DNA of 64,000 bases, from contig JAJPHB010000024.1 in assembly GCA_021325525.1 (NCBI GenBank), forward strand, positions 1 through 64,000. The letters run 5' to 3'. The notes below the pieces were generated by a model, which was not told the origin of the DNA, did not search any database, and worked only from the letters and a program-made list of their open reading frames with translations. Both the position numbers and the translations under genes were made by a program. Origin of the DNA: Alphaproteobacteria bacterium (GTDB lineage: Bacteria; Pseudomonadota; Alphaproteobacteria; ATCC43930; CGMCC-115725). Shown here piece by piece: positions 1-64,000 of the stretch; the stretch's first letter is position 1; every line of letters begins with the position of its first letter.

Positions 1-717
<717 letters not shown>

Positions 718-886
718 GCCGGTGCCCGCGGGAGCGATCAGCCGAGCGGGGTGGCGCAGACGACTGGGGAAGGGGAGCCGGCGGAAGTTGAAACGACGCG
801 CGATTGGCGGCTGTGACAGGATGGCCGCCGAACGGCGCAGAGCGTATGCTGGCGGCAAGAGCGGCGTTGGATCGAGGCTCGTGCGA

Positions 887-3343
887 ATGCGGTCGATGAC
901 TGGCATCGGCTTTGCCGGCGCGGTGGCGCTGTGCCCGTGGCCGGCGCTTGCCGCCGACGGGACGCCGCCGGCCGTGGTCTCGACCGCAATCCTGGCGCTG
1001 GCGCTGCTTGCCGCCATTGCCGTCTTCATCGTCCTGCGGCGCCGCCTCGCGGCAGGCCGCGCCGCCATGGCCCGGCTCGCCGCCGCGGCGGCGGAGGCCG
1101 AGGCGATGCTGGATGCCGGACCTTTCGCCTGCTTCCGCTGGCGCGCCGCGGATGACAGCGAGAGCTACCGGCCGGGAGCCGTCGCGGCCCTGGAATTCGC
1201 CGCGGTCCCCCGCTTTTCCGACTTGCTCGACCGCCTCGAACCCGCTGCCGCCGCGGCTCTCCGCGAGGCGGTGGCCCGCTTGCGGGGCGAGGGGCTCGCT
1301 TTTGTGCTGGACGCTGCTCTCGCCTCGGGCGGCCATCTCGATCTCATCGGACGGCGGCTGCGGGACGAGAGCGGCCGGGTTCTCGGCGATGTCGTCTGGG
1401 TCGGCGACGCCGCCCCGCGGGCGGCCGCCAGGAGAGAGGCGGAGGCTCTGCGGCGCGAGCGCGACCACCTGCGCGCCATGCTCGATGCCGTGCCGCTGCC
1501 GATCTGGCGCCGCGCCGCGACCGACCTCGCCCTGCTCGATTGCAACCGCGCCTATGCGGCGGCGCTCGATTCGACGCCGGCCATCACCGTGGCCGAGGCG
1601 CGCGAGCTCGGCGCCGGCGTCCTGCCGGGCCGCGGCCGGGGCCTCGCGGAACGGGCGCGGCGGACGCGGACCGCGCAATCCGAGAGCCACCACATCGTCA
1701 TCAACGGCTCGCGCCGCCTCGTCGAATTCACCGAGCAGCCGCTTGCCGAGGACGGCGACATCGTCGGTTATGCGCGCGACTTCACCGATTTGGAGAACGT
1801 TCAGGCGGAGCTGGCGCGCCATATCGCCGCCCATGCCGAGGTGCTGGAGAACGTCGCGACGGCGGTCGCCATCTATGGCCCGGACACGCGGCTGAAATTC
1901 TTCAACACCGCCTTCGGCACGCTGTGGCGCCTCGAAGAGGAATGGCTGACGACGGAGCCCACCCTGGGCGAGGTGCTGGAGCGCCTGCGCGAGCGGCGGC
2001 GCATTCCGGAATATGCCGATTTCCGTGCCTTCAAGAAGCAGCAGCTCGCCATGTTCACCTCCCTCATCGAGCCCGAGGAGGAGCTGCTGCATCTGCCGGA
2101 CGACCGGACGCTGCGCCTCGTCGTCTCGCCGCATCCCTTCGGCGGCCTCACCTTCGTCTATGAGGACGTAACCGACAAGCTGGCCCTCGAGCGCTCCTAC
2201 AACACTCTCATCGAGGTGCAGCGCGAGACGCTCGACAATCTTTACGAGGCGATCGCCGTCTTCGGCAGCGACGGCCGCCTCAAGCTCTCGAACCCGGCTT
2301 ACGGCCAGATCTGGCAGCTCTCGCCCGAGGATCTGCAGGGCGAGCCGCATGTCGGCGAGATCGTCGAGAAGACGCGCGCCTTCTTCGATGACGGCCGGGA
2401 CTGGGCCGAGCGCAAGGCGCGCATCATTGCCCGCGTCGCCGCGCAGACCTTGTCGAGCGGCACCCTCGAACGCCGCGACGGCTCGACCTTGCGCGTCGCC
2501 TCGGTGCCGCTGCCCGACGGCAACGTGCTCCTCAGCTACCTCGACGTCACCGATTCGACGCGCGTCGAGCGCGCGCTGCGCGAGCGCAACGAGGCGCTGG
2601 AGACGGCGGGCCGCCTGAAAAGCGAATTCATCGCCAACGTCTCCTACGAGCTGCGGACGCCGTTGAACGCCATCATCGGCTTCGCCGAGATCCTGACGAA
2701 GCAGTATTTCGGCGAGCTCAACCCGCGCCAGCTCGACTACAGCAAGGGCATCCTCGACAGCTCGCACCGCCTTCTCTCGCTGATCAACGACATTCTGGAT
2801 CTGGCGACCATCGAGGCCGGCTACATGATGCTCGAATCGGACCGCATCGACCTTCACAGCCTCATGACCAGCATGCTGTCGCTGACGGGCGAGCGGGCGC
2901 GCAAGCAGAACCTCAACCTCGAATTCGATTGTCCCGCCGATCTCGGCACCATCACCGCGGATGAGCGGCGCCTCAAGCAGGCGCTCTTCAACCTCATCTC
3001 GAACGCCATCAAATTCACGCCGCCCGGCGGCACCATCCGCCTCGCCGCCCGCCGCGAGGCCGAGGAGGTGGCGCTCGTCGTCTCCGACAATGGCGTCGGC
3101 ATCCCGAGCGAGCACCAGGCGCGCGTCTTCGAGAAATTCGAGCGCGGCAATCCGCAGGCGCGGCAATCGGGGGCGGGGCTCGGCCTCTCCCTCGTCAAGA
3201 GCTTCATCGAGCTGCATGGCGGGCGGGTCGAGATGGAGTCCGCCCAGGGCAAAGGCACGACGGTGACGCTCTACCTGCCGGCGGCAGCCCCGGCGCGCGA
3301 AGATGCGTCACCCAGCGCCTCGCAGCGCGCGCAAGCGTCCTGA
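887..3343 (+). CDS. divL: DivL-type PAS sensor kinase with Tyr in place of the phospho-acceptor His
   Basis: Membrane PAS-kinase-fold protein of about 818 residues. In Caulobacter DivL controls the CckA-CtrA cell-cycle phosphorelay and reads the state of DivK. Visible here: a signal-like N-terminus, a membrane segment near residues 29-50, several PAS-like blocks to about residue 560, a HisKA dimerisation helix, and a HATPase domain with N box (NLISNAIKF), G1 (DNGVGIP) and G2 (GAGLGLSLVKS). The H box reads VSYELRTPLN, so the canonical His is Tyr (codon TAC 2645-2647, about residue 587), the DivL hallmark. The start is uncertain: ATG 887 or 896 fits the signal-like sequence, while an upstream frame at 674 overlaps ahcY. 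Location between ahcY and tsaE supports the name. Confidence 0.9.
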   Translation: MRSMTGIGFAGAVALCPWPALAADGTPPAVVSTAILALALLAAIAVFIVLRRRLAAGRAAMARLAAAAAEAEAMLDAGPFACFRWRAADDSESYRPGAVAALEFAAVPRFSDLLDRLEPAAAAALREAVARLRGEGLAFVLDAALASGGHLDLIGRRLRDESGRVLGDVVWVGDAAPRAAARREAEALRRERDHLRAMLDAVPLPIWRRAATDLALLDCNRAYAAALDSTPAITVAEARELGAGVLPGRGRGLAERARRTRTAQSESHHIVINGSRRLVEFTEQPLAEDGDIVGYARDFTDLENVQAELARHIAAHAEVLENVATAVAIYGPDTRLKFFNTAFGTLWRLEEEWLTTEPTLGEVLERLRERRRIPEYADFRAFKKQQLAMFTSLIEPEEELLHLPDDRTLRLVVSPHPFGGLTFVYEDVTDKLALERSYNTLIEVQRETLDNLYEAIAVFGSDGRLKLSNPAYGQIWQLSPEDLQGEPHVGEIVEKTRAFFDDGRDWAERKARIIARVAAQTLSSGTLERRDGSTLRVASVPLPDGNVLLSYLDVTDSTRVERALRERNEALETAGRLKSEFIANVSYELRTPLNAIIGFAEILTKQYFGELNPRQLDYSKGILDSSHRLLSLINDILDLATIEAGYMMLESDRIDLHSLMTSMLSLTGERARKQNLNLEFDCPADLGTITADERRLKQALFNLISNAIKFTPPGGTIRLAARREAEEVALVVSDNGVGIPSEHQARVFEKFERGNPQARQSGAGLGLSLVKSFIELHGGRVEMESAQGKGTTVTLYLPAAAPAREDASPSASQRAQAS

Positions 3344-3353
3344 AGGCGGCCGC

Positions 3354-4367
3354 TCAACCCAAGCTCGGCACGCCCGTCGTCGTCGAGTATTCGAAATGCA
3401 GCGCCTCGCCGGGGTGGACCAGGGGGTAGATCGCGTGCGCCGCCATCGCCGCTTCGGCGAATCCCGCGAGGATGAGCTTCAGCTTGCCGGGATATGTCGC
3501 GATGTCGCCGATGGCGAAGATGCCGGGAACGGAAGTGGCGCCGGTCGCCGGATCGACGGCAATATGGTTGCGCTCGAGATTGAGGCCCCAGCCGGCGATC
3601 GGGCCGAGGCTCATGGCGAGCCCGAAGAAAGCGAGCAGCGCGTCTGCCGGGAGGCGCCGCGTCTCGCCCGCCATATCGGCGACGACGACATGGCTCAGCG
3701 CGCCGCCGCTGCCTTCGACCCCGTGGAGCTGGTAGGGCACGACGAGGTCGATTGTCCCCTCTTCCGCCAGGCGCTGCAGGCGCGCCGCCGATTCCGGAGC
3801 GGCGCGGAACTTGGCGCGGCGGTGGACGACGATGACGCGCTCGGCGACCCCGGCGAGGGAAAGCGCCCAATCGACCGCCGAATCGCCGCCGCCGGCGATG
3901 ACGACGCGCTTGCCGCGGAAGTCTTCGCGCCGCTTCACCAGATAGAAGACGCTCTTGCCTTCGAACTCGGCGATTCCCGGCAAAGGCGGGCGATTGGGCC
4001 CGAAAGCGCCGACGCCGGCGGCGATGATGACGGCGCGGGTCGTGAGCCGCGTCCCGGCGGCGGTGGCAAGGCGAAAGCCTCCATCCGCCACGCGCGCCAA
4101 CTCCACCACCTCCGAGCCGAGGTGGAAGGCGGGCTGGAAGGGCGCGACCTGTTCCGACAGCCGCTCGATCAGCTCCGCCGCCGCGATCCGCGGATAGGCC
4201 GGGATGTCGTAGATCGGCTTTTCCGGGTAGAGCGCGACGCATTGTCCGCCCACCGCATCGAGGGCGTCGAGCACGGCGCAGCGCATCTTCAGCATGCCGC
4301 ATTCGAAGACGGCGAAGAGGCCGACGGGTCCCGCGCCGATGATCGCGACTTCGGTGCTGCTCGTCAT
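3354..4367 (-). CDS. Ferredoxin/flavodoxin-NADP+ reductase, thioredoxin-reductase-like type
   Basis: FAD- and NAD(P)-binding oxidoreductase of 337 residues, the usual length of the YumC/TrxR-like FNR family, which passes electrons between NADPH and ferredoxin or flavodoxin. The FAD dinucleotide fold is IIGAGPVGLFA near the N-terminus. A second fold, VIAGGGDSAVDWA, lies mid-protein, and the C-terminal FAD motif is FAIGDIATYPGK. The redox CxxC of true thioredoxin reductases is absent. The start was chosen at the ATG that follows a GGGGG purine run and begins MTSSTEVAI. It lies on the opposite strand, tail-to-tail with divL, and breaks the usual divL-tsaE order together with the next gene. Confidence 0.88.
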   Translation of the reverse strand: MTSSTEVAIIGAGPVGLFAVFECGMLKMRCAVLDALDAVGGQCVALYPEKPIYDIPAYPRIAAAELIERLSEQVAPFQPAFHLGSEVVELARVADGGFRLATAAGTRLTTRAVIIAAGVGAFGPNRPPLPGIAEFEGKSVFYLVKRREDFRGKRVVIAGGGDSAVDWALSLAGVAERVIVVHRRAKFRAAPESAARLQRLAEEGTIDLVVPYQLHGVEGSGGALSHVVVADMAGETRRLPADALLAFFGLAMSLGPIAGWGLNLERNHIAVDPATGATSVPGIFAIGDIATYPGKLKLILAGFAEAAMAAHAIYPLVHPGEALHFEYSTTTGVPSLG

Positions 4368-4621
4368 TGTCCCCCGCTCGCGCCTCCTGCGCGCGGCGGT
4401 AAGATGATCGCGCCATGCCCGCTTGGCAACCGCCGATGCGTTCGGTCGAACGACGGGGCGCGGCCGCGTTCCGCACGCCCGGGCTTCGGCATTGCAAGGG
4501 AATTCCGCCTTTCCTCTCCTGCGTGTGCACGCTAGTCTTCGCGTTGGCCGAGGCAGTCCGCCGACCGCGCGCAGCGGGTGGCCGCGCGGCGGACCGGCCG
4601 GCACATTCTTCGGAGGTGGTG

Positions 4622-6265
4622 ATGTCGTCGCCGCAACGCTCGCCCGAGATCGACTTCAAGGCGGTCTTCGAATCGGCGCCGGGACTGATCCTGGTGTTGA
4701 CGCCGGAGCTGCGCGTCGCGGTGGCGAGCGAGGCCTATCTGCGCGCCATCCGGCGTCCGCGCGAGGCGATCGTCGGGCGCGCTCTCGCCGAGATCTTCCC
4801 CGATGACCCCGAGGAGCCGGGCGGCGCCTGGGGGCGGAACCTGCGGGCTTCGCTCGACCGCGTCAATCAGACCCGCCAGGCCGACGCCATGGAGGTGCAG
4901 AGATACGATCTTCGCCGCCCCGAGGACGGCACCCTCGACGAGCGCCACTGGAGCGCGGTGAACGCGCCGGTCTTCGACGCCGCGGGCAAGATCGCTTACA
5001 TCGTCCACCATGTCGAGGACGTGACCGTGGCGCAGCGGCGGGAGCGCGCGCTGCAGCGGGCGAATGAGGAGCTGCGCGCCGCCAGCGAGAAGCTCGCCAC
5101 GTCGCAGGCCGCGCTCTACCAGGCGCAGAAGATGGAGGCCGTCGGCCAATTGACGGGCGGCGTCGCCCATGATTTCAACAACCTCCTCACCGTCATCATC
5201 GGCAATGTCGATCTCCTCGAGAGCGAGGCCGGGCGCGATCAGCAGATGCTGAAGCTGATCGCCACCATCCGCCGCTCGGCCGAGCGCGGCGCGCGCCTGA
5301 CGACGCAGCTTCTCGCCTTCTCGCGGCGGCAGACTTTGCGGCCGGAGGCGTGCAACCTCAATTCGCTGATCATCGACCTCGACGTCTTGATCAAGCGCGC
5401 CCTCGGCGAGGCGATCGAGGTGCGCACCAGCTTCAATCCCGGCCTCTGGCCGGTCAATGTCGACGCCGCCCAGTTCGAGGCCTCGATCCTCAACCTCGTC
5501 GTCAACGCGCGCGATGCGATGCCGGAGGGCGGCAACTTCACCATCGAGACGCACAACACCACTCTCGATGCCGAAGCCGCGCGCCTCGCCGATGTGCGCC
5601 CGGGCCAGTTCGTCATGCTCTCCTTCTCCGATACCGGGGCGGGCATGACGCCCGAAGTGTTGGAGCGCGCTTTCGAGCCCTTCTACACGACGAAGGAGGT
5701 CGGCAAGGGCAGTGGTCTCGGATTGAGCCAGCTCTACGGCTTCGTCCGCCAGAGCGGCGGGCATGCCACGATCGAAAGCGCGCCGGGGCGGGGAACGACG
5801 GTGCGCATCTACCTGCCGGTGGCGATGCGGCAGCCGGCGCCCGCCCAGCCGGCGGCGAAGCCGGCAACAAAGCTCAGGGGCTCGGAGACGGTACTCGTCG
5901 TCGAGGACGACCCCGATGTCCTCGACGTCGCGGTCGCGACCTTGGGCGATCTCGGCTACCGCATCCTCGTCGCCCATGACGGGATCGAGGCGCTGCACAT
6001 CCTGGCGCGGGACGAACCCATCGACCTGCTCTTCACCGACGTTGTCATGCCGCATGGCGTGAGCGGCATCCAGCTCGCGCGCCAGGCGCGCAAGCTGCGC
6101 CAGGACATCAAGGTGCTGCTCACCTCGGGCTATACCGTGCACACGGTGTCGCCTGAATACGGCGCCGAAAGGGAGTTCCCGATCATCGGCAAGCCCTATC
6201 GTCAGGCCGAGCTCGCCGAGCAGGTGCGCCGCGCGCTCGGCCGCGCGCCGCAAGCGGGCGGCTGA
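4622..6265 (+). CDS. Soluble hybrid sensor histidine kinase (PAS-HisKA-HATPase-REC)
   Basis: A 547-residue hybrid kinase with no membrane segment, so probably a cytosolic sensor. An N-terminal PAS domain spans about residues 10-125, followed by a short coiled coil. The H box is [11 protein letters not shown] with His near residue 183. The HATPase domain carries [14 protein letters not shown] and the G2 loop [13 protein letters not shown]-terminal receiver domain has the acidic pair VVEDDPDV, acceptor Asp in LLFTDVVMP (about residue 473) and Lys in GKPYR. The ATG at 4622 is preceded by GGAGGTGGTG. Phosphate should pass from His to the receiver and then to an unknown histidine phosphotransferase. 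CckA shares the GG(I/V)AHDFNNLL type of H box but has membrane segments, so this is not the obvious CckA. Confidence 0.88.
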
Positions 6266-6275
6266 GCCGAGGCGA

Positions 6276-6794
6276 TTGTCGGGCGCGACGCGAACGGGTT
6301 ACAAGAGCCTCGTGGCTGCCGCATCGAATGTCACCGAAGGCTGGGTCGATCTCTCCGACGAGGCGGCGACCGCGCGGCTCGCCGGCAGGGTGGCGCGCGA
6401 GGCGCGGCGGGGAGACGCGATCGCGCTCAGCGGCGAGCTCGGTGCGGGCAAGACCAGCTTCGCCCGCGCCTTCATCCGTGCCTGCGGCGCGCCCGAGGAA
6501 GTCCCGAGTCCGAGCTTCACTCTCGTGCAGACCTACGACACGCCGCGCGGCGCCGTCTCGCATTTCGATCTCTACCGCTTGTCCCGCCCGGAGGAGATCG
6601 AGGAGCTGGGGCTCGACGAGGCCTTGGCCGAGGGCATCGTCCTCATCGAATGGCCCGACCGTCTGGCCGGGTTTGCCCCACCGGACCGGCTCGACATCGC
6701 TTTGCTGCCCGGCGCGGCACCCGAGGCGCGCCGGGCGCGGCTGCGCGGCGATCGCTCCTGGTCGGCGCGCCTCCCGCGGATTCTCGCGGCATGA
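6276..6794 (+). CDS. tsaE: tRNA t6A biosynthesis ATPase TsaE
   Basis: P-loop ATPase that energises the TsaBDE complex for threonylcarbamoylation of A37 in ANN-decoding tRNAs. Walker A is GELGAGKTS, followed by the family blocks PSPSFTLVQTY and HFDLYRL, and by LIEWPDRL near the C-terminus. Length is 172 residues from TTG 6276, or 160 from GTG 6312, which is closer to the usual size; the sequence does not settle the start. The stop overlaps the ATG of amgK by 4 bases (ATGA), which implies translational coupling in the tsaE-amgK-murU-addB-addA operon. Confidence 0.93.
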   Translation: MSGATRTGYKSLVAAASNVTEGWVDLSDEAATARLAGRVAREARRGDAIALSGELGAGKTSFARAFIRACGAPEEVPSPSFTLVQTYDTPRGAVSHFDLYRLSRPEEIEELGLDEALAEGIVLIEWPDRLAGFAPPDRLDIALLPGAAPEARRARLRGDRSWSARLPRILAA

Positions 6795-7798
6795 GTGACC
6801 GCGCCGCGCTCATCGCCGCGTTCCTGCGGCGCGCGGGCTGGGGCGATGCCGAGCGGCGAATCCTTGCCGGCGATGCCTCTTTCCGCCATTACGACCGCCT
6901 CCGCCGCGGAAGCGAGAGCGCGGTTCTCATGGACGCGCCGCCGCCGCAGGAGGATGTGCGGCCCTTTCTCGCCGTCGCTGCCATCCTGCACCGGCTCGGC
7001 CTCAGCGCGCCGCGCATCCTGGCGCGCGACGAGGCGGCAGGGCTGCTCCTGCTCGAGGATCTGGGGGATGCCACCTATACGCGCCTTCTCGGCGAAGGCG
7101 CCGACGAGGCGGCGCTCTATGCGCTCGCCGTCGACGTCCTCATCTATCTCCATCGCCGTTTCGATCCGGCCGCCGCAACCCTGCCGCCCTACGACGAGGG
7201 CCGGCTGCTCTTCGAGGCGTCGCTGCTCGTCGACTGGTTCCTTCCGGAGGTGACGGGCGCGCCGGTGCCGGAGGCGATCCGCGAGGAATATCTGGCGGCG
7301 TGGCGCCGCGTCCTCCCCGCGGCCGCGATGCCTACCCCGACGCTGGTCCTGCGCGATTACCATGTCGACAACCTGCTCCGCCTCGATGGCCGCCCGGGCG
7401 TTGCCGCCTGCGGCCTCCTCGATTTCCAGGACGCCGTTATCGGCCCGGCGAGCTACGATCTCGTCTCGCTTCTCGAAGACGCGCGGCGCGACGTTTCACC
7501 GGCCCTCGCCGAGGCGATGATCGCGCGTTATCTCGCAGCTTTTCCGGGCACCGACCGCGCGGCGTTCCTCGCCTCCTATGCGGTGCTCGGCGCGCAGCGC
7601 AACTGCAAGATCGTCGGCATCTTCACCCGCCTCTGGCGGCGCGACGGCAAGTCCGGCTATCTGAAGCACATTCCCCGCGTCTGGCGCCTCATCGCCGAGG
7701 ATATCCGCCATCCGGCGCTGGCGCCGGTCGCGCATTGGCTCGACCGCCAGATCCCGCCGGCGCTGCGCCGAGAGCCCTCGCGGCAGGACGCGGCATGA
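6791..7798 (+). CDS. amgK: Anomeric N-acetylmuramate/N-acetylglucosamine kinase AmgK
   Basis: Aminoglycoside-phosphotransferase-fold kinase of 335 residues. AmgK phosphorylates MurNAc or GlcNAc at C1, the first step of the peptidoglycan-recycling shortcut that bypasses de novo UDP-MurNAc synthesis. Visible: nucleotide-binding region GDASFRHYDR, catalytic loop LRDYHVDNLL (the Asp/His/Asp/Asn set of APH kinases) and metal-binding GLLDFQDAVIGPASYDL. The ATG at 6791 sits in the tsaE stop and the gene's own stop overlaps the start of murU. Family membership is clear; substrate is inferred from linkage to MurU. Confidence 0.88.
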   Translation: MSDRAALIAAFLRRAGWGDAERRILAGDASFRHYDRLRRGSESAVLMDAPPPQEDVRPFLAVAAILHRLGLSAPRILARDEAAGLLLLEDLGDATYTRLLGEGADEAALYALAVDVLIYLHRRFDPAAATLPPYDEGRLLFEASLLVDWFLPEVTGAPVPEAIREEYLAAWRRVLPAAAMPTPTLVLRDYHVDNLLRLDGRPGVAACGLLDFQDAVIGPASYDLVSLLEDARRDVSPALAEAMIARYLAAFPGTDRAAFLASYAVLGAQRNCKIVGIFTRLWRRDGKSGYLKHIPRVWRLIAEDIRHPALAPVAHWLDRQIPPALRREPSRQDAA

Positions 7799-8520
7799 TG
7801 CCTCCAAGAACCGCGATGGTGCTGGCGGCCGGGCTCGGCACGCGGATGCGCCCGATCACCGATTCGATCCCGAAGCCGCTCGTCCGCATCCGCGGCCGCA
7901 CCCTGCTCGACCATGCGCTCGACCGGCTCGAGGCGCAGGGCGTCGAGACCGTCGTCGTCAATACGCACTACAAGGGCGAGCAGATCGCCGCCCACCTCGC
8001 CGCCCGGCCGAGGCCGCGCATCATTCTTTCCGAGGAAAGCGAGCTTCTGGAGACAGGCGGCGGCGTCTTCAAGGCGCTGCCGCGGCTCGGCGAGCGCTTC
8101 TATGTCGTCAACAGCGACGTCTTCTGGCTGAACGGCAAGGTGCCGGCCCTCGAACGCCTGGCGCGGGCCTGGCGCGAGGACGAGATGGACGCGCTGCTGC
8201 TGTTGCAGAGGACGACCACCGCAATCGGCTACGAGGGGAGCGGCGACTATCTGCTCGACCCGCTCGGTGTGCCGCGGCGGCGCGGCGAGCGCGAGATCGC
8301 GCCCTTCCTCTTCGCCGGCGTCCAGATTCTGCACGCGCGGCTCTTCGCCGGCGCGGCCAGCCTGCCGGCGAAGTTTTCGCTGCTCCGCCTTTACGACAAT
8401 GCCCAGGAAGCGGGACGCCTGCGCGCCATCGTCCATGACGGCGAGTGGTACCATATCGGCACGCCGGCGGGCCTCGCGATGGCCGACAAGCGGCTGGCGA
8501 TCAACCGCGTCGAGCGCTGA
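7795..8520 (+). CDS. murU: N-acetylmuramate-1-phosphate uridylyltransferase MurU
   Basis: Nucleotidyltransferase of 241 residues that makes UDP-MurNAc from MurNAc-1-phosphate, the step after AmgK. The signature loop AAGLGTRMRPITDSIPKPL sits at the N-terminus. Other family blocks are VVVNTHYKG, ETGGGVFKALP, the catalytic-site FYVVNSDVFW and the C-terminal WYHIGTP. The start is one of two adjacent ATGs (7795 or 7798) overlapping the amgK stop. GlmU or glucose-1-phosphate thymidylyltransferases share the loop, but the partnership with AmgK favours MurU. Confidence 0.9.
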   Translation: MMPPRTAMVLAAGLGTRMRPITDSIPKPLVRIRGRTLLDHALDRLEAQGVETVVVNTHYKGEQIAAHLAARPRPRIILSEESELLETGGGVFKALPRLGERFYVVNSDVFWLNGKVPALERLARAWREDEMDALLLLQRTTTAIGYEGSGDYLLDPLGVPRRRGEREIAPFLFAGVQILHARLFAGAASLPAKFSLLRLYDNAQEAGRLRAIVHDGEWYHIGTPAGLAMADKRLAINRVER

Positions 8521-8541
8521 GGGCCTCGGCGGGCGGCAGGG

Positions 8542-11505
8542 ATGCGGCCTTCGCTCTACACCATTCCGGGCCACCTGCCGTTTCTGGACGCGCTCGTCGC
8601 GGGCCTCCTCGCCGAGAGCGCGGGCGATCCTCTTTCCCTTTCGCGCGCGCTCATCCTGCTGCCGACGCGCCGCGCCTGCCGCGCCCTGCGCGAAGCCTTC
8701 CTGCGCGCGTCCGAGGGAAGAGCGCTGCTCCTGCCGCAAATGCGACCCGTCGGCGATCTCGGCGAGGACGAGCTCGACTTCGCCGCGGCCGCCGCTGCGA
8801 GCGCGGCGGATGCGGCCGACATTCCGCCGGCCATACCCGAGCTGCGCCGGCGGCTGCTCTTGACGCGGCTCGTCCTCGCCTGGGGAGAGCGGATCGGACC
8901 TGCGGCGCTGCTGCCCGGCCAGGCGGCGATGCTGGCGCGCGAGCTGGCGCGCTTCCTCGACGAGGTGCAGAGCGAAAACGGCGATCTCGGCGGCCTCGCC
9001 GCGCTGGTGCCCGATGACTATGCCGAGCACTGGCAGCTCGTGCTGCGCTTTCTCGACATCCTCGTCGCGCGCTGGCCGGCCATTCTCGGAGCCGAAGGCT
9101 GCCTCGATCCGGCGGCGCGGCGCAATGCGGCGCTGGCGGCGCAGGCCGAGGCCTGGCGGCGCGATCCGCCGCAGCGTCGGATCGTCGCGGCAGGAATCGG
9201 CGGCGCCCTGCCGGCCGTTGCGGAGCTTCTCGCCGTCATCGCCCGGCTGCCGCGCGGCGCCGTCGTGCTGCCCGGCCTCGACCCGCTGATCGAGGCGTCG
9301 AGCTGGGCCGCCATCGCCGACGATCCGACCCACCCCCATCATGTGGCGGCGGGCTTCCTCGCCCGCCTCGAAGCGTCGCCAGCCGATCTGCGGCCATGGC
9401 CGGCGACGCCTCCCGGCGGCGGCCGCCCGGAGCGCTCGCGGCTCGTCGCCGAAATCATGCGGCCGGCGGCGGAGACGCATCGCTGGCGCGAGATCGCGGC
9501 GCTGCCGCGCGCGGCGCTTGCCGGCCTGGCGCGGCTCGATTGCGACGGCCCGCAGGAGGAGGCGGGCGCGATTGCGCTGCTGCTGCGCGAGCGCCTCGAA
9601 CGCCCGGGTGAGACGGCGGCGCTCATCACCCCGGACCGCGATCTCGCGCGCCGCGTCGCCGCCGAGCTGCGGCGCTGGGGCATCGAAATCGACGATTCGG
9701 CCGGCCTGCCGCTGAACCGCACGCCGCCCGGCGTCTTTCTCCGCCTCGTCGCCGAGCTCGCCGCCTCGCAATGCGCGCCGGTGCCTTTGCTCGCGGCGCT
9801 GAAGCACCCGCTGGCCGCCTGCGGCATGGCGCCCGAGGCGTTTCGCGCCGAGGTGCGCCGCCTCGAGCTCGCCGTGCTGCGCGGGCCGCGTCCGGCGCCG
9901 GGCTTCGCCGGACTCGCCGCGGCGCTGGGCGATGCCGCGCCGGCGCTGCGGCGACTGCCGGAACGCCTCGCCCGCGGCCTCGATCCGCTTCTGACCGCGC
10001 TCGCCGCTGCGGAGACGAGCCTCGCCGCGCTGGTGCGCGCGCATGTCGCGGCGGCGGAATGGCTTGCAGCCGGCGATGGCGAAGAGGGCGCGGCACGGCT
10101 CTGGCGCGAGGAGGCCGGCGAGGCGGCGGCGCGCTTCATCGCCGAGCTGCTCGCGGCGGCGGACGACTTTCCCGCCATTCGCGGCGCCGATTATCCGGCG
10201 CTCTTCGAGGCGCTGCTCGCGGGTCCAGTGGTGCGGCCGAATTACGGCCGCCATCCGCGGCTCAGCATTTGGGGCCTCCTCGAAGCGCGGCTCCAGCACG
10301 CGGATCTCATGATCCTGGGCGGGCTCAATGAAGGGACCTGGCCGGCCGAGCTCGCCGCCGACCCCTGGCTCTCGCGGCCCATGCGGCGGCAATTCGGCCT
10401 GCCGGCGCCCGAGCGGCAGGTCGGCGTCGCGGCGCTCGACTTCGCTCAGGCAATGGGCGCGCGCGAGGTGGTGCTGACGCGCGCCTCGCGGGTTGAGGGG
10501 GCGCCGACGGTGCCGTCGCGCTGGCTGCTGCGCCTCGAGACGGTGCTCCGCGCTGCCGGCGCCGCGATTGCCTCCGAGCTTCCCAGCGTCGCCGCCTTGC
10601 AGTCGCGCCTCGATGAGCCGGAGCGGCGCATCGCCATCGGACCGCCCGAGCCGCGGCCGCCGGTCTCGGCGCGGCCGCGACGGCTCTCGGTGACGCAGAT
10701 CGAGACGTGGATGCGCGATCCTTACGGCATTTACGCGCGCCATGTCTTGAAGCTGCAGGCGCTCGATCCGATCGACGCCGATCCCGGCGCGGCCGAGCGC
10801 GGCGAGCTCATTCACCGCGCCCTCGAACGCTTCATCCGCGCGCATCCGGCGGCGCTGCCGGCCGATGCCGAGCGGGCGCTCATCGAGATCGGGCGCGAGA
10901 CCTTCGGCGCGGCGCTGTCGCGCCCAGGCGTCTGGGCCTTCTGGTGGCCGCGCTTCTGCCGGATCGCGCGCTGGTTCGTGGCAGAGGAGGGGCGGCGCCG
11001 GACGACGCTCGCCGAAAGCCGTGGCGAGGTCGAAGGCGCGCTCACCCTCGCGGGTCCCGGCGGGCCCTTCATGCTGACCGGCAAGGCCGACCGCATCGAT
11101 CGCATCCGCGACGGCACGCTCGTCATTCTCGACTACAAGACGGGCGGCGTGCCCAAGCCGAACGAGGTCGAGCGCGGCTTCGCTCCCCAACTGCCGCTCG
11201 AAGCGGCGATCGCCCGGGCGGGCGGCTTCGGGGGTGGCGCGGCGCGGGTCGCGGCGCTCGCCTATTGGCGCCTCTCCGGGGGCGAGCCGCCGGGCGAGGT
11301 GAAGTGGATCGCCGACGATCCGGCGGCGGTCGACGCCTTGGCGGATGGCGCCATCGCCGGCCTCGAGCGGCTGATCGCCCGTTTCGACGATCCGGCGACG
11401 CCCTATCGGGCGTGGCCGCGGCCCGAATGGGCGCCGCGCTTCACCGATTACGCGCATCTGGCGCGGGTGAAGGAATGGAGCCTATCCGGCGGAGAGGCGG
11501 AGTGA
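8542..11505 (+). CDS. addB: Double-strand break repair protein AddB
   Basis: 987-residue subunit of the AddAB helicase-nuclease, which resects DNA double-strand ends and loads RecA. It opens with LYTIPGHLPFLDAL and a degenerate helicase motif region (LILLPTRRACRALREAF) typical of alphaproteobacterial AddB. The C-terminal nuclease domain carries the PD-(D/E)xK core as VILDYKTGG after a region with GKADRID. Its stop overlaps the GTG of addA (GTGA), so the two subunits are translationally coupled. I did not locate an iron-sulfur cysteine set. Confidence 0.95.
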   Translation: MRPSLYTIPGHLPFLDALVAGLLAESAGDPLSLSRALILLPTRRACRALREAFLRASEGRALLLPQMRPVGDLGEDELDFAAAAAASAADAADIPPAIPELRRRLLLTRLVLAWGERIGPAALLPGQAAMLARELARFLDEVQSENGDLGGLAALVPDDYAEHWQLVLRFLDILVARWPAILGAEGCLDPAARRNAALAAQAEAWRRDPPQRRIVAAGIGGALPAVAELLAVIARLPRGAVVLPGLDPLIEASSWAAIADDPTHPHHVAAGFLARLEASPADLRPWPATPPGGGRPERSRLVAEIMRPAAETHRWREIAALPRAALAGLARLDCDGPQEEAGAIALLLRERLERPGETAALITPDRDLARRVAAELRRWGIEIDDSAGLPLNRTPPGVFLRLVAELAASQCAPVPLLAALKHPLAACGMAPEAFRAEVRRLELAVLRGPRPAPGFAGLAAALGDAAPALRRLPERLARGLDPLLTALAAAETSLAALVRAHVAAAEWLAAGDGEEGAARLWREEAGEAAARFIAELLAAADDFPAIRGADYPALFEALLAGPVVRPNYGRHPRLSIWGLLEARLQHADLMILGGLNEGTWPAELAADPWLSRPMRRQFGLPAPERQVGVAALDFAQAMGAREVVLTRASRVEGAPTVPSRWLLRLETVLRAAGAAIASELPSVAALQSRLDEPERRIAIGPPEPRPPVSARPRRLSVTQIETWMRDPYGIYARHVLKLQALDPIDADPGAAERGELIHRALERFIRAHPAALPADAERALIEIGRETFGAALSRPGVWAFWWPRFCRIARWFVAEEGRRRTTLAESRGEVEGALTLAGPGGPFMLTGKADRIDRIRDGTLVILDYKTGGVPKPNEVERGFAPQLPLEAAIARAGGFGGGAARVAALAYWRLSGGEPPGEVKWIADDPAAVDALADGAIAGLERLIARFDDPATPYRAWPRPEWAPRFTDYAHLARVKEWSLSGGEAE

Positions 11506-14500
11506 CCGACCCGGCAGCGCAAGCGGGCGAGCGGCAGCGTCGTGCTTCCGACGGCGCGTTTTCGGTCTGGGTCGCGGCCTCGGCCGGGACCGGCAAGACC
11601 AAGGTCCTGACGGACCGCGTCCTCAACCTGCTGCTCGGCGGCAGCCCGCCCGAGCGCATTCTCTGCCTCACCTTTACGAAGGCCGCCGCCGCCGAGATGG
11701 CGATCCGCATCAATGAACGGCTCGCCCGGTGGGCGACGGCCGAAGAGGGCGCGCTCGCGCAGGACCTGGTGGCGCTCACCGGCGCGCTGCCCGACGCGGC
11801 GCTGCTGCGGCATGCGCGGCGCCTTTTCGCCCGCGTGCTCGACACGCCGGGCGGGCTCAAGATCGCGACGATCCACGCTTTCTGTCAGTCGCTCCTGCGC
11901 CGGTTTCCGATCGAGGCGGGGGTGGCGCCGCATTTCGAGGTGCTCGACGAGCGCAATGCCGACGAGCTTCTCGGCGAGGCGCGCGAGGCGGTGCTCGCCG
12001 CAGCGCGCGCCGGCGCGCCGGGCCTCGCCGACGCGCTCGCCGAGGCGACGCGCTACCTGCCGGAAGAAGGGTTCGCCGAGCTGCTGGCGATGCTGACCCT
12101 CGAACGGGCCCGGCTTGCGCGCTGCGGGATCGACAGCATCGCCCGCTTCGAGGCGCGCCTCCATGCGCTGCTCGGCGTCCGGCCCGGCGCCACCGCCGGG
12201 AGCATTCTCGCCGACGCCGCGGCGCCAGGGGCTTGCGACGAGGCGGCGCTGCGGGACGCCGCGGCGGCGCTGCTCGCCAGTGGCGCCGTCTCCGATCGCA
12301 ACCGCGGCGCGCGCATCGCCGCGTGGCTCGCCGATCCCGAGGGACGGGTCGACGGCTTTCCCGATTACGCGCTCGCCTTCCTGACCAGCGACGGCGCCAT
12401 TCGCGACCGCCATATCACCAAGGCGGCGGCTGTGGCGGCGCCCGGAGCCGCGGCGGTGCTGCTCGCCGAGGCGCGGCGCGTCGCCGAGACCTTTGCCGCG
12501 CGCAGCGCCTGCGCGCTCCTCCACGCCTCGGCGGCGATGGCGCGCCTTGCCGACGCGCTGCTCGGCGCCTATGCCGCGAAGAAGGCGCTCCACGCCGCGC
12601 TCGATTACGACGACCTCATCCTCAAGACGCGCGAGCTGCTGAATGCGCCCGGAGTCGCCGCCTGGGTGCTCTTCAAGCTCGATGGCGGCCTCGACCACAT
12701 CCTCGTCGACGAGGCGCAGGACACCAACCCCGAGCAATGGCAGGTCATCGCGGCCCTCGCCGAGGAATTCTTCAGCGGCCGCGGCGCCCGCGAGGCGCAT
12801 CGCACCGTCTTTGCCGTCGGCGACGCCAAGCAGTCGATCTACTCCTTCCAGCGCGCCGACCCGCTCGAATTCCTGCGCATGCGCGAGCATTTCGCCGCAC
12901 GCGTCGCGGCCGCCGCCGATCCGCCCGGCGATATCCGCTGGCGGACGGTCGATCTCGACATCTCCTTCCGCTCGACCGAGACGGTGCTCCGCGCCGTCGA
13001 TGCCGTCTTCGCGCAGCCTGAAGCAGCGGCCGGCGTGGCGCTCGACGGCGGCGCCATTCACCATGCCGCGCAACGGCTCGGCCATGCGGGACGGGTCGAG
13101 CTCTGGCCGGCGGTCGCTCCCGATCCGGTGGGCGAGCTGCCGGCCTGGCAGCCGCCGCTGGAACAGCAGCGCGTGCGGGCACCGGCGACGCGCCTTGCGG
13201 AGGCGATCGCGGCTCGCATCCGAGGCTGGCTCGATGAGGGCGAGATGCTGCCGGCGCGCGGCCGGCGTCTGCGCGCCGGCGACGTCATGGTGCTGGTCCG
13301 CCGGCGCGGCCCCTTTGTCGGCGCGCTGGTGCGGGCGCTGAAGCAGCGACGCATTGCCGTCGCCGGCGCCGACCGCATGCGGCTTGCCGAGCAGCTCGTC
13401 GTCGAGGATCTGACCGCGCTCGGCCAATTTCTGCTGCTGCCCGAAGATGACCTGACGCTCGCTGCCGTGCTGAAAGGCCCGCTTTTCGCGGTGACGGAGG
13501 AGATGCTGTTCACGCTCGCCCATGGCCGCGGCACGCGCAGCCTCTGGAGCGAGCTGCGGCGGCGGGCGGACGAGCATCCGGCGCTGCGCGCCGCCGCCGA
13601 CGCGCTCTCCGAGCTTCTGGCGCGCGTCGATTTCGCGGCGCCTTACGAGCTTTTCGCTGAGATTCTCGGGGCGCGCGGCGGCAGGCGGGCGATCTTGGCC
13701 CGGCTCGGCGCCGAAGCGGGCGATCCGCTCGACGAGTTCCTGGCGCAGGCGCTCGCCTACGAGCGCGCGCATATCCCGTCGCTGCAGGGTTTCCTCCACT
13801 GGCTTCAAAGCGGCGAGACCGAGGTGAAGCGCGACCTCGACCAGCGCGGGCGCGACGAGGTGCGCATTCTCACGGTGCACGGCGCGAAGGGGCTGCAGGC
13901 GCCGATCGTCTTCCTGCCCGACACCATGCAGGTGCCGAAGCAGACGCCGCGCCTTCTGTGGGCACGGGACGGCGAAGGCGAGCTGCCGCTCTGGTCGGCG
14001 CGGCGCGAGCTCGAAGCGCCCGCGGCCGAGGCGGCGCGGCAGGAGGCGCTGCGCCGGCGCGAGGAGGAATATCGCCGCCTCCTCTATGTCGCGATGACGC
14101 GCGCCGAGGATCGGCTCTATGTCTGCGGCTGGCAGACGCGCAAGGCGCCGCCGGCCGGCTGCTGGTACAACCTCGTCGCCAAGGGGCTTTCCGGCGTCGC
14201 CGAGAAATGCGCGCACGATTTCAGCACACTCATCGGTGCCGATGGCTGGTCCGGGCCGGGGCTGCGGCTCGACAGCCCACAGCGCGTGCCGGCGAAGGAC
14301 GACAATGCGGCGGCGCTCGATGTGCGCATGGCGGCGGAGCTGCCGGACTGGGTGCGGCGCCCGCCGCCGCCAGAGCCGATGCCGCCGAAGCCGCTCGCGC
14401 CGTCGCGCCCCGATATGGCCGAGCCGGCGGCGCGTTCGCCCCTCGACGGCGAAAATGGCGCGCGCGGCGCCGGCTTCCGCCGCGGCCTCCTCGTCCATCG

Positions 14501-14978
14501 CCTCCTGCAGATGCTGCCCGAGCTGCCGCCGCCCTCGCGTCTTGCCGCGGCGCAGCAATTCCTCGCCAGGCCCGTCCACGGTCTCGGCGAAGACGAGCAG
14601 CGCGCGCTTGCCGAGGAAACTCTGGCAATCCTCGGCGACCCTGCCTTCGCACCGCTCTTCGGCCCCGATTCGCAGGCCGAGGCGCCGGTCGTCGGCCTCT
14701 TCGGCGGCTACGCCCTGTCAGGCCAGATCGATCGCCTCGTCGTCGGGGCGCGCGAGGTGCTCATCGTCGACTACAAGACTTTGCGCCCGCCGCCCGCCGC
14801 GCTTGCCGGCGTGCCGCCGCTCTATCTGCGCCAGCTCGCCGCCTACCGCGCCGCGATCGCGACGATCTATCCCGCGAAGAGCGTGCGCTGCGCCCTGCTG
14901 TGGACGGACGGGCCGCGCCTCATGGAAGTGCCCTCCGAGCTCCTCGATGCGGCGATCGCGAAGGGCGTTGGCGCCTAA
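11502..14978 (+). CDS. addA: Double-strand break repair helicase AddA
   Basis: 1158-residue UvrD-like helicase/nuclease subunit of AddAB. Motif I is AASAGTGKTKVLT near residue 20; Ia is CLTFTKAAAAEM; motif II is LVDEAQDTNPEQW; further blocks are VGDAKQSIYSFQRADP, VHGAKGLQAPIVFLPD and LLYVAMTRAEDRLYVCGWQ. The RecB-type nuclease at the C-terminus has LIVDYKTLRPPP. The GTG at 11502 overlaps the addB stop. An in-frame ATG at 11475 would extend into addB but lacks a better ribosome site. It is the last gene of the cluster; the usual thioredoxin gene does not follow. Confidence 0.95.
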   Translation: MTDPAAQAGERQRRASDGAFSVWVAASAGTGKTKVLTDRVLNLLLGGSPPERILCLTFTKAAAAEMAIRINERLARWATAEEGALAQDLVALTGALPDAALLRHARRLFARVLDTPGGLKIATIHAFCQSLLRRFPIEAGVAPHFEVLDERNADELLGEAREAVLAAARAGAPGLADALAEATRYLPEEGFAELLAMLTLERARLARCGIDSIARFEARLHALLGVRPGATAGSILADAAAPGACDEAALRDAAAALLASGAVSDRNRGARIAAWLADPEGRVDGFPDYALAFLTSDGAIRDRHITKAAAVAAPGAAAVLLAEARRVAETFAARSACALLHASAAMARLADALLGAYAAKKALHAALDYDDLILKTRELLNAPGVAAWVLFKLDGGLDHILVDEAQDTNPEQWQVIAALAEEFFSGRGAREAHRTVFAVGDAKQSIYSFQRADPLEFLRMREHFAARVAAAADPPGDIRWRTVDLDISFRSTETVLRAVDAVFAQPEAAAGVALDGGAIHHAAQRLGHAGRVELWPAVAPDPVGELPAWQPPLEQQRVRAPATRLAEAIAARIRGWLDEGEMLPARGRRLRAGDVMVLVRRRGPFVGALVRALKQRRIAVAGADRMRLAEQLVVEDLTALGQFLLLPEDDLTLAAVLKGPLFAVTEEMLFTLAHGRGTRSLWSELRRRADEHPALRAAADALSELLARVDFAAPYELFAEILGARGGRRAILARLGAEAGDPLDEFLAQALAYERAHIPSLQGFLHWLQSGETEVKRDLDQRGRDEVRILTVHGAKGLQAPIVFLPDTMQVPKQTPRLLWARDGEGELPLWSARRELEAPAAEAARQEALRRREEEYRRLLYVAMTRAEDRLYVCGWQTRKAPPAGCWYNLVAKGLSGVAEKCAHDFSTLIGADGWSGPGLRLDSPQRVPAKDDNAAALDVRMAAELPDWVRRPPPPEPMPPKPLAPSRPDMAEPAARSPLDGENGARGAGFRRGLLVHRLLQMLPELPPPSRLAAAQQFLARPVHGLGEDEQRALAEETLAILGDPAFAPLFGPDSQAEAPVVGLFGGYALSGQIDRLVVGAREVLIVDYKTLRPPPAALAGVPPLYLRQLAAYRAAIATIYPAKSVRCALLWTDGPRLMEVPSELLDAAIAKGVGA

Positions 14979-15601
14979 AGCCGCAGCTCTGCGATGAGGC
15001 GGAAGCCGAAAGCGAGCATGGCCGTGCCCGCAGCCCGTTCGATCCAGCCCTTCATCCGCCGGAAGAAGGCCTGCACCGGGCGCGTCGAGAAGACGAGCGC
15101 GACGAGGGTGAACCAGGCCGCCTCGTCGACGGCGACGATCGCCAGCGCCGCGACGCGCACCCAGCCCGGGGTGCCCGGAGCGAAGAACAGCAGGAAGATG
15201 CTCCCGAAGAAGACAATCACCTTGGGATTGGCGAGGTTGGTGGCGAGGCCGAGCCGCCAGGCGCGCCCCATCCCCATGCCGCCGCTGCTCGGGCAATCCG
15301 TCGTCACGGGCGCGCCGGCATGGCGCCACGCCTCGATGCCGAGCCAGGCGAGGTAGAGCCCGCCGGCGAGCTTCAGGACGTCGTAGAGCCAAGCCGCCTT
15401 GGCCAGCACGACCTGCATGCCGAGGCTCGCGAGCGCCGCCCAGAGAAGAGCGCCCGTCGCGAGGCCGAACGCCGCGGCGACGGCCGTTCGGCGCGACTGG
15501 GCGACCGAGATGCGCGTCAGCATGACGAAGGCCGGGCCGGGGCTGATCGCGGCAATCAGATGCACGCTGGCAAAGCCGAGAAGGGCGAGGAGATGGGACA
15601 T
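14975..15601 (-). CDS. LysE/RhtB-family amino-acid exporter
   Basis: Inner-membrane translocator of 208 residues, standard for the family. The N-terminus LIAAISPGPAFVMLTRISV carries the conserved PGP of LysE-type exporters, followed by about six hydrophobic segments. The family exports amino acids such as threonine, homoserine or lysine; substrate cannot be read from sequence. Its stop overlaps the end of addA tail-to-tail by 4 bases. The start chosen (MSHLLALLG) begins directly with the first membrane helix. Confidence 0.9.
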   Translation of the reverse strand: MSHLLALLGFASVHLIAAISPGPAFVMLTRISVAQSRRTAVAAAFGLATGALLWAALASLGMQVVLAKAAWLYDVLKLAGGLYLAWLGIEAWRHAGAPVTTDCPSSGGMGMGRAWRLGLATNLANPKVIVFFGSIFLLFFAPGTPGWVRVAALAIVAVDEAAWFTLVALVFSTRPVQAFFRRMKGWIERAAGTAMLAFGFRLIAELRL

Positions 15602-15611
15602 CGACGCGCCA

Positions 15612-15929
15612 CTACTTGCGCGGTCCGTAGAAGAGAACCCAGACGGCGAAGTCGTCCGAGAAATCCTCGAAGCGATGCTCGGCATGTGCGGCGGCGAAGA
15701 GGAGATCGCCCGGGCCGAACGGCGTCACGCGACCATCGACGCGGAACTTTCCCGTCCCGGCCGCGACGACGTAGAACTCGTCCTGATCGTGCGGCGTCTG
15801 CGGATCATGGCCTTGCGGCGCATAGAAGCGGATCTCGACATCGGCCTTGCGCAGAATCTCGGCCGAACGCCGGCCTTCTGGGATCGGCAGCGTCCGCGCC
15901 GCCGCAACGGTCAGGATGGTCTCGGGCAT
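15612..15929 (-). CDS. Small cupin-domain protein
   Basis: 105-residue single-domain cupin. It shows a metal-binding cupin motif HDPQTPHDQDEFYVVAAGTG and the second-motif area HAEHRFEDF, with PFGPGDLLF before it. Likely a small metal-dependent binding protein or isomerase, with no defined substrate. It is 10 bases upstream of the LysE-type exporter on the same strand, so the two are probably co-transcribed. Confidence 0.8.
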   Translation of the reverse strand: MPETILTVAAARTLPIPEGRRSAEILRKADVEIRFYAPQGHDPQTPHDQDEFYVVAAGTGKFRVDGRVTPFGPGDLLFAAAHAEHRFEDFSDDFAVWVLFYGPRK

Positions 15930-16026
15930 GGCACCGCTCGCAAGTGAGGGAGCCGGGAGAGTAGCCGGAGCGCAGGCCCGATCGAAGTACCAGTTTCCGG
16001 CGCCCCGCCTGGGCCGGATCGCGGCC

Positions 16027-16728
16027 TCAGAGCAGCCCGGCCGCGATATTGATGGTGAGCGCCAGGATGACGGTGTTGAAGAAGAACGAGACGACGCCGT
16101 GAACGAGGGTGAGGCGCCGCATGGCGCGCGAGGTCACCTGCACATCCGAGACTTGGCAGGTCATGCCGACGACGAAGGCGAAATAGAGGAAGTCCCAGTA
16201 GTCGGGGCGATCCTCGCCGGGAAAGGCGAGCCCGCCCACTGCGCCGTCCGGGCTGGCCGCTGCGGCCTCCGCTGCCCCAGGCGCGTCGTAGAAGCCGTGC
16301 GCGTAATGGATCGCATACATGCTATGGCAGAGCAGCCAGGAGAGGAGAATGGTGAGGCCGCCCAGCGCCATCTTGACCGCCGCGAGGCCGCTCGCGGCGT
16401 CCTTGGCCTCGCGCAGCACGAAGAAGATCGCGACCATGCTGGCGAGGGCGGCGCCGACCACCGCCGCGAGAATGACCCAGGCATTCTCGTCCTCGCGCCG
16501 CGCGCGGAAGCCGATGCTCCTCGGCGTCGCCCGCGCCATCATCGCGCCGAGGAGGCCGAGGAGGGCGAGAATGCCGACATTCCAGGCGATGACGAAGCGC
16601 GTCGGCGCGCCGAGCGCGCTCGGCAGGAGCAGATAGAGCACGGCTCCGGCCAGGCTCGCCGCCAGGAGGCGCGGACGCGAGGCAGGCAGGCGGCGGCGGA
16701 AGCGGCTCAAACTGGCGGCGAGGCTCAT
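16027..16728 (-). CDS. DUF1345 integral membrane protein
   Basis: 233-residue protein with about five hydrophobic helices, matching the DUF1345 family: the C-terminal block FLYFAFVVGMTCQVSDVQVT and a final hydrophobic helix after LTLVHGVVSFFFN are characteristic. The charged N-terminus (RFRRRLPASRPRLL) should be cytoplasmic. The function of the family is not known. It stands alone between the cupin and a divergently transcribed hypothetical gene. Confidence 0.85.
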   Translation of the reverse strand: MSLAASLSRFRRRLPASRPRLLAASLAGAVLYLLLPSALGAPTRFVIAWNVGILALLGLLGAMMARATPRSIGFRARREDENAWVILAAVVGAALASMVAIFFVLREAKDAASGLAAVKMALGGLTILLSWLLCHSMYAIHYAHGFYDAPGAAEAAAASPDGAVGGLAFPGEDRPDYWDFLYFAFVVGMTCQVSDVQVTSRAMRRLTLVHGVVSFFFNTVILALTINIAAGLL

Positions 16729-16860
16729 GGTCGGTCCCGGCGAAAGCCGTCACGCGAGGCCGCGTAGGAGTAGCACAATTGAAGGCGGCGGGGAGGTGCG
16801 CTAAGCCTCCTTGGCATCTCGGGCGTTGGAGTCTCGTGTCCCCTTGCCGAGCGTCCCACC

Positions 16861-17301
16861 ATGAACGACGTCCCACCGCCGCCACGGCCGCATCGCGTCG
16901 GTCCGGTCGAGCCCGATCTTCTCGGCTCGGCAATTTTCATCTTTTCCGAGCATCTGCGCCGCCTCGAAGCAGAGGCGGCCGCCGAGGGCGAGGAGGCGGA
17001 GGAGCCGCCGCAGATCGAGACTCGCGTCGTCCTCGATCTCCTGGCCGAGGAGCTCGGAACCGATGTAGCGACGACGCTCAACCTCTATATGCGCGTCACC
17101 GCGCTCTTCCGCCTGCTCGCCGCCAGCCCGTCGCTGGCGCGACTTGCCGTCGACCCCGCTGATCCGGGCGGCGCGCTCAGCGAGGACGCGCTCGTCGCGG
17201 CGGCCCGGCTCGATCTCTACGTCGAGCGCCGCGGCGCCGAGGGGCGCGCCGAATTCGATCCGCGCGCGTTTCGCGAGGCGCTGGCGTCCGATCCGGACTG
17301 A
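16861..17301 (+). CDS. Hypothetical acidic protein
   Basis: 146 residues, rich in Glu, Asp and Leu, without membrane segment or signal. It begins with a proline-rich stretch (MNDVPPPPRPHRVG), then a helix-forming acidic run EHLRRLEAEAAAEGEEAEEP and a leucine-rich region. I do not recognise the family. Codon usage agrees with the neighbours and the reading frame is the only plausible one here, so a real gene is likely. It is divergent from the DUF1345 gene and convergent with the glycosyltransferase. Confidence 0.6.
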   Translation: MNDVPPPPRPHRVGPVEPDLLGSAIFIFSEHLRRLEAEAAAEGEEAEEPPQIETRVVLDLLAEELGTDVATTLNLYMRVTALFRLLAASPSLARLAVDPADPGGALSEDALVAAARLDLYVERRGAEGRAEFDPRAFREALASDPD

Positions 17302-17369
17302 TCTCGCCGCTCAGGGAGCGGCGGCCGAGCACAGGAAGGCGAGGCACGACACGCCGGCGCGCCGCGGCC

Positions 17370-18428
17370 CTACCGATGCGCCGAAGCATAGCGGATCGTG
17401 GCGGAAACGAGCGCCGGGCGCTCGGCTCCGACGAAGCGCAGGGCGACGAGATACTCGGCGAGCGGCAGGGGCGCCAGACCCAGCGCCGCCAGCCAGACCA
17501 GGACGGCGACGCGCGAAGCCGGCATGTCCGGTGAGTGCCGCGCCGCGCGCCACGCTTTCGCGAGAAGGCGCATGACGGTGTCGCTCGCGACAGGATGCGT
17601 TTGCGGCCGCAGCTTCAGCGAAGCCATGCGGTATTGCAGGTGGAAGAGGCCGCGATCGTGCAGATCCTCCGGCAAGTCGATGCCCATCGCCGCAGCGTGA
17701 CGGCGGAAGAAGGCGACGCGTTTTTGATCGACGACGATGTATTCGGCGAAGCGCTCCGGGCGCAGCGATGATTGCGCCCACATGTTGCGGCCGTGCATGC
17801 GGTAGAAGCTGAGCGGCCGCGCCAGCGTCTCGACATCACCGTAAAGCGGCGCCACGGCATTGATGGGGCCGTCCGGTCCGTGGCGGAAGCAATCGGTCGG
17901 CAGCGGCATGAGCCGCGAGAGGAACGCGCGCGCATAGGCGCATCCCGAGGTCGGGGGGCACGCATAGAGGCCGCAGCTCAAGGCCTCGGCGCGCACGCCG
18001 GCCGGCGTCCGCGCGAACGGGAAGCGCGGAAAGATTTCGCCGAACGGCCGGCCCTCGGCGTCGATCGGCTGCATTTGCCATTGCAGCGCCGAGAGTCCCG
18101 GTCGCCAGGCCGCGACGACGGCCGCCGCCGCGTTCGGCCGCAGCAGGTCATCCGAATCGAGAAAAATGACGATGTCGCCGCGGGCAGCGGCGAAACCGGC
18201 ATAAGCAGCGGCGGTCTCGCCGGCATTGGCCTGGAAGACGCGGCGAATGCGATCGCCGAAGCCGGCGATGATGTCGCGCGAACGGTCGGTCGAGCCGTCA
18301 TCGACGACCACGACCTCGAGCGGCGCGTAGCTCTGCGCCAGCGCGCTCGCGATGGCATTGCCGACGAAGCGTTCGTAATTGAAGCTCGTGACGACGATGC
18401 TGACCACGGGATTCGATCCCGCTGCCAT
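17370..18428 (-). CDS. Family 2 glycosyltransferase
   Basis: 352-residue GT-A fold enzyme. Family marks: SIVVTSFNYERFVGNAI at the N-terminus, VVVDDGSTDRSRDII for the nucleotide-sugar site, and FLDSDDLL as the DxD metal site. A C-terminal hydrophobic segment (VAVLVWLAALGLAPL) may anchor it at the membrane. It probably adds a sugar to a surface polysaccharide or lipid; donor and acceptor are unknown. No polysaccharide cluster surrounds it. Confidence 0.88.
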   Translation of the reverse strand: MAAGSNPVVSIVVTSFNYERFVGNAIASALAQSYAPLEVVVVDDGSTDRSRDIIAGFGDRIRRVFQANAGETAAAYAGFAAARGDIVIFLDSDDLLRPNAAAAVVAAWRPGLSALQWQMQPIDAEGRPFGEIFPRFPFARTPAGVRAEALSCGLYACPPTSGCAYARAFLSRLMPLPTDCFRHGPDGPINAVAPLYGDVETLARPLSFYRMHGRNMWAQSSLRPERFAEYIVVDQKRVAFFRRHAAAMGIDLPEDLHDRGLFHLQYRMASLKLRPQTHPVASDTVMRLLAKAWRAARHSPDMPASRVAVLVWLAALGLAPLPLAEYLVALRFVGAERPALVSATIRYASAHR

Positions 18429-18473
18429 CCCCAGCCTTCCTTCCGCGGACTTCTCGGTCTTCCCGGCCCTTGC

Positions 18474-18563
18474 TCAGCCTGAGAACGCCGCGACGATCGA
18501 CAGGCCGTAGAGCCCGATCGCGAGTCCGCAAGCGAGCATCACCTTCAGCGTCCACGGGTCCAT
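18474..18563 (-). CDS. Possible 29-residue membrane peptide
   Basis: A short frame encoding MDPWTLKVMLACGLAIGLYG and nine more residues, essentially one transmembrane helix. It lies 45 bases upstream of the glycosyltransferase start on the same strand. The start could also be an ATG 15 bases further upstream (MRLPGMDPW). Helix-like composition is the only support, so the call is tentative. Confidence 0.3.
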   Translation of the reverse strand: MDPWTLKVMLACGLAIGLYGLSIVAAFSG

Positions 18564-18738
18564 GCCGGGTAAACGCATGACGCGTGATTTTGTCCCGCCG
18601 GCGCGCGGCGAGGCCCGGCGAAGCGAAAACGCACGAAAATCCGCTTCCCGCAGGCGAAAACGGCACAGCATCATCTTGCATTTGCCGATGCGGCGTGATT
18701 CTCTGTTTGGTGGAATGTCATCCTCGGGGGGTTCACCC

Positions 18739-19065
18739 ATGCCAGCAAAGAAACCTGCGAAACCCGCCGCCGCGAAAGCGGCGACGCCGACGACCGTCAC
18801 CTTGAAGCATTTGGCCGCGTCGATCGCTGAAGGTCACGAAGTGCCGAAGAAGCAAGCCGAGGCGATGCTCAGCGATATGGTGGGCCTCGTCGTCAAGCAT
18901 CTGAAGAAGGGCAGCCGCATCCGCATTGGCGGGCTCGGCATTCTTCAGGTGAGAAAGCGCGCCGCGCGCATGGGCCGCAATCCGGCGACCGGCGAGGCGA
19001 TCAAGATCAAGGCGAGCAAGAAGGTCGCGTTCCGCCCGGCGAAAGAGCTGAAGGAAGCGGTCTGA
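18739..19065 (+). CDS. HU/IHF-family DNA-binding protein with Lys/Ala/Pro-rich N-terminal tail
   Basis: 108-residue nucleoid protein. After a basic tail (MPAKKPAKPAAAKAATP) comes an HU-like fold: LKHLAASIAEGHEVPKKQAEAML, then KKGSRIRIGGLGILQVRKRA and the arm RMGRNPATGEAIKIKASKKV, where the GRNPATG signature of HU/IHF is intact. It should bend or coat DNA. The ATG at 18739 follows a GGGGGG run. The histone-H1-like tail distinguishes it from the standard 90-residue HU and may add non-specific DNA contacts. Confidence 0.92.
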   Translation: MPAKKPAKPAAAKAATPTTVTLKHLAASIAEGHEVPKKQAEAMLSDMVGLVVKHLKKGSRIRIGGLGILQVRKRAARMGRNPATGEAIKIKASKKVAFRPAKELKEAV

Positions 19066-19072
19066 GCTTCTC

Positions 19073-19093
19073 CCTGCCGCCGATGCCGGCAGG
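19073..19093 (+). terminator. Hairpin after the HU-like gene
   Basis: A 7-bp perfect stem (CCTGCCG/CGGCAGG) with a 7-base loop lies 8 bases after the HU-like stop. No clear T-run follows, so intrinsic termination is only possible. The rest of the gap to 19337 shows no coding or RNA signal. Confidence 0.35.
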
Positions 19094-19337
19094 AATTCAA
19101 TGCGTGCGAGACTAGTCTAGATCGAGTCCTTCTTACCCTGATCTTCGCCGAGAGTCTCAGCCCTCCCTCGGGCCCTCCCTGCCCTCCCGCGCCTGCGGGG
19201 GACGTTCGCGAGCGGCACGGGGGAGGGTTCGAAGGGGGCGGAGAAGCGTTCGGGAACGGCAAGCGAGAGAGGGATCTCGGAGCCGGCGCGACGCTGCCGA
19301 GCCCTGAGGAGCGTTGCTTCCCTCGGGTGTGAGGCTC

Positions 19338-21503
19338 CTACGCGAACCGGCGGAAGCGCGCGTCGCCGTCGCGCTCGATCTGGCGGACGAGGTCGACCTC
19401 CCAACTCAAATAATCCCGCATCGCCTGCTCGACGCCGCGGCTGCGGTCATAGGGCCGGTGGAAGACGTCGATCGGCTCGTCGAGCATCGCCTCCTCGCCC
19501 TCGGCAAAGGGCAGGCCGGCGCAGCGCCACGCCGCCGTCCCGCCGGCGAGCACCTTGACCGGCCGCTCGGCGATGCGCTCCAGATCGGCCGCGGCGAGCT
19601 GCCCCAGGGCGCCGTCGGGCGATGTCGTGACGAGCATCTTGGCGCGGGGCAGCCGCTCCTTCACGGCGGGAAGGCGCGAGCGGATCGCGAAAGAGGCGCC
19701 AGGAATATGGCCCTTGCGGTAGTCGAGGCTGGTGGCGAAATCGATGACGGCGGCGTCGCCCTGCGCCAGCAGCGCCGACAGCTCCTGCGGCGAGAGGCTG
19801 GCCGTCCTGCGGTCGATGCCGAGCACGCGGAGCCGCTCCGCTCCGGTCTCGGTGAAGGCATCGGGAAAGCTGCCTTCCAGCACGAACACCTCGTCCCAGC
19901 CCATCTGGATGAGCCAGGACGCCGTCATTATCGCGCGCACGCCGTCATCGTCGAGTAGGACGAGCCGGGCATTGCGCGTTCCGACATAGGTGTCGGTCGC
20001 CTGGACGAGCTGGCCGCCCGGCGCCGAGCGCGCGCCCGGGAGATGGCCGGCCGCGAATTCCTCCGGCGTGCGCACATCGAGAAGATAAAGGCTGCGCCGC
20101 TCCCGCTCCGCGGCAAAGCGCGCGAGCGCGGCGCGGTCGACCCGCCTCACGCCGAAGCGCCGGGCGACGCGGTCCGCCGCTTCGCGCGCTTTCGCCTTCC
20201 CCGCTTCGGAGGGGGGCGGCGCCGAGCGCGCTTGGCCGTGCTCGAGGGCAAGGCCGGCGAGGTGCCAGCCCATCGTCCCGTCCTTCAGCGCCACGACCTT
20301 GTTCGGAATGCCGGCATTGATGAGCGATTGCGCGCCGATGATGCTGCGCGTCCGGCCGGCGCAATTGACGACGACCAGGGTCTTGGGGTCGGGCGCCATG
20401 TCGTGGACGCGCCAGACGAGCTCGGCGCCCGGGCAGTCGACGCCCGTCGGGATGTTCATGACCTGGTATTCGCTCAGCGGCCGGCTGTCGAGGATCACCA
20501 TGTCCTCGCCGGCATCGAGCTTCGCCTTCACCTCCGCCGCGGTGAGGCGGGGCGTCTCGTCATGGTGCTCGATGAACTCGCCGAAGGCCTTGCTCGGCAC
20601 GTTGACGCCGCTGAAGAGCTCGTATCCCGCCTGCCGCCAGCTCTCGATGCCGCCGGCGAGCACGGCGAGGTTGCGGTAGCCCAATTTCATGAGGCGCGTC
20701 GCCGCGCGCTGCGCCAGGCTCTCATCGCCGTCGCACAGCACGAGCCGCGCACCGCGCCGCGGCACCAGCGCGTCGATGCGCAGTTCGAGGCGCGAGAGCG
20801 GGATGCAGCAGGCGAAGAAAAGATGGCTGCGACCGAATTCCCCTTCCTCGCGCACATCGACGAGCGCCAGCTCCTCGCCGTCGTTCAGCATCGCCTTGAG
20901 CTCGGCGGCGGAGACGAGCGCCGTCGCGATGTTGGGATTGGCCGGGAAGACCTGGGCGGCGCCGCCCGTCGAGGTCGCGAACTGAATGCGCTCCGGCAGA
21001 TTCTCGAGGCTCATCCCGTACATGTGGAGGTGCAGCGCGGGGCCCGGGCTCGTCACCTCGATGGTGTGGAAATCGTCGGGCAGGAAGGCGATGGCGTTGC
21101 CGCGGCGGACGGTGAGTTCGCCGGTGCGGCGGATCGTGCCCCGGCCCGGTGCCGAATGGTCGTCGGTGCGCTCGTAGAAGACATTGTGCTCGTCGCCGCG
21201 AACGCCGGCGATGACCGCCCATGTCGTGTGGTTGTGCGGCGGCTGTGCCTTGCCCGGCACGCCCGCCGAGGCATAGAGCGCGAAGCGCTGATCCGCATCC
21301 TCGGCGAGGCGATAGAGGGCGCCCGCCCCGTTCCTGACCGGGAAATGCGCCGCCGGGAAGAGCTCGTCCTGCTCGGCGAGCGCGATGAGGGCCGTCTTCA
21401 TCGCGGCGAGCGCCGCCCGCGTCACGCCCTGCGCCCGCTCGATGCCGCGTATCGTCTCGACGGTCGCGGCGACGGCCTCGGCGCGGCGGGTCATGATGGA
21501 CAT
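19338..21503 (-). CDS. Cysteine-dioxygenase-like cupin fused to four rhodanese domains
   Basis: 721-residue protein, cytosolic (no signal). Residues ~1-195 resemble a thiol-dioxygenase-type cupin, with PHNHTTWAVIAGVRGDEHN supplying metal histidines and a later HTIEVTSPGPALHLH. Four rhodanese modules follow. Domain 1 has VDVREEGEF and Cys in VLCDGDES (about residue 254). Domain 2 has Cys in VNCAGRTRS (about residue 380). Domain 3 has LLDVRTPEEF but LLDDDGVRA where the Cys should be. Domain 4 has VIDFATSLDYRKGH and TTSPDGALG without Cys. So two modules look catalytic and two look like sulfur- or substrate-binding scaffolds. The ATG at 21503 is preceded by GAAGGAG. A role in thiol oxidation coupled to sulfur transfer is inferred from domains only. 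Confidence 0.85.
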   Translation of the reverse strand: MSIMTRRAEAVAATVETIRGIERAQGVTRAALAAMKTALIALAEQDELFPAAHFPVRNGAGALYRLAEDADQRFALYASAGVPGKAQPPHNHTTWAVIAGVRGDEHNVFYERTDDHSAPGRGTIRRTGELTVRRGNAIAFLPDDFHTIEVTSPGPALHLHMYGMSLENLPERIQFATSTGGAAQVFPANPNIATALVSAAELKAMLNDGEELALVDVREEGEFGRSHLFFACCIPLSRLELRIDALVPRRGARLVLCDGDESLAQRAATRLMKLGYRNLAVLAGGIESWRQAGYELFSGVNVPSKAFGEFIEHHDETPRLTAAEVKAKLDAGEDMVILDSRPLSEYQVMNIPTGVDCPGAELVWRVHDMAPDPKTLVVVNCAGRTRSIIGAQSLINAGIPNKVVALKDGTMGWHLAGLALEHGQARSAPPPSEAGKAKAREAADRVARRFGVRRVDRAALARFAAERERRSLYLLDVRTPEEFAAGHLPGARSAPGGQLVQATDTYVGTRNARLVLLDDDGVRAIMTASWLIQMGWDEVFVLEGSFPDAFTETGAERLRVLGIDRRTASLSPQELSALLAQGDAAVIDFATSLDYRKGHIPGASFAIRSRLPAVKERLPRAKMLVTTSPDGALGQLAAADLERIAERPVKVLAGGTAAWRCAGLPFAEGEEAMLDEPIDVFHRPYDRSRGVEQAMRDYLSWEVDLVRQIERDGDARFRRFA

Positions 21504-21586
21504 GGCGGATGCTCCTTCTCGCGGGCGGGAGGGCGAGTATAGGACCCGCGATGGTCGATTCAACCAATGGTGCGAGACCCCTGATC

Positions 21587-21615
21587 TTGAACCAAATGTA
21601 CAATATCATACATAT
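21587..21615 (+). promoter_or_regulatory. Promoter and palindromic operator of the HTH-MNT/HepT module
   Basis: A -35-like TTGAAC (21587-21592), 17-base spacer and -10-like ACATAT (21610-21615). Two overlapping inverted repeats cover the -10 region: ATGTA-N8-TACAT (21596-21613) and CAATAT-N5-ATATTG (21601-21617). This is the expected layout for autorepression by the HTH-bearing antitoxin. The predicted transcript start falls at or a few bases before ATG 21623, so the mRNA would be nearly leaderless. Confidence 0.6.
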
Positions 21616-21622
21616 TGCGCAA

Positions 21623-22174
21623 ATGGATCGCGGTTCCGAACTCGCCTTCACGCCCGAGATGTGCCGCGCGGGTCGGGCGCTCGCGGGATTGAGTCAGGCG
21701 ACGCTCGCGCGGCGCGCCGGCGTGGCGCGGCTGACCGTCGCCGATTTCGAGAGGGCGGCGCGCAAGCCGATCGCCGCCAATCTCGCCGCAATCCGCTCGG
21801 TGCTCGAGGAGGCGGGCGTGGCTTTCCGGGCCGGCGGGGCGGTCTTGCGGGACGCGGCGAGCGGGAGCGGCGACGACCGGCGGCTTGCGAGCGTGCTGCG
21901 AGCTCTGCAGGCGAGCACCACGAAGCTTCGGCGGCTCGGCGTCCGCCACCTCTCCATCTTCGGCTCGACGGCGCGCGGCACGGCGCGCCCGGACAGTGAC
22001 GTCGATCTGCTCGTTGAGCTCGATCCGCGCCGAGGGCTCGACCTCCTCGACTATGCCGGAATCGTCGGCGAGCTTCAGAAACTCGTTTCCCATCCGGTCG
22101 ATGTGGCGCTGCGCTCCAAGCTGAAGCCCCACATCGCCCGCGCGGCGCTCGCCGATCAGATTCATGTCTTCTAG
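21623..22174 (+). CDS. HTH-nucleotidyltransferase fusion antitoxin (MntA-like)
   Basis: 183-residue protein. Residues ~5-65 form an XRE-like helix-turn-helix (GLSQATLARRAGVARLTVAD). The C-terminal half is a minimal nucleotidyltransferase with the signature GSTARGTARPDSDVDLLVEL: the GS...DxD catalytic set is intact, as in MntA antitoxins that AMPylate HepT toxins. It ends with VDVALRSKLKPHI, a usual MNT motif. ATG 21623 is chosen from the promoter position; ATGs at 21596 and 21551 are alternatives. The stop overlaps the toxin start by 11 bases. The HTH domain is not part of the compact MntA and would add DNA-level autoregulation. Confidence 0.85.
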   Translation: MDRGSELAFTPEMCRAGRALAGLSQATLARRAGVARLTVADFERAARKPIAANLAAIRSVLEEAGVAFRAGGAVLRDAASGSGDDRRLASVLRALQASTTKLRRLGVRHLSIFGSTARGTARPDSDVDLLVELDPRRGLDLLDYAGIVGELQKLVSHPVDVALRSKLKPHIARAALADQIHVF

Positions 22175-22538
22175 CGATCCGGCGCGTCGCCTGCGCGACA
22201 TCCTGGAGAACATCCGCCGGATCAGGGCCTATCTTGCCGGAATGACCGCCGAAGATTTCGCCGCCGATGAGAAGACGCAGGACGCCGTCGAGCGGTGTCT
22301 CTCGCGCATTTCCGAAGCGGCGCGCATGATCGGGCCGGCGCTGGACGCGAAATATCCGGAGATCGAATTCCCGAAGCTGCGGCAGCTCGGCAGCGTCCTG
22401 CGCCACGATTACGACGACATCGATTGCGAACTGCTGTGGCGCGCCGTCACAGGTCGGCTCGATGCCTTGGAGGCTGCCTGCCGAAGCGAACTGGGCGAGC
22501 AGCGACCATCGCGCCGTTCGATAAGGCCGCGAGTATGA
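22164..22538 (+). CDS. HEPN-domain toxin, HepT-like (DUF86)
   Basis: 124-residue all-helical protein of the DUF86/HepT family, partner of the preceding nucleotidyltransferase. Family features: ILENIRRIRAYLAGMTAEDF at the N-terminus, AVERCLSRISEAARMIGPAL mid-protein and the active-site segment LRQLGSVLRHDYDDID. The usual RNxxxHxY motif of HepT is changed here: the His and Tyr are kept (RHDY), but the Arg-Asn pair four to five residues earlier reads GS, with Arg directly before His. A HEPN RNase function is therefore probable but not certain. The ATG lies inside the antitoxin gene. Confidence 0.82.
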   Translation: MSSSDPARRLRDILENIRRIRAYLAGMTAEDFAADEKTQDAVERCLSRISEAARMIGPALDAKYPEIEFPKLRQLGSVLRHDYDDIDCELLWRAVTGRLDALEAACRSELGEQRPSRRSIRPRV

Positions 22539-22542
22539 CCTC

Positions 22543-22631
22543 TGGGTGCCCGCTTTCGCGAGCGTGACGATGCTGGAGTTGGGTGCTCAATGTTCTTCGT
22601 CTCGTCGACCCCGCGGAAGCGGGGACCCAGC
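22543..22631. repeat. Intergenic palindromic repeat remnants (REP-like)
   Basis: The gap after hepT contains GCCCGCTTTCGCGAGCGTGACG and, 60 bases on, a perfect hairpin CCCCGC-GGAA-GCGGGG (22609-22624) inside a 'CCCCGC..GCGGGGACCCAG' context. This type of short palindrome is a common dispersed intergenic repeat in alphaproteobacterial genomes. No gene is seen in the gap. Confidence 0.5.
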
Positions 22632-22670
22632 TGCGCCGTCGCACCATGCGGACAGCAGACATCTTTCTTC

Positions 22671-23498
22671 TCACCCGCCCTCCGGCCCCGGCGGCACCGG
22701 ACCGCTCGGCGGCAGGGCGCCGTCGGCGTCGTGCTGCTCGTCACCGCGCAGCGGCGGCGAGAAGATGCTGACGAGGTGGAGGTCGGAGAGGGCGCGCAGA
22801 CGGTGACGGTCGCGCGGCCCGACATTGTAGGCGCTGCCCGCCTCGAGCCGCCACGACTTGCCGGTCGCGAGCTCGGTCACCTCGGCGGTGCCGGCGAGAA
22901 TGTGGTTCGCTTCCCAATGGTGCTTGTACCAGAGCACGGCCTCGGCGCCGGCCTCGAGATGGACGTCGGAGAAGCCGAACCCGACCTCGTCCGCTTGCGT
23001 CAGCATGCGCAGCGTGCGTGCCTTGCCGCCGGCGACGACCATCTCCTTGCCGGCGGCGCGCATCTCTTGCGCGCGCTTCACGAACATGCGCTTCGCGGTC
23101 TTCGGCACCGGTCCGCTCGCGGCATAGGCGCCATCCGCGTCGTGGCGCTCGTCGCCTTTCAGTGCCGGGCAGAAGACGCTGATGTGATGGTCGTCCTCGG
23201 TGATGCGGAAGCGGTGCCGGTCGTTGGGCCCGACGACGTAAAGAACGCCGGGTTCGAGCGTCCAGCCCTCGCCGCTCGTCAGATCCGTCACCTCGCCGCG
23301 GCCGGAGACGATGTAATTGGCCTCCCAGTGATGCTTGTACCAGAGCACCGTGTCGGCGCCGGCCGCGACGCGATTCTCGTTATAGGAAAAGCCCATGCCG
23401 TCGGCAGCAGTGAGGAAGCGTGCCGAGCGCGTCGTGCCGCCCACCAGCGACTTCACCATTCCGGCCGCCTGCCGGTCGTCAAAGGTTCGGATGAACAT
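22671..23498 (-). CDS. Tandem ectoine-synthase-like bicupin
   Basis: 275 residues composed of two consecutive EctC-like cupins of about 135 residues each. Half 1 starts MFIRTFDD and half 2 MFVKRAQEM. Both repeat the EctC landmarks: (D/E)xxGFS/GFG, LWYKHHWEAN, a GxGEVTDL-like strand, LY/AY-NVGPxDRH, and HDADGA near the end. The iron ligands known in EctC (Glu of HHWEAN, Tyr and His of Y..GP.DRH) are present in both halves. Normal EctC is one ~130-residue domain that cyclises N-acetyl-diaminobutyrate. No ectA or ectB is nearby, so the substrate is open. No signal peptide. Confidence 0.8.
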   Translation of the reverse strand: MFIRTFDDRQAAGMVKSLVGGTTRSARFLTAADGMGFSYNENRVAAGADTVLWYKHHWEANYIVSGRGEVTDLTSGEGWTLEPGVLYVVGPNDRHRFRITEDDHHISVFCPALKGDERHDADGAYAASGPVPKTAKRMFVKRAQEMRAAGKEMVVAGGKARTLRMLTQADEVGFGFSDVHLEAGAEAVLWYKHHWEANHILAGTAEVTELATGKSWRLEAGSAYNVGPRDRHRLRALSDLHLVSIFSPPLRGDEQHDADGALPPSGPVPPGPEGG

Positions 23499-23536
23499 GG
23501 CACCCGCCTCCCTGCATCGGAGATCAGAAGAACGCT

Positions 23537-23607
23537 TCAGCGCGGAGGACGCCGTGGTTTGCGCAAAGGGCGCGAAGCATCTTATCGCGCCGCGGCCTCC
23601 GCGCTGA
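23537..23607. repeat. Inverted repeat between bicupin and Tag genes
   Basis: A perfect 12-base inverted repeat, TCAGCGCGGAGG (23537-23548) against CCTCCGCGCTGA (23596-23607), with a 47-base interior that is itself GC-palindromic. It lies in the gap between the 3' end of the glycosylase gene and the 5' end of the bicupin gene. Probably a dispersed intergenic element. Confidence 0.4.
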
Positions 23608-23651
23608 CTCTATGACCTCAGCGCTGAAGTCTACCTTTACCCATGACGCTC

Positions 23652-24320
23652 TCAATCGACCGACTGCGCGAGGATCATGCTGAGCTCGCAAAGCGGGCGG
23701 CCGGTCTCGCCTGCCCAACCGTTGAAGAGGTCCTGCACTCTCGCGCGGTCGGCCTTGCTCTTGGGCGGGGCGGCGACGGCGCCCCAGTGCTGCAGCGCCG
23801 CCACCACCGAGGGCGATAGGATGAAGGTGTCCTTGCCGGCCATGCGCAGGAACATCGGGCCGGAATTGCCGCCCATCTGCTGGAAGCGCGTCGCGAGGTC
23901 GTCCCAGAGGGCGACGATGCGCTCCCCCGGCCATTCGGCGAGGTAGGCGCCGAAGGAGCCCTGCTCGGCGGCGATGGCGCAGAAGGCGGCGGCGTTCTGA
24001 TGCGTCGCACGCAGCTTGCCGAGGTGGCGGATGAGGCGCGCGTCCTTGAGCAGCGCCTCGATCTCCTCGTCGTTCATCGCGCGGACGCGCTGCGGCACGA
24101 AGCCATGGAACGCTTCCTCGAAGGCCGGCCATTTCGCATCGACGAGGCTGTGCTTCAGCCCGGCGCGGAAGATGCGGAGCGCCATCAGCGAGAAATAGCG
24201 GTCGTCGGCGATGGCGCGCAGCTCGGCGGCGCTCTTCGCCGCCGGCAGCTTCGCGGCGAGCGCCGCCGCTCCGCCGTTGCGCGCCTCGGCCCTGGCGAGG
24301 ATCGGCCCGAAAGCGACCAT
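23652..24320 (-). CDS. DNA-3-methyladenine glycosylase I family protein
   Basis: 222-residue helix-hairpin-helix glycosylase of the Tag family, which excises 3-methyladenine from alkylated DNA. Typical blocks: IADDRYFSLMALRIFRAGLK, WPAFEEAFHGF, and LRATHQNAAAF, the latter aligned with the 'KI.AT..NA' region of Tag-like proteins. The N-terminal zinc-binding Cys/His pattern of E. coli Tag is not visible, so this belongs to the divergent branch found widely in alphaproteobacteria. It lies 15 bases downstream of the hydrolase gene on the same strand. Confidence 0.82.
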   Translation of the reverse strand: MVAFGPILARAEARNGGAAALAAKLPAAKSAAELRAIADDRYFSLMALRIFRAGLKHSLVDAKWPAFEEAFHGFVPQRVRAMNDEEIEALLKDARLIRHLGKLRATHQNAAAFCAIAAEQGSFGAYLAEWPGERIVALWDDLATRFQQMGGNSGPMFLRMAGKDTFILSPSVVAALQHWGAVAAPPKSKADRARVQDLFNGWAGETGRPLCELSMILAQSVD

Positions 24321-24335
24321 GCGTCTCCGCTCCCG

Positions 24336-25196
24336 TCAGCGCTTGTAGACGATGAAGCCCTTCACCGCGTCGAGGAAGGCCTGCGGCTCGTCGGCGCGGA
24401 TCGAGTGGCTGCTCTCCTCGAAGATGCGCAGCTCGGCGCGCGGGATGAGGCGGGCGATCTCCTCGGAGAATTCGGGCGGGCAGATCCAGTCGTGGCGGCC
24501 GGCGAGGACGAGCGTGGGCGCCGTGATGCGCGGCAGCTCGGGGCGGAGGTCGAAGGCGCGCAGAAAGCCGCCGAAGGCGCGGTTCAGCGCCTCGGGATTG
24601 TAGATGGTGCGCGCCGTCGCGGCGGCGGCCGCCGCGGCGTCGTGCTTGCGGCTGTAGAGCGGCCCCATCACGGCATAGTAATGGCGAAGCTCCTCCTCGT
24701 CGCGAAAGGCGCCGGCCCAGAGCGTCTCGCAGAGCTGGCGCTGCTCCGCCGTGCCGCGCTCGGCGACGATCTCTTTCGCCCGCTCGATGAAGCCCGAATG
24801 CGCCGCGGTGACGACGAGGATCAGATGCGAAACGGCATCGGGATATCGCGCCGCATGCGCCATCGCCACCATGCCGCCATAGGAGGTGCCGATGCTGACG
24901 ATCGGGCCGAGCCCGAGATGCCGGCGGAGCGCCTCCATGTCCTCGACATTCTCGTCGAGTGTATAGCGGGCGGGATCGCCGCGCCCCGAACGGCCCTGGC
25001 CGCGATGGTCGAAATAGACGAGCTGCATTCGCTCCGCGAGCGGCGCCAGAGCCGGCTTGAAGCTGCTGTGATCGCCGCCCGGCCCGCCATGGATGACGAA
25101 GGCGACGGGCCGCTCGCGCATGCGGGCGCCGTCGGGGACGAGGCCGGCGCCCTCGATGTCGAAATGAATCTCGGTATCCCGGATCCGCGCCCGCAT
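24336..25196 (-). CDS. Alpha/beta hydrolase, proline-iminopeptidase-like
   Basis: 286-residue alpha/beta hydrolase. The oxyanion region is FVIHGGPGGDHSSF, followed by YFDHRGQGRSGRGD, and the nucleophile elbow is GTSYGGM. The acid is likely in LAGRHDWICPP, and the catalytic His in EESSHSIRADEP. HGGPG plus DxRGxGxS is the pattern of proline iminopeptidases (S33), though many relatives hydrolyse other amides or esters. The ATG at 25196 is preceded by TGGAGGG; an ATG at 25211 is less well placed. Cytosolic, no signal. Co-oriented with the Tag gene. Confidence 0.85.
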   Translation of the reverse strand: MRARIRDTEIHFDIEGAGLVPDGARMRERPVAFVIHGGPGGDHSSFKPALAPLAERMQLVYFDHRGQGRSGRGDPARYTLDENVEDMEALRRHLGLGPIVSIGTSYGGMVAMAHAARYPDAVSHLILVVTAAHSGFIERAKEIVAERGTAEQRQLCETLWAGAFRDEEELRHYYAVMGPLYSRKHDAAAAAAATARTIYNPEALNRAFGGFLRAFDLRPELPRITAPTLVLAGRHDWICPPEFSEEIARLIPRAELRIFEESSHSIRADEPQAFLDAVKGFIVYKR

Positions 25197-25347
25197 CGCG
25201 CAACCCTCCATCGAGCCTCGAGGACGACGTGGCTCGAACCTTAACCGAAGCGCCGGCCGCGGCAAATCCGCCGCGAAGTTTCCTGCCGTGGTGCCCGGTT
25301 TTGCGCTAATCTGGAGCGCAGTCGCAGCGGGGCGGGGGGCTGGGCCG

Positions 25348-25680
25348 ATGCAGGGCAAGGGTCTTTACTGGATGTCGACGCTGCTCGCCGGGGCGAGCAT
25401 CGCGCTCGTCATCGTCGACGGCACCCTGTTCCTCGGCAACCAATCGGCGCAGGCCGTCGTCAACCAGCGCCAGCAATTCATCAACCAGAGCGTCCAGCTC
25501 GGGCGCGTCAATGAAGCGCTCGTCCGCGCGCTCGCGGCCGCGGCGGAAACCAACAAGGACGAACAGCTCCGCCAGGTGCTGGCGCAGCACGGCATCACTT
25601 ATACCGTCCAGCCCCGCCCGGCCGCCGCCGGCGGCGCTCCCGCTGCGCCGGCGCCGCCGGCCGCGGGGAGCAAGAACTGA
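25348..25680 (+). CDS. Small single-pass membrane protein, proline/alanine-rich tail
   Basis: 110 residues. One N-terminal transmembrane helix (STLLAGASIALVIVDGTLFL) is followed by a Gln-rich helical region (NQRQQFINQSVQLGRVNEAL) and a low-complexity Pro/Ala tail. Not recognised. It sits 20 bases before another small membrane protein with the same layout (helix then coiled coil), so the two may form a hetero-complex across the inner membrane. Confidence 0.6.
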   Translation: MQGKGLYWMSTLLAGASIALVIVDGTLFLGNQSAQAVVNQRQQFINQSVQLGRVNEALVRALAAAAETNKDEQLRQVLAQHGITYTVQPRPAAAGGAPAAPAPPAAGSKN

Positions 25681-25700
25681 TCCGGGGTGAGGGCTTGCCC

Positions 25701-25985
25701 ATGACAGACCGCGACCGCTTCATGCTGCCGCTCGGGCTCCTCGTTGTCGCCGTCTTCCTCATGGTCGCCTTTCAGACCGTGCAGCTCGTGCGCGAGCGGA
25801 GCAACCTCGCGGCCATCCATGCGGCCCAGGAGGCGAGCATCCAGGAGGGGGCGAAGCTGCGTCAGCAGCTCGAGGCGCTGGCCGGCGAGACGGCGAAGCT
25901 CGCCGAAGCGGGCGATTCCGGCGCCAAGGCGGTGGTCGAGGAGCTGCGCCGCCAGGGCGTCAATCTCAAGCCGCCGGCGAAGTGA
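25701..25985 (+). CDS. Small single-pass membrane protein with coiled coil
   Basis: 94 residues: short basic/acidic N-terminus (MTDRDRF), one transmembrane helix (LPLGLLVVAVFLMVAFQTVQ), then a charged coiled-coil-like region (EGAKLRQQLEALAGETAKLA). Function unknown. The start was set at ATG 25701 rather than the TTG two codons earlier. It pairs with the gene at 25348-25680. Confidence 0.6.
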   Translation: MTDRDRFMLPLGLLVVAVFLMVAFQTVQLVRERSNLAAIHAAQEASIQEGAKLRQQLEALAGETAKLAEAGDSGAKAVVEELRRQGVNLKPPAK

Positions 25986-26055
25986 GATCGCACTCCGAGA
26001 GGAAGGGCGAGTCCGCGGAGAAGCAGAACCGGCGTGGTCGGGCCGGGGCGTATCC

Positions 26056-26481
26056 TCAGCCGTGCTGCCCGACGATCGCCTGCGCCTCGTGCAGGCGGTC
26101 GAAGCATTGCGCCTCATTCCCGAGCGCCTCCGTGGCGCGGGCCTCGTGCAGTTTTTCGAGGAGGCGCGTCTTCTGATCCGCCGTCAGCGGATGGCGGGGC
26201 GGCAGCTTCGGAAAATCGGCCAGCGCGCCGCTGCTGCCATGAGGCGCCGCATGCATGCCGGGCCGTCCCGCCGGCGTCGCGGTGAAGCTGCCGGGCGGAG
26301 GCGTCGGCGGCAGCTTGGGTACGGAGAGGCCCGCCGTCTGGCTGCCGGCCATGAGATCGGAGGCCGGCAAATCGTATTCGACGACGAGACCGTCGATCTG
26401 CTGGAGGCAATCGGCGGCGAAGGCGGTCGCCGGCAGCCCCATGAGCAGCAGCAGGGCGAGCGATGACGCGGTCCTCAACAT
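26056..26481 (-). CDS. Exported hypothetical protein
   Basis: 141 residues with a clear Sec signal (MLRTASSLALLLLMGLPATAFA, cleavage after AFA), then a single Cys close to the mature N-terminus. A Pro-rich middle (PKLPPTPPPGSF) and a C-terminal helical part (KTRLLEKLHEARATEALGNE) follow. Probably periplasmic. I do not recognise a family. It is convergent with the small membrane protein gene and precedes the beta-barrel gene in the same orientation. Confidence 0.65.
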   Translation of the reverse strand: MLRTASSLALLLLMGLPATAFAADCLQQIDGLVVEYDLPASDLMAGSQTAGLSVPKLPPTPPPGSFTATPAGRPGMHAAPHGSSGALADFPKLPPRHPLTADQKTRLLEKLHEARATEALGNEAQCFDRLHEAQAIVGQHG

Positions 26482-26571
26482 GGCTCCTCCGAACTCGGCT
26501 GCGGCGGTCTCGGCCGGCGCACGCTCCAGGATAGCCCCGCCGGCCGTCCAGTCCAGCCCGTTGCGGCGCGA

Positions 26572-27837
26572 TCAGAAGGCGTAGTCGATCCCCGAGAAGA
26601 CGGCGGTACCCTCACTGCCGTAGCCGATGTCCACATAGCCGACGATGAAGGGGCTGGCGAGGGCGCGCACGCCGAGCCCTTCGACAGTGTGAAGGTGGCT
26701 CACCGGGTTGTCGTTCAGATTATGGAAAACCCGCCCCGTATCGATGAAGGGCGCCAGCTCCAAGGTGACGCGCGTCGAGAAGAGATCGAGGTCGAAGACA
26801 TGGCTGCGCAGCTCGATGCTGGCCGAGAAGGAGTTGCGGTCGATGAAGCGGTCGCTGCCGAAGCCGCGCAGCAGCTGGCGGTCGCCGATGACGCTGCGGT
26901 CGCCGCCGAGGCTGCTCTGCGCCCAGAACGGGGCCGTGTCGCCGGGCATGTAACGGAGCGCCGCATGCCCGGCGAGGATGAAGCGCTCGCCGAGGGGGAT
27001 GAAGCGGCGCGCATCGAGGCCGAAGAAGGAATAGGTGACGGAGCTGAGGAGATCGCGGTCGGCATGGCCGACGAAGCCGACGATCTCGCCGCCGCGCGTC
27101 GGGATGGCGGCCGAATCGCGGGTGTCGTAGGCGATGAAGAGGCGGTTCAGGAGCTCGTGCTCGTCGCCGAGGCCGGAAAGCTGCGGAAAGCGCGCCTCGA
27201 TCGAGGGCAGGTGCCCGAAGGTGCCGCGCTCGATCTGGATGACGCGCGGACGCAGGTCGTAGCCGATCTGGAGATGGGGATCGAGATTCCAGCCGAAGAC
27301 GGCGTCGACATATTCCTGCTCGTTGGTGTAGTTGGTCTCATCGCCGAGCGGCGAATGGTTGCCGAAGCCGAAGAAGCGCTCGGTGGCGCTGCGGTCATAG
27401 ATGACGCTGCCGGACAGCGACAGGGGCGACTGGCGCGTCAGGCCGGCCGCGTAGGTGACGTCGAGCTCGCGCTCGATGCGCTGCTTCGCGCCGACGACGA
27501 CATGCCATTGGCGGTCGTCGGACGGGTAGGAAAACATGCGGAAATGACCGCCATAGCGGAGCCCCGGCGTATAGATGATGTCGGGGGCGATGATCCGGCT
27601 GATATGCCCTTCGGGGTTCGTCGAGAGGAAGACGGGAAGGAGCCCGAAGGTCGTGCCGCTGTTCGGGTCGGTGCCGATCTCGGGAATCGGGATGAAGGGC
27701 GAGGTGCGCGGATCGAAAATGCGCGAAAAGGAGAAGCCGCCCTCCGTCTTGTCCGAGGACGCGGGCTGACCATGCGCGGTTTTGCCCGTCGCGAGCGCGA
27801 GGAAGGCGCAGAGAAGCAGAGCCGGCAAAAACCGCAT
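26572..27837 (-). CDS. Omp85/BamA-like surface-antigen beta-barrel protein
   Basis: 421 residues with signal peptide (MRFLPALLLCAFLALATGKTAHG). The mature part lacks POTRA domains and looks like a 16-strand barrel of the bacterial surface antigen family: alternating aromatic/hydrophobic strands, AYDTRDSAAIPTRGG, and the conserved RGF-type loop LLRGFGSDRF of Omp85 proteins near residue 320. It ends in Phe (GIDYAF), the usual outer-membrane signature. Likely an outer-membrane transporter or patatin-less surface antigen; cargo is unknown. Confidence 0.82.
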   Translation of the reverse strand: MRFLPALLLCAFLALATGKTAHGQPASSDKTEGGFSFSRIFDPRTSPFIPIPEIGTDPNSGTTFGLLPVFLSTNPEGHISRIIAPDIIYTPGLRYGGHFRMFSYPSDDRQWHVVVGAKQRIERELDVTYAAGLTRQSPLSLSGSVIYDRSATERFFGFGNHSPLGDETNYTNEQEYVDAVFGWNLDPHLQIGYDLRPRVIQIERGTFGHLPSIEARFPQLSGLGDEHELLNRLFIAYDTRDSAAIPTRGGEIVGFVGHADRDLLSSVTYSFFGLDARRFIPLGERFILAGHAALRYMPGDTAPFWAQSSLGGDRSVIGDRQLLRGFGSDRFIDRNSFSASIELRSHVFDLDLFSTRVTLELAPFIDTGRVFHNLNDNPVSHLHTVEGLGVRALASPFIVGYVDIGYGSEGTAVFSGIDYAF

Positions 27838-28040
27838 GGGCTGACCGTCGCGATCGTCTCGACCGCGCCGACTATATCGCGTTTGCCACCGGGAAGAACG
27901 CCGCTTGCCGGCCTGCGGCGAATTCGCCGCGCAATCCGACGCCGCGACTCGCCTCCGCCAACCAGAGCGCAAGCCTTCGGCCGGGGTTGGAAAAATCCGA
28001 CACTGTCTTTCGCCGCCGCCTCCGAGAGGCAGGGCTGCGC

Positions 28041-30281
28041 CTATTTCGTCTCGGCGATGTGGACGCCCTGCCAGTCGGGAGGCGGCGGGTTCTGCTCGAA
28101 GGCGGCGATGCGCCCGGCATAGAGCTCGTAGAGGCGGGCAAGGCGCGGCGCCGTTCTGCGGCATTCCTGGAGCGCCGCGCGCGCCTCATCCCATCGCCGC
28201 GCCCGGTAGGCGGCGATCATCGCCGCATGCCGCTCGCGGAGCGCCGCGAACTCCGGCGCCGAGGCCAGCTCCGGGCCGCCCATGAGGGCGAAGATGCGCG
28301 CCGCCTCGGCGCGGCCCTTGACGGCGATGAGGTCGAGCTCGAGCGTGGCGAAATCGGTCACGTGGCGCTCTGTCTCGCCGCCGATCACGGCGGTCACGCC
28401 GTAGGTCTTCGATTGCGATTCGAGGCGCGAGGCGAGGTTGACGGCATCGCCCAGCACGGAATAGTCGAAGCGCAGCTCCGAACCCATATTGCCGACGATG
28501 CAATCGCCGGTGTTGATGCCGATGCCGATCGCGAGATCAGTCGTGAGAATGCGGCCCGGCGCGCCCGCGGCCTCCGCCGCTTCGGCCGCCAGCGCCGCGT
28601 TCAGCTTCTCCAGCGCCCGCATCATGCCGAGCGCGCCGAGGCAGGCGTTGCGGGCGTGGTCGGGATCGGGGAGCGGCGCGTTCCAGAACGCCATGATGCA
28701 GTCGCCGATATATTTGTCGATGGTGCCGCGCTGCGCCAGGATGGTGTCGGTCATCGGCGTCATGTAGCGGTTGATGAGCCGCGTCAGGCTCTGCGGATCG
28801 TCCTTGTAGCGCTCCGAGATCGCCGTGAAATTGCGGATATCGCAGAAGAGAAAGGTCATGGTGCGGTGCTCGCCGCCGAGCTTCAGCTTCGTGGGATCGG
28901 CGGCGAGCTGCTCGACGAGAGCGGGCGAGAGATATTGGGCGAAGGCGCTGCGGATGAGGCGGCGCTCGTTCTCCTCGCGGCGGTAATTGGCGTAGACGAG
29001 ATAGGTGTAGAGCACGGCGGCGGTGACGAGCGCGAAGGAGCCGTCGAGCATCACGGCGTGGCGCACGTAGAGGAAGACCGCGCCGAGCACGACGCCCGCC
29101 GCGGCGAGGCCGAGCACGAGGAGCGTCCAGCGCGCGCCCGTCAGCGGCACGAGGACGATCATGAGGAGCCCGATCGCGGCGATGAAGATAAGCTCGGCGC
29201 CGTCGGCCCAGGAGGGTCGGGAAATGTAGCTGCCGCCCAGGATCGTCTCGAGGAGCTGCGCATGCACTTCGACGCCGGGCAGCGCCGGGTCGAGCGGCGT
29301 CGCCTTGATGTCGATGAGCCCCGCGGCCGAAGTGCCGACAAGGACGAGCTTGCCGCGAATGCGGGCGGGATCGGCGGCGCCGGCGAGGACATCCTTCGCC
29401 GAGACATAGAGGCCCCGCTCATGCCGCGCGAAATGCACCCAGACGCGGCCGGCGGCGTCAGTCGGGATGCGGTTGTCGCCGACAAGCAGCTCCTCGATTC
29501 CGAGATCGCCGGTCCGCACGGCGACGCTCTCGCCGGTGAGGACGCGCAGCATGTCGAAGGCGAGCGCCGGGAAGAGCGCGCCGCGAATGGAGAAGACGAG
29601 CGGCACGCGCCGCACGATGCCGTCGAATTCGGGCCGGATCGTCTCCATCCCCACTCCCGCCGCGGCGGCGTCGAGCGCGGGGAGGGGCCGGAGAATGCCG
29701 GGATAGGGATCGAGATAGGCTCGCGCGTCGCGCCCGATCCGGACGAGCGCCGCCTTCGGCGTTGCCGCCTTTTCACTGCTGCCGGCCGTCCCGTTGAGGG
29801 CGGTCGCGCCGAGCACGACGCGGCTGCGGCGGAGCGCGGCGGCGAAGACCTCGTCATTGCTCGGCAGCCGCGCCAGCGCCGCGCGCGACGCCGGATCGAG
29901 GCCGGGCAGCGCGGCAGCTATGAGGGCGGGCGAGGTGCGGTCGGCCTCGGCAAAGAAGACGTCGAAGCCGATGATGGCGGCGCCGAGGCCAGCCAGCCGG
30001 TCGACAAGATCGGCGAGAATGGTCCGCGGCCACGGCCACTGTCCGATCGCGGCGAGGCTCGCATCGTCGATGTCGACGATCGCGACCGGCTCCTCCTGCG
30101 CCGTGCGAGGGAAGAGCTCCTGCAGGAGGTCGAAACCGCGCAGGCGCAGCGATTCGACCGGCGCCGGATCGGAGGCGCGAATTGCGAGCGCCGCCGCGAG
30201 GATGAGAAGAGCGATGAGCCGACCCTGCCGCAGGCCCCGTGCGAGGCGTGCCGCGCTCGAACGCAAGAACCCGATCGCCAC
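28041..30281 (-). CDS. CHASE2-domain class III adenylate/guanylate cyclase
   Basis: About 746 residues from GTG 30281, the first usable start after the upstream gene's stop (9 bases away); no ATG is close. Layout: N-terminal membrane helix (LIALLILAAALAIR), a long extracytoplasmic CHASE2 domain (DIDDASLAAIGQWPWPR, GFDVFFAEADR, LVGTSAAGLIDIKATPLD), then about three membrane helices and a cytoplasmic cyclase domain. The catalytic metal Asp residues are in FCDIRNFT and YIGDCIMAFWN, with Lys in TIDKYIGD and Asn/Arg in GDAVNLASRLES. The catalytic set is complete, so cyclic nucleotide synthesis is expected. The second base-selecting position reads Ser (DYSVLGD), so cAMP or cGMP cannot be fixed by eye. 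Confidence 0.9.
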   Translation of the reverse strand: MAIGFLRSSAARLARGLRQGRLIALLILAAALAIRASDPAPVESLRLRGFDLLQELFPRTAQEEPVAIVDIDDASLAAIGQWPWPRTILADLVDRLAGLGAAIIGFDVFFAEADRTSPALIAAALPGLDPASRAALARLPSNDEVFAAALRRSRVVLGATALNGTAGSSEKAATPKAALVRIGRDARAYLDPYPGILRPLPALDAAAAGVGMETIRPEFDGIVRRVPLVFSIRGALFPALAFDMLRVLTGESVAVRTGDLGIEELLVGDNRIPTDAAGRVWVHFARHERGLYVSAKDVLAGAADPARIRGKLVLVGTSAAGLIDIKATPLDPALPGVEVHAQLLETILGGSYISRPSWADGAELIFIAAIGLLMIVLVPLTGARWTLLVLGLAAAGVVLGAVFLYVRHAVMLDGSFALVTAAVLYTYLVYANYRREENERRLIRSAFAQYLSPALVEQLAADPTKLKLGGEHRTMTFLFCDIRNFTAISERYKDDPQSLTRLINRYMTPMTDTILAQRGTIDKYIGDCIMAFWNAPLPDPDHARNACLGALGMMRALEKLNAALAAEAAEAAGAPGRILTTDLAIGIGINTGDCIVGNMGSELRFDYSVLGDAVNLASRLESQSKTYGVTAVIGGETERHVTDFATLELDLIAVKGRAEAARIFALMGGPELASAPEFAALRERHAAMIAAYRARRWDEARAALQECRRTAPRLARLYELYAGRIAAFEQNPPPPDWQGVHIAETK

Positions 30282-30289
30282 CGCAGCCG

Positions 30290-31681
30290 CTAGGCTGCCC
30301 GCAGGCGCCGCCGCGCCCAGAGGAAGCCGATGAGCCCCGTCGCGAGCGCGGCCAGGCTCGCCGGCTCGGCGATCGGGACCACGCCCTCGCCGAGGAGGCT
30401 CCATTCATACTGGTCGCCTTGCAGGTCGGTGATGAAGAGCTCGGCCGCGTAGAGGAGGTCGGTATCGCCGAGCGCGGGCGCGAAGAAGATCGTGCCGCCG
30501 GTGTCGTCCGGCGTGAAGCTGAAGGCGTCGCCGCCGACCACGTTCTTGAAGGCGAAGCCGGCGAGAACAAGCGGCGTCGCCTTGCCGGCGGGAATGAGGA
30601 TGCGCACGCTCTTGCGGCTGCCTTGGGTCACCTGCTCGAAGTCGATCTTGGCGACGAAGATCGGCCCCGACGGAGTGTTGCCGCCGGGATTTCCGTTCCC
30701 GCCCGGATTTCCGTTCCCGCCCGGATTTCCGTTCCCGGCGGGATTGCCGTTGCCGCTCGGGGGGCAATTGCCGGTGCAGCTCGCAGGCTGCTGAGGACCC
30801 GAATTGCCGCCATTTCCCGGCGGGACGAATTGCGGCGCGAGCGGCAGGCCGAAGGGCGTCGAGAACGGGTTCGAGAGGCTTGGCTGGAAGGAAGGGAAGC
30901 CGCCGAGATCGGGCGGCCCGCCGAAACCGCCGAAGGGTGGGGAAAAGCCGGTCTCGCCATTGCCGCCGCGCTGGCCGATGCCGGCTCCGCCGGCATGCGG
31001 GTCGATATCGCCCGGCTCGTTCGCCCGGATCATCACGGTCATGTTCCATAGCACCGATTGCAGGTCGGCGGCGAGGGGGCCGGGCTCGGTCGGGTCGTCC
31101 TGGTTGCCATCGGCGTCGGGCGGCAGGATCGTCGTCGCCTCGCCCGGCTTCAATTTGACGCTCTTGCCTTTGAGGTTCGAGACGACGATGGCGCCGCGCG
31201 ACAGGGCGACCGTGGTGAGGCCGCTATCGGCGATGATCCATTCGAGGGTCGTGCCGCGGATGCCGATGGTCGCGACCGGCGTCTCGATATGGTAGGCTGA
31301 ATGCGGCAAGCTTCCGCTGGTCCAGCGGAAGACGCCGAGGAGCGCCTTCACCGCGACGGCGCTCTTGCCGGGATCGGGGTCGAAGACCAGCTTCGTCAGG
31401 CGCAGGCGGCTGTTCTCGCCCATTTCGAGATTGGTGCCGTCCTTGAAGATGATGCGGGTCGCGCTTTGCGGCCCGGTGACGACCTCCTCGTCCTGGAAAA
31501 CCTCCGAATCGACATAGAGCGTGCGCTCTTCGGTCTCGGTGATGCCCGAGACCTTGCGGACCACGGTTTGCGTGCTGCCGACGAGGGCGAGAGCGGAGGC
31601 CGGTCCGCTCGCGAGAATCGCCAGGGCCAGCGCCACGGCGCCGGGGAAGCATCGCTGAATGCGGCAGGATGCGATCGGCAC
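30290..31681 (-). CDS. FecR-domain secreted protein with PEP-CTERM-like C-terminus
   Basis: 463 residues. Signal peptide (ALALAILASGPASALA); FecR-like domain about 50-190 (RIIFKDGTNLEMGENSRL, ETPVATIGIRGTT); a Gly/Pro/Asn-rich linker with GNGNPGG repeats; a compact domain about 350-430. The tail is EPASLAALATGLIGF plus WARRRLRAA: Glu-Pro motif, hydrophobic helix, Arg cluster. That tripartite tail matches PEP-CTERM sorting signals processed by exosortases. FecR domains of this kind occur in periplasmic or surface proteins rather than only in iron sensing. The cyclase gene follows 9 bases after its stop, so the two are co-transcribed. Confidence 0.85.
   Translation of the reverse strand: MPIASCRIQRCFPGAVALALAILASGPASALALVGSTQTVVRKVSGITETEERTLYVDSEVFQDEEVVTGPQSATRIIFKDGTNLEMGENSRLRLTKLVFDPDPGKSAVAVKALLGVFRWTSGSLPHSAYHIETPVATIGIRGTTLEWIIADSGLTTVALSRGAIVVSNLKGKSVKLKPGEATTILPPDADGNQDDPTEPGPLAADLQSVLWNMTVMIRANEPGDIDPHAGGAGIGQRGGNGETGFSPPFGGFGGPPDLGGFPSFQPSLSNPFSTPFGLPLAPQFVPPGNGGNSGPQQPASCTGNCPPSGNGNPAGNGNPGGNGNPGGNGNPGGNTPSGPIFVAKIDFEQVTQGSRKSVRILIPAGKATPLVLAGFAFKNVVGGDAFSFTPDDTGGTIFFAPALGDTDLLYAAELFITDLQGDQYEWSLLGEGVVPIAEPASLAALATGLIGFLWARRRLRAA
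30681..30752 (-). repeat. Four 18-bp tandem repeats inside the FecR gene
   Basis: Consecutive 18-base units (30681-30698, 30699-30716, 30717-30734, 30735-30752); the middle two are identical and the outer ones differ at a few bases. They encode the GNGNPG-type linker and are a likely site of slippage-driven length change between strains. Not a CRISPR: there are no spacers. Confidence 0.85.
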
Positions 31682-31786
31682 GACGGTAATTCCTAGCCCG
31701 GCGGTAAATAAAAAACGGCTAAAATCCGCCGCGAACTAATCTTTATGAGAGAAAGAGCCAGCTTGCAATCGCCCTTGTGACTTCCC

Positions 31787-31802
31787 TGTGACCTCGATCA
31801 CA
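31787..31802. promoter_or_regulatory. Perfect CRP/FNR-type palindrome TGTGA-N6-TCACA
   Basis: The 16-base site TGTGACCTCGATCACA is an exact match to the CRP consensus core. It lies about 105 bases upstream of the FecR-protein start and thus of the downstream cyclase gene. The rest of the 31682-31880 gap is locally AT-richer (runs of A and T near 31705-31730) and probably holds the promoter of the FecR-cyclase operon. Direct reading of the palindrome; the factor binding it is inferred. Confidence 0.65.
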
Positions 31803-31880
31803 GGAGCCCGCCGGGCAAGGGCGAGGTCCCGCGCCCGCAAAGCCGTCTCCGGAGTGGAGCACGGCCGGATTTAAAAAATG

Positions 31881-33116
31881 TCAATTTTTAGCCGCGGCAA
31901 CGGCTTCGGCTGCTGCAAGACCGCTCAGATAGGCACCATGGGCGGTCGAGAAGAAGCCCGGCGCGCAGGCTTCCCCGGCGAAAAAGAGGCGGCCGTCGAT
32001 CGGCGCCGCCAGCTTCTCCCGGTCGTCGGCATGGCCGGGAAGAGCGAAGGAATAGGAGCCGAGCGCCCATGGATCGACGGCCCAGGCCGAGCTCGCGATC
32101 CGGCGAAGGCGCTTCGCGAACGCGCTGCCGAAGAGTCCGGCGAGCTCGTCACGGGCGAATTGCGCCATGGCGCCGGGGCCCTCCGCTTCGAGCCGGCGCG
32201 CCAGCGCGCCGCCGAAATAGGCGGCGATCATGGGCCGGCCGTGCGGGCGAAGCTGGTAGCCGCCGGTCGCGACTCGTTTTGTCGAGCCGAGGATGTGGCT
32301 GTCGGGCGGCAGCTCGGGCGCGGGGCCGTCGAGCGCGAGGAAGAGCTTGTCGGCAAGCCCGAGCGGGAGGCCATGGGCGGCCTCCATCTTGGCTGAGGGC
32401 AGCGGCGGCGTGAAGGCGATCGTCTCGCGGGCGATGAGGGTGGGCGGGACGGTCACCAGGACGGCGGCCGCTTCGACGGTGCCGCTCGGCGTCTCGAGGC
32501 GGATCGTCCTTCCTCGGTGGTCGATGCGGTGGACCGGGGTCGACAGCCGGATCGGCAAACCCGCGGCGAGGCGCTCGATGAGGCGGCCATAGCCCTCGAG
32601 AACGCGCCAATTGACGCCGCTATCCTCGTAGCGCGCATAATCCTGCACCGAGAGGCGGTCGAGCTCGACCCCGTTCGCCCAGGTGCTGATCGCATCGAGG
32701 AGCGCGTTCCACCGGTTCCCGGGTTCGAGAAGATCGGCGGCGGCGTGGTCGGTGCCTTTGCGCGCCGCCGCTGCCACACGCTCCTGAAAGGCCGCCCGCG
32801 CCTTCTGCCAGTCGGCGCTCTCCGCTGCGCTCGCGCCCGTGCGGATGAGGCGCTCGCCCCAATCGGGCAGCTTCTCGACGACGGTGAAGCCCTCGGCGCG
32901 GGCGAGCCGGGTCAGCGGGTTACGGTCGGCCGAATGCAGCCACTCGCAGCCGAGATCGACGGGATAGCCGCCTGCCGGCGCCACCGTGAAGGCGCGGCCG
33001 CCGAGGCGGTCGCGCGCTTCGAGGACGATCGTCTCGAGCCGGCGCTCGGCGAGGCGCCGCGCGGCGCCGATGCCGGCCGCGCCGGCGCCGATGATGGCGA
33101 CGTCGTAGACGCTCAC
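31881..33116 (-). CDS. FAD-dependent amine oxidase-like flavoprotein
   Basis: 411-residue flavoprotein of the flavin-containing amine oxidase family. N-terminal dinucleotide fold VAIIGAGAAGIGAARRLAE with the usual E-R-L-GGR continuation (VLEARDRLGGRAFTV), and the C-terminal FAD block RLFFAGEACAPGFFSTAHGA. GTG 33116 overlaps the amidase stop and begins two residues before the fold; a TTG at 33143 is the alternative. It probably oxidises an amine and releases H2O2. Linkage to the amidase suggests the pair handles an amide and the amine released from it, but this is inference. Confidence 0.85.
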   Translation of the reverse strand: MSVYDVAIIGAGAAGIGAARRLAERRLETIVLEARDRLGGRAFTVAPAGGYPVDLGCEWLHSADRNPLTRLARAEGFTVVEKLPDWGERLIRTGASAAESADWQKARAAFQERVAAAARKGTDHAAADLLEPGNRWNALLDAISTWANGVELDRLSVQDYARYEDSGVNWRVLEGYGRLIERLAAGLPIRLSTPVHRIDHRGRTIRLETPSGTVEAAAVLVTVPPTLIARETIAFTPPLPSAKMEAAHGLPLGLADKLFLALDGPAPELPPDSHILGSTKRVATGGYQLRPHGRPMIAAYFGGALARRLEAEGPGAMAQFARDELAGLFGSAFAKRLRRIASSAWAVDPWALGSYSFALPGHADDREKLAAPIDGRLFFAGEACAPGFFSTAHGAYLSGLAAAEAVAAAKN

Positions 33117-34516
33117 ATCAGAGGCGGGCGGCGGCTCTGCCAATCCGTCGCCTGCTCGTAGGCCCAGCCGATGCGGAGCGCCGTCGCCTCGTCATAGCCC
33201 TTGCAGACGATGTGGAGCGAAGTCGGCAGGCCGCCTCGCGTGAAGCCGTTCGGCACCGCGAGGGCGCAGAGGTCGAGGAAATTGACCATGCGGGTGAAGA
33301 TGGCGGGCGTCCCCGCCTGGTCGACTTCGGCGACGGGAACCGCCGTCGTCGCCGTCGTCGGCGTCAGCAGCGCATCGACGCTGGCGAGCGGCGCCGCGAA
33401 TTCGCGCTTCATCGCCTCGCGGTCGCGCAGCGCGTGGAGATAGTCGCGCGCAGCGAGGCCCTTGCCGAGCCAGATTCGTGGCCGCACCGCTTCGTCGATC
33501 GGCAGATCCAGGCGGTCGACGAGGTCGCCGACATAGGAATAGCCCTCGGCGCCGATGATGCGCCCGGTCAGCGCGGCGAAATCGGCAAAGCGGCGCGGCA
33601 GGGGCAGCTCGACGATGGCGGCGCCGAGCCGCGCCAGCGCCTCGACCGAGGCGTCATAGGCTGCCAGCACCTCGGCATCGAGTCCCTCGCGCTCGCTCTT
33701 CGCCAACACGGCGAGGCGAAGCCCGGCGACGCCGCGGCGGAGGCTCGGCATCGGGTCGTCCGGGGCGCGGCGCAGCGTCAGCGGGTCGAGCGGATCGGGC
33801 CCTTGCAGGAGGTTGAAGAGGATGGCTGCATCCTCGACCGAGCGTGTCATCGGCCCCGGCGTGTCGAGCGTCGCCGCGAGCGGCAGCACGCCATAGGTGC
33901 TGATCCGGCCGATTGTCGTCTTCAGGCCGACGATGCCGCACCAGGAGGCGGGGAGCCGCACCGAGCCGCCGGTATCGGTGCCGATGGCGCAAGGAGCAAG
34001 GCGCGCCGCGACGGCGACGCCCGAGCCGCTGCTCGACCCGCCGGGCGTTCGCGCCACCTCCGGGTCCCACGGGTTCCAAGGCGTTCCCATATGCTGGTTC
34101 GTGCCCCAGCCGCCCATGGCGAATTCGACGGTGTGCGTCTTGCCGATGACGATCATGCCCGCGGCGATGAGCTTGCGGGCGAGCGTCGCCGTCACCGCCG
34201 AGACGCGGTCCTTCCACACTTTCGAGCCGCCGGTCGTGATACGCCCTTCGAGATCGACGAGGTCCTTGAGGGCGATCGGGATGCCGTGCAGCGGCCCGAC
34301 GCTCTGACCCACGCGGATCGCCTTCTCCGCCGCCTCGGCGGCGAGCCGCGTCTCGTCGCCATAGACGGCGGTGAAGGCATGCAGCTTCGGGTCGAGCCGG
34401 GCGATGCGCGCCAGCAGCGCCTCGGCGAGATCGACCGGCGACAGCCGCCGCGCCTGGATCGCCGCGGAGAGGGCGTGAAGGGGCAGCTCAGCGAGGTCGT
34501 CATCGGGCGCGGTCAT
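33113..34516 (-). CDS. Amidase (amidase-signature family)
   Basis: 467-residue amidase. The Ser-cisSer-Lys triad regions are all visible: Lys in IPIALKDLVD, Ser-rich loop TPGGSSSGSGVAVAA, and the nucleophile region GTDTGGSVRLPASWCG. ATG 34516 has GGAGG seven bases upstream. GatA has the same signature, but there is no GatB/GatC nearby, so this is a catabolic or general amidase. Its end overlaps the start of the flavoprotein gene. Confidence 0.9.
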   Translation of the reverse strand: MTAPDDDLAELPLHALSAAIQARRLSPVDLAEALLARIARLDPKLHAFTAVYGDETRLAAEAAEKAIRVGQSVGPLHGIPIALKDLVDLEGRITTGGSKVWKDRVSAVTATLARKLIAAGMIVIGKTHTVEFAMGGWGTNQHMGTPWNPWDPEVARTPGGSSSGSGVAVAARLAPCAIGTDTGGSVRLPASWCGIVGLKTTIGRISTYGVLPLAATLDTPGPMTRSVEDAAILFNLLQGPDPLDPLTLRRAPDDPMPSLRRGVAGLRLAVLAKSEREGLDAEVLAAYDASVEALARLGAAIVELPLPRRFADFAALTGRIIGAEGYSYVGDLVDRLDLPIDEAVRPRIWLGKGLAARDYLHALRDREAMKREFAAPLASVDALLTPTTATTAVPVAEVDQAGTPAIFTRMVNFLDLCALAVPNGFTRGGLPTSLHIVCKGYDEATALRIGWAYEQATDWQSRRPPLM

Positions 34517-34596
34517 TGGGCGAAATCCTCCATGCGTGGCGCCGCCATCCTGCCGCATGGAGGAGAGAGGCGAAAGCGCTCTGGTGCTCCGGCGCA

Positions 34597-34632
34597 GTTA
34601 CGTTTGACGATAGTAACCTATCCCGTTGCTAT
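34597..34632 (+). promoter_or_regulatory. Promoter/operator of the HigBA module
   Basis: A -35-like TTGACG (34604-34609), then 17 bases, then TGCTAT (34627-34632) as a -10. Two inverted repeats cover it: GTTAC-N11-GTAAC (34597-34617) and the perfect GATAG-N4-CTATC (34609-34622), between the two promoter boxes. This fits an autorepression operator for HigA or HigB-HigA. Confidence 0.5.
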
Positions 34633-34638
34633 TCATCG

Positions 34639-34926
34639 ATCATCAGAAGCTTCGCGGACAAGCGCACAGCAGCGATCTTCACGGGCCGGAACGCCAAACG
34701 CATGCCGGCCGATATCGCCAAGCGCGCGAGGGCGAAGCTTTTGATGATCGATGCTGCGAGGTCGCTCGCCGATCTCCGAGCGCCTCCTGTGAACCAACTG
34801 GAAGCACTCGCAGGCGATCGGGAAGGGCAGCATTCGATCCGCGTCAACGATCAACGGCGCCTCTGCTTTCGCTGGCGCGACGGTGACGCGCATGATGTCG
34901 AGCTTGTCGATTATCATTCGGGGTAA
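34639..34926 (+). CDS. higB: HigB/RelE-like toxin without a standard start codon
   Basis: The frame encodes about 95 residues of a RelE-superfamily mRNA endonuclease: IIRSFADKRTAAIFTGRNAK at the N-terminus, then LADLRAPPVNQLEALAGDR and IRVNDQRRLCFRWRDGDAHD ending VELVDYHSG. HigB relatives normally begin (M/V)IRSF; here that position is ATC (34639 or 34642) and no ATG, GTG or TTG lies nearby in frame. The nearest in-frame ATG is at 34516, which would place 41 unrelated residues encoded antisense to the amidase start. The toxin is therefore initiated at a non-standard codon, made with a long extension, or silenced. It pairs with higA 11 bases downstream. Confidence 0.7.
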   Translation: MIRSFADKRTAAIFTGRNAKRMPADIAKRARAKLLMIDAARSLADLRAPPVNQLEALAGDREGQHSIRVNDQRRLCFRWRDGDAHDVELVDYHSG

Positions 34927-34937
34927 GGAGCGGGCCT

Positions 34938-35288
34938 ATGCCGATTTCTCGCCAGGATCTGGACGCGAGGCGCGTCGGCCTCGCTGATGTCACAGCTGCC
35001 GGGCGAATTCCGCCTATCCATCCCGGCGAGATTTTGCGCGCCGAGTTCCTTGATCCGCTCGGCATCACGCCCTACCGCCTGGCGAAGGACATCGGCGTGC
35101 CGCTCACCCGTGTCGTGGCGATCCTTGCCGGGGATCGGTCGTTCACGGCCGAGACGGCGCTGCGCCTTGGCCGGTATTTCAGCATGTCGGCTGAATTCTG
35201 GCTCGGGCTTCAGGAGCGCTATGATCTCGACAAGGCGAGAGAGGCCCTCGGACCGCGCCTCGCCGCAGTCAAACCGCGGGCGGCGTGA
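34938..35288 (+). CDS. higA: HigA-family antitoxin
   Basis: 116-residue XRE-type antitoxin. The conserved opening IHPGEILRAEFLDPLGITPY is followed by the helix-turn-helix (YRLAKDIGVPLTRVVAIL), then TAETALRLGRYFSMSAEFWLGLQ, the diagnostic HigA block. A GGAG sits 8 bases before the ATG. It should neutralise HigB and repress the shared promoter through the palindromes upstream. The antitoxin gene appears intact. Confidence 0.9.
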   Translation: MPISRQDLDARRVGLADVTAAGRIPPIHPGEILRAEFLDPLGITPYRLAKDIGVPLTRVVAILAGDRSFTAETALRLGRYFSMSAEFWLGLQERYDLDKAREALGPRLAAVKPRAA

Positions 35289-35306
35289 GGCTACTCACAG
35301 TGCCGA

Positions 35307-35894
35307 TCACCCGATCGGCCGGCGTGCCTTCAAGGCGGCGCTGAGGGTGCCTTCGTCGAGATAGTCGAGCTCGCCGCCGACCGGGACGCCATGGGCAAGG
35401 CGCGTCACGGCGACGCCAGTCGGAGCGAGGCGGTCCATGAGGTAGTGCGCCGTCGTCTGGCCCTCGACGGTGGCGTTCAAGGCGATGATGACCTCGCGCC
35501 CGCCCGCCGCGACGCGGCGCAGCAGCCCCTCGATATTGAGCTCCTCGGGGCCGATGCCGTCGAGCGCCGAGAGCGTGCCGCCGAGCACGTGATAGCGCCC
35601 GCGGAAGGCGCCCGTCCGTTCGATCGCCCAGAGATCGGCGACGTCCTCGACGACGCAGATGAGGCCGTCCTCGCGCCGCGGATCGGCGCAGATGGCGCAG
35701 GGATCGGCGGTGTCGAGATTGCCGCAGAGGCGGCAGGGGCGAATGCGCTCGGCCGCCGCGCCGAGCGCCGCCGCCAGCGGCTGCAGGAGGCTCTCGCGCC
35801 GCTTCAGAAGAAAGAGCGCGGCACGCCGCCCCGACCGCGGCCCCAGGCCCGGCAGCTTCGCCAAGAGCTGGATGAGGCGGTCGATCTCGGTCAT
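35307..35894 (-). CDS. recR: Recombination mediator protein RecR
   Basis: 195-residue RecR, which works with RecO/RecF to load RecA at gaps. N-terminal HhH region [20 protein letters not shown], a four-cysteine zinc finger ([16 protein letters not shown]), and a Toprim domain ([35 protein letters not shown]). Length and motifs are standard. It follows ybaB in the dnaX-ybaB-recR order, separated by a heptad-repeat element. Confidence 0.97.
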
Positions 35895-35901
35895 GACCAG
35901 A

Positions 35902-36000
35902 AGACAGAGGACAGGCGACAGACGACAGAAAGAGCCGCGAGATCCTCGATGAATCGCGATCTTCTCATCTGTCCACTGTCTTCTGTCGGCTGTCCTCCGT
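35902..36000. repeat. Heptad inverted-repeat element between ybaB and recR
   Basis: Left arm (35902-35929): 7-bp-period copies of nnGACAG. Right arm (35969-36000): 7-bp-period copies of CTGTCnn. The arms are inverted relative to each other around a 39-base interior. The element starts 7 bases from the recR start codon, and its right end touches the ybaB stop codon, so it exactly fills the intergenic gap. Same architecture as the elements at 50062-50476 and 54787-54853. As RNA it would fold into a long imperfect hairpin inside the operon transcript. Confidence 0.7.
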
Positions 36001-36323
36001 CAGAACGGCAGCTTCAGCCCGCCCGGCAGCTTCAGCCCGCCGGTCAGCTTCGCCATCTCCTCCTGGAGATGCGTTTCGAGCCGCCCCTTGGCGTCGTTGA
36101 AGGCGGCGACGATGAGGTCCTCCAGCACCTCGACCTCGTTGGGGTCGACGAGCGATTTGTCGATGGCGATCTTCTTCAGCTCGCCCTTGCCGCCGATCGT
36201 CACCTTGACGAGGCCGCCGCCGGCGGCGCCGCTCATCTCGACTTGCTCGAGCTGCGCCTGCATCTCGGCCATCTTGGCCTGCATCTGCTGCGCCTGCTTC
36301 ATCATCTGGCCGAGATTTTTCAT
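36000..36323 (-). CDS. ybaB: YbaB/EbfC nucleoid-associated protein
   Basis: 107-residue DNA-binding protein: [20 protein letters not shown], then [20 protein letters not shown]-like core ([18 protein letters not shown]) and [10 protein letters not shown]. The C-terminal LPGGLKLPF repeat is usual. Its ATG overlaps the dnaX stop by 4 bases, giving the classic dnaX-ybaB pair. Confidence 0.96.
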
Positions 36324-38083
36324 GACCCTTCGTCCTCTCCTTCGCTGATCCCCTCGGCCGCCCCCTCGCTGCCCTCCGGGACCGACAGCTCGCGCACGGC
36401 CTCGATGCGGGCGCCGGGGAAGGCGTCGAGCACGGCGCGCACGGTCGGATGCTCCTCGGCGGCATCGCGCAGCGCGCGGCCGCGCGCTTCGGCCTGCTCC
36501 TTGAGGCTGGGCTCGCCCTCTGCCGTCGAAACGCTGACGACCCAGCGCGTCTGCGTCCACTCGCCGAGGAGCTGGCCCAAGCGATTCGGCAAATCCCGCG
36601 GCGCCGCCTCGGCAAGGCGCAGCTCGATCCGGCCCGGCTCGAAATGGACGAGGTGGCAATGCGCCCAGAGATGCGAGCGCAGCAGCGCCTCGCGGTGCTG
36701 GGCGAAGAGCTCGACCACTTCCCGGAAGCTTTGCGGCAGCGCCGGCGTCCCCTCGGCAGGAGCGGGCGCGGCGACGGCGACCGGCGCGGAGGCCGTGGCC
36801 GGCTGCGCTGCCCGCGCCAAGCGCGGTCCCGCCGGTGCCGTTCCGTCGAGCATCGCCGGGCGCGGCGACGGGGCCGGAGCGACGGCGGCCGGCGGCGACG
36901 CCATGCCGGCCGGCACCGGCCGCCCGCTCTCCATCGCCTTGACGAGCTCGGCCGGCGGCGGCAGGTCGGCGACATAGGCGAGGCGCACCAGCACCATCTC
37001 GGCCGCCTGCAGCGGCGAGGGCGCGATCTGCGCTTCGCCGAGGCCCTTCAGCAGCATCTGCCAGCACCGCGCCAGCACAGGCATGCCGAGCTTCTGCGCC
37101 AGCGGCAGGGCGCGGGCGCGGTCGCTCTCGATCATCGGATCGCCCTCGCCGGCGCTGGGCGCGAGTTTGAGGCGCGTCAGGAAATGAGAGAGCTCCAGCA
37201 GATCCTGGAGCACCATCACGGGATCGGCGCCGCCTTCATACAGCTTCGCCATGACGGCGAGCGCGCGCGCCGCATCGCCGCCCAGCACGGCTTCGAGGAG
37301 ATCGAAGAGGAGGCCGCGATCGGCGATGCCGAGCATGTCGCGCACCGTCGCCTCGGTGATCGTGCCCGCGCCCAGCGCGATCGCCTGGTCGAGCAGGGAG
37401 AGGCCGTCGCGCACCGAGCCGTCGGCGGCGCGCGCGATGAGGGCAATGGCGGCGGCCTCGGCGGCGATGCCTTCGGCGGCGGCGATGCGGTCGTAATGGC
37501 GCGTCAGCTCCTCGATGCCGACGCGGCGCAGCGAGAAGCGCTGACAGCGCGACAGCACTGTCACCGGCACCTTGGTGATCTCGGTCGTGGCGAAGATGAA
37601 TTTGACGTCGGGCGGCGGCTCCTCCAGCGTCTTCAAAAGCGCGTTGAACGCCGCCTTCGACAGCATATGCACTTCGTCGATGATGTAGACCTTGAAGCGC
37701 GCCGAAACCGGTTTGTAGCGGATGCCGTCGGTGAGGTCGCGGATGTTGTCGACGCCGGTGCGCGAAGCGGCGTCCATCTCGATGACGTCGACATGCCGGT
37801 CCTCGGTGATGGCGCGGCAATGCTCGCAGGTGCCGCAAGGCGCGATGGTGGGGCCGCCCGTGCCGTCCGGGCCGATGCAGTTCAAGGCGCGCGCCATGAT
37901 GCGCGCCGTCGTCGTCTTGCCGACGCCGCGCACGCCCGTCAGGATGAAGGAATGCGCGATCCGCCCCGTGGCGATGGCGTTCGAGAGCGTCCGCACCATC
38001 GCCTCCTGCCCGATCAGCTCCGCGAAAGTCGAGGGCCGGTATTTGCGGGCGAGGACGCGGTAGGCGGTCGCGGGCTCTGGCAT
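36320..38083 (-). CDS. dnaX: DNA polymerase III subunits gamma and tau
   Basis: 587-residue clamp-loader ATPase. It starts [20 protein letters not shown]; Walker A is [12 protein letters not shown]; a zinc module follows (CEHCRAI with the preceding Cys pair); Walker B/DEAD-like [20 protein letters not shown]; sensor 1 [13 protein letters not shown] motif LSRCQRF. The C-terminal third carries the Pro/Ala-rich linker and a tau-like domain. I see no obvious slippery A-run for programmed frameshifting. Start ATG 38083, just downstream of the SRP RNA gene. Confidence 0.96.
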
Positions 38084-38104
38084 GCTCCGAGGGCGGCAGG
38101 AGGT

Positions 38105-38201
38105 GGGAGGCTGGACGGACGACCCAGGCCGAAACTCGTTACGGCTGCTTCCTTCCGGACCTGACCGGGTTGGCGAGGGACCTGCCCGCCGCCAGCCTCC
38201 C
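38105..38201 (-). ncRNA. ffs: Signal recognition particle RNA, small bacterial (4.5S) type
   Basis: The minus strand reads GGGAGGCTGG at the 5' end and CCAGCCTCCC at the 3' end, which pair perfectly and close a 97-nt hairpin. The conserved apical part, with CAGGTCCGGAAGGAAGCAG followed by CCGTAACGAG, is the SRP RNA domain IV that binds Ffh and FtsY. Location immediately upstream of dnaX is the common arrangement. Confidence 0.95.
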
Positions 38202-38293
38202 GATGCCACTATATCAGGTCTGCCCCGCGCCGAGGCAAGGAGGAAGGGGGCAAGGACGGAGTAACGGGGCAAGACGCAATCGGAAATTTGAGG

Positions 38294-38370
38294 CGTCTTT
38301 GCGAGCCGAAGGCGAAGCAATCCAGAACCGTGCGGCGGCGGGATTGCTTCGCTGACGCTCGCAAACGACG
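38294..38370. repeat. Intergenic inverted repeat (TTGCGAGC...GCAATCC type)
   Basis: Arms 38294-38323 and 38341-38370 read TTTGCGAGCCGAAGGCGAAG-CAATCC and GGATTGCTTCG-CTGACGCTCGCAAA and pair with few mismatches. This is a common dispersed palindrome in Rhizobiales intergenic DNA. Confidence 0.6.
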
Positions 38371-38829
38371 ACTCCAAAAAAAGTTCGTCCGCAAAATCTG
38401 GCGTCCGACACCCCCCGGCTACGGTCGGAGTCGCCCCCGCAGTCGTTCTCAATCTTTTCTCGAACGATTCCCTCATTTCGGCTTTGGTTTGTAGCAAAGG
38501 CTTGTTCGTGGCACTGTGGCGGCGAGTTCGGTAGGACATTTTCGATTTCCGGTAGCGCCCTATCCAACTCAAGCCAAGAGGTGTTCGTTGGGAAGTAAGA
38601 CGGATCACCATTGGTGAAAGCGATCGCATCTATTACTTCTTCACTACTATGCTGTTGCAGGGTAATAACGAAGGAGTGTTCGATCGGTTTATCGCCTCAA
38701 TAAAGCTGATGCCACGAGAGGTGAGTTCACCAAAACGTCTCGCAACCCCGGAGAGGGTTACGGGAACGGAACATCCTGTCCCCCCTGAGCCGACCTCTGA
38801 TCAGGTAGCCAAACGTCAGATTTTGATCA
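38371..38829. other. Gene-poor stretch with possible coding remnant
   Basis: No intact gene is recognised here. Base composition is clearly lower in GC than the flanks. On the minus strand an open frame from 38697 down to 38214 begins GDKPIEHSFVITLQQHSSEE and continues SWLELDRALPEIENVLP. It has protein-like composition but no start codon (TGA directly upstream) and no recognised family. A plus-strand frame 38649-38858 has no support. Probably decayed foreign DNA. Confidence 0.3.
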
Positions 38830-40059
38830 CTACCGCGCCAGCCACCATGCGCCGATGAGGATGGTCAGCACCGTCACCGGCGCGCCGAGGCGGAAATAGG
38901 TCCAGAAACCGATCTCGACCCGCGCCTGCCGCGCCCGCTCGACGACGATGAGGTTGGCGACCGAGCCGAGGATGGTGAAATTGCCGGCGAGGGTCGAGGC
39001 CATGGCGAGGGCGAGCCAGGCCGTGCGCTGGTCGGCGAGAGGCGCGATGAAGGGCTTCAGCACCAGCACCGCCGGCACGTTGCTGACGAGGTTCGAGAGG
39101 ATGGCGGCGACGAGGCTCAGCACCGGCACGCTGGCAAGGCGGAGGCGCGCCGCGGCGGCGAGGAGGTCGCCCGAGAGCGCCGCCTTCTCGATGCCGGCGA
39201 CGACGATAAAGAGTCCGGCGAAGAGCAGGAGGAGCGACCAATCGACCTCGCGGTAGACGCGTGCCGGCTTGAGGCGGCGCGTCAGGAGCAGCAGCGCGCC
39301 GGCGACGATCGCGACCTTGGCGGGGGGCGCCACCAGGAAGAAGGCGGCGACCATGGCGGCGGTGACCGCGACGGCCTTGCGCGCGAGCGGCCGATTGGCG
39401 CGGACCGGAATCGGCTCGGCAAGGGAGAGCGGCGGGCCGAACATCTCCTTGCGGTAGGTGGCGGCGATGAGGAGGAAAACGATGACGAGGCCGGCGAGCG
39501 AGACCGGCGCCAGCGCCGCGAGGAAGCGGCCATAGGCGATGTGCGAGAAGCTGCCGATCATGATGTTCTGCGGATTGCCGGTGATCGTCGCCGCGCTGCC
39601 GATATTGGAGGCCATGGCGACGGCGAGGAGATAGGGCACCGGATTGCGCCGCAGCGCGCGCAGCAGCTCGAGGACGAGCGGCGTCAGCACGAGGCAGATC
39701 GTGTCGTTGACGAGAAAGGCCGAGAAGAAGCCGGAGACGAGAATCGTCGCCGCCAGCAGCGTGACGGGGCGCCGGGCGCGCCGGGCCACGGCCGCGGCGA
39801 CGAGCGCGAAGAAGCCGGAGAGGCGCAGATTGGCGACGACGATCATCGTGCCGAGCAGCAGGACGATGGTGTCGAGGTCAATCGCGCGATAAGCCTCGTC
39901 GAGGCCGATGACGCCGGTCGCCACCATGAGGCTGGCGCCGATGAGCGCCGCCCCGGCGCGGTCGAGGCGGAACCCCGGCAGCCGGCCGAGGGCGATGACG
40001 AGATAGGTGGCGGCGAAAATGAGGACCGCGGCCGCGCGCTGAAGATCCTCGGCGCTCAC
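38830..40059 (-). CDS. SLC13/ArsB-type anion permease
   Basis: 409-residue inner-membrane transporter with about ten to eleven hydrophobic helices. Family marks: FFSAFLVNDTICLVLTPLVL and ASNIGSAATITGNPQNIMIG in the first half, echoed in the second half by SNLVSNVPAVLVL and TLAGNFTILGSVANLIV. This two-fold repeat with SNxx..G.P/G.V is the SLC13/citM/ArsB architecture. The ion (dicarboxylate, sulfate, arsenite) cannot be decided; no ars genes are nearby. Its start overlaps the end of an MFS remnant. Confidence 0.87.
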   Translation of the reverse strand: MSAEDLQRAAAVLIFAATYLVIALGRLPGFRLDRAGAALIGASLMVATGVIGLDEAYRAIDLDTIVLLLGTMIVVANLRLSGFFALVAAAVARRARRPVTLLAATILVSGFFSAFLVNDTICLVLTPLVLELLRALRRNPVPYLLAVAMASNIGSAATITGNPQNIMIGSFSHIAYGRFLAALAPVSLAGLVIVFLLIAATYRKEMFGPPLSLAEPIPVRANRPLARKAVAVTAAMVAAFFLVAPPAKVAIVAGALLLLTRRLKPARVYREVDWSLLLLFAGLFIVVAGIEKAALSGDLLAAAARLRLASVPVLSLVAAILSNLVSNVPAVLVLKPFIAPLADQRTAWLALAMASTLAGNFTILGSVANLIVVERARQARVEIGFWTYFRLGAPVTVLTILIGAWWLAR

Positions 40060-40325
40060 GGCGCGGCTGCCGCCGCCGCGGACAGGGCAGGGGCGGAAGG
40101 GAGGGGTGGCGTTTCGGCCGTCACGGCTTCGGGCATGGCGATGAGGAAGAGAAGGCTCGCCGCGAGACCTGTCGCCGCGAGCGCGAGGAAGGCGGCATCA
40201 TAACCGACGCCTGCCGTGATCACACCCGCGAGATTCGGGCCGAGGGTGGCGCCGACGCCCTGCAGGGCTTCGCTTGCCGATGCCGCGGCAGCTATGCGAG
40301 TCTCGGGCGCGATGGAGCTTCGCAA
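40056..40325 (-). pseudogene. C-terminal remnant of an MFS transporter
   Basis: The frame encodes only the last part of an MFS permease: LQGVGATLGPNLAGVITAGV, GYDAAFLALAATGLAASLLF and a terminal IAMPEAV, equal to the final one to two helices. About 300 N-terminal residues are missing, and the upstream side is replaced by the nudC start region on the opposite strand. It overlaps the permease start by 4 bases. The frame is still open, which suggests a fairly recent truncation. Confidence 0.65.
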
Positions 40326-41217
40326 TTTCTATGCCTTCGCCGAGATCGATCGGGCCGGGCAGTTTCGGCGCGATGCGGCCTGGATCGAAGCGCGCGTCGC
40401 CGAGCCGGGCGCGCGCTTCGTGCCGGTCTGGCGCAACCACAATCTCGTCGTCGCGGCGGCGCCCGCGCCGCGCGCGGCCTTTCTCGCACGGGACGAGATC
40501 GACGGCGCCGCCGGGCCGATGGTGCTGCTCGGCCTTGCCGCGGGTGCCGCGCTCATCGCCATCGACCTCTCTGCACATGACGAGCCGCTCGCCGCTATCC
40601 GTCCCGCCGCGCCCGTCGAGTTCACCGATCTGCGCCGCGTCGGCACGCTTCTCGACCGGCACGAAGGATCGGTCCTGGCCTATGCCCGCGCCATGATGTG
40701 GTGGCATGCGCGCCATCGTTTCTGCGGCGTCTGCGGCGCCGCCACCGAGAGCATCGATGCAGGGCATGTCCGGCGCTGCACGAACGCCGCCTGCGGCGCC
40801 CAGCATTTCCCACGCACCGACCCCGCCGTCATCATGCTGGTGACGGATGGCGAGCGAGCGCTGCTCGGCCGTCAGCGCGCCTGGCCCAAGGGCCAGCACT
40901 CGACCCTCGCCGGCTTCGTCGAGCCGGGCGAGAGCCTCGAAGCCGCGGTGGCGCGCGAGGTCTTCGAGGAGACGGGCATCCGCGTCGGCGAGGTGCGCTA
41001 TCACTCCTCGCAGCCCTGGCCCTTCCCGTCCTCGATCATGCTGGGATTCACGGCGCAGGCGCTCTCCACCGACATCACCGTCGATCCGAATGAGCTCGAG
41101 GACGCGCGCTGGTTCGAGCGGCGCTGGATCCTCGGCCATGCCGATGACGAGGAATTCCGCCTGCCGCGCCGCGATTCGATCGCCCGCCGCCTCATCGAGG
41201 ATTGGCTCGGCCGCTGA
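40312..41217 (+). CDS. nudC: NADH pyrophosphatase / NAD-decapping hydrolase NudC
   Basis: 301-residue Nudix hydrolase that cleaves NADH to NMNH and AMP and removes NAD caps from RNA. Zinc site with CGVCG and CTNAACG; the Nudix box GFVEPGESLEAAVAREVFEE TGI; and the NudC-specific SQPWPFPSSIMLGF downstream. The start is set at ATG 40312 (MELRNFY); ATG 40294 is possible. It overlaps the MFS remnant on the other strand. Confidence 0.94.
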   Translation: MELRNFYAFAEIDRAGQFRRDAAWIEARVAEPGARFVPVWRNHNLVVAAAPAPRAAFLARDEIDGAAGPMVLLGLAAGAALIAIDLSAHDEPLAAIRPAAPVEFTDLRRVGTLLDRHEGSVLAYARAMMWWHARHRFCGVCGAATESIDAGHVRRCTNAACGAQHFPRTDPAVIMLVTDGERALLGRQRAWPKGQHSTLAGFVEPGESLEAAVAREVFEETGIRVGEVRYHSSQPWPFPSSIMLGFTAQALSTDITVDPNELEDARWFERRWILGHADDEEFRLPRRDSIARRLIEDWLGR

Positions 41218-41261
41218 GGCAGCGCCAGCCGCGCTTGAGATCAGGTCGGCGTTGTCCCGTG

Positions 41262-41461
41262 TCAGAAGGCCGTCGGCAGTCCCGCTGCCTTCAAAACGCC
41301 GTTCGCCGTGTGGCGAATCACGATACCCGTCGGGACGGTGAAGTTCCGATCGGTGATCCGGCTATACCAGATTTCATGACTGCCCTTGCCCGTGCGCGGA
41401 CAAAGTAACATCCCGCGCCGGTCAGCAGCGCTTTCAATTCACGATCGAATGTGGCGGGCAC
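41262..41461 (-). pseudogene. Frameshifted HicA-like toxin gene
   Basis: Reading the minus strand, FDRELKALLTGAGCYFVR is joined after two extra bases to GKGSHEIWYSRITDRNFTVP and TGIVIRHTANGVLKAAGLP, ending TAF-stop at 41262. Together these form a HicA-type mRNA interferase (double-stranded-RNA-binding-like fold with GSH-x-I/W). The catalytic His of GSH is retained but is out of frame with the N-terminus. A GTG at 41461, adjoining the upstream antitoxin stop, would be the start. The frame change lies near 41385-41395. No intact product is expected. Confidence 0.75.
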
Positions 41462-41700
41462 TCAGCTTCGCAGCCGAATCGTTTCGGTTCTCTCCGCCGT
41501 GACATGGATGGGAAGCTCGCGATCTGCCGGCTACGCGCAGTTCAGCTCCAGCAGCTCGGGGATGACGGCCAAAGCGCGCTCGATCAGCGCCGCGAATGTG
41601 GGCGCTTCGGTGACGAGGCCCGGAATGTCGCCGCTATCGCCCACCATTGGCCGGTCTCGGCATCCCAGTGGGCATGAACTGCGAGAGCACGCTTCATCAT
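41462..41700 (-). pseudogene. Broken HicB/DUF1902-like antitoxin gene
   Basis: From ATG 41700 the frame gives MMKRALAVHAHWDAETGQWW. After loss of one base near 41639 it continues DSGDIPGLVTEAPTFAALIE and RALAVIPELLELNCA, then meets an in-frame TAG (41531-41533). Beyond that stop ELPIHVTAERTETIRLRS is still recognisable before the TGA at 41462. This is the DUF1902/HicB antitoxin pattern, directly upstream of the HicA-like gene. One frameshift plus one nonsense codon show decay. Confidence 0.75.
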
Positions 41701-42005
41701 GCACTCCCCGCCGTGGCGATGGCCCCGCGGATCATCGTCCTTGCGGCCGAACACGGTTCAATATGGTCAGTTCCGGTCGAAGCTGAGATCCGACGCCGCT
41801 CCAGCCTTGTCGTTCCAAGATCACGGCGCCAATCTCATCGGAGAGCGCGAAGGGATGGTCGCTACTTTTGCGCGAAATCCCTTGTGAGATCAAGAAATTT
41901 CGGACGATCGTTGTTTTGGATTAGATGCGACGAGTGCCTCATCATCTTCAGGAAAACTAAGTAGAATGGATTAAGAATGCCTGTTCAACCGGGAAGGAAT
42001 CATAG
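41701..42005. other. Intergenic stretch without recognised gene
   Basis: Between the broken HicB-like gene and the ferritin-like gene. Several short open frames show no family resemblance. The last 100 bases are AT-richer than the surroundings and probably hold the promoter of the ferritin-like gene. A GGAAGG sits close to its GTG start. Confidence 0.4.
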
Positions 42006-42590
42006 GTGACGGACGACGCCTCGAAAGATATGCACATCGACGCGGCGTTGCGGCGCGATCTGATCAGATCGGGTCTTGCCGGCCTCGGGCTGGTGATAGG
42101 ATCGCTTCTTTCCGGCTGCACCAGCGCCATCGGCGCGCATGAGGCGGCGTCGGCCGGCAACGACAGGGCCATGCTCGCCAATGCGCATGCGCTCGAAGAC
42201 GAAGCCGTCGCCGCTTACGAGGCGGCGCTCCAATCGGGCCTATTGTCCGCGGAGGAGCGCGACCTCGCCCTCCGCTTCCAGTCCGACCACCGCAAGCACG
42301 CGGCGGCGATCGCCGCGTCGGCAGCGGAAGGCGCGGCGAGCGCGGCCGCCGGCACGCCGGCCGCGCGCCGCGCCGAGGCGGTCTCGCTGACGAGCCGCGA
42401 GGACGCGCTGCGCTTCCTCCTCGACATCGAGAAGGGCCTGGCGCTCGCTTATCTCGGCTGGGTGCCGGCCTATTTCGACCGCGATCTCGCCAAGGGCGCC
42501 GCCGGCATTCTCGGCGTCGAGACGATGCATTGGGCGCTCCTTCGCCGCGCGCTCGGCGAGGAACCGGTTCCGGCGGCGATCCTCGGCTGA
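42006..42590 (+). CDS. Ferritin-like (DUF4439-type) lipoprotein
   Basis: 194 residues from GTG 42006 (ATG 42030 is possible). The N-terminus has a twin-arginine pair (ALRRDLIRSG), a hydrophobic segment and a lipobox LLSGC, so it is probably an envelope lipoprotein. The rest is a four-helix ferritin-like bundle: HALEDEAVAAYEAAL, LRFQSDHRKHAAAI, and the C-terminal EDALRFLLDIEKGLALAYLG with VETMHWALLRRAL. Conserved Glu/His positions could bind a di-metal centre. Stands alone. Confidence 0.75.
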   Translation: MTDDASKDMHIDAALRRDLIRSGLAGLGLVIGSLLSGCTSAIGAHEAASAGNDRAMLANAHALEDEAVAAYEAALQSGLLSAEERDLALRFQSDHRKHAAAIAASAAEGAASAAAGTPAARRAEAVSLTSREDALRFLLDIEKGLALAYLGWVPAYFDRDLAKGAAGILGVETMHWALLRRALGEEPVPAAILG

Positions 42591-42599
42591 GGCGCCGCC

Positions 42600-43472
42600 T
42601 CAATCCATCTCGCCCTGCGTTGCTTCGCGGCGGAAGGGATGGCCCGGATAGACGCCGAGGATGCGGACCTCGCGCGAGAAGAAGCGCAGCTCCTCGAGGG
42701 CGAGGCGCACCGGACGGTCCTCGGGATGGCCCTCGACATCGGCGTAGAATTGCGTCGCCGTGAAGGCGCCGCCCAGCATGTAGCTTTCGAGCTTCGTCAT
42801 GTTGACGCCGTTGGTGGCGAAGCCGCCCAGCGCCTTGTAGAGCGCCGCCGGCACGTTGCGGACGCGGAAGACGAAGCTGGTGACGACGAGCGCGCCGTCG
42901 TCATTGGCCGGCTCGCGCGCCTGCGGCGACATGATGAGAAAGCGCGTCGTGTTGTGCTCGGCGTCCTCGATGTTCTGCCGCAAGGACTGCAGGCCGTAGA
43001 TGCGGCCGGCGAGCTCGGAGCCGATCGCGGCGACGCTCCTGTCGCCGCCCCGCGCCACTTCGGCCGCGGCGCCGGCGGTGTCGCCGGCGACGATCGGCGT
43101 CAGCTTCAGTTCGCGGATGAGGCTGCGGCACTGCGAGAGGGCGTGGACGTGGCTCTTCACGGCTTTGAGATCGCCGATCGCGGCGCCGGGGAGCGCCAGC
43201 AGATGGTGCTCGACGCGAGCGAAATGCTCGCCGATGATATGCAGCCCCGAATCGGGCAGCAGATGGTGAATGTCGGCGACGCGACCCGCTACCGAATTCT
43301 CGACGGGCAGCATGGCCAATGCGGCGCGGCCTTCGCGCACGGCGAGGATCGCCTCCTCGAAATTCCGGCACGGCAAGGTCGTCATCGCCGGGAAGACTTG
43401 CCGGCAGGCGAGATCCGAATAGGCGCCGTGCGCGCCCTGGAAGGCGATCGTCTGCGCGGGATCGGATGTCAT
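42600..43472 (-). CDS. pheA: Prephenate dehydratase
   Basis: 290-residue monofunctional enzyme converting prephenate to phenylpyruvate in phenylalanine synthesis. It starts IAFQGAHGAYSDLACRQVFP; PVENSVAGRVADIHHLL is the catalytic-domain signature; NTTRFLIMSP carries the Thr-Arg-Phe catalytic motif. The C-terminal ACT domain (NGVNMTKLESYMLGG) gives Phe feedback control: the ESRP-like site reads ESYM here. It lies 3' of kdsB on the same strand, a usual alphaproteobacterial order. Confidence 0.95.
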   Translation of the reverse strand: MTSDPAQTIAFQGAHGAYSDLACRQVFPAMTTLPCRNFEEAILAVREGRAALAMLPVENSVAGRVADIHHLLPDSGLHIIGEHFARVEHHLLALPGAAIGDLKAVKSHVHALSQCRSLIRELKLTPIVAGDTAGAAAEVARGGDRSVAAIGSELAGRIYGLQSLRQNIEDAEHNTTRFLIMSPQAREPANDDGALVVTSFVFRVRNVPAALYKALGGFATNGVNMTKLESYMLGGAFTATQFYADVEGHPEDRPVRLALEELRFFSREVRILGVYPGHPFRREATQGEMD

Positions 43473-43539
43473 CGGCTGCGCCGTGCGCCGCGAGAGGTGA
43501 AGGGCCGGGCTCGGTTCACGGGAGAAAAGCGCTGCAAAA

Positions 43540-44304
43540 TCAGGGCGCCAGCATCGCGCGGGCACGTTCGAGATCGGCCGGAGTATCGACACCGAGCGGA
43601 ACGGTGTCAACGAGCACCACCTCGATCCGCATTCCGGCCTCGAGGGCGCGGAGCTGCTCCAGCTTTTCGCGCTGTTCGAGCGGGCCAGGCGGCAGGCTCA
43701 CATAGCGCTCGAGCGCGGCGCGGCGATAGGCGTAGAGGCCGATATGGTGGTAGAGCGGGCCGGGACCGCTCGGCACCGGGGCGCGGCTAAAGTAAAGTGC
43801 GCGCGCGGCGCTGCCCGGCGCCGCTCCCTCGGCGAAGGAGGCGACCGCCTTCACCACTTGCGGTGCTGTCCGCTCCTCCTCGCGCCGAATGATGGCAGCC
43901 AAGGTCGCGATGTCGACGGCGGGGTCGGAGAAGGGCCGCAGCACCGTCTTGAGGATGGCAGGGTCGAGCGTCGGCAGGTCGCCCTGCACATTGAGGATGA
44001 TGTCGTGGCGCCGCTTGGGGTCGATCCGCGTCAGCGCCTCGTGGATGCGGAGCGTGCCGTTCTGATGCGCGGGATCGGTCAGCATGGCTTTGCCGCCTTC
44101 GCCTTCGATGGCGGCGGCGATGACGGGCTCGGCGCAGGCGACGACGACCGGCCCCGCGCCGGCGGCGACGGCTCTGCGCCAGACATGGACAATCATCGGC
44201 GCGCCGTGGATGTCGGCGAGCGGCTTGTTCGGGAGCCGCGTCGAGGCGAGGCGGGCCGGAATGAGGACGATCGGGTTGTGCCGGCTCTCCGTCTGATCCG
44301 CCAT
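43540..44304 (-). CDS. kdsB: 3-deoxy-manno-octulosonate cytidylyltransferase
   Basis: 254-residue CMP-Kdo synthetase for lipopolysaccharide. Visible: [18 protein letters not shown] at the N-terminus, [10 protein letters not shown] (usual VQGDEP), YFSRAPVP and [10 protein letters not shown]. Two conserved spots differ from the textbook sequence: HQNGTLR where HxSGT(D/E)R is expected, and GDLP where GDEP is expected. The fold, length and cycM-kdsB-pheA context still support the name. Confidence 0.9.
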
Positions 44305-44328
44305 GCGCGCGAGGCTCCGCTCTTCCCC

Positions 44329-44418
44329 CACCCTGCCCCTCCCCCGCAAGGGGGAGGAAGTCTAGTACCCCTTCGCGCAGAACCCCTCCCCCCCTTGCGG
44401 GGGAGGGCAGGGGAGGGG
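44329..44418. repeat. C/G-tract inverted repeat pair
   Basis: First hairpin CCTCCCCC-GCAA-GGGGGAGG (44338-44357), followed by a second copy in inverted orientation (CCTCCCCCCCTTGCGGGGG and GAGGGCAGGGG). This 'CCCTCCCCCGCAAGGGGGAGG' palindrome is a widespread dispersed intergenic repeat. Located in the divergent gap between kdsB and the cytochrome c gene. The remaining gap to 44595 shows nothing else certain. Confidence 0.7.
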
Positions 44419-44595
44419 CCGCCTTGCGGCGTTATGCCGCATGCCGCGTCCGGCGCTGGCGCCGGGCGCGACGAAGTTGCGCTGGCGCATGAACCACATT
44501 TCGTTTGAGTTGTCAGCGAAAATTGGCTTTATCTCCTGCCGTCCGGCGCGGCGGCTCGACGTGGCGCGGGGGGCGCTTCTCAAAGGGTCGAGGGA

Positions 44596-45111
44596 ATGCA
44601 CAGTCTTGAGGGCAACAAGATCATCGCCTCGGTGCTGGTGGCGGGCATCGTCGCCATGGTGACGGGGATCATCGCGAGCGCCTTGGTGCATCCGCGCCCG
44701 CTCGCCAAGAACGCCTATGAGGTGGCGATCACCGAGACGCCCGCCTCGGGCGCGGCGGCCAACGAGCAGAAAGGGCCGGAGCCGGTCGACAAGCTCATGG
44801 CCTCCGCCGATCCCAAGGTCGGCGAAGAGATCGCCAAGAAATGCCAGCAGTGCCACACCTTCGACAAGGGCGGCGCCAACAAGATCGGCCCCAACCTCTA
44901 CGGCGTCTTCGGCGAGGATATCGGCCAGGGCAAGGGCTACCAATTCTCCGACGCGCTCAAGAACAAGCACGGCAAGTGGGACGTGGCCTCGCTGAACGAG
45001 TGGCTGTGGAAGCCGCAGTCCTTTGCGAAGGGCACCAAGATGACCTTCGCCGGCCTGCCGAAGGCGAAGGACCGCGCCGATGTCATCGCCTATCTCGAAT
45101 CGCTGAAATGA
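44596..45111 (+). CDS. Membrane-anchored c-type cytochrome (CycM-like)
   Basis: 171 residues. An uncleaved N-terminal anchor (IIASVLVAGIVAMVTGIIAS) is followed by a flexible linker and a cytochrome c domain: heme site CQQCHTF, GPNLYGVFG, and the axial Met in KGTKMTFAGLP. Length and layout match CycM/c552, which carries electrons from the bc1 complex to the aa3 oxidase in alphaproteobacteria. Divergent from kdsB, as in many relatives. Confidence 0.92.
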   Translation: MHSLEGNKIIASVLVAGIVAMVTGIIASALVHPRPLAKNAYEVAITETPASGAAANEQKGPEPVDKLMASADPKVGEEIAKKCQQCHTFDKGGANKIGPNLYGVFGEDIGQGKGYQFSDALKNKHGKWDVASLNEWLWKPQSFAKGTKMTFAGLPKAKDRADVIAYLESLK

Positions 45112-45130
45112 GCGGACGCAGCGGACGGGA

Positions 45131-45925
45131 ATGACATCGCCCGTCGGCGCCGAGCATCTCGCCTTCGCCGACCGGCTCGCCGATGCGGCGGCGGCGATCA
45201 GCCGGCGCTATTTCCGCCAGCGTCTCGCCGTCGATGACAAGGCGGATGCGAGCCCCGTCACCATCGCTGACCGCGAGGCCGAGGCGGCGATGCGGACCCT
45301 CATCGAATCGCAGTATCCGAAGCACGGTATTCTCGGCGAGGAGCACGGCGCCGTGCGCGCCGGCGCCGATCTCGTCTGGGTCCTCGATCCGATCGACGGC
45401 ACCAAATCCTTCATCTCCGGTGTGCCGCTCTTCGGCACCTTGATCGCGCTCGTGCATGAGGGGCGTCCGGTGCTCGGCGTCATCGACCAGCCGGTCTCGC
45501 GCGAGCGCTGGCGCGGCCTCGAAGGACAAGCTTCGACCTTCAACGGCGCGGCCGCGACGGTGCGCGCCTGCGATGCGCTCGCCAAGGCGACGCTCTTCGC
45601 CGGCGCGACGGAGCAGTATGTGGGCGAGGACGCGGCGGCGCTGGCGCGCCTCAAAGCCGCCGTCAAGCTGACGCGCCACAACGGCGCTTGCTACGCCTAC
45701 GGCCTCCTCGCCCTCGGCTTCGTCGATTGCGTCGCCGAGGCCAGCCTCAAACCCTACGATTACTGCGCCCTCGTCCCGATCGTGGAGGGGGCGGGCGGCG
45801 TCATCACCGATTGGCAGGGCCGGCCGCTCGGCCTGCACTCCGACGGGCACGTCCTCGCCGCCGGCGATCCTCGCCTCCACGCCTTGGCCCAGGCGACGCT
45901 CGCGGGCCGCAAACCGGCCCGGTGA
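45131..45925 (+). CDS. hisN: Histidinol-phosphatase, inositol-monophosphatase type (HisN)
   Basis: 264-residue Mg-dependent phosphatase. Metal motifs: GEEHGAVRAGADLVWVLDPI continuing DGTKSF, and the C-terminal KPYDYCALVPIVEGAGG. The family contains inositol monophosphatases, but the sequence pattern YFRQRLAVDDKADASPVT and DPIDGTKSFISGVPLFGTLI is that of the alphaproteobacterial histidinol-phosphatase. It starts 19 bases after the cytochrome stop, so co-transcription is likely. Confidence 0.88.
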   Translation: MTSPVGAEHLAFADRLADAAAAISRRYFRQRLAVDDKADASPVTIADREAEAAMRTLIESQYPKHGILGEEHGAVRAGADLVWVLDPIDGTKSFISGVPLFGTLIALVHEGRPVLGVIDQPVSRERWRGLEGQASTFNGAAATVRACDALAKATLFAGATEQYVGEDAAALARLKAAVKLTRHNGACYAYGLLALGFVDCVAEASLKPYDYCALVPIVEGAGGVITDWQGRPLGLHSDGHVLAAGDPRLHALAQATLAGRKPAR

Positions 45926-45990
45926 CCCCGCCGCGCAATCGCCCTATTCTCGTTGTTCATCTCTGAGATCGGCCACCGGCGAGACGGTCC

Positions 45991-47829
45991 ATGCGCGCCC
46001 TTCCCACCCTGTTCCTGGCTCTGGCCTTCCTCCTGCCCTCCCTTGCGGCGCGCGCCGAGGATGGCGGCGCCCAGCACGGCATCGCCATCTTCGGCAAGTT
46101 CAAATACGGCCCCGACTTCACCCATTTCGACTATGTCAATCCCGACGCGCCGAAGGGCGGCGCCGTCAAACTGGCGGCGATCGGCACCTACGACACGCTC
46201 AACCCCTTCACCCTGCGCGGCATCGCCGCCGAAGGCGTCGGCGCCATTTTCGACACGCTGATGGTGGGCTCGGCCGACGAGATCTCGGTGCAATACGGCC
46301 TCGTCGCGCAATCCGTCGAACGCGCGCCCGACAATAGCTGGATCGTCTTCAATCTCCGCCCCGAGGCGCGCTTCCACGACGGCAGCCCGATGACGCCGGA
46401 GGATGTCGTCTGGACTTTCGAGACGCTGAAGACGAAGGGTCACCCCGTCTGGCGCATCACCCTCGCCGATGTCGTCAAGGCCGAGAAGACGGGCGAGCAC
46501 GCGGTGAAGTTCACCTTCCGCAACGGCGACAACCGCGAGGCGCCCATCTATGTCGGGCAGCTCCCGGTGCTCTCGAAGAGATACTGGGAAGGCCGCGATT
46601 TCGAGAAGACGACGGTCGAGCCGCCGCTCGGCAGCGGCCCCTACAAGATCGAGAGCTTCGAGCCGGGGCGCAGCATCACCTATGCGCGCGTCAAGGATTA
46701 TTGGGCCGCCAATCTTCCGGTGCGCCGCGGCAGCAACAATTTCGACTCGATCCGCTACGACTACTACCGCGACATGTCGGTCGCGCTCGAAGCCTTCAAG
46801 GCCGGCCAATACGATTGGCGCCAGGAATTCACGGCGAAGGATTGGGCGACCGGCTACGACAGCCCGGCGCTGCGCGCCGGCCTCATCGTCAAGCAGGAGA
46901 TTCCCTACGAGGTGACCGAGGGGATGCAGGGCTTCGTCTACAACACGCGAAAGCCCCTCTTCCAGGATCCGCGGGTGCGCGAGGCGCTCGCCTATGCCTT
47001 TGATTTCCAGTGGCTCAACAAGAATTTGATGTATGGCGCCTATAAGCGCACGAAGAGCTGGTTCAGCAATTCGATCTTCGCCGCGACCGGCAAGCCGAGC
47101 CCGGCCGAGCTCGAGATCCTGAACAAGTACAAGGGCCGCATCCCGGATGCGGTCTTCACCACCCCTTACGAGCCGCCGATGACGAACGGCTCCGGCGACA
47201 TCCGCGACAATCTGCGTCAGGCGCTGCGGCTCCTCAAGGAGGCCGGCTGGTCCTTCAAGGGCAGCCGGCTCGTCAACGACAAGACAGGGCAGCCCTTCGA
47301 GTTCGAAATCCTCAATTTCGAGGAGCGCGTCGAGCGCATCATGCTGCCCTTCACGCAGAATCTGGCGCGGCTCGGCATCAAGGCGCAGCTCCGCCTCGTC
47401 GATCCGGCGCAGTACCAGAACCGCATCCGCGACTTCGATTACGACATGATCATGAACCGCTGGGGCGGCTCCTTCCCGCCGGGAAACGAGCTGCTCAACA
47501 TCTTCACCAGCCAATCGGCGAAGACGCCGGGCTCGGACAATTACATGGGCGCCGCCGATCCGGTGCTGGACGAGCTCGTCCAGAACGTCGTCTCGGCCAA
47601 GGATCTCGACAGGCTGACGATGGCGGCGCGCGTCCTCGACCGCGTCGCGCTCTACGGCTACTACGTCATTCCGCAATGGTATGCCGGCTATTTCCGCGTC
47701 GCCTATTGGGACAAGTTCGGTCGGCCGAAGATCGCGCCGAAATATGCGCTCGGCTTCGACGATTGGTGGATCGAGCCCGCCCGCGAGACGGCGACTTCGG
47801 CGAAGAAGCAGGAGATCAAGACGCAGTGA
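45991..47829 (+). CDS. yejA: Periplasmic peptide-binding protein (YejA-like)
   Basis: 612 residues with a signal peptide ([16 protein letters not shown]). SBP family 5 signatures: [40 protein letters not shown] and [15 protein letters not shown]. The cargo is oligopeptides or microcin C-like compounds, by analogy to E. coli YejABEF. First gene of yejA-yejB-yejE-(insert)-yejF, transcribed together with hisN upstream. Confidence 0.92.
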
Positions 47830-47902
47830 AAGCGGTGCGCTTGCGCGCGGATTGTTGCCTCGGGCGCAGGCTGCCGCAGGCGCTGACAGGGCCGAAGCCC
47901 TG

Positions 47903-49000
47903 ATGCTCGCCTACGCTATTCGCCGCGTTCTCCTCATGGTGCCGACTCTCCTCGGTATCATGGTGGTCAATTTCTTCGTCATCCAGGCGGCGCCGGGCGG
48001 CCCCATCGATCAGATGATCGCGCAGCTCAAAGGCGGCGGAGGCGGCGCCGCGGCGCGTGCCGGAGGCGGCGGCGGCAGCGAGGTCGCGACGGCGACCTCG
48101 GCGAGCCAGGCGGCGGCACAGTCGCGCGCCTCGCGCGGCCTCGACCCCCAGCTCATCAAGCAGCTCGAAAAGCAATACGGCTTCGACAAGCCGCCGGTGG
48201 AGCGCTTCCTCAAGATGATGGGGAACTATCTGCGCTTTGATTTCGGCACGAGCTTCTACAGCGACCGCAGCGTCGTCGGCCTCATCGCCGACAAGCTGCC
48301 CGTCTCGATCTCGATCGGCCTCTGGACGACGCTCGTCACATATCTCGTCTCGATCCCGCTCGGCATCCGGAAGGCGGTGCGCGACGGGACGCGCTTCGAT
48401 GTGTGGACGAGCACGGTCATCGTCATCGGCAACGCCATTCCGAGCTACCTCTTCGCCGTGCTCCTCATCGTGCTCTTCGCCGGCGGCAGCTATTTCCAGC
48501 TCTTCCCGCTGCGCGGCCTCGTCTCCGGCGATTTCTGGAGCCTCGACTGGCCGCACCGCATTCTCGACTATTTCTGGCACATCGCGCTGCCGATCCTGTC
48601 GCTCACTATCGGCAGCTTCGCCGGGCTCACCATGCTGACGAAGAATTCCTTCCTCGAAGAGATCAGCAAGCAATATGTGACGACGGCGCGCGCCAAAGGC
48701 CTTTCCGAGCGCCGCGTCCTCTACGGCCATGTCTTCCGCAACGCCATGCTGATCGTCGTCGCCGGCTTCCCGGCCGCGCTCGTCGGCATTCTTTTCACGG
48801 GCGCGCTCCTCATCGAGGTCATCTTCTCGCTGGACGGGCTGGGGCTCCTCGGCTTCCAGGCGGCGCTCAGCCGCGACTACCCCGTGATGTTCGGCACCCT
48901 CTACATGTTCACCCTGATCGGCCTCGTCCTGAAGCTCATCAGCGATCTGACCTATATGCTGATCGATCCGCGCATCGATTTCGCGGCGCGGCGCGGCTGA
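47903..49000 (+). CDS. yejB: Peptide ABC transporter permease YejB
   Basis: 365-residue inner-membrane permease. N-terminal helix [20 protein letters not shown]; a Gly/Ala-rich periplasmic stretch ([17 protein letters not shown]) before [20 protein letters not shown], as in E. coli YejB; the EAA loop is [20 protein letters not shown]. Ends [11 protein letters not shown]. The last base of the stop codon is the first base of the yejE ATG. Confidence 0.94.
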
Positions 49001-50052
49001 TGCGGCGAGAAGAGCGCTTTCTCGGCCTCAAGGTGACGCCGCTGACGCGGCGGCGCCTCGCCAATTTCCGCGGCAACCGGCGCGGCTTCTGGTCGCTCTG
49101 GATCTTCCTCCTGCTCTTCGTCGTCAGCCTCTTCGCCGAGTTCATCGCCAACGACAAGCCGCTCTTCGTCGACTACAAGGGCCGCTGGTACTTCCCCGTG
49201 CTCGTCACTTATCCCGAGACGACCTTCGGCGGCGACTTCCCGACCGAGGCCGATTACCGCGATCCCTTCGTCCAGAAGGAGATCGAGGCCAATGGCTGGA
49301 TGGTCTGGCCGCTCATCCCGTTCAGCTACAGCACCATCAACTACCACCTGCCGGTGCCGGCGCCGGCGCCGCCCTCGGCGGTCGATTGGCTCGGCACCGA
49401 CGATCAGGGGCGCGACGTCCTGGCGCGCCTCATCTACGGCTTCCGCATCTCCGTCCTCTTCGGCCTCGCCCTCACCGTCTTCTCCTCCATCATCGGCGTC
49501 GCCGCCGGGGCGGTGCAGGGCTATTTCGGCGGGCTCACCGACCTCCTCTTCCAGCGCTTCATCGAGCTCTGGTCGAACCTGCCGACGCTCTATCTCCTCA
49601 TCATTCTCTCCAGCATCGTGCAGCCGAATTTCTGGTGGCTGCTCGGCCTCATGCTGATGTTCTCGTGGATGTCGCTCGTCGACCTCGTGCGCGCCGAGTT
49701 CCTGCGCGCGCGCAATTTCGACTATGTGCGCGCGGCGAAGGCGCTCGGCGTCTCCGACCCGGTCATCATCGTCCGCCACGTTCTGCCGAACGCGATGGTC
49801 TCGACGCTGACTTTCCTGCCTTTCATCCTCAACGGCTCGATCACCACCTTGACGTCCCTCGATTTCCTCGGCTTCGGCCTGCCCGCCGGCTCGCCCTCGC
49901 TGGGCGAGCTCCTCGCCGAAGGCAAGGCCAACCTCCAGGCGCCCTGGCTCGGCATCACCGCGTTCCTGACGCTCGCGGTGATGCTCTCGCTCCTCATCTT
50001 CATCGGCGAGGCGGTGCGGGACGCGTTCGATCCGCGGAAGAATGTGGGATGA
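49000..50052 (+). CDS. yejE: Peptide ABC transporter permease YejE
   Basis: 350-residue permease. It opens LANFRGNRRGFWSLWIF, then IANDKPLFVDYKGRWYFPVL and WLGTDDQGRDVLARLIYG, all matching E. coli YejE. EAA loop AAKALGVSDPVIIVRHVLPN. It starts in the yejB stop (ATGA-type coupling). In relatives yejF follows at once; here a four-helix-bundle element of about 415 bases intervenes. Confidence 0.94.
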   Translation: MRREERFLGLKVTPLTRRRLANFRGNRRGFWSLWIFLLLFVVSLFAEFIANDKPLFVDYKGRWYFPVLVTYPETTFGGDFPTEADYRDPFVQKEIEANGWMVWPLIPFSYSTINYHLPVPAPAPPSAVDWLGTDDQGRDVLARLIYGFRISVLFGLALTVFSSIIGVAAGAVQGYFGGLTDLLFQRFIELWSNLPTLYLLIILSSIVQPNFWWLLGLMLMFSWMSLVDLVRAEFLRARNFDYVRAAKALGVSDPVIIVRHVLPNAMVSTLTFLPFILNGSITTLTSLDFLGFGLPAGSPSLGELLAEGKANLQAPWLGITAFLTLAVMLSLLIFIGEAVRDAFDPRKNVG

Positions 50053-50061
50053 GGGCAATTA

Positions 50062-50476
50062 AGCTATCAGCTATCAGCTGTCAGCTGTCAGCCGGGCAGC
50101 GCGGAGGACGGGATGCAGAACTTTCGCGATCTCAAGGCCTGGGAGAAGGCTCATAAGCTCGTGCTGGCCATCTACGCAGCGACATCGTCCTGTCCGAAAG
50201 AGGAACGTTTCGGATTGATGGCTCAGATGCGGCGGGCAGCTGTGTCGGTTCCGGCAAATATCGCGGAAGGATGCGTTCGTTCGAGCGATCCGGATTTCGC
50301 CAGATTTCTTAATACCGCCATCGGCTCAGCAAGCGAGATCGAGTATTTTCTGCTGCTTGCCCGCGACCTCGAATTCATCCCCGAGCTGCGATGCGAGCAG
50401 CTGACAGTCCAGGTCCAAGAAGTGAAGCGGATGCTGGCGGCGCTCTGATAGCTGAGAGCTGATAACTGATCGCTGA
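50062..50476 (+). mobile_element. Heptad-repeat element carrying a four-helix-bundle ORF, inserted in the yej operon
   Basis: Left arm (50062-50093) is AGCTATC AGCTATC AGCTGTC AGCTGTC AGCC. Right arm (50446-50476) is GATAGCT GAGAGCT GATAACT GATCGCT GAA, the inverse complement with the same 7-base period. The arms flank one ORF (50113-50448); the right arm overlaps its stop codon. The whole unit sits between yejE and yejF, which are adjacent in other genomes, and ends 4 bases before the yejF ATG. No transposase is present, so mobility would require a factor in trans. Related arms without ORF occur at 54787-54853 and 35902-36000. Confidence 0.55.
50113..50448 (+). CDS. Four-helix-bundle protein (S23/IVS family)
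   Basis: 111 residues of the family first known from intervening sequences of 23S rRNA genes and structurally similar to Avd of diversity-generating retroelements. Signature: FRDLKAWEKAHKLVLAIYAA, FGLMAQMRRAAVSVPANIAE, GSASEIEYFLLLARDLEFI. Function of the family is unresolved. GGAGGACGGG lies just upstream of the ATG. It is the only gene inside the heptad-repeat element. No reverse transcriptase or rRNA is nearby. Confidence 0.88.
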   Translation: MQNFRDLKAWEKAHKLVLAIYAATSSCPKEERFGLMAQMRRAAVSVPANIAEGCVRSSDPDFARFLNTAIGSASEIEYFLLLARDLEFIPELRCEQLTVQVQEVKRMLAAL

Positions 50477-50480
50477 ACCC

Positions 50481-52106
50481 ATGCCCCTCCTCGCCGTGCA
50501 AAACCTCTCGGTCCGCTTTGCCGCGGGCGACCAAGTCGTCGATGCGGTGAAAGGCGTCTCCTTCACGCTCGACCGCGGCGAGACCCTGGCGCTCGTCGGC
50601 GAGAGCGGCTCGGGGAAATCGGCGACGGCGCTCTCGGTGCTGCAGCTTCTGCCCTATCCGACGGCGAGCCACGGGGCCGGCAGCAGCATCCGCTTCGATG
50701 GCGAGGAGCTGATCGGCGCACCGCCGCGGCTGCTGCGCGAAGTGCGCGGCGGTCGCGTCGCGATGGTCTTCCAGGAGCCGATGACCTCGCTGAACCCGCT
50801 GCACACGCTGGAGCGGCAGATCGCCGAGACGCTCCGCCTCCACAAAGGCCTCGGCGATGCCGCGGCGCGCGCGCGGACGATCGAGCTGCTGCGTCTCGTC
50901 GGCCTGCCCGAGGCGGAAAAGCGGCTCGGCGCCTACCCGCATCAGCTCTCCGGCGGGCAGCGTCAGCGCGTCATGATCGCGATGGCGCTTGCCAACGAGC
51001 CCGGCCTTCTCATCGCCGACGAGCCGACGACGGCGCTCGACGTCACGATCCAGGCGCAAATCCTGAAGCTGCTCAAGGATCTGCAGGCGCGCCTCGGCAT
51101 GGCGCTGCTCCTCATCACGCACGATCTCGGCATCGTCCGCAAGGTTGCGGACCGCGTCTGCGTCATGACGGAAGGCCGCATCGTCGAGGCGGGTGCCGTC
51201 GCCGAGATCTTTGCCGCGCCGCGCCATGCCTATACGAAGCGGCTGCTCGCCGCCGAGCCCAAGGGCCGGCCGCGGAGCGTCGATCCGCCGCCGCCCGCGG
51301 TGCTGACGGCGGGGGACATCCGCGTTTGGTTCCCCATCAAGGCCGGCGTGCTGCGGCGCACGGTCGGCCATGTGAAGGCGGTCGACGGCGTCAGCCTCGT
51401 CGTGCGCGAGGGGCAGACGATCGGCGTCGTCGGCGAATCGGGCTCGGGCAAGACGACGCTCGGCCTCGCGCTTCTCCGCCTCCTCGCTTGCGAAGGCGAG
51501 ATCGCCTATGAGGGCGCGCGGCTCGACCGCCTTCCGGCGCGGCGCATGCGGCCGCTCCGCCGCGCCCTGCAGATCGTCTTCCAGGATCCGTTCTCGAGCC
51601 TGTCGCCGCGCCTCTCGATCGGCCAGATCGTCGAGGAGGGGCTGAAGGTGCACCGCCTCGGCGGCAGCGAGGAGGAGCGCCGCGTCCTCATCGCCGAGGC
51701 GCTGCGCGAGGTCGGGCTCGATCCCGAATCGGCCGATCGCTACCCGCATGAATTCTCCGGCGGCCAGCGCCAGCGCGTCGCCATCGCCCGCGCCCTCGTG
51801 CTGAAGCCGCGGATCATCGTGCTCGACGAGCCGACCTCGGCGCTCGACATGTCGGTGCAGGCGCAGATCGTCGATCTCCTGCGCGCGCTCCAGGAGCGGC
51901 ACCGACTCGCCTATCTCTTCATCAGCCATGATCTGCGCGTCGTCCGCGCGCTTGCCAGCGAGATCATCGTCATGAAGGAGGGGCGGGTGGTCGAGGCGGG
52001 ACCGGCCGGGCGTATTTTCGGCGCGCCGCAGCACCCCTATACGGCAGCGCTCATGGCCGCCGCCTTCAACCTCGAAGCCGTCGAGACGGGCGCCGTGCGG
52101 ATGTGA
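50481..52106 (+). CDS. yejF: Peptide ABC transporter ATPase YejF (two nucleotide-binding domains)
   Basis: 541 residues with two complete ABC ATPase domains. NBD1: Walker [10 protein letters not shown], signature [15 protein letters not shown], Walker [16 protein letters not shown]2: [36 protein letters not shown]. Each ends with the HPYT/HAYT-type sequence of oligopeptide ATPases. No Shine-Dalgarno is evident before ATG 50481, where the upstream bases belong to the inserted element. Confidence 0.94.
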
Positions 52107-52119
52107 GCGCCGGCTGCGG

Positions 52120-52506
52120 CTATTCGGCGGCGTTTGTTTCCGCGCCCGGCGCTTGGGCGGGGCGCAGGCTGCGTCCCGTCGCGGCGACGAGATCGGCGAA
52201 TTCGCGCAGGAACACCGAACCCTTCACCGTGCGCTGGACGAGAACGCTGCGGCGGTCGTTCTCGTCGATCTTGCGCCGCAGGATGCCGAGCTTGCCGAGG
52301 CGGTCGAGAGCGCGCGTCACCGCCGGCTTCGAGATATGGAGAAGCGACGCAAGGCCGCGCACCGTGTGCGGCGCCGGGGTCGTGTAGACGGCCAGCACCA
52401 AGGCGAATTGCCGGGCCGAAAGATCGGGGCCCGCTTGCCGCACGCTGTCGATGAGCACACGGCGCCAGAGATCGAGCGCTTCGCTTGGCGTCAGATCGAC
52501 CGGCAT
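52120..52506 (-). CDS. MarR-family transcriptional regulator
   Basis: 128 residues. Winged helix-turn-helix: ARQFALVLAVYTTPAPHTVR, then LASLLHISKPAVTRALDRLG for the recognition helix and RKIDENDRRSVLVQRT for the wing with its conserved D-x-R-S. Probably a repressor responding to a small ligand. Convergent with yejF; divergent genes are not adjacent, so no target is suggested by position. Confidence 0.87.
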   Translation of the reverse strand: MPVDLTPSEALDLWRRVLIDSVRQAGPDLSARQFALVLAVYTTPAPHTVRGLASLLHISKPAVTRALDRLGKLGILRRKIDENDRRSVLVQRTVKGSVFLREFADLVAATGRSLRPAQAPGAETNAAE

Positions 52507-52580
52507 GTCCTCCCCCTTTATCGCCGCTTCCGCGGTCTTCGTTCCGCCGCGCGGCGGCGGCCGTCATCGTCGCATGGCCG

Positions 52581-53957
52581 CTACCCGAAGCGCTCGCGGA
52601 TATGCGCGTAGAGCGCGCGCAGCCCCATCGCTTCGCCGCCTTCCGGCCGTCCCGGCTTCGCGCTCGTGTTCCAGGCGAGGATGTCGAGATGCGCCCAGGG
52701 CGTCGAGGGCGCGACGAATTCGGCGAGGTAGAGCGCGGCGATGATGGCGCCGGCATAGGGCCAATCGGCGACGTTGTTGAGATCGGCAGCCTTGCTGTCG
52801 ATCATCTTGCGGTAGGGCTGGAAGAGCGGCATTCGCCACAGCGGATCCGATTCCGCGCCGCCGGCGCGCAGCAGCGCCTCGGCGAGCGCGTCGTCATTGC
52901 AGAAGAGCGCCGGCAAATCGGGGCCGAGGGCGACGCGCGCCGCCCCGGTCAAGGTCGCGAAATCGGCGAGGAGGGCCGGCTTCTCGCGATCGGCCTCGGC
53001 GAGCGCGTCGCAGAGGATGAGGCGCCCTTCGGCATCGGTGTTGCCGATCTCGACCGTCTTGCCGCTCCGCGTCCGCACGATGTCGAGCGGGCGCATGGCG
53101 TTGCCAGAGACGGCGTTCTCGACGGCGGGAACGAGGAGGCGGAGGCGGATGGGCGCGCCCGCCGCCATCAGCGCGCTCGCAAGCCCCATCGCCGTCGCGG
53201 CGCCGCCCATATCCTTCTTCATCAGCTTCATGCCGGCGGCGGTCTTGAGGTCGAGCCCGCCCGAATCGAAGCAGACGCCCTTGCCGACCAGCGTCACCTT
53301 CGGTGCCGCCTCGTCGCCCCAGCGCAGATCGATGAGGCAGGGCGGGCGGCTCGCCGCGCGGCCGACGGCATGGATCGTCGGATAGTTCTGTTCGAGGAGC
53401 GCGTCGCCGGCGATGACCGTGCAGCGGGCGCCGAACTCTCGGGCGAGGTGCTCGGCGGCGGCGGCGAGATGGGGCGGCCCCATATCCTCCGCCGGCGTGT
53501 TGACGAGGTCCCGGGTGAGGAAGATGGCGCGGGCGAGGCGCTCGACCTCGGCCCGGTCGGCGCGCTCCGGCCAGACGAGCGTCGCGAAGCCGCGCGTCCG
53601 TTCCTTGTAGCGCGTGAAGGCGTAGGTGCCGAGCGCCCAGCCGAGCGCGGCCCGCGTCGCGGCGGCGCCGCCGAGCGGCTCTTCCAGCGCGTAGCGGCCT
53701 TCCGGCAGCGCCTCGGGCAGGCCGGCGAGACACCAGAGCGGCTCCTTCTCCGGTGTGCCGGCGACGACGCGCGCGGGGCGGCCGTCGGGGCCGGGGAGAA
53801 AGGCGAGCTTGCCCGCCTCGCCCGTGAAGCCGGTCGCGTCGAGCCAGTTCCGGTCGCGCTCGCTCTGCTGGGCGCGCCAGGCGGCGAATGTCTCGCGCGT
53901 GACCGCGGCGAGCGGGAGGGCGCCATTGGCTTCGGAGGAAAGGAATGCGAGCGCCAA
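52581..53957 (-). CDS. Leucyl aminopeptidase family protein (M17)
   Basis: 458-residue dizinc aminopeptidase. The catalytic half shows GKGVCFDSGGLDLK (metal Asp and Lys), MKKDMGGAA, and the diagnostic NTDAEGRLILCDALAE; LADFATLTGAARVALG follows. Metal and bicarbonate-binding residues look complete. The length and the GKGVCFDSGGL variant match the alphaproteobacterial M17 branch distinct from classical PepA. It cleaves N-terminal residues from cytosolic peptides and fits the peptide-import theme nearby. Confidence 0.93.
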   Translation of the reverse strand: MALAFLSSEANGALPLAAVTRETFAAWRAQQSERDRNWLDATGFTGEAGKLAFLPGPDGRPARVVAGTPEKEPLWCLAGLPEALPEGRYALEEPLGGAAATRAALGWALGTYAFTRYKERTRGFATLVWPERADRAEVERLARAIFLTRDLVNTPAEDMGPPHLAAAAEHLAREFGARCTVIAGDALLEQNYPTIHAVGRAASRPPCLIDLRWGDEAAPKVTLVGKGVCFDSGGLDLKTAAGMKLMKKDMGGAATAMGLASALMAAGAPIRLRLLVPAVENAVSGNAMRPLDIVRTRSGKTVEIGNTDAEGRLILCDALAEADREKPALLADFATLTGAARVALGPDLPALFCNDDALAEALLRAGGAESDPLWRMPLFQPYRKMIDSKAADLNNVADWPYAGAIIAALYLAEFVAPSTPWAHLDILAWNTSAKPGRPEGGEAMGLRALYAHIRERFG

Positions 53958-54133
53958 GACCGTCTCCCTGCCGCCTTCGCTTCAGGAGAGCAACAATGCC
54001 GCCGAAGCAGGCGGTTGAAAAGAGCCATCCGAGGCTGCGAGCTTGGGCGGCGTACTCGCCCGAAAGTTGGGTTGCGCCGCAGCGCGATCGCCGCCAGAGT
54101 GGGTCCGCGGTGAACCACCGGAGAGGATTCCCG

Positions 54134-54787
54134 ATGGCCGAAATGACCATCTATCTCGGCAACAAGAACTACTCCTCCTGGTCTCTGCGGCCCTGGCTTG
54201 CGCTGAAGCGGACCGGCGCCGCATTCGACGAGGTCGTCATTCCGCTCGACGAGCCGGCGACGCGGGCGAATATTCTGCGCCATTCGCCGACCGGAAAAGT
54301 GCCGGCTCTGAAGCATGGCGACGTCACCATCTGGGACAGCCTCGCCATCTGCGAGTACCTCGCCGAGACCTTCCCCGCGGCGCAGCTCTGGCCGGCGGAC
54401 AAGACGGCGCGGGCGGTGGCGCGCGCCGCCAGCGCCGAGATGCATTCGGGCTTCGCGGCGCTGCGCAGCCACCTGCCGATGAATGTCCGCTCCTCCTTCC
54501 CCAATCGCGGCATCACGCCCGAGGTGCAGGCGGACATCAATCGCATCACGGCGCTCTGGCGGGAATGCCGCAAGCGCTTCGGCGGCGGCGGCGAATTCCT
54601 GTTCGGCGCCTTCACCATCGCCGACGCCATGTTCGCTCCCGTCGTCAGCCGCTTCCGCACCTATCGCGTGGAGGTCGATGAGGCGACGCAAGCCTATCTC
54701 GACGCCGTCTGGGGGCTGCCCGCCTTCCAGGAATGGGCGACCGCCGCCCGCAACGAGCCGATGATCATCGAAAGCGCGGAGTTTTGA
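54134..54787 (+). CDS. Glutathione S-transferase family protein
   Basis: 217 residues. Thioredoxin-like N-terminal domain with LGNKNYSSWSLRPWLALKRT (catalytic Ser cluster), SPTGKVPALKHGD (cis-Pro) and DSLAICEYLAE (Glu/Ser for glutathione). All-helical C-terminal domain with FLFGAFTIADAMFAPVV. Start ATG 54134 after GAGAGGATT. The substrate is unknown. Its stop codon overlaps the first repeat of a heptad element. Confidence 0.92.
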   Translation: MAEMTIYLGNKNYSSWSLRPWLALKRTGAAFDEVVIPLDEPATRANILRHSPTGKVPALKHGDVTIWDSLAICEYLAETFPAAQLWPADKTARAVARAASAEMHSGFAALRSHLPMNVRSSFPNRGITPEVQADINRITALWRECRKRFGGGGEFLFGAFTIADAMFAPVVSRFRTYRVEVDEATQAYLDAVWGLPAFQEWATAARNEPMIIESAEF

Positions 54788-54853
54788 GCTTTCAGCTTTC
54801 AGCTCTCAGCGTTCAGTGAATGTGCGAAGCAAAGCTGATAGCTCGGAGCTGCC
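54787..54853. repeat. Solo heptad inverted-repeat element
   Basis: Left arm: AGCTTTC AGCTTTC AGCTCTC AGCGTTC; right arm: AGCTGAT AGCTCGG AGCTGCC; interior about 15 bases. Inverted and 7-base periodic like the element in the yej operon, but without ORF. It begins in the GST stop codon and ends 1 base before the ATG of the S9 peptidase. Its last repeat supplies the GGAG that serves as the peptidase's ribosome site. Confidence 0.7.
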
Positions 54854-54854
54854 C

Positions 54855-56678
54855 ATGCCGCCGCCCATCGACGCTCTCCTTGCCGTCCCCGCCATGGGGC
54901 GCGCGCTGCTCGCTCCCGACGGCAGGCATGTCGCCTGGAGCTGGTCGCGCCTCGCGCCCGCCGCCGACATCTATGTCGCCTCGACCAGCGGCGGCGGCGC
55001 GCCGCGCCGGCTGACGGCGACGCCGGACGACACCTATCTCGTCTCCTGGACGCCCGATTCGGCTGCTCTCGTCGTCGCCGAGGATCGCGGCGGCGACGAG
55101 CGGCTCCAGCTCTTCCGCCTCGCCCTCGACGGCAAGATGACGGCGCTTACCGAGCCTTCGCCGCCCTTCTTCCTGCGCGGCGGCGAAATCGACCCCGCGG
55201 GCCGCCATCTCGTCTTCGCCGCCAATCTCGACCCGGCGACGGGCGAGACGATCGAGGCGAGCTACGTCATTCGTCAGGATTTGGCGACGGGATCTCGCCT
55301 CGCTCTGGCGCGCCCCGCGAAGCCGCACAATTTCCGCCCGCTGCTCGACAAGACGGGGCGCCGCATCCTCTATACGCGGCGCGACCTCGACCCGGCGGGA
55401 ACGCAGATCTGGCTCGTCGATATCGACGGACGCCACGATTGCGAGATCCTGAATGCCGGCGCCGCCGTCAAGGCGAGCGCGTCGTGGTTTCCCGACGGCC
55501 GGCGGGCGCTCGTCCTGGCCGAGACGGCGACGCACAAGCGCCTCGGCGTGCTCGATGTCGAAAGCGGCGCCGTCGCCTGGCTCATCGACGATCCGTCGCG
55601 CGCGATCGAGAGCGCGCATGTGCCGGAGCATGGTGCGCGGATCGTCGTCACCGAGGTGCGCGAGGCGCGCAGCCGGGCGAGCCTGCTCGATCCGGAAACG
55701 GGAGCCGAGGAGGAGGTGGTTCCGGCGGACGGGACGCTTCTGCCGCTGGGCGCGCTCCCCGACGGCGCCTGGATCGGCCGTGCCTACGGCGCGCGCCAGC
55801 CGGACGATCTCGTCCGCTTCGAGCGCGGGGGCGGGGCAGGGAGGGGGCTGCTGCCGCTCGCACGGCCCTTGGCGCACGGCGCCGTCGCCGCCGCCGACCT
55901 CGTCGCGCCCGAGGACTTCCGCTGGCGCTCGGCGGACGGGCTCGAGATCCAGGGCTGGCTCTACCGGCCGCGCGCCGCCGCCAGGGGCCTCGTCGTGCAG
56001 ATCCATGGCGGGCCGACGGCGCATAGCGAAGACGCGTTTTCGGCCTGGATACAGGCCTGTCTCGCCGCCGGCTTCGCCGTGCTCGATCCCAATTACCGCG
56101 GCAGCACCGGCTTCGGCCTCGCCTTCCGCGAGGCGATCCGCAAGGAGGGCTGGGGCGGCATCGAGCAGGACGACATCCGCAGCGGCGCCGAGGCGGTCGT
56201 CGCGCGCGGCATCGTGCCGCCCGGCAAGGTGGCCGTGACCGGCACCTCCTATGGCGGCTATTCCTCGTGGTGCGCGGCGACTCGCTGGCCGCGCCGCCTG
56301 CTCGCCGCCGCGGCGCCGATTTGCGGGATGACCGACCTCGTCGTCGACTACCGCTCGACCCGTCCCGACCTCCGCCCCTACATCGAGGAGATGCTGGGCG
56401 GCAGCCCCGAGCAGGTGCCGGAGCGCTATCGCGAGCGCTCGCCCATCCATTTCGTCGCGCGCATCGAGGCGCGGCTCCTCATCGTGCAGGGCATGAACGA
56501 TCCTAATGTCACGCCCGAGAACCTGCATGCCGTCGAGGCGGCGCTGCAGGCGGCGGGCGTTCCTTACGAGACGCTGCTCTTCGCCGATGAGGGGCACGGC
56601 ATCCGCAAGCCGAAGAACCTTGCCCTTCTCTACGAGCGGCTGATCGGCTTCTTCGGCGCCGCCTTCGCCGCGTCGTGA
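54855..56678 (+). CDS. S9-family serine peptidase (prolyl-oligopeptidase type)
   Basis: 607 residues without signal. N-terminal beta-propeller with WD40/TolB-like repeats (DGRHVAWSWSR, DTYLVSWTPDSAALVVAE), C-terminal alpha/beta hydrolase: HGGPTAHSEDAFSAW, nucleophile GTSYGGYSSW, Asp in QGMNDPNVTPEN and His in ADEGHGIRKP. The catalytic triad is complete. It probably degrades short peptides in the cytosol. ATG 54855 is chosen because upstream in-frame codons lie inside the heptad element. Confidence 0.92.
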   Translation: MPPPIDALLAVPAMGRALLAPDGRHVAWSWSRLAPAADIYVASTSGGGAPRRLTATPDDTYLVSWTPDSAALVVAEDRGGDERLQLFRLALDGKMTALTEPSPPFFLRGGEIDPAGRHLVFAANLDPATGETIEASYVIRQDLATGSRLALARPAKPHNFRPLLDKTGRRILYTRRDLDPAGTQIWLVDIDGRHDCEILNAGAAVKASASWFPDGRRALVLAETATHKRLGVLDVESGAVAWLIDDPSRAIESAHVPEHGARIVVTEVREARSRASLLDPETGAEEEVVPADGTLLPLGALPDGAWIGRAYGARQPDDLVRFERGGGAGRGLLPLARPLAHGAVAAADLVAPEDFRWRSADGLEIQGWLYRPRAAARGLVVQIHGGPTAHSEDAFSAWIQACLAAGFAVLDPNYRGSTGFGLAFREAIRKEGWGGIEQDDIRSGAEAVVARGIVPPGKVAVTGTSYGGYSSWCAATRWPRRLLAAAAPICGMTDLVVDYRSTRPDLRPYIEEMLGGSPEQVPERYRERSPIHFVARIEARLLIVQGMNDPNVTPENLHAVEAALQAAGVPYETLLFADEGHGIRKPKNLALLYERLIGFFGAAFAAS

Positions 56679-56754
56679 CGAGGCTCGCGCTTTCATGATA
56701 TGAGGCGCGCGGCCGCCCGCTCGGCGCGGCCTTCCCACCCCGAGAGGACGACCC

Positions 56755-57567
56755 ATGCTAAGGAGCCGCGCCCGCTTTCTTGCCCTGGCCTTGCTGCTGC
56801 TCGCTACAGCCGCTTCGGCGCAGACCGCTCCGCCGGCGAGCCCGTCGCGGCTCGACCAGATCATGGAGCGCGGCGTGCTGCGCGTCGGCAGCACCGGCGA
56901 CTACAAGCCTTTCACCTTCGAGGACCCCGAGACCAAGGCCTTCCAGGGCATCGACATCGCGATGGCGCAGTCGCTGGCGAAGGCGCTCGGCGTCAAGCTC
57001 GAGATCGTCAAGACCTCCTGGCCGAACCTCATGTCGGACTTCCTCGCCGACAAGTTCGACGTGGCGATGGGCGGCGTCTCGGTGACGCTCGAGCGCCAGA
57101 AGAAGGGGCTCTTCAGCATTCCCTATCTCGTCGACGGCAAAGCGGCGATCGCGCGCTGCGCCGATGCCGGGAAATACGCCTCGCTCGACGCCATCGACCA
57201 GCCCGGCGTCCGCGTCATCGTCAACCCCGGCGGCACCAACGAGCGCTTCGACCGCGATCACCTGAAGCGGGCGCAGATCGAGGTCTACAAGGACAATGTG
57301 ACGATCTTCGACCAGATCGCCGCCGGCAAGGCGGATCTCATGATCACCGATGCCAGCGAGACGCGGCTGCAGCAGAAGCTGCATGAGGGCCAGCTCTGCG
57401 CCATTCATCCCGACCGGCCCTTCAACTTCGCCGAGAAGGCCTATCTCCTGCCGCGCGACGAGCTCTTTAAGGACTTCGTCGATCAGTGGCTGCACCAGGC
57501 GTTGATGACGAAGGAATACGACGCCGCCGCCGAGGCGGCACTCGACCGCTTCGCCCACCGGCAATGA
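56755..57567 (+). CDS. Periplasmic cyclohexadienyl dehydratase-like protein (PheC type)
   Basis: 270 residues with signal (FLALALLLLATAASA). SBP type 3 fold. VLRVGSTGDYKPFTF at the N-terminus and VNPGGTNERF mid-protein are the marks of PheC, the periplasmic arogenate/prephenate dehydratase, rather than ordinary amino-acid-binding proteins. No ABC permease is adjacent, which also favours an enzyme. Cytosolic pheA at 42600 would be the normal route. Confidence 0.75.
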   Translation: MLRSRARFLALALLLLATAASAQTAPPASPSRLDQIMERGVLRVGSTGDYKPFTFEDPETKAFQGIDIAMAQSLAKALGVKLEIVKTSWPNLMSDFLADKFDVAMGGVSVTLERQKKGLFSIPYLVDGKAAIARCADAGKYASLDAIDQPGVRVIVNPGGTNERFDRDHLKRAQIEVYKDNVTIFDQIAAGKADLMITDASETRLQQKLHEGQLCAIHPDRPFNFAEKAYLLPRDELFKDFVDQWLHQALMTKEYDAAAEAALDRFAHRQ

Positions 57568-57606
57568 GGGGTGTGACAGGAAGGTAGTGCGGGGCCGGGC
57601 GGCCGC

Positions 57607-58602
57607 TCAGGCGACCGCCATCGCCGCCGGCGCCGGCCGCGGGAGCGGCGGCGCGGGCTGCGGCTCCAGCTTGTGGCAGGGCTCGAAGGGCTCGGCCTTC
57701 GTCCTGAAGAAGACATCGCGCAGGCTCGCGAACTGCCGCAGCGCCTCGGCGTGGCCGAGCTTCTCCAGGAGCGGGATGTGCTGCACCCCGTCGAGTGTGA
57801 AGTGGTAGCTGCTGGTGTCGGGGCTGATGCGGAAGACGTTCTGCGAACCGACCAGGGCATGCGCCGTTGCGATCGCCGACGAGGATTGCGCCTTCATGAA
57901 GACATCGGCGATGCGCGCGCCCCAGAACGAGGCGCCGAGCGAGATGCGTTTCTGCCAGGACACGTTGAGATGGGTCGAGGTGCAGCCCAGGCTCAAGATG
58001 GTGATTGCCTCGCGCGGCCATTCCAAGACGCCGATCGCCTCGATGACGGCAAGGCCGAGCGGGTTGCGCGCCCACATGCTGCCGTCGATATAGGGCACGC
58101 CCTCGGGCGAGATGTGGATCGGGAAATAGGTGGGCGCGGCGACGGTGGCGAGGGCGACCTCGACCGCCGGCACCTTGTAGTCGTGGACGAGGCTCGGATG
58201 ATGCGAGGTCTTGTAGAGATGGACGCGCTCGGCCGCGAGGTTGAGCGAGGGGATGAGGAGGCGCTTGCGGCTCTCGCCGAGATAGCGCTCGCCATAGGCT
58301 TGCGAGAGCACTTCGCGGAGCGCCGTATTGGTGTATTTGGCGCGCAGCAGGCCGCCGAATATGCCGGCGGGCCCGCGGCGCGGAAAGATGCGCGGACCCG
58401 TTTCGCGATACCAGCGCAGCAATTCGGTCGCGGTCAGGCCGAGCCCCAATCCGATCGCGATGATGCCGCCGGTCGAGGTTCCGGCGATCAGGTCGAAGTA
58501 ATCGGCGATGGGGGCGCCGATCTCGTCCTCGATCGTTGCGAGGAACGAGGCCGGAAAGACGCCCTTGATGCCGCCGCCGTCAATGGTGAGGATGCGCCGC
58601 AT
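57607..58602 (-). CDS. Patatin-like phospholipase, CapV-like
   Basis: 331-residue patatin. LTIDGGGIKGVFPASFL supplies the oxyanion DGGGxxG, AGTSTGG is the nucleophile elbow (GxSxG), and the catalytic Asp is in YIDGSMWARNP. The whole-length pattern, with SLNLAAERVHLYKTSHHP and ALATVAAPTYFP, resembles the cGAMP-activated CapV-type CBASS lipases. No CD-NTase or Cap2/Cap3 gene is in this window, so it is either an orphan effector or a housekeeping lipase. No signal peptide. Confidence 0.85.
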   Translation of the reverse strand: MRRILTIDGGGIKGVFPASFLATIEDEIGAPIADYFDLIAGTSTGGIIAIGLGLGLTATELLRWYRETGPRIFPRRGPAGIFGGLLRAKYTNTALREVLSQAYGERYLGESRKRLLIPSLNLAAERVHLYKTSHHPSLVHDYKVPAVEVALATVAAPTYFPIHISPEGVPYIDGSMWARNPLGLAVIEAIGVLEWPREAITILSLGCTSTHLNVSWQKRISLGASFWGARIADVFMKAQSSSAIATAHALVGSQNVFRISPDTSSYHFTLDGVQHIPLLEKLGHAEALRQFASLRDVFFRTKAEPFEPCHKLEPQPAPPLPRPAPAAMAVA

Positions 58603-58754
58603 CGCCCCGCATTCATGCCGACCGCGTCGCTGACCGGACCATTCCGGCGCAGTTCAGGCATTCTTGCGCAACGCTAGCGTCGCAACCCTTTAAATTGCGT
58701 CAATCGGGAGCGGCCACGGCCGAGCAAGCCTGCTCGGTGCCGCGGCTCTCTGCG

Positions 58755-58997
58755 TCAACGCTCCCAGATCGGCTTGCCGAGATCGATCTGGTTGGGGCTC
58801 GTCAGCCCGCCGGCGGCCGCGCCGCCCGCGCCGCCGATGACTGCGCCCGCAAGCGGATGCCCGGTCAGGGCGCCGCCGATCAATCCGGCGCCGGCGCCGA
58901 TCCCGGCGCCGCTCAGCGCCCGGTCCTGGGTCGATGTGCCACATGCGGCCATGAGGAGCGCCGTCGTGACGAGAAGCATCCCGGCAGTCGTCTTCAT
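58755..58997 (-). CDS. Small glycine-zipper lipoprotein
   Basis: 80 residues: signal peptide with lipobox LLMAAC (Cys becomes the lipidated residue), then a glycine-zipper region (GAGIGAGAGLIGGALTG, AGAVIGGAGGAAAGG), ending LGKPIWER. Similar small proteins are often stress-induced outer-membrane lipoproteins. AAGGAGGC lies just upstream of the ATG. Confidence 0.82.
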   Translation of the reverse strand: MKTTAGMLLVTTALLMAACGTSTQDRALSGAGIGAGAGLIGGALTGHPLAGAVIGGAGGAAAGGLTSPNQIDLGKPIWER

Positions 58998-59030
58998 GCT
59001 CGCCTCCTTGCAAAATTCGCCTGCTTAGGA

Positions 59031-59055
59031 AACAGCATCGGCGCCCGCCTGTTCC
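59031..59055 (-). promoter_or_regulatory. Possible EcfG-type general stress promoter
   Basis: On the minus strand GGAAC (59051-59055) is followed after 16 bases by TGTT (59031-59034). The EcfG consensus in alphaproteobacteria is GGAAC-N16/17-cGTT, so three of four -10 bases match. The lipoprotein ATG is 34 bases downstream. Short motif, so chance is possible. Confidence 0.45.
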
Positions 59056-59209
59056 CAGGTTGAAGGGACGGCATTCCGCCGCTGCGGCGCCGCGCGGCGC
59101 GCCATATTCCGGTCACCATCCGGCCCCAAAGATTTCACGAAATAAAGCGAGCCTTCGCCGCGTTAGGGGGGAACGGACTGATCCTTTTCCGGAGATTTGG
59201 GGACCGGCT

Positions 59210-59419
59210 ATGGAAAAGATGCTCGAACGGGCGATCGTCTTCGCCTATCGCCGTGCGAGCGCCTTGGGTGCGGATGACGTCGAGGCGTTCGAGACGGCGC
59301 TGACCGTCCTCTATGACGCCCGCCCCGACCTCGACGAGCAGGATGCGCGCACGACGCTGTCCGGCATTCTCGCCGGCTCGCCTCCGCGGAATGGCGAAGG
59401 CGCCGCGCGCTCGGCATAG
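59210..59419 (+). CDS. Small hypothetical protein
   Basis: 69 residues: MEKMLERAIVFAYRRASALG then DDVEAFETALTVLYDARPDL, mostly helical and acidic. No family recognised. GGAGATTTGGGG lies upstream of the ATG. The frame could extend upstream to 59060, but that part has no coding character. Confidence 0.5.
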   Translation: MEKMLERAIVFAYRRASALGADDVEAFETALTVLYDARPDLDEQDARTTLSGILAGSPPRNGEGAARSA

Positions 59420-59505
59420 TCGCGAAAACCCTCTCGTCTCGGCTTGCCTTGCGCCGCGGTTGCAGGTCATATGGCGGGCTCGCGGCGAAGACGGGAGGGA
59501 ATGGC

Positions 59506-60039
59506 ATGGCGGAGCCGGAAGACTGGCCGGCCGAGGTGTTCTCGGTATTCCGGCGCAACGACATCCGCCAGGTCGCCTATGTGCCCGATGCCGGCTTGAC
59601 GCGCCTCATCGCGCTCTGCCGGAGCGAGCCGGCGATGCGCGCCGTCGTGCTGACCACAGAGGAAGAGGGCGTGGCGATGGTGGCCGGCGCCTGGCTCGGC
59701 GGCGAGCGCGGCGCGCTCCTCATGCAGAGCAGCGGCATCGGCAACTGCATCAACATGATGTCGCTGGTGACGCAGTGCCGCTTCCCGCTGCTCGCCGTCG
59801 TGACCATGCGCGGGCAATGGGGCGAGTTCAACCCGTGGCAGGTGCCGATGGGCCAGAACGGTGCCGCGGCGCTGCGCCTGGCCGGCGCCCATGTCTACGA
59901 AGTAGCGGAGGCGGAACGCCTCGGCGAGACGGTGGAGGCGGCGGCGCGGCTGGCCTTCGAGGGCAGCCTTGCCGCCGCCGTCCTCATCGCCCAGCGGATC
60001 ATCGGCACCAAGACCTTCGGGAGGGGCGGCCATGGCTGA
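59506..60039 (+). CDS. ThDP-dependent decarboxylase, alpha (pyrimidine-binding) subunit
   Basis: 177 residues forming the PYR domain of a two-chain thiamine-diphosphate enzyme of the sulfopyruvate/phosphonopyruvate decarboxylase type. Conserved pattern: VAYVPDAGLTRL, the catalytic Glu in LTTEEEGVAMVAGAWLGG, and MQSSGIGNCINMMSLV. GGGAGGG lies before the ATG. It overlaps the beta subunit by 8 bases. Confidence 0.82.
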   Translation: MAEPEDWPAEVFSVFRRNDIRQVAYVPDAGLTRLIALCRSEPAMRAVVLTTEEEGVAMVAGAWLGGERGALLMQSSGIGNCINMMSLVTQCRFPLLAVVTMRGQWGEFNPWQVPMGQNGAAALRLAGAHVYEVAEAERLGETVEAAARLAFEGSLAAAVLIAQRIIGTKTFGRGGHG

Positions 60040-60628
60040 GGCCGAGGCGCGCCTTCTAGAGCGCCGCGCAGTGGTGGCGAAGCTCCTCGCCGAGCGCGGC
60101 GATACGCTCGTCGTCGCCGGGCTGGGCTCGGCGGCCTGGGACGTGACCGCAGCCGGCGACCACCCGCTCAACTTTCCCATGTGGGGCGCGATGGGCGGGG
60201 CCGTCGCCTTCGCCCTCGGCCTCGCTCTCGCCCAGCCGCAGCGCCGGACGCTGGTCCTCAGCGGCGACGGGGACCTGCTGATGGGGCTCGGCAGCCTCGC
60301 CACCGTCGCGGTGCAGCGCCCCGCCAATCTCGCCATCGTCGCCCTCGACAACGAGCGCTATGGCGAAACCGGCATGCAGGAGACGGCGACCGCGGCCGGG
60401 ATCGACCTCGCCGGGATCGCCGCCGCCTGCGGCTTCCCGGTCGCCGCGACCGTGCGCGACGAGCGGCAGCTCGCGGCGGCGATACCGCAGATCCGCTCGG
60501 TGCCGGGGCCGGTCTTCGTCGCGATCAAGATTCGGGCGGAGACGCTGCCGCTCGTGCTGCCGCCGAAGGACGGGACGCTGCTGAAGCTCCGCTTCCGCCA
60601 AGCCCTACTCGGGCCGCAGGCGGGTTAG
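60032..60628 (+). CDS. ThDP-dependent decarboxylase, beta (diphosphate-binding) subunit
   Basis: 198 residues, PP domain. The ThDP-Mg motif runs from LSGDGDLLMGLGSLATVAVQ to LDNERYGETG (GDG...N). MGGAVAFALGLALAQP matches the large-subunit signature. Together with the preceding gene it forms a heteromeric decarboxylase acting on a small 2-oxo acid such as sulfopyruvate or phosphonopyruvate. No ComC or phosphonate genes accompany it, so the substrate is undecided. Confidence 0.82.
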   Translation: MAEAEARLLERRAVVAKLLAERGDTLVVAGLGSAAWDVTAAGDHPLNFPMWGAMGGAVAFALGLALAQPQRRTLVLSGDGDLLMGLGSLATVAVQRPANLAIVALDNERYGETGMQETATAAGIDLAGIAAACGFPVAATVRDERQLAAAIPQIRSVPGPVFVAIKIRAETLPLVLPPKDGTLLKLRFRQALLGPQAG

Positions 60629-60640
60629 GGCGCCGCCGGA

Positions 60641-63427
60641 TCAGCCGCCGAGCTCCGCCGCCAGCTTCTGTGCCGCGGCGCGGTCCGGGAAATCGGCGGC
60701 CGACTGCAGCAGCTCGTCGAGCAGGCGGCGCGCTGCGTCGCGCTCGCCCGTCCTGCCCAGCGCGACGGCAAGGTGATAGCGGATCGTGGGGGACGCCACG
60801 GGGCTCGCCGCGGCTTCGCGGAGCAGCGCGGCGCCGCGCTCGGTCTCGCCCTTCTGCAGCAGGATCCAGCCCAAGGTGTCGGCGACGGTCGGCGATTGCG
60901 GCGCGGCCGCACGGGCCTTCTCCGCGACCGCCGCGGCGCGCCCGTCGCCGGTGAGCTGATAGAGCCAGGCGAGCTCGTTGAGCGCCAGCGGGTCGTCCGG
61001 CTTCTCGGCGACGAGGCGCTCGTACTGGGCGATGGCGCCGGAATCGTCCTTGGCGCCCGCCAAGAGGCCGGCGAGGAGGAAGCGGGCAGCGCGGTCGTCG
61101 GGCTTCGCCTCGAGCCACTGCGCAAGGGTGGCGCGGGCGGCATCGGGGGCGCCGGCGCGGAACTGCGCCTCGGCAAGGCGGCGCGTCAGGCGGCTGCTCG
61201 GCGCCTTCTTGACGCCGGCCGCATAGGCTTCCGCCGCCTCGGCGAACTTGTCCTCGGCTTCGAGGAGCTGGCCCGTCAGCTCGTCGATCGCGGCGTCCCC
61301 GGGGGCGCGCGCGCCGAGGTCGCGCGCGAAGCTGACGCTCGCCGCAACCGTGTCGGTCTTGCGCGAGAAGGCGATGAGCGCCTGCTGAATGCGCGGATCG
61401 TCGGGATTGGTCTCGATAGCCTTGCGCATCAGGCTATAGGCGGCGGGTACTTTTCCATCGAGGACCAGCACCTCCGCGAGGCGGACCAGCGCGTCCGGCG
61501 CCTGCCCCGTCATATCGACGACCCGCTCGAAGGTCTCGATCGCCGTCTGCCGGTCGCCATTGGCGAGAAGCGCGTCGCCGAGCGCGGCGATGGCCTTGGG
61601 GTCGCGCGGCTGGATCGCTTCCAGCTCGCGCGCGACCGCGACCGCCTTGGCTCCGTCCTTCTGCGCGATATAGATGCCAATGAGGCGAAAGCGCGGCGCC
61701 GGCGCCTCGGCATCGGCGCCGCGCGCCCTTTCGAGCCAGGCGATGCCGTCGGCTGTCTTGCCCTCGGCGAATTCGAGGTCGGCGCGCGCCATCAGGAGAG
61801 GCACGCTCTTGGCGTTCCGGGCGAGGCTCCGGTCATAGACGGCGCGCGCCTCGGCAAAGCGCCGCTCGACCCGGTAGCTCTGCGCGAGGTCGATGATGGC
61901 GGTGACGAAATCCGGCTGCAGCTCCAGGGCCCTGGAAAAATGCGCCCGCGCCGCCTCGACGCTTTCCTTGCGCAAGGCGACGATGCCGCGCAGCGTCTCG
62001 CCCAGCGGATCGGTGGGGTTGCGCCGGATGAGATCGTCGGCGGCGGCTGCTGCCGCCTCGACCTTGCCGGCGGCGAGGTCGGCCTCGATCTCGACCGAGA
62101 CCGCCGGAATCGAGAGCGGGGCGCTGGCACGGGCGATGGCGAGGTCCTCGAGCGCCTGCTCCGGCCGGCCGGCGGCAAGATAGCGGGCGGCAAGATCGGT
62201 GCGGCTCGCCGCGTCGCGCGGCGCCGCCGCTGCGATCCTGTCGAGCGTCGCCGCGGCTTCGGCCGGCTGGCCGTTCCGCGCATAGGCATCGCTCAGGAGG
62301 CCGAGCAGCGCAATGTCGTCGGGATGCGCGGCAAGCGCCTTTTTGAGGAGGTCGATGGCGCCGCCGGGTTTGCCGCGGCGCGTCAGCACCGCCGCCTCGA
62401 TGCCGATTCCGGCAGGGTCGTCCGGCACCAGAGAGAGATAATGGGCGATATTGCTCCCCGCCTGGCCGACCTCGCCCTGAGCGAGGTTGACGCGGGCGAG
62501 AAGGAAGAGGGACTGCGGCAGCGCCTCGGGATGCGGGATGCGCATCAGCGCCGCCTCCGCCTCGCGCCATTCCTGCCGCCGCGCCTTGATGAGGGCGTCG
62601 AGGAGGTTGGCGCGGCCGTTCTCCGGGTATTGGTCGAGGACCGCGGCGACATCGGCCGCCGCCTGCTTGGCATCCTCGTCGACGACGAGCTCGGCGCGGC
62701 TCAGATGCGCGGCGGCATCCTCGGGCGCGACAGCGAGCGCGCGTCCGATCGCGGCGAGCGCGCCGGCGTGGTCGCCGAGCGCGTCGCGCACGCGCGCCAG
62801 CAGCACCCAGGCCTTGACGAGATGCGCATCGCCCGCGACCGCCTTCTCCAGCAGCGCGGCGCCGCCTTTGAGGTCGTTCTCGGCGATCCGCGCCTGCGCG
62901 AGCCCGGCTTCGGCCTCGGCGGGATTGGGGGCCAGCTCGATGGCGGCGGCGAATTCCTGCTCGGCCTCGGCGGTCTCGCGGAGATTGAAGGCGGCATAGC
63001 CGCGCGCTATGCGGATCTGGGCTTCGAGCGCGGGCGAGCGGCTTCCGTCATGCAGCTCGGACAGGATCTGGCCATAGCGTTCCTGCTTCAGGAAGAGCTC
63101 GGCCAAGCCCGCTTCGACGCGGTCGCGGTCGAATCCGGCATCGCCGCCGGCGCGCAGCTCGTCCTCGGCATGCTGGACATCGCCCGAGCGCACGAGCGCG
63201 AGGCCGAGGCCGTAATGCGCTTCGCCGCTCGCGGGATCGCTCTGGACGGCGTTGCGGAACTCGATCGCGGCGCCGGCGAAATCGCCGCGCTCCATGAGCT
63301 TGCGGCCGCTCGCGATGTAGCCCTCGGCATCCGAGCGCGCCGCCGCGCCCGGGGCCGCCGCCCAAAGCGCGAGGGCGGCGGCGAAGAGAAGGCTCGCGGT
63401 TCTCGGCGGCGCCGCTCGAACGCCCAT
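60641..63427 (-). CDS. PrsT-like TPR-repeat protein of PEP-CTERM/exosortase systems
   Basis: 928 residues. Signal peptide-like start (LLFAAALALWAAAPGAAA) without lipobox Cys. Then over twenty TPR-like helical pairs. The first block, GRKLMERGDFAGAAIEFRNA followed by VQSDPASGEAHYGLGLALVR, and the next with ELRAGGDAGFDRDRV, follow the pattern of PEP-CTERM-associated PrsT proteins, which are of this length. Those are thought to act in polysaccharide/exosortase-linked envelope assembly. It neighbours a gene with a PEP-CTERM-like tail, transcribed in the same direction. Confidence 0.82.
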   Translation of the reverse strand: MGVRAAPPRTASLLFAAALALWAAAPGAAARSDAEGYIASGRKLMERGDFAGAAIEFRNAVQSDPASGEAHYGLGLALVRSGDVQHAEDELRAGGDAGFDRDRVEAGLAELFLKQERYGQILSELHDGSRSPALEAQIRIARGYAAFNLRETAEAEQEFAAAIELAPNPAEAEAGLAQARIAENDLKGGAALLEKAVAGDAHLVKAWVLLARVRDALGDHAGALAAIGRALAVAPEDAAAHLSRAELVVDEDAKQAAADVAAVLDQYPENGRANLLDALIKARRQEWREAEAALMRIPHPEALPQSLFLLARVNLAQGEVGQAGSNIAHYLSLVPDDPAGIGIEAAVLTRRGKPGGAIDLLKKALAAHPDDIALLGLLSDAYARNGQPAEAAATLDRIAAAAPRDAASRTDLAARYLAAGRPEQALEDLAIARASAPLSIPAVSVEIEADLAAGKVEAAAAAADDLIRRNPTDPLGETLRGIVALRKESVEAARAHFSRALELQPDFVTAIIDLAQSYRVERRFAEARAVYDRSLARNAKSVPLLMARADLEFAEGKTADGIAWLERARGADAEAPAPRFRLIGIYIAQKDGAKAVAVARELEAIQPRDPKAIAALGDALLANGDRQTAIETFERVVDMTGQAPDALVRLAEVLVLDGKVPAAYSLMRKAIETNPDDPRIQQALIAFSRKTDTVAASVSFARDLGARAPGDAAIDELTGQLLEAEDKFAEAAEAYAAGVKKAPSSRLTRRLAEAQFRAGAPDAARATLAQWLEAKPDDRAARFLLAGLLAGAKDDSGAIAQYERLVAEKPDDPLALNELAWLYQLTGDGRAAAVAEKARAAAPQSPTVADTLGWILLQKGETERGAALLREAAASPVASPTIRYHLAVALGRTGERDAARRLLDELLQSAADFPDRAAAQKLAAELGG

Positions 63428-63539
63428 CGTCCCGATCCTTGCCAGCGCCGCGGAATGCGGCGCTCCGGGCTGAACTGCTAGAGGGCGGAGCTTACCATCG
63501 CGTGAACGCGCCAAGGCCTGCGCGGCGCGCCGTGTCCTT

Positions 63540-64000
63540 TCAGGCGGCCTCGATCTGGCGGCGGCGCAGGACGGCGAGGCCGGCGAGCCCGGCGGCCAGC
63601 AGCACGAGGCTCGCCGGTTCCGACACCTGAGTCGGCGGCAGGCTGCTTGCCGTGATCGAGGCGATCTTGAAGTAGTCGGCGACCGAGCCCAAGCCGTCGG
63701 AGAGCGACGCCGCAATGATGAGGAAGTTGCCGGAGACGCTGCTCGAACCCTTGTCGCTGCCCGTCAGGTCATTGGCGGCGAAGCTGACCGTGCGATTACC
63801 ACTGCCGTTGGTCCCGGTATTGGGCGTCACCGGGTTGCTGTTCGTCAGCTGCGTGAAGGAGTAGGTGCTGGACAACAAATTGTTGAGCGTCTTGCTCTGG
63901 AAGCTGGCGAGGCTCAGCAGGTTGTTCGTCGCGTTGCCGGTGCCGAGGAAGACGCTGACATTGTCGTTGCCCGTCGGGCCGCCGGTGCAGCCTTTGGCGC
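63540..64000 (-). CDS. PEP-CTERM-like secreted protein (3' part; 5' end outside window)
   Basis: The minus-strand frame is open to the window edge, giving at least 152 residues. Ser/Thr/Gly/Asn-rich, low in charged residues, as in secreted adhesin-like proteins (VSVFLGTGNATNNLLSLASF; NRTVSFAANDLTGSDKGSSS). The C-terminus SEPASLVLLAAGLAGLAVLR ending RRQIEAA is a PEP-CTERM-type sorting signal: Glu-Pro, hydrophobic helix, Arg cluster. The TTG at 63878 is internal, because coding sequence with the same style continues upstream. Confidence 0.8.
   Translation of the reverse strand, partial: AKGCTGGPTGNDNVSVFLGTGNATNNLLSLASFQSKTLNNLLSSTYSFTQLTNSNPVTPNTGTNGSGNRTVSFAANDLTGSDKGSSSVSGNFLIIAASLSDGLGSVADYFKIASITASSLPPTQVSEPASLVLLAAGLAGLAVLRRRQIEAA

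Follow-up and report, generated by a model that had tools for sequence, protein, structure and literature searches.

An S23 four-helix-bundle gene between inverted heptanucleotide arrays: a candidate minimal mobile unit at the yejE-yejF junction

The genes yejE and yejF are separated by 428 bp in the window, by which we mean the whole analysed stretch of 64,000 nucleotides. This gap holds a unit of 417 bp that consists of two repeat arrays (arms) and one open reading frame. The features were as follows.

48991 to 50052, plus strand: yejE, microcin C ABC transporter permease, upstream flank (PRK15021, E = 1.6e-161; start codon position approximate)
50060 to 50094, plus strand: left arm, five TCAGCNN heptads, first unit TAAGCTA
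50113 to 50448, plus strand: S23 / 23S_rRNA_IVP four-helix-bundle ORF, 111 aa (PF05635, E = 1.9e-37; TIGR02436, E = 2.4e-35)
50442 to 50476, minus strand: right arm, five inverse-complement heptads
50481 to 52106, plus strand: yejF, ABC transporter ATP-binding protein, downstream flank (PRK15134, E = 1.1e-220, slightly below the curated cut-off)
54785 to 54852, no strand assigned: ORF-less heptad pair, the second pair in the window, immediately after the end of a gene

The identities of yejE and yejF were confirmed with NCBIfam. The units of the left array are, in order, TAAGCTA, TCAGCTA, TCAGCTG, TCAGCTG and TCAGCCG, and those of the right array GCTCTGA, TAGCTGA, GAGCTGA, TAACTGA and TCGCTGA. 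The original prediction, made from the sequence alone, had placed inverted heptad arrays at both ends of a single S23/IVS-like ORF, and five units were read on either side. It had also claimed that the right arm runs over the stop of the ORF and ends 4 bases before yejF, and the coordinates agree: the first right-hand unit contains the TGA, and the last one stops 4 bases short of the ATG at 50481. When the whole genome was searched with TCAGCNNTCAGCNNTCAGC, allowing up to 2 mismatches, 52 matches were found versus 2 for the reversed control. Given this difference, and given that arms were found in none of 95 control segment pairs taken from the S23 loci, the arms are not due to chance. The heptads could have proved absent elsewhere in the genome, but arrays were found at about 8 further sites. 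PF05635 had one match in this genome, the yejE-yejF ORF itself. By its position between yejE and yejF, and not inside a 23S rRNA gene, the ORF is not a 23S rRNA intervening sequence (IVS), and an Rfam search of the locus gave no match. The window also contains an 18-bp tandem repeat with 4.7 copies (GTTCCCGCCCGGATTTCC) at 30677-30760.

About 14 relatives have no unit between yejE and yejF: the two genes are directly adjacent, overlap (TGATG) or are separated by no more than 17 bp. The yejE-yejF unit is therefore an insertion, as had been predicted; the opposite outcome, with all relatives carrying the same ORF between non-repetitive flanks, did not appear. Only part of yejE was matched in congener G001, at a contig end, which makes this genome uninformative for the junction. 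Three genomes, G006, G015 and G039, all of genus g6, do carry an S23 unit at the yejE-yejF junction, with arms that differ in sequence and copy number. In G039 all ten units (10/10) have changed from TCAGC to TCAGT, and the S23 protein falls in the same clade as the other three yejE-yejF copies, on a longer branch (0.44 versus 0.15-0.18). Pairwise dS exceeds 1.5 already between yejE-yejF copies. No target-site duplication was visible by eye at the junction, filled and empty species being too diverged for the exact join to be placed.

The protein is a clear member of the S23 / 23S rRNA IVP family by sequence and by fold. Both family profiles matched far above their curated cut-offs (PF05635, 128 bits versus 33.8; TIGR02436, 121 versus 24), which bears out the S23/IVS-like assignment. 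The AlphaFold2 model of the window protein is a confident four-helix bundle (pLDDT 95) with 2gsc as the closest fold (TM 0.95); 2rld and Avd of diversity-generating retroelements (DGRs; TM 0.79, including the DGR ribonucleoprotein 8ub7) are also near. Both solved relatives, 2gsc and 2rld, contain five chains. Avd (4dwl, 8ub7) thus shares the four-helix fold and a distant sequence kinship with S23, in line with an earlier report (PMC10053308), and the ORF showed a weak bAvd match below the threshold; against the NCBIfam Avd profile it scored 32 bits, the cut-off being 80. Avd is a subunit of a reverse-transcriptase ribonucleoprotein. Its partners are a reverse transcriptase and a template repeat, whereas the window S23 has yejE and yejF as neighbours. 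Profile searches found no catalytic domain in the ORF; the unit, in which the PF05635 ORF is the sole ORF, encodes no nuclease, recombinase or reverse transcriptase of known type, and a phage collection gave no S23 match. As dN/dS of S23 was mostly 0.06-0.2, the gene is under purifying selection.

S23 genes are known as inserts in 23S rRNA genes (PMC11270868) and as lone "four helix bundle protein" genes, whereas here the gene lies within matched inverted arrays of 7/8-bp units. A GTDB-wide search with the window protein yielded 80 loci, and inverted tandem arrays were found beside nearly every ORF. For 127 scorable S23 loci, most of them obtained through such similarity, the best period was 7 in 92, 8 in 14 and another value in 3, with none in 18, while 4.5% of control segment pairs exceeded the threshold of this test. 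A stricter test required at least 3 units of one 5-nt core on each side, the two sides being inverted relative to each other. Of 125 S23 loci, which came from about a dozen phyla, 96 passed (86 at period 7 and 10 at period 8). None of the 125 passed at periods 5, 6, 9, 10 or 11, and neither did any control segment (0/95). Degenerate arms were visible in some of the 29 loci that failed. Arms were also found at 28/39 S23 genes from a family-wide scan of ten whole genomes, which is independent of similarity to the window protein. Around Avd genes of diversity-generating retroelements, no such 7/8-bp inverted arms were found (0/47). The TCAGC core alone is present in about a dozen phyla. Most of the S23 family thus has inverted 7/8-bp arms, and each protein subtype has a different repeat. 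The original prediction of a heptad-inverted-repeat element around an S23 ORF therefore held for the element itself and underestimated its scope.

The composition of the units was examined in 417 units of the TCAGC class. The core is nearly invariant, with frequencies of.94 for T,.94 for C,.99 for A, 1.0 for G and.91 for C at positions 1-5, while the spacer at positions 6-7 carries only 0.07 bits of information; spacers of neighbouring units were identical in 0.116 of cases versus 0.080 expected. A fixed core with a random spacer is the appearance that a repeated binding site would have. Polymerase slippage, or expansion induced by hairpins, might instead create the heptad arrays at gene ends, with S23 genes merely landing in or tolerating them. 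In many repeat-rich bacterial genomes heptamers are the commonest long simple repeats, for which slippage has been proposed (Mrazek 2007, as cited in PMC4679880), and in Nitrospira DUF559 elements too are found inside heptad arms. Simple slippage is unlikely and was rejected, because it would copy the spacer together with the core, and neighbouring spacers differ; the agreement of the core with S23 subtype across phyla, the period of 8 in some subtypes and the lack of arms at Avd genes also speak against it. Overall we regard an origin of the arrays by slippage or expansion as very improbable.

The number of units per arm has a mode of five on both sides and mostly ranges from 3 to 6, the window having five in each arm. 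This mode, together with the five chains in 2gsc and 2rld, suggests one unit per subunit of an S23 pentamer. The spacers of the two arms of one locus agree weakly (0.31 versus 0.20 for other loci). Selection for a strict RNA hairpin was rejected on this basis, since the arms are not kept as perfect hairpins.

Motif and protein vary together. One planctomycete genome (G058) contains S23 genes with different arrays, e.g. TCAGCNN, GTAGGTTY, GAAGTTAA, GTACCAA, GTCAAGA and GACAAGGA, and across seven multicopy genomes the best partner of a left arm was its own right arm in 42/47 cases. When 7676 pairs of loci with unrelated flanks were compared, motifs were more similar the more identical the proteins were (Mantel r 0.57, against at most 0.18 in 1000 permutations), and the core label changed 18 times on the S23 protein tree against a shuffled minimum of 25. 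Part of this correlation comes from shared descent, since each ORF travels with its arms. The core is nevertheless retained between S23 proteins that are just 55-60% identical, where unconstrained DNA should be saturated. In Bacteroidota (L087, L093, L115), two S23 genes with the distinct cores TAAGT and AAAGC/AAAGT were seen a few kilobases apart. The pattern in the sequences strongly suggests that S23 may bind its own array.

S23 is multicopy in many genomes, with up to 12 copies, and G058 has two S23 units at unrelated sites, with unrelated flanks, that share 88% identity across 452 bp. Repeat pairs without ORF were found at about 8 sites in the window's own genome and at many in genus g6, and all those scored (22/22) had the polarity of the S23 units. 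The pair at 54785-54852 folds as a hairpin (z -3.35) and follows a glutathione-S-transferase-like gene, named by inspection only; its junction is empty in congener G001. At the same gene end G003 (L307) carries an ORF-less pair or hairpin of TTAGC-type heptads in a genome without a PF05635 match. In a survey of the family, TCAGC arrays were present in 4/5 S23-positive versus 3/34 S23-negative genomes (Fisher's exact p of about 0.002, computed by hand and uncorrected for kinship). TCAGT arrays gave 30-188 pattern matches per genome in genus g6, compared with 0 in the window's genome and at most 1 in the other tested genomes. The idea that the hairpin type tracks the S23 type within one genome held in part only: G006 and G015 have many TCAGT hairpins, yet a single detected S23 with TCAGC arms (the G015 assembly being incomplete), and G003 also deviates. 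At three loci of genus g6 (L339, L341 and L148), TCAGT-type arrays were nested in or beside TCAGC-type pairs, as if unit types insert into each other.

One convergent gene pair in Nitrospira holds an S23 unit in one orientation or the other, arms lacking an ORF, or arms around a DUF559 cargo. The orientation of the S23 unit is reversed in one species (L065 / L229 versus L062, L063 and L072), either by inversion through the arms or by independent insertion. At this convergent site (L219, L221, L222, L226, L230) the DUF559 (PF04480) endonuclease-like ORF has its own inverted CCTCCCCTTTGTAAGGGGAGG-type flanks and is nested in heptad arms; DUF559 may thus be a second family with matched repeat arms.

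Of the 66 scorable units, 57 start at -18 to +22 bp relative to the stop codon of a gene with the same orientation. The S23 unit has little room for a promoter of its own and is probably read from the transcript of the upstream gene. On cyanobacterial plasmids S23 units with their own arms were found in cas operons, between cas6 and cas4 in Pseudanabaena (L354) and between cas10 and cmr3 in Picosynechococcus (L409). S23 has been named in CRISPR loci before (PMC3936711; PMC10910872), and the reported association probably reflects insertion of S23 units into operons. On a Nostoc edaphicum plasmid (L410), S23 lies between ribonucleotide reductase genes within GGGAGTA heptad arms that resemble cyanobacterial STRRs.

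These observations recall miniature inverted-repeat elements (MITEs), which are likewise short, inverted and multicopy, occur as ORF-less intergenic pairs and have terminal inverted repeats, as 96/125 S23 loci do. The arms could accordingly be moved as terminal inverted repeats by a conventional transposase encoded elsewhere in the genome, the unit being an ordinary MITE with a passenger gene; inverted termini, short ORF-less copies and multicopy spread are all compatible with this. We consider it improbable. The arms around S23 consist of tandem repeats, the protein encoded by the full-length unit is S23, there is no transposase inside the unit, and no target-site duplication was visible by eye. 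Moreover, the termini are private to each S23 subtype and several types occur per genome, which would call for one matching transposase each, and a passenger would not be expected to persist across a dozen phyla with co-varying ends.

REPtrons, in which a chromosomal gene lies between short inverted repeats and ORF-less repeat copies are scattered between genes, offer another comparison. The S23 unit resembles such REP and RAYT pairs in that ORF-less repeat pairs also occur elsewhere in the genome. It differs in that S23, unlike the RAYT tyrosine transposase that a REPtron encodes, is no Y1/HUH enzyme and its repeats are tandem 7/8-bp arrays, while REPs are single palindromes.

The main rival to a mobile unit is that the arms are a regulatory target: S23 would bind heptads in the mRNA of its own operon and in transcripts of the ORF-less pairs and control their stability or translation, and the units would be kept for this regulation. 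TRAP is an 11-mer ring protein in which each subunit reads one triplet repeat with free spacer bases between the triplets; S23 would resemble it only by analogy of working, having no sequence or fold relation to TRAP. A regulatory role would fit units at gene ends in operons, a right arm that ends 4 bases short of yejF, the hairpin fold of the ORF-less pair, the purifying selection on S23 and the repeated core with free spacer. It fits less well with the patchy presence, the empty sites and the different neighbours and repeats of each paralogue; no shared function among the neighbouring genes was noticed, and the arrival of the units is left unexplained. We judge a regulatory role to be a serious possibility at somewhat under even odds. 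It is compatible with mobility and may hold alongside it.

Our preferred reading, to which we assign a probability of roughly two in three, is a minimal mobile or mobilisable unit in which an S23 (IVP) gene is enclosed by two inverted arrays of its own putative binding sites. An S23 pentamer would bind the array as single-stranded nucleic acid with about one heptad per subunit, either as RNA of the host transcript or as ssDNA during copying; RNA is the somewhat likelier of the two, given the fold that S23 has in common with Avd. The S23 ring would mark or hold both ends of the unit, and the arms with the ORF, or the arms alone in trans, would be copied to new places behind genes. As the unit lacks genes for any known nuclease, recombinase or reverse transcriptase, we propose that the copying enzymes are borrowed from the host or from other elements, giving a recombinase-less, MITE-like spread of arms plus ORF. 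Being read from the upstream transcript, a unit would do little harm and would need no promoter of its own.

Tandem heptamer repeats of unknown origin have been described as cyanobacterial STRRs (PMC2670836) and as the TAACTGA repeats of Beggiatoaceae (PMC4679880); like the arrays reported here they are intergenic, often form hairpins and lie near gene ends or starts. The window heptads, being intergenic tandem 7-bp units able to form hairpins, are of the STRR type, and TAACTGA, read on the opposite strand, is TCAGTTA, a unit of the form TCAGTNN. In contrast to the S23 arrays, these repeats were described without a partner protein; for the heptamer repeats MacGregor proposed RNA-binding proteins of the S1, Csp and Csr families, not S23. 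No description of a link between S23 and heptad arms was found in the literature covered, mainly open-access papers, and the original prediction likewise knew of no account of such a vehicle for four-helix-bundle ORFs.

S23 units may thus explain heptanucleotide repeats such as cyanobacterial STRRs and TAACTGA as well as the reported S23-CRISPR associations. In its widest form, which we put forward tentatively and at a little less than an even chance, the proposal is that each subunit of an S23 pentamer reads one repeat of a 7-8-bp array, with a subtype-specific code, that the pentamers, acting in trans, cause a large part of the bacterial heptanucleotide repeats still without explanation (STRRs, TAACTGA and others), and that the units are cross-phylum mobile units with a reader protein and without a recombinase. 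S23 would then be a candidate molecular partner for heptanucleotide repeats that have been reported in bacteria without explanation, and a first concrete function is proposed for PF05635, a widespread family of unknown function. A simple reason is also offered for the presence of S23 genes within operons, those of CRISPR among them. Should binding be demonstrated, the S23 proteins would form a natural family that reads repeats, and the sequence of the array would serve as its code.
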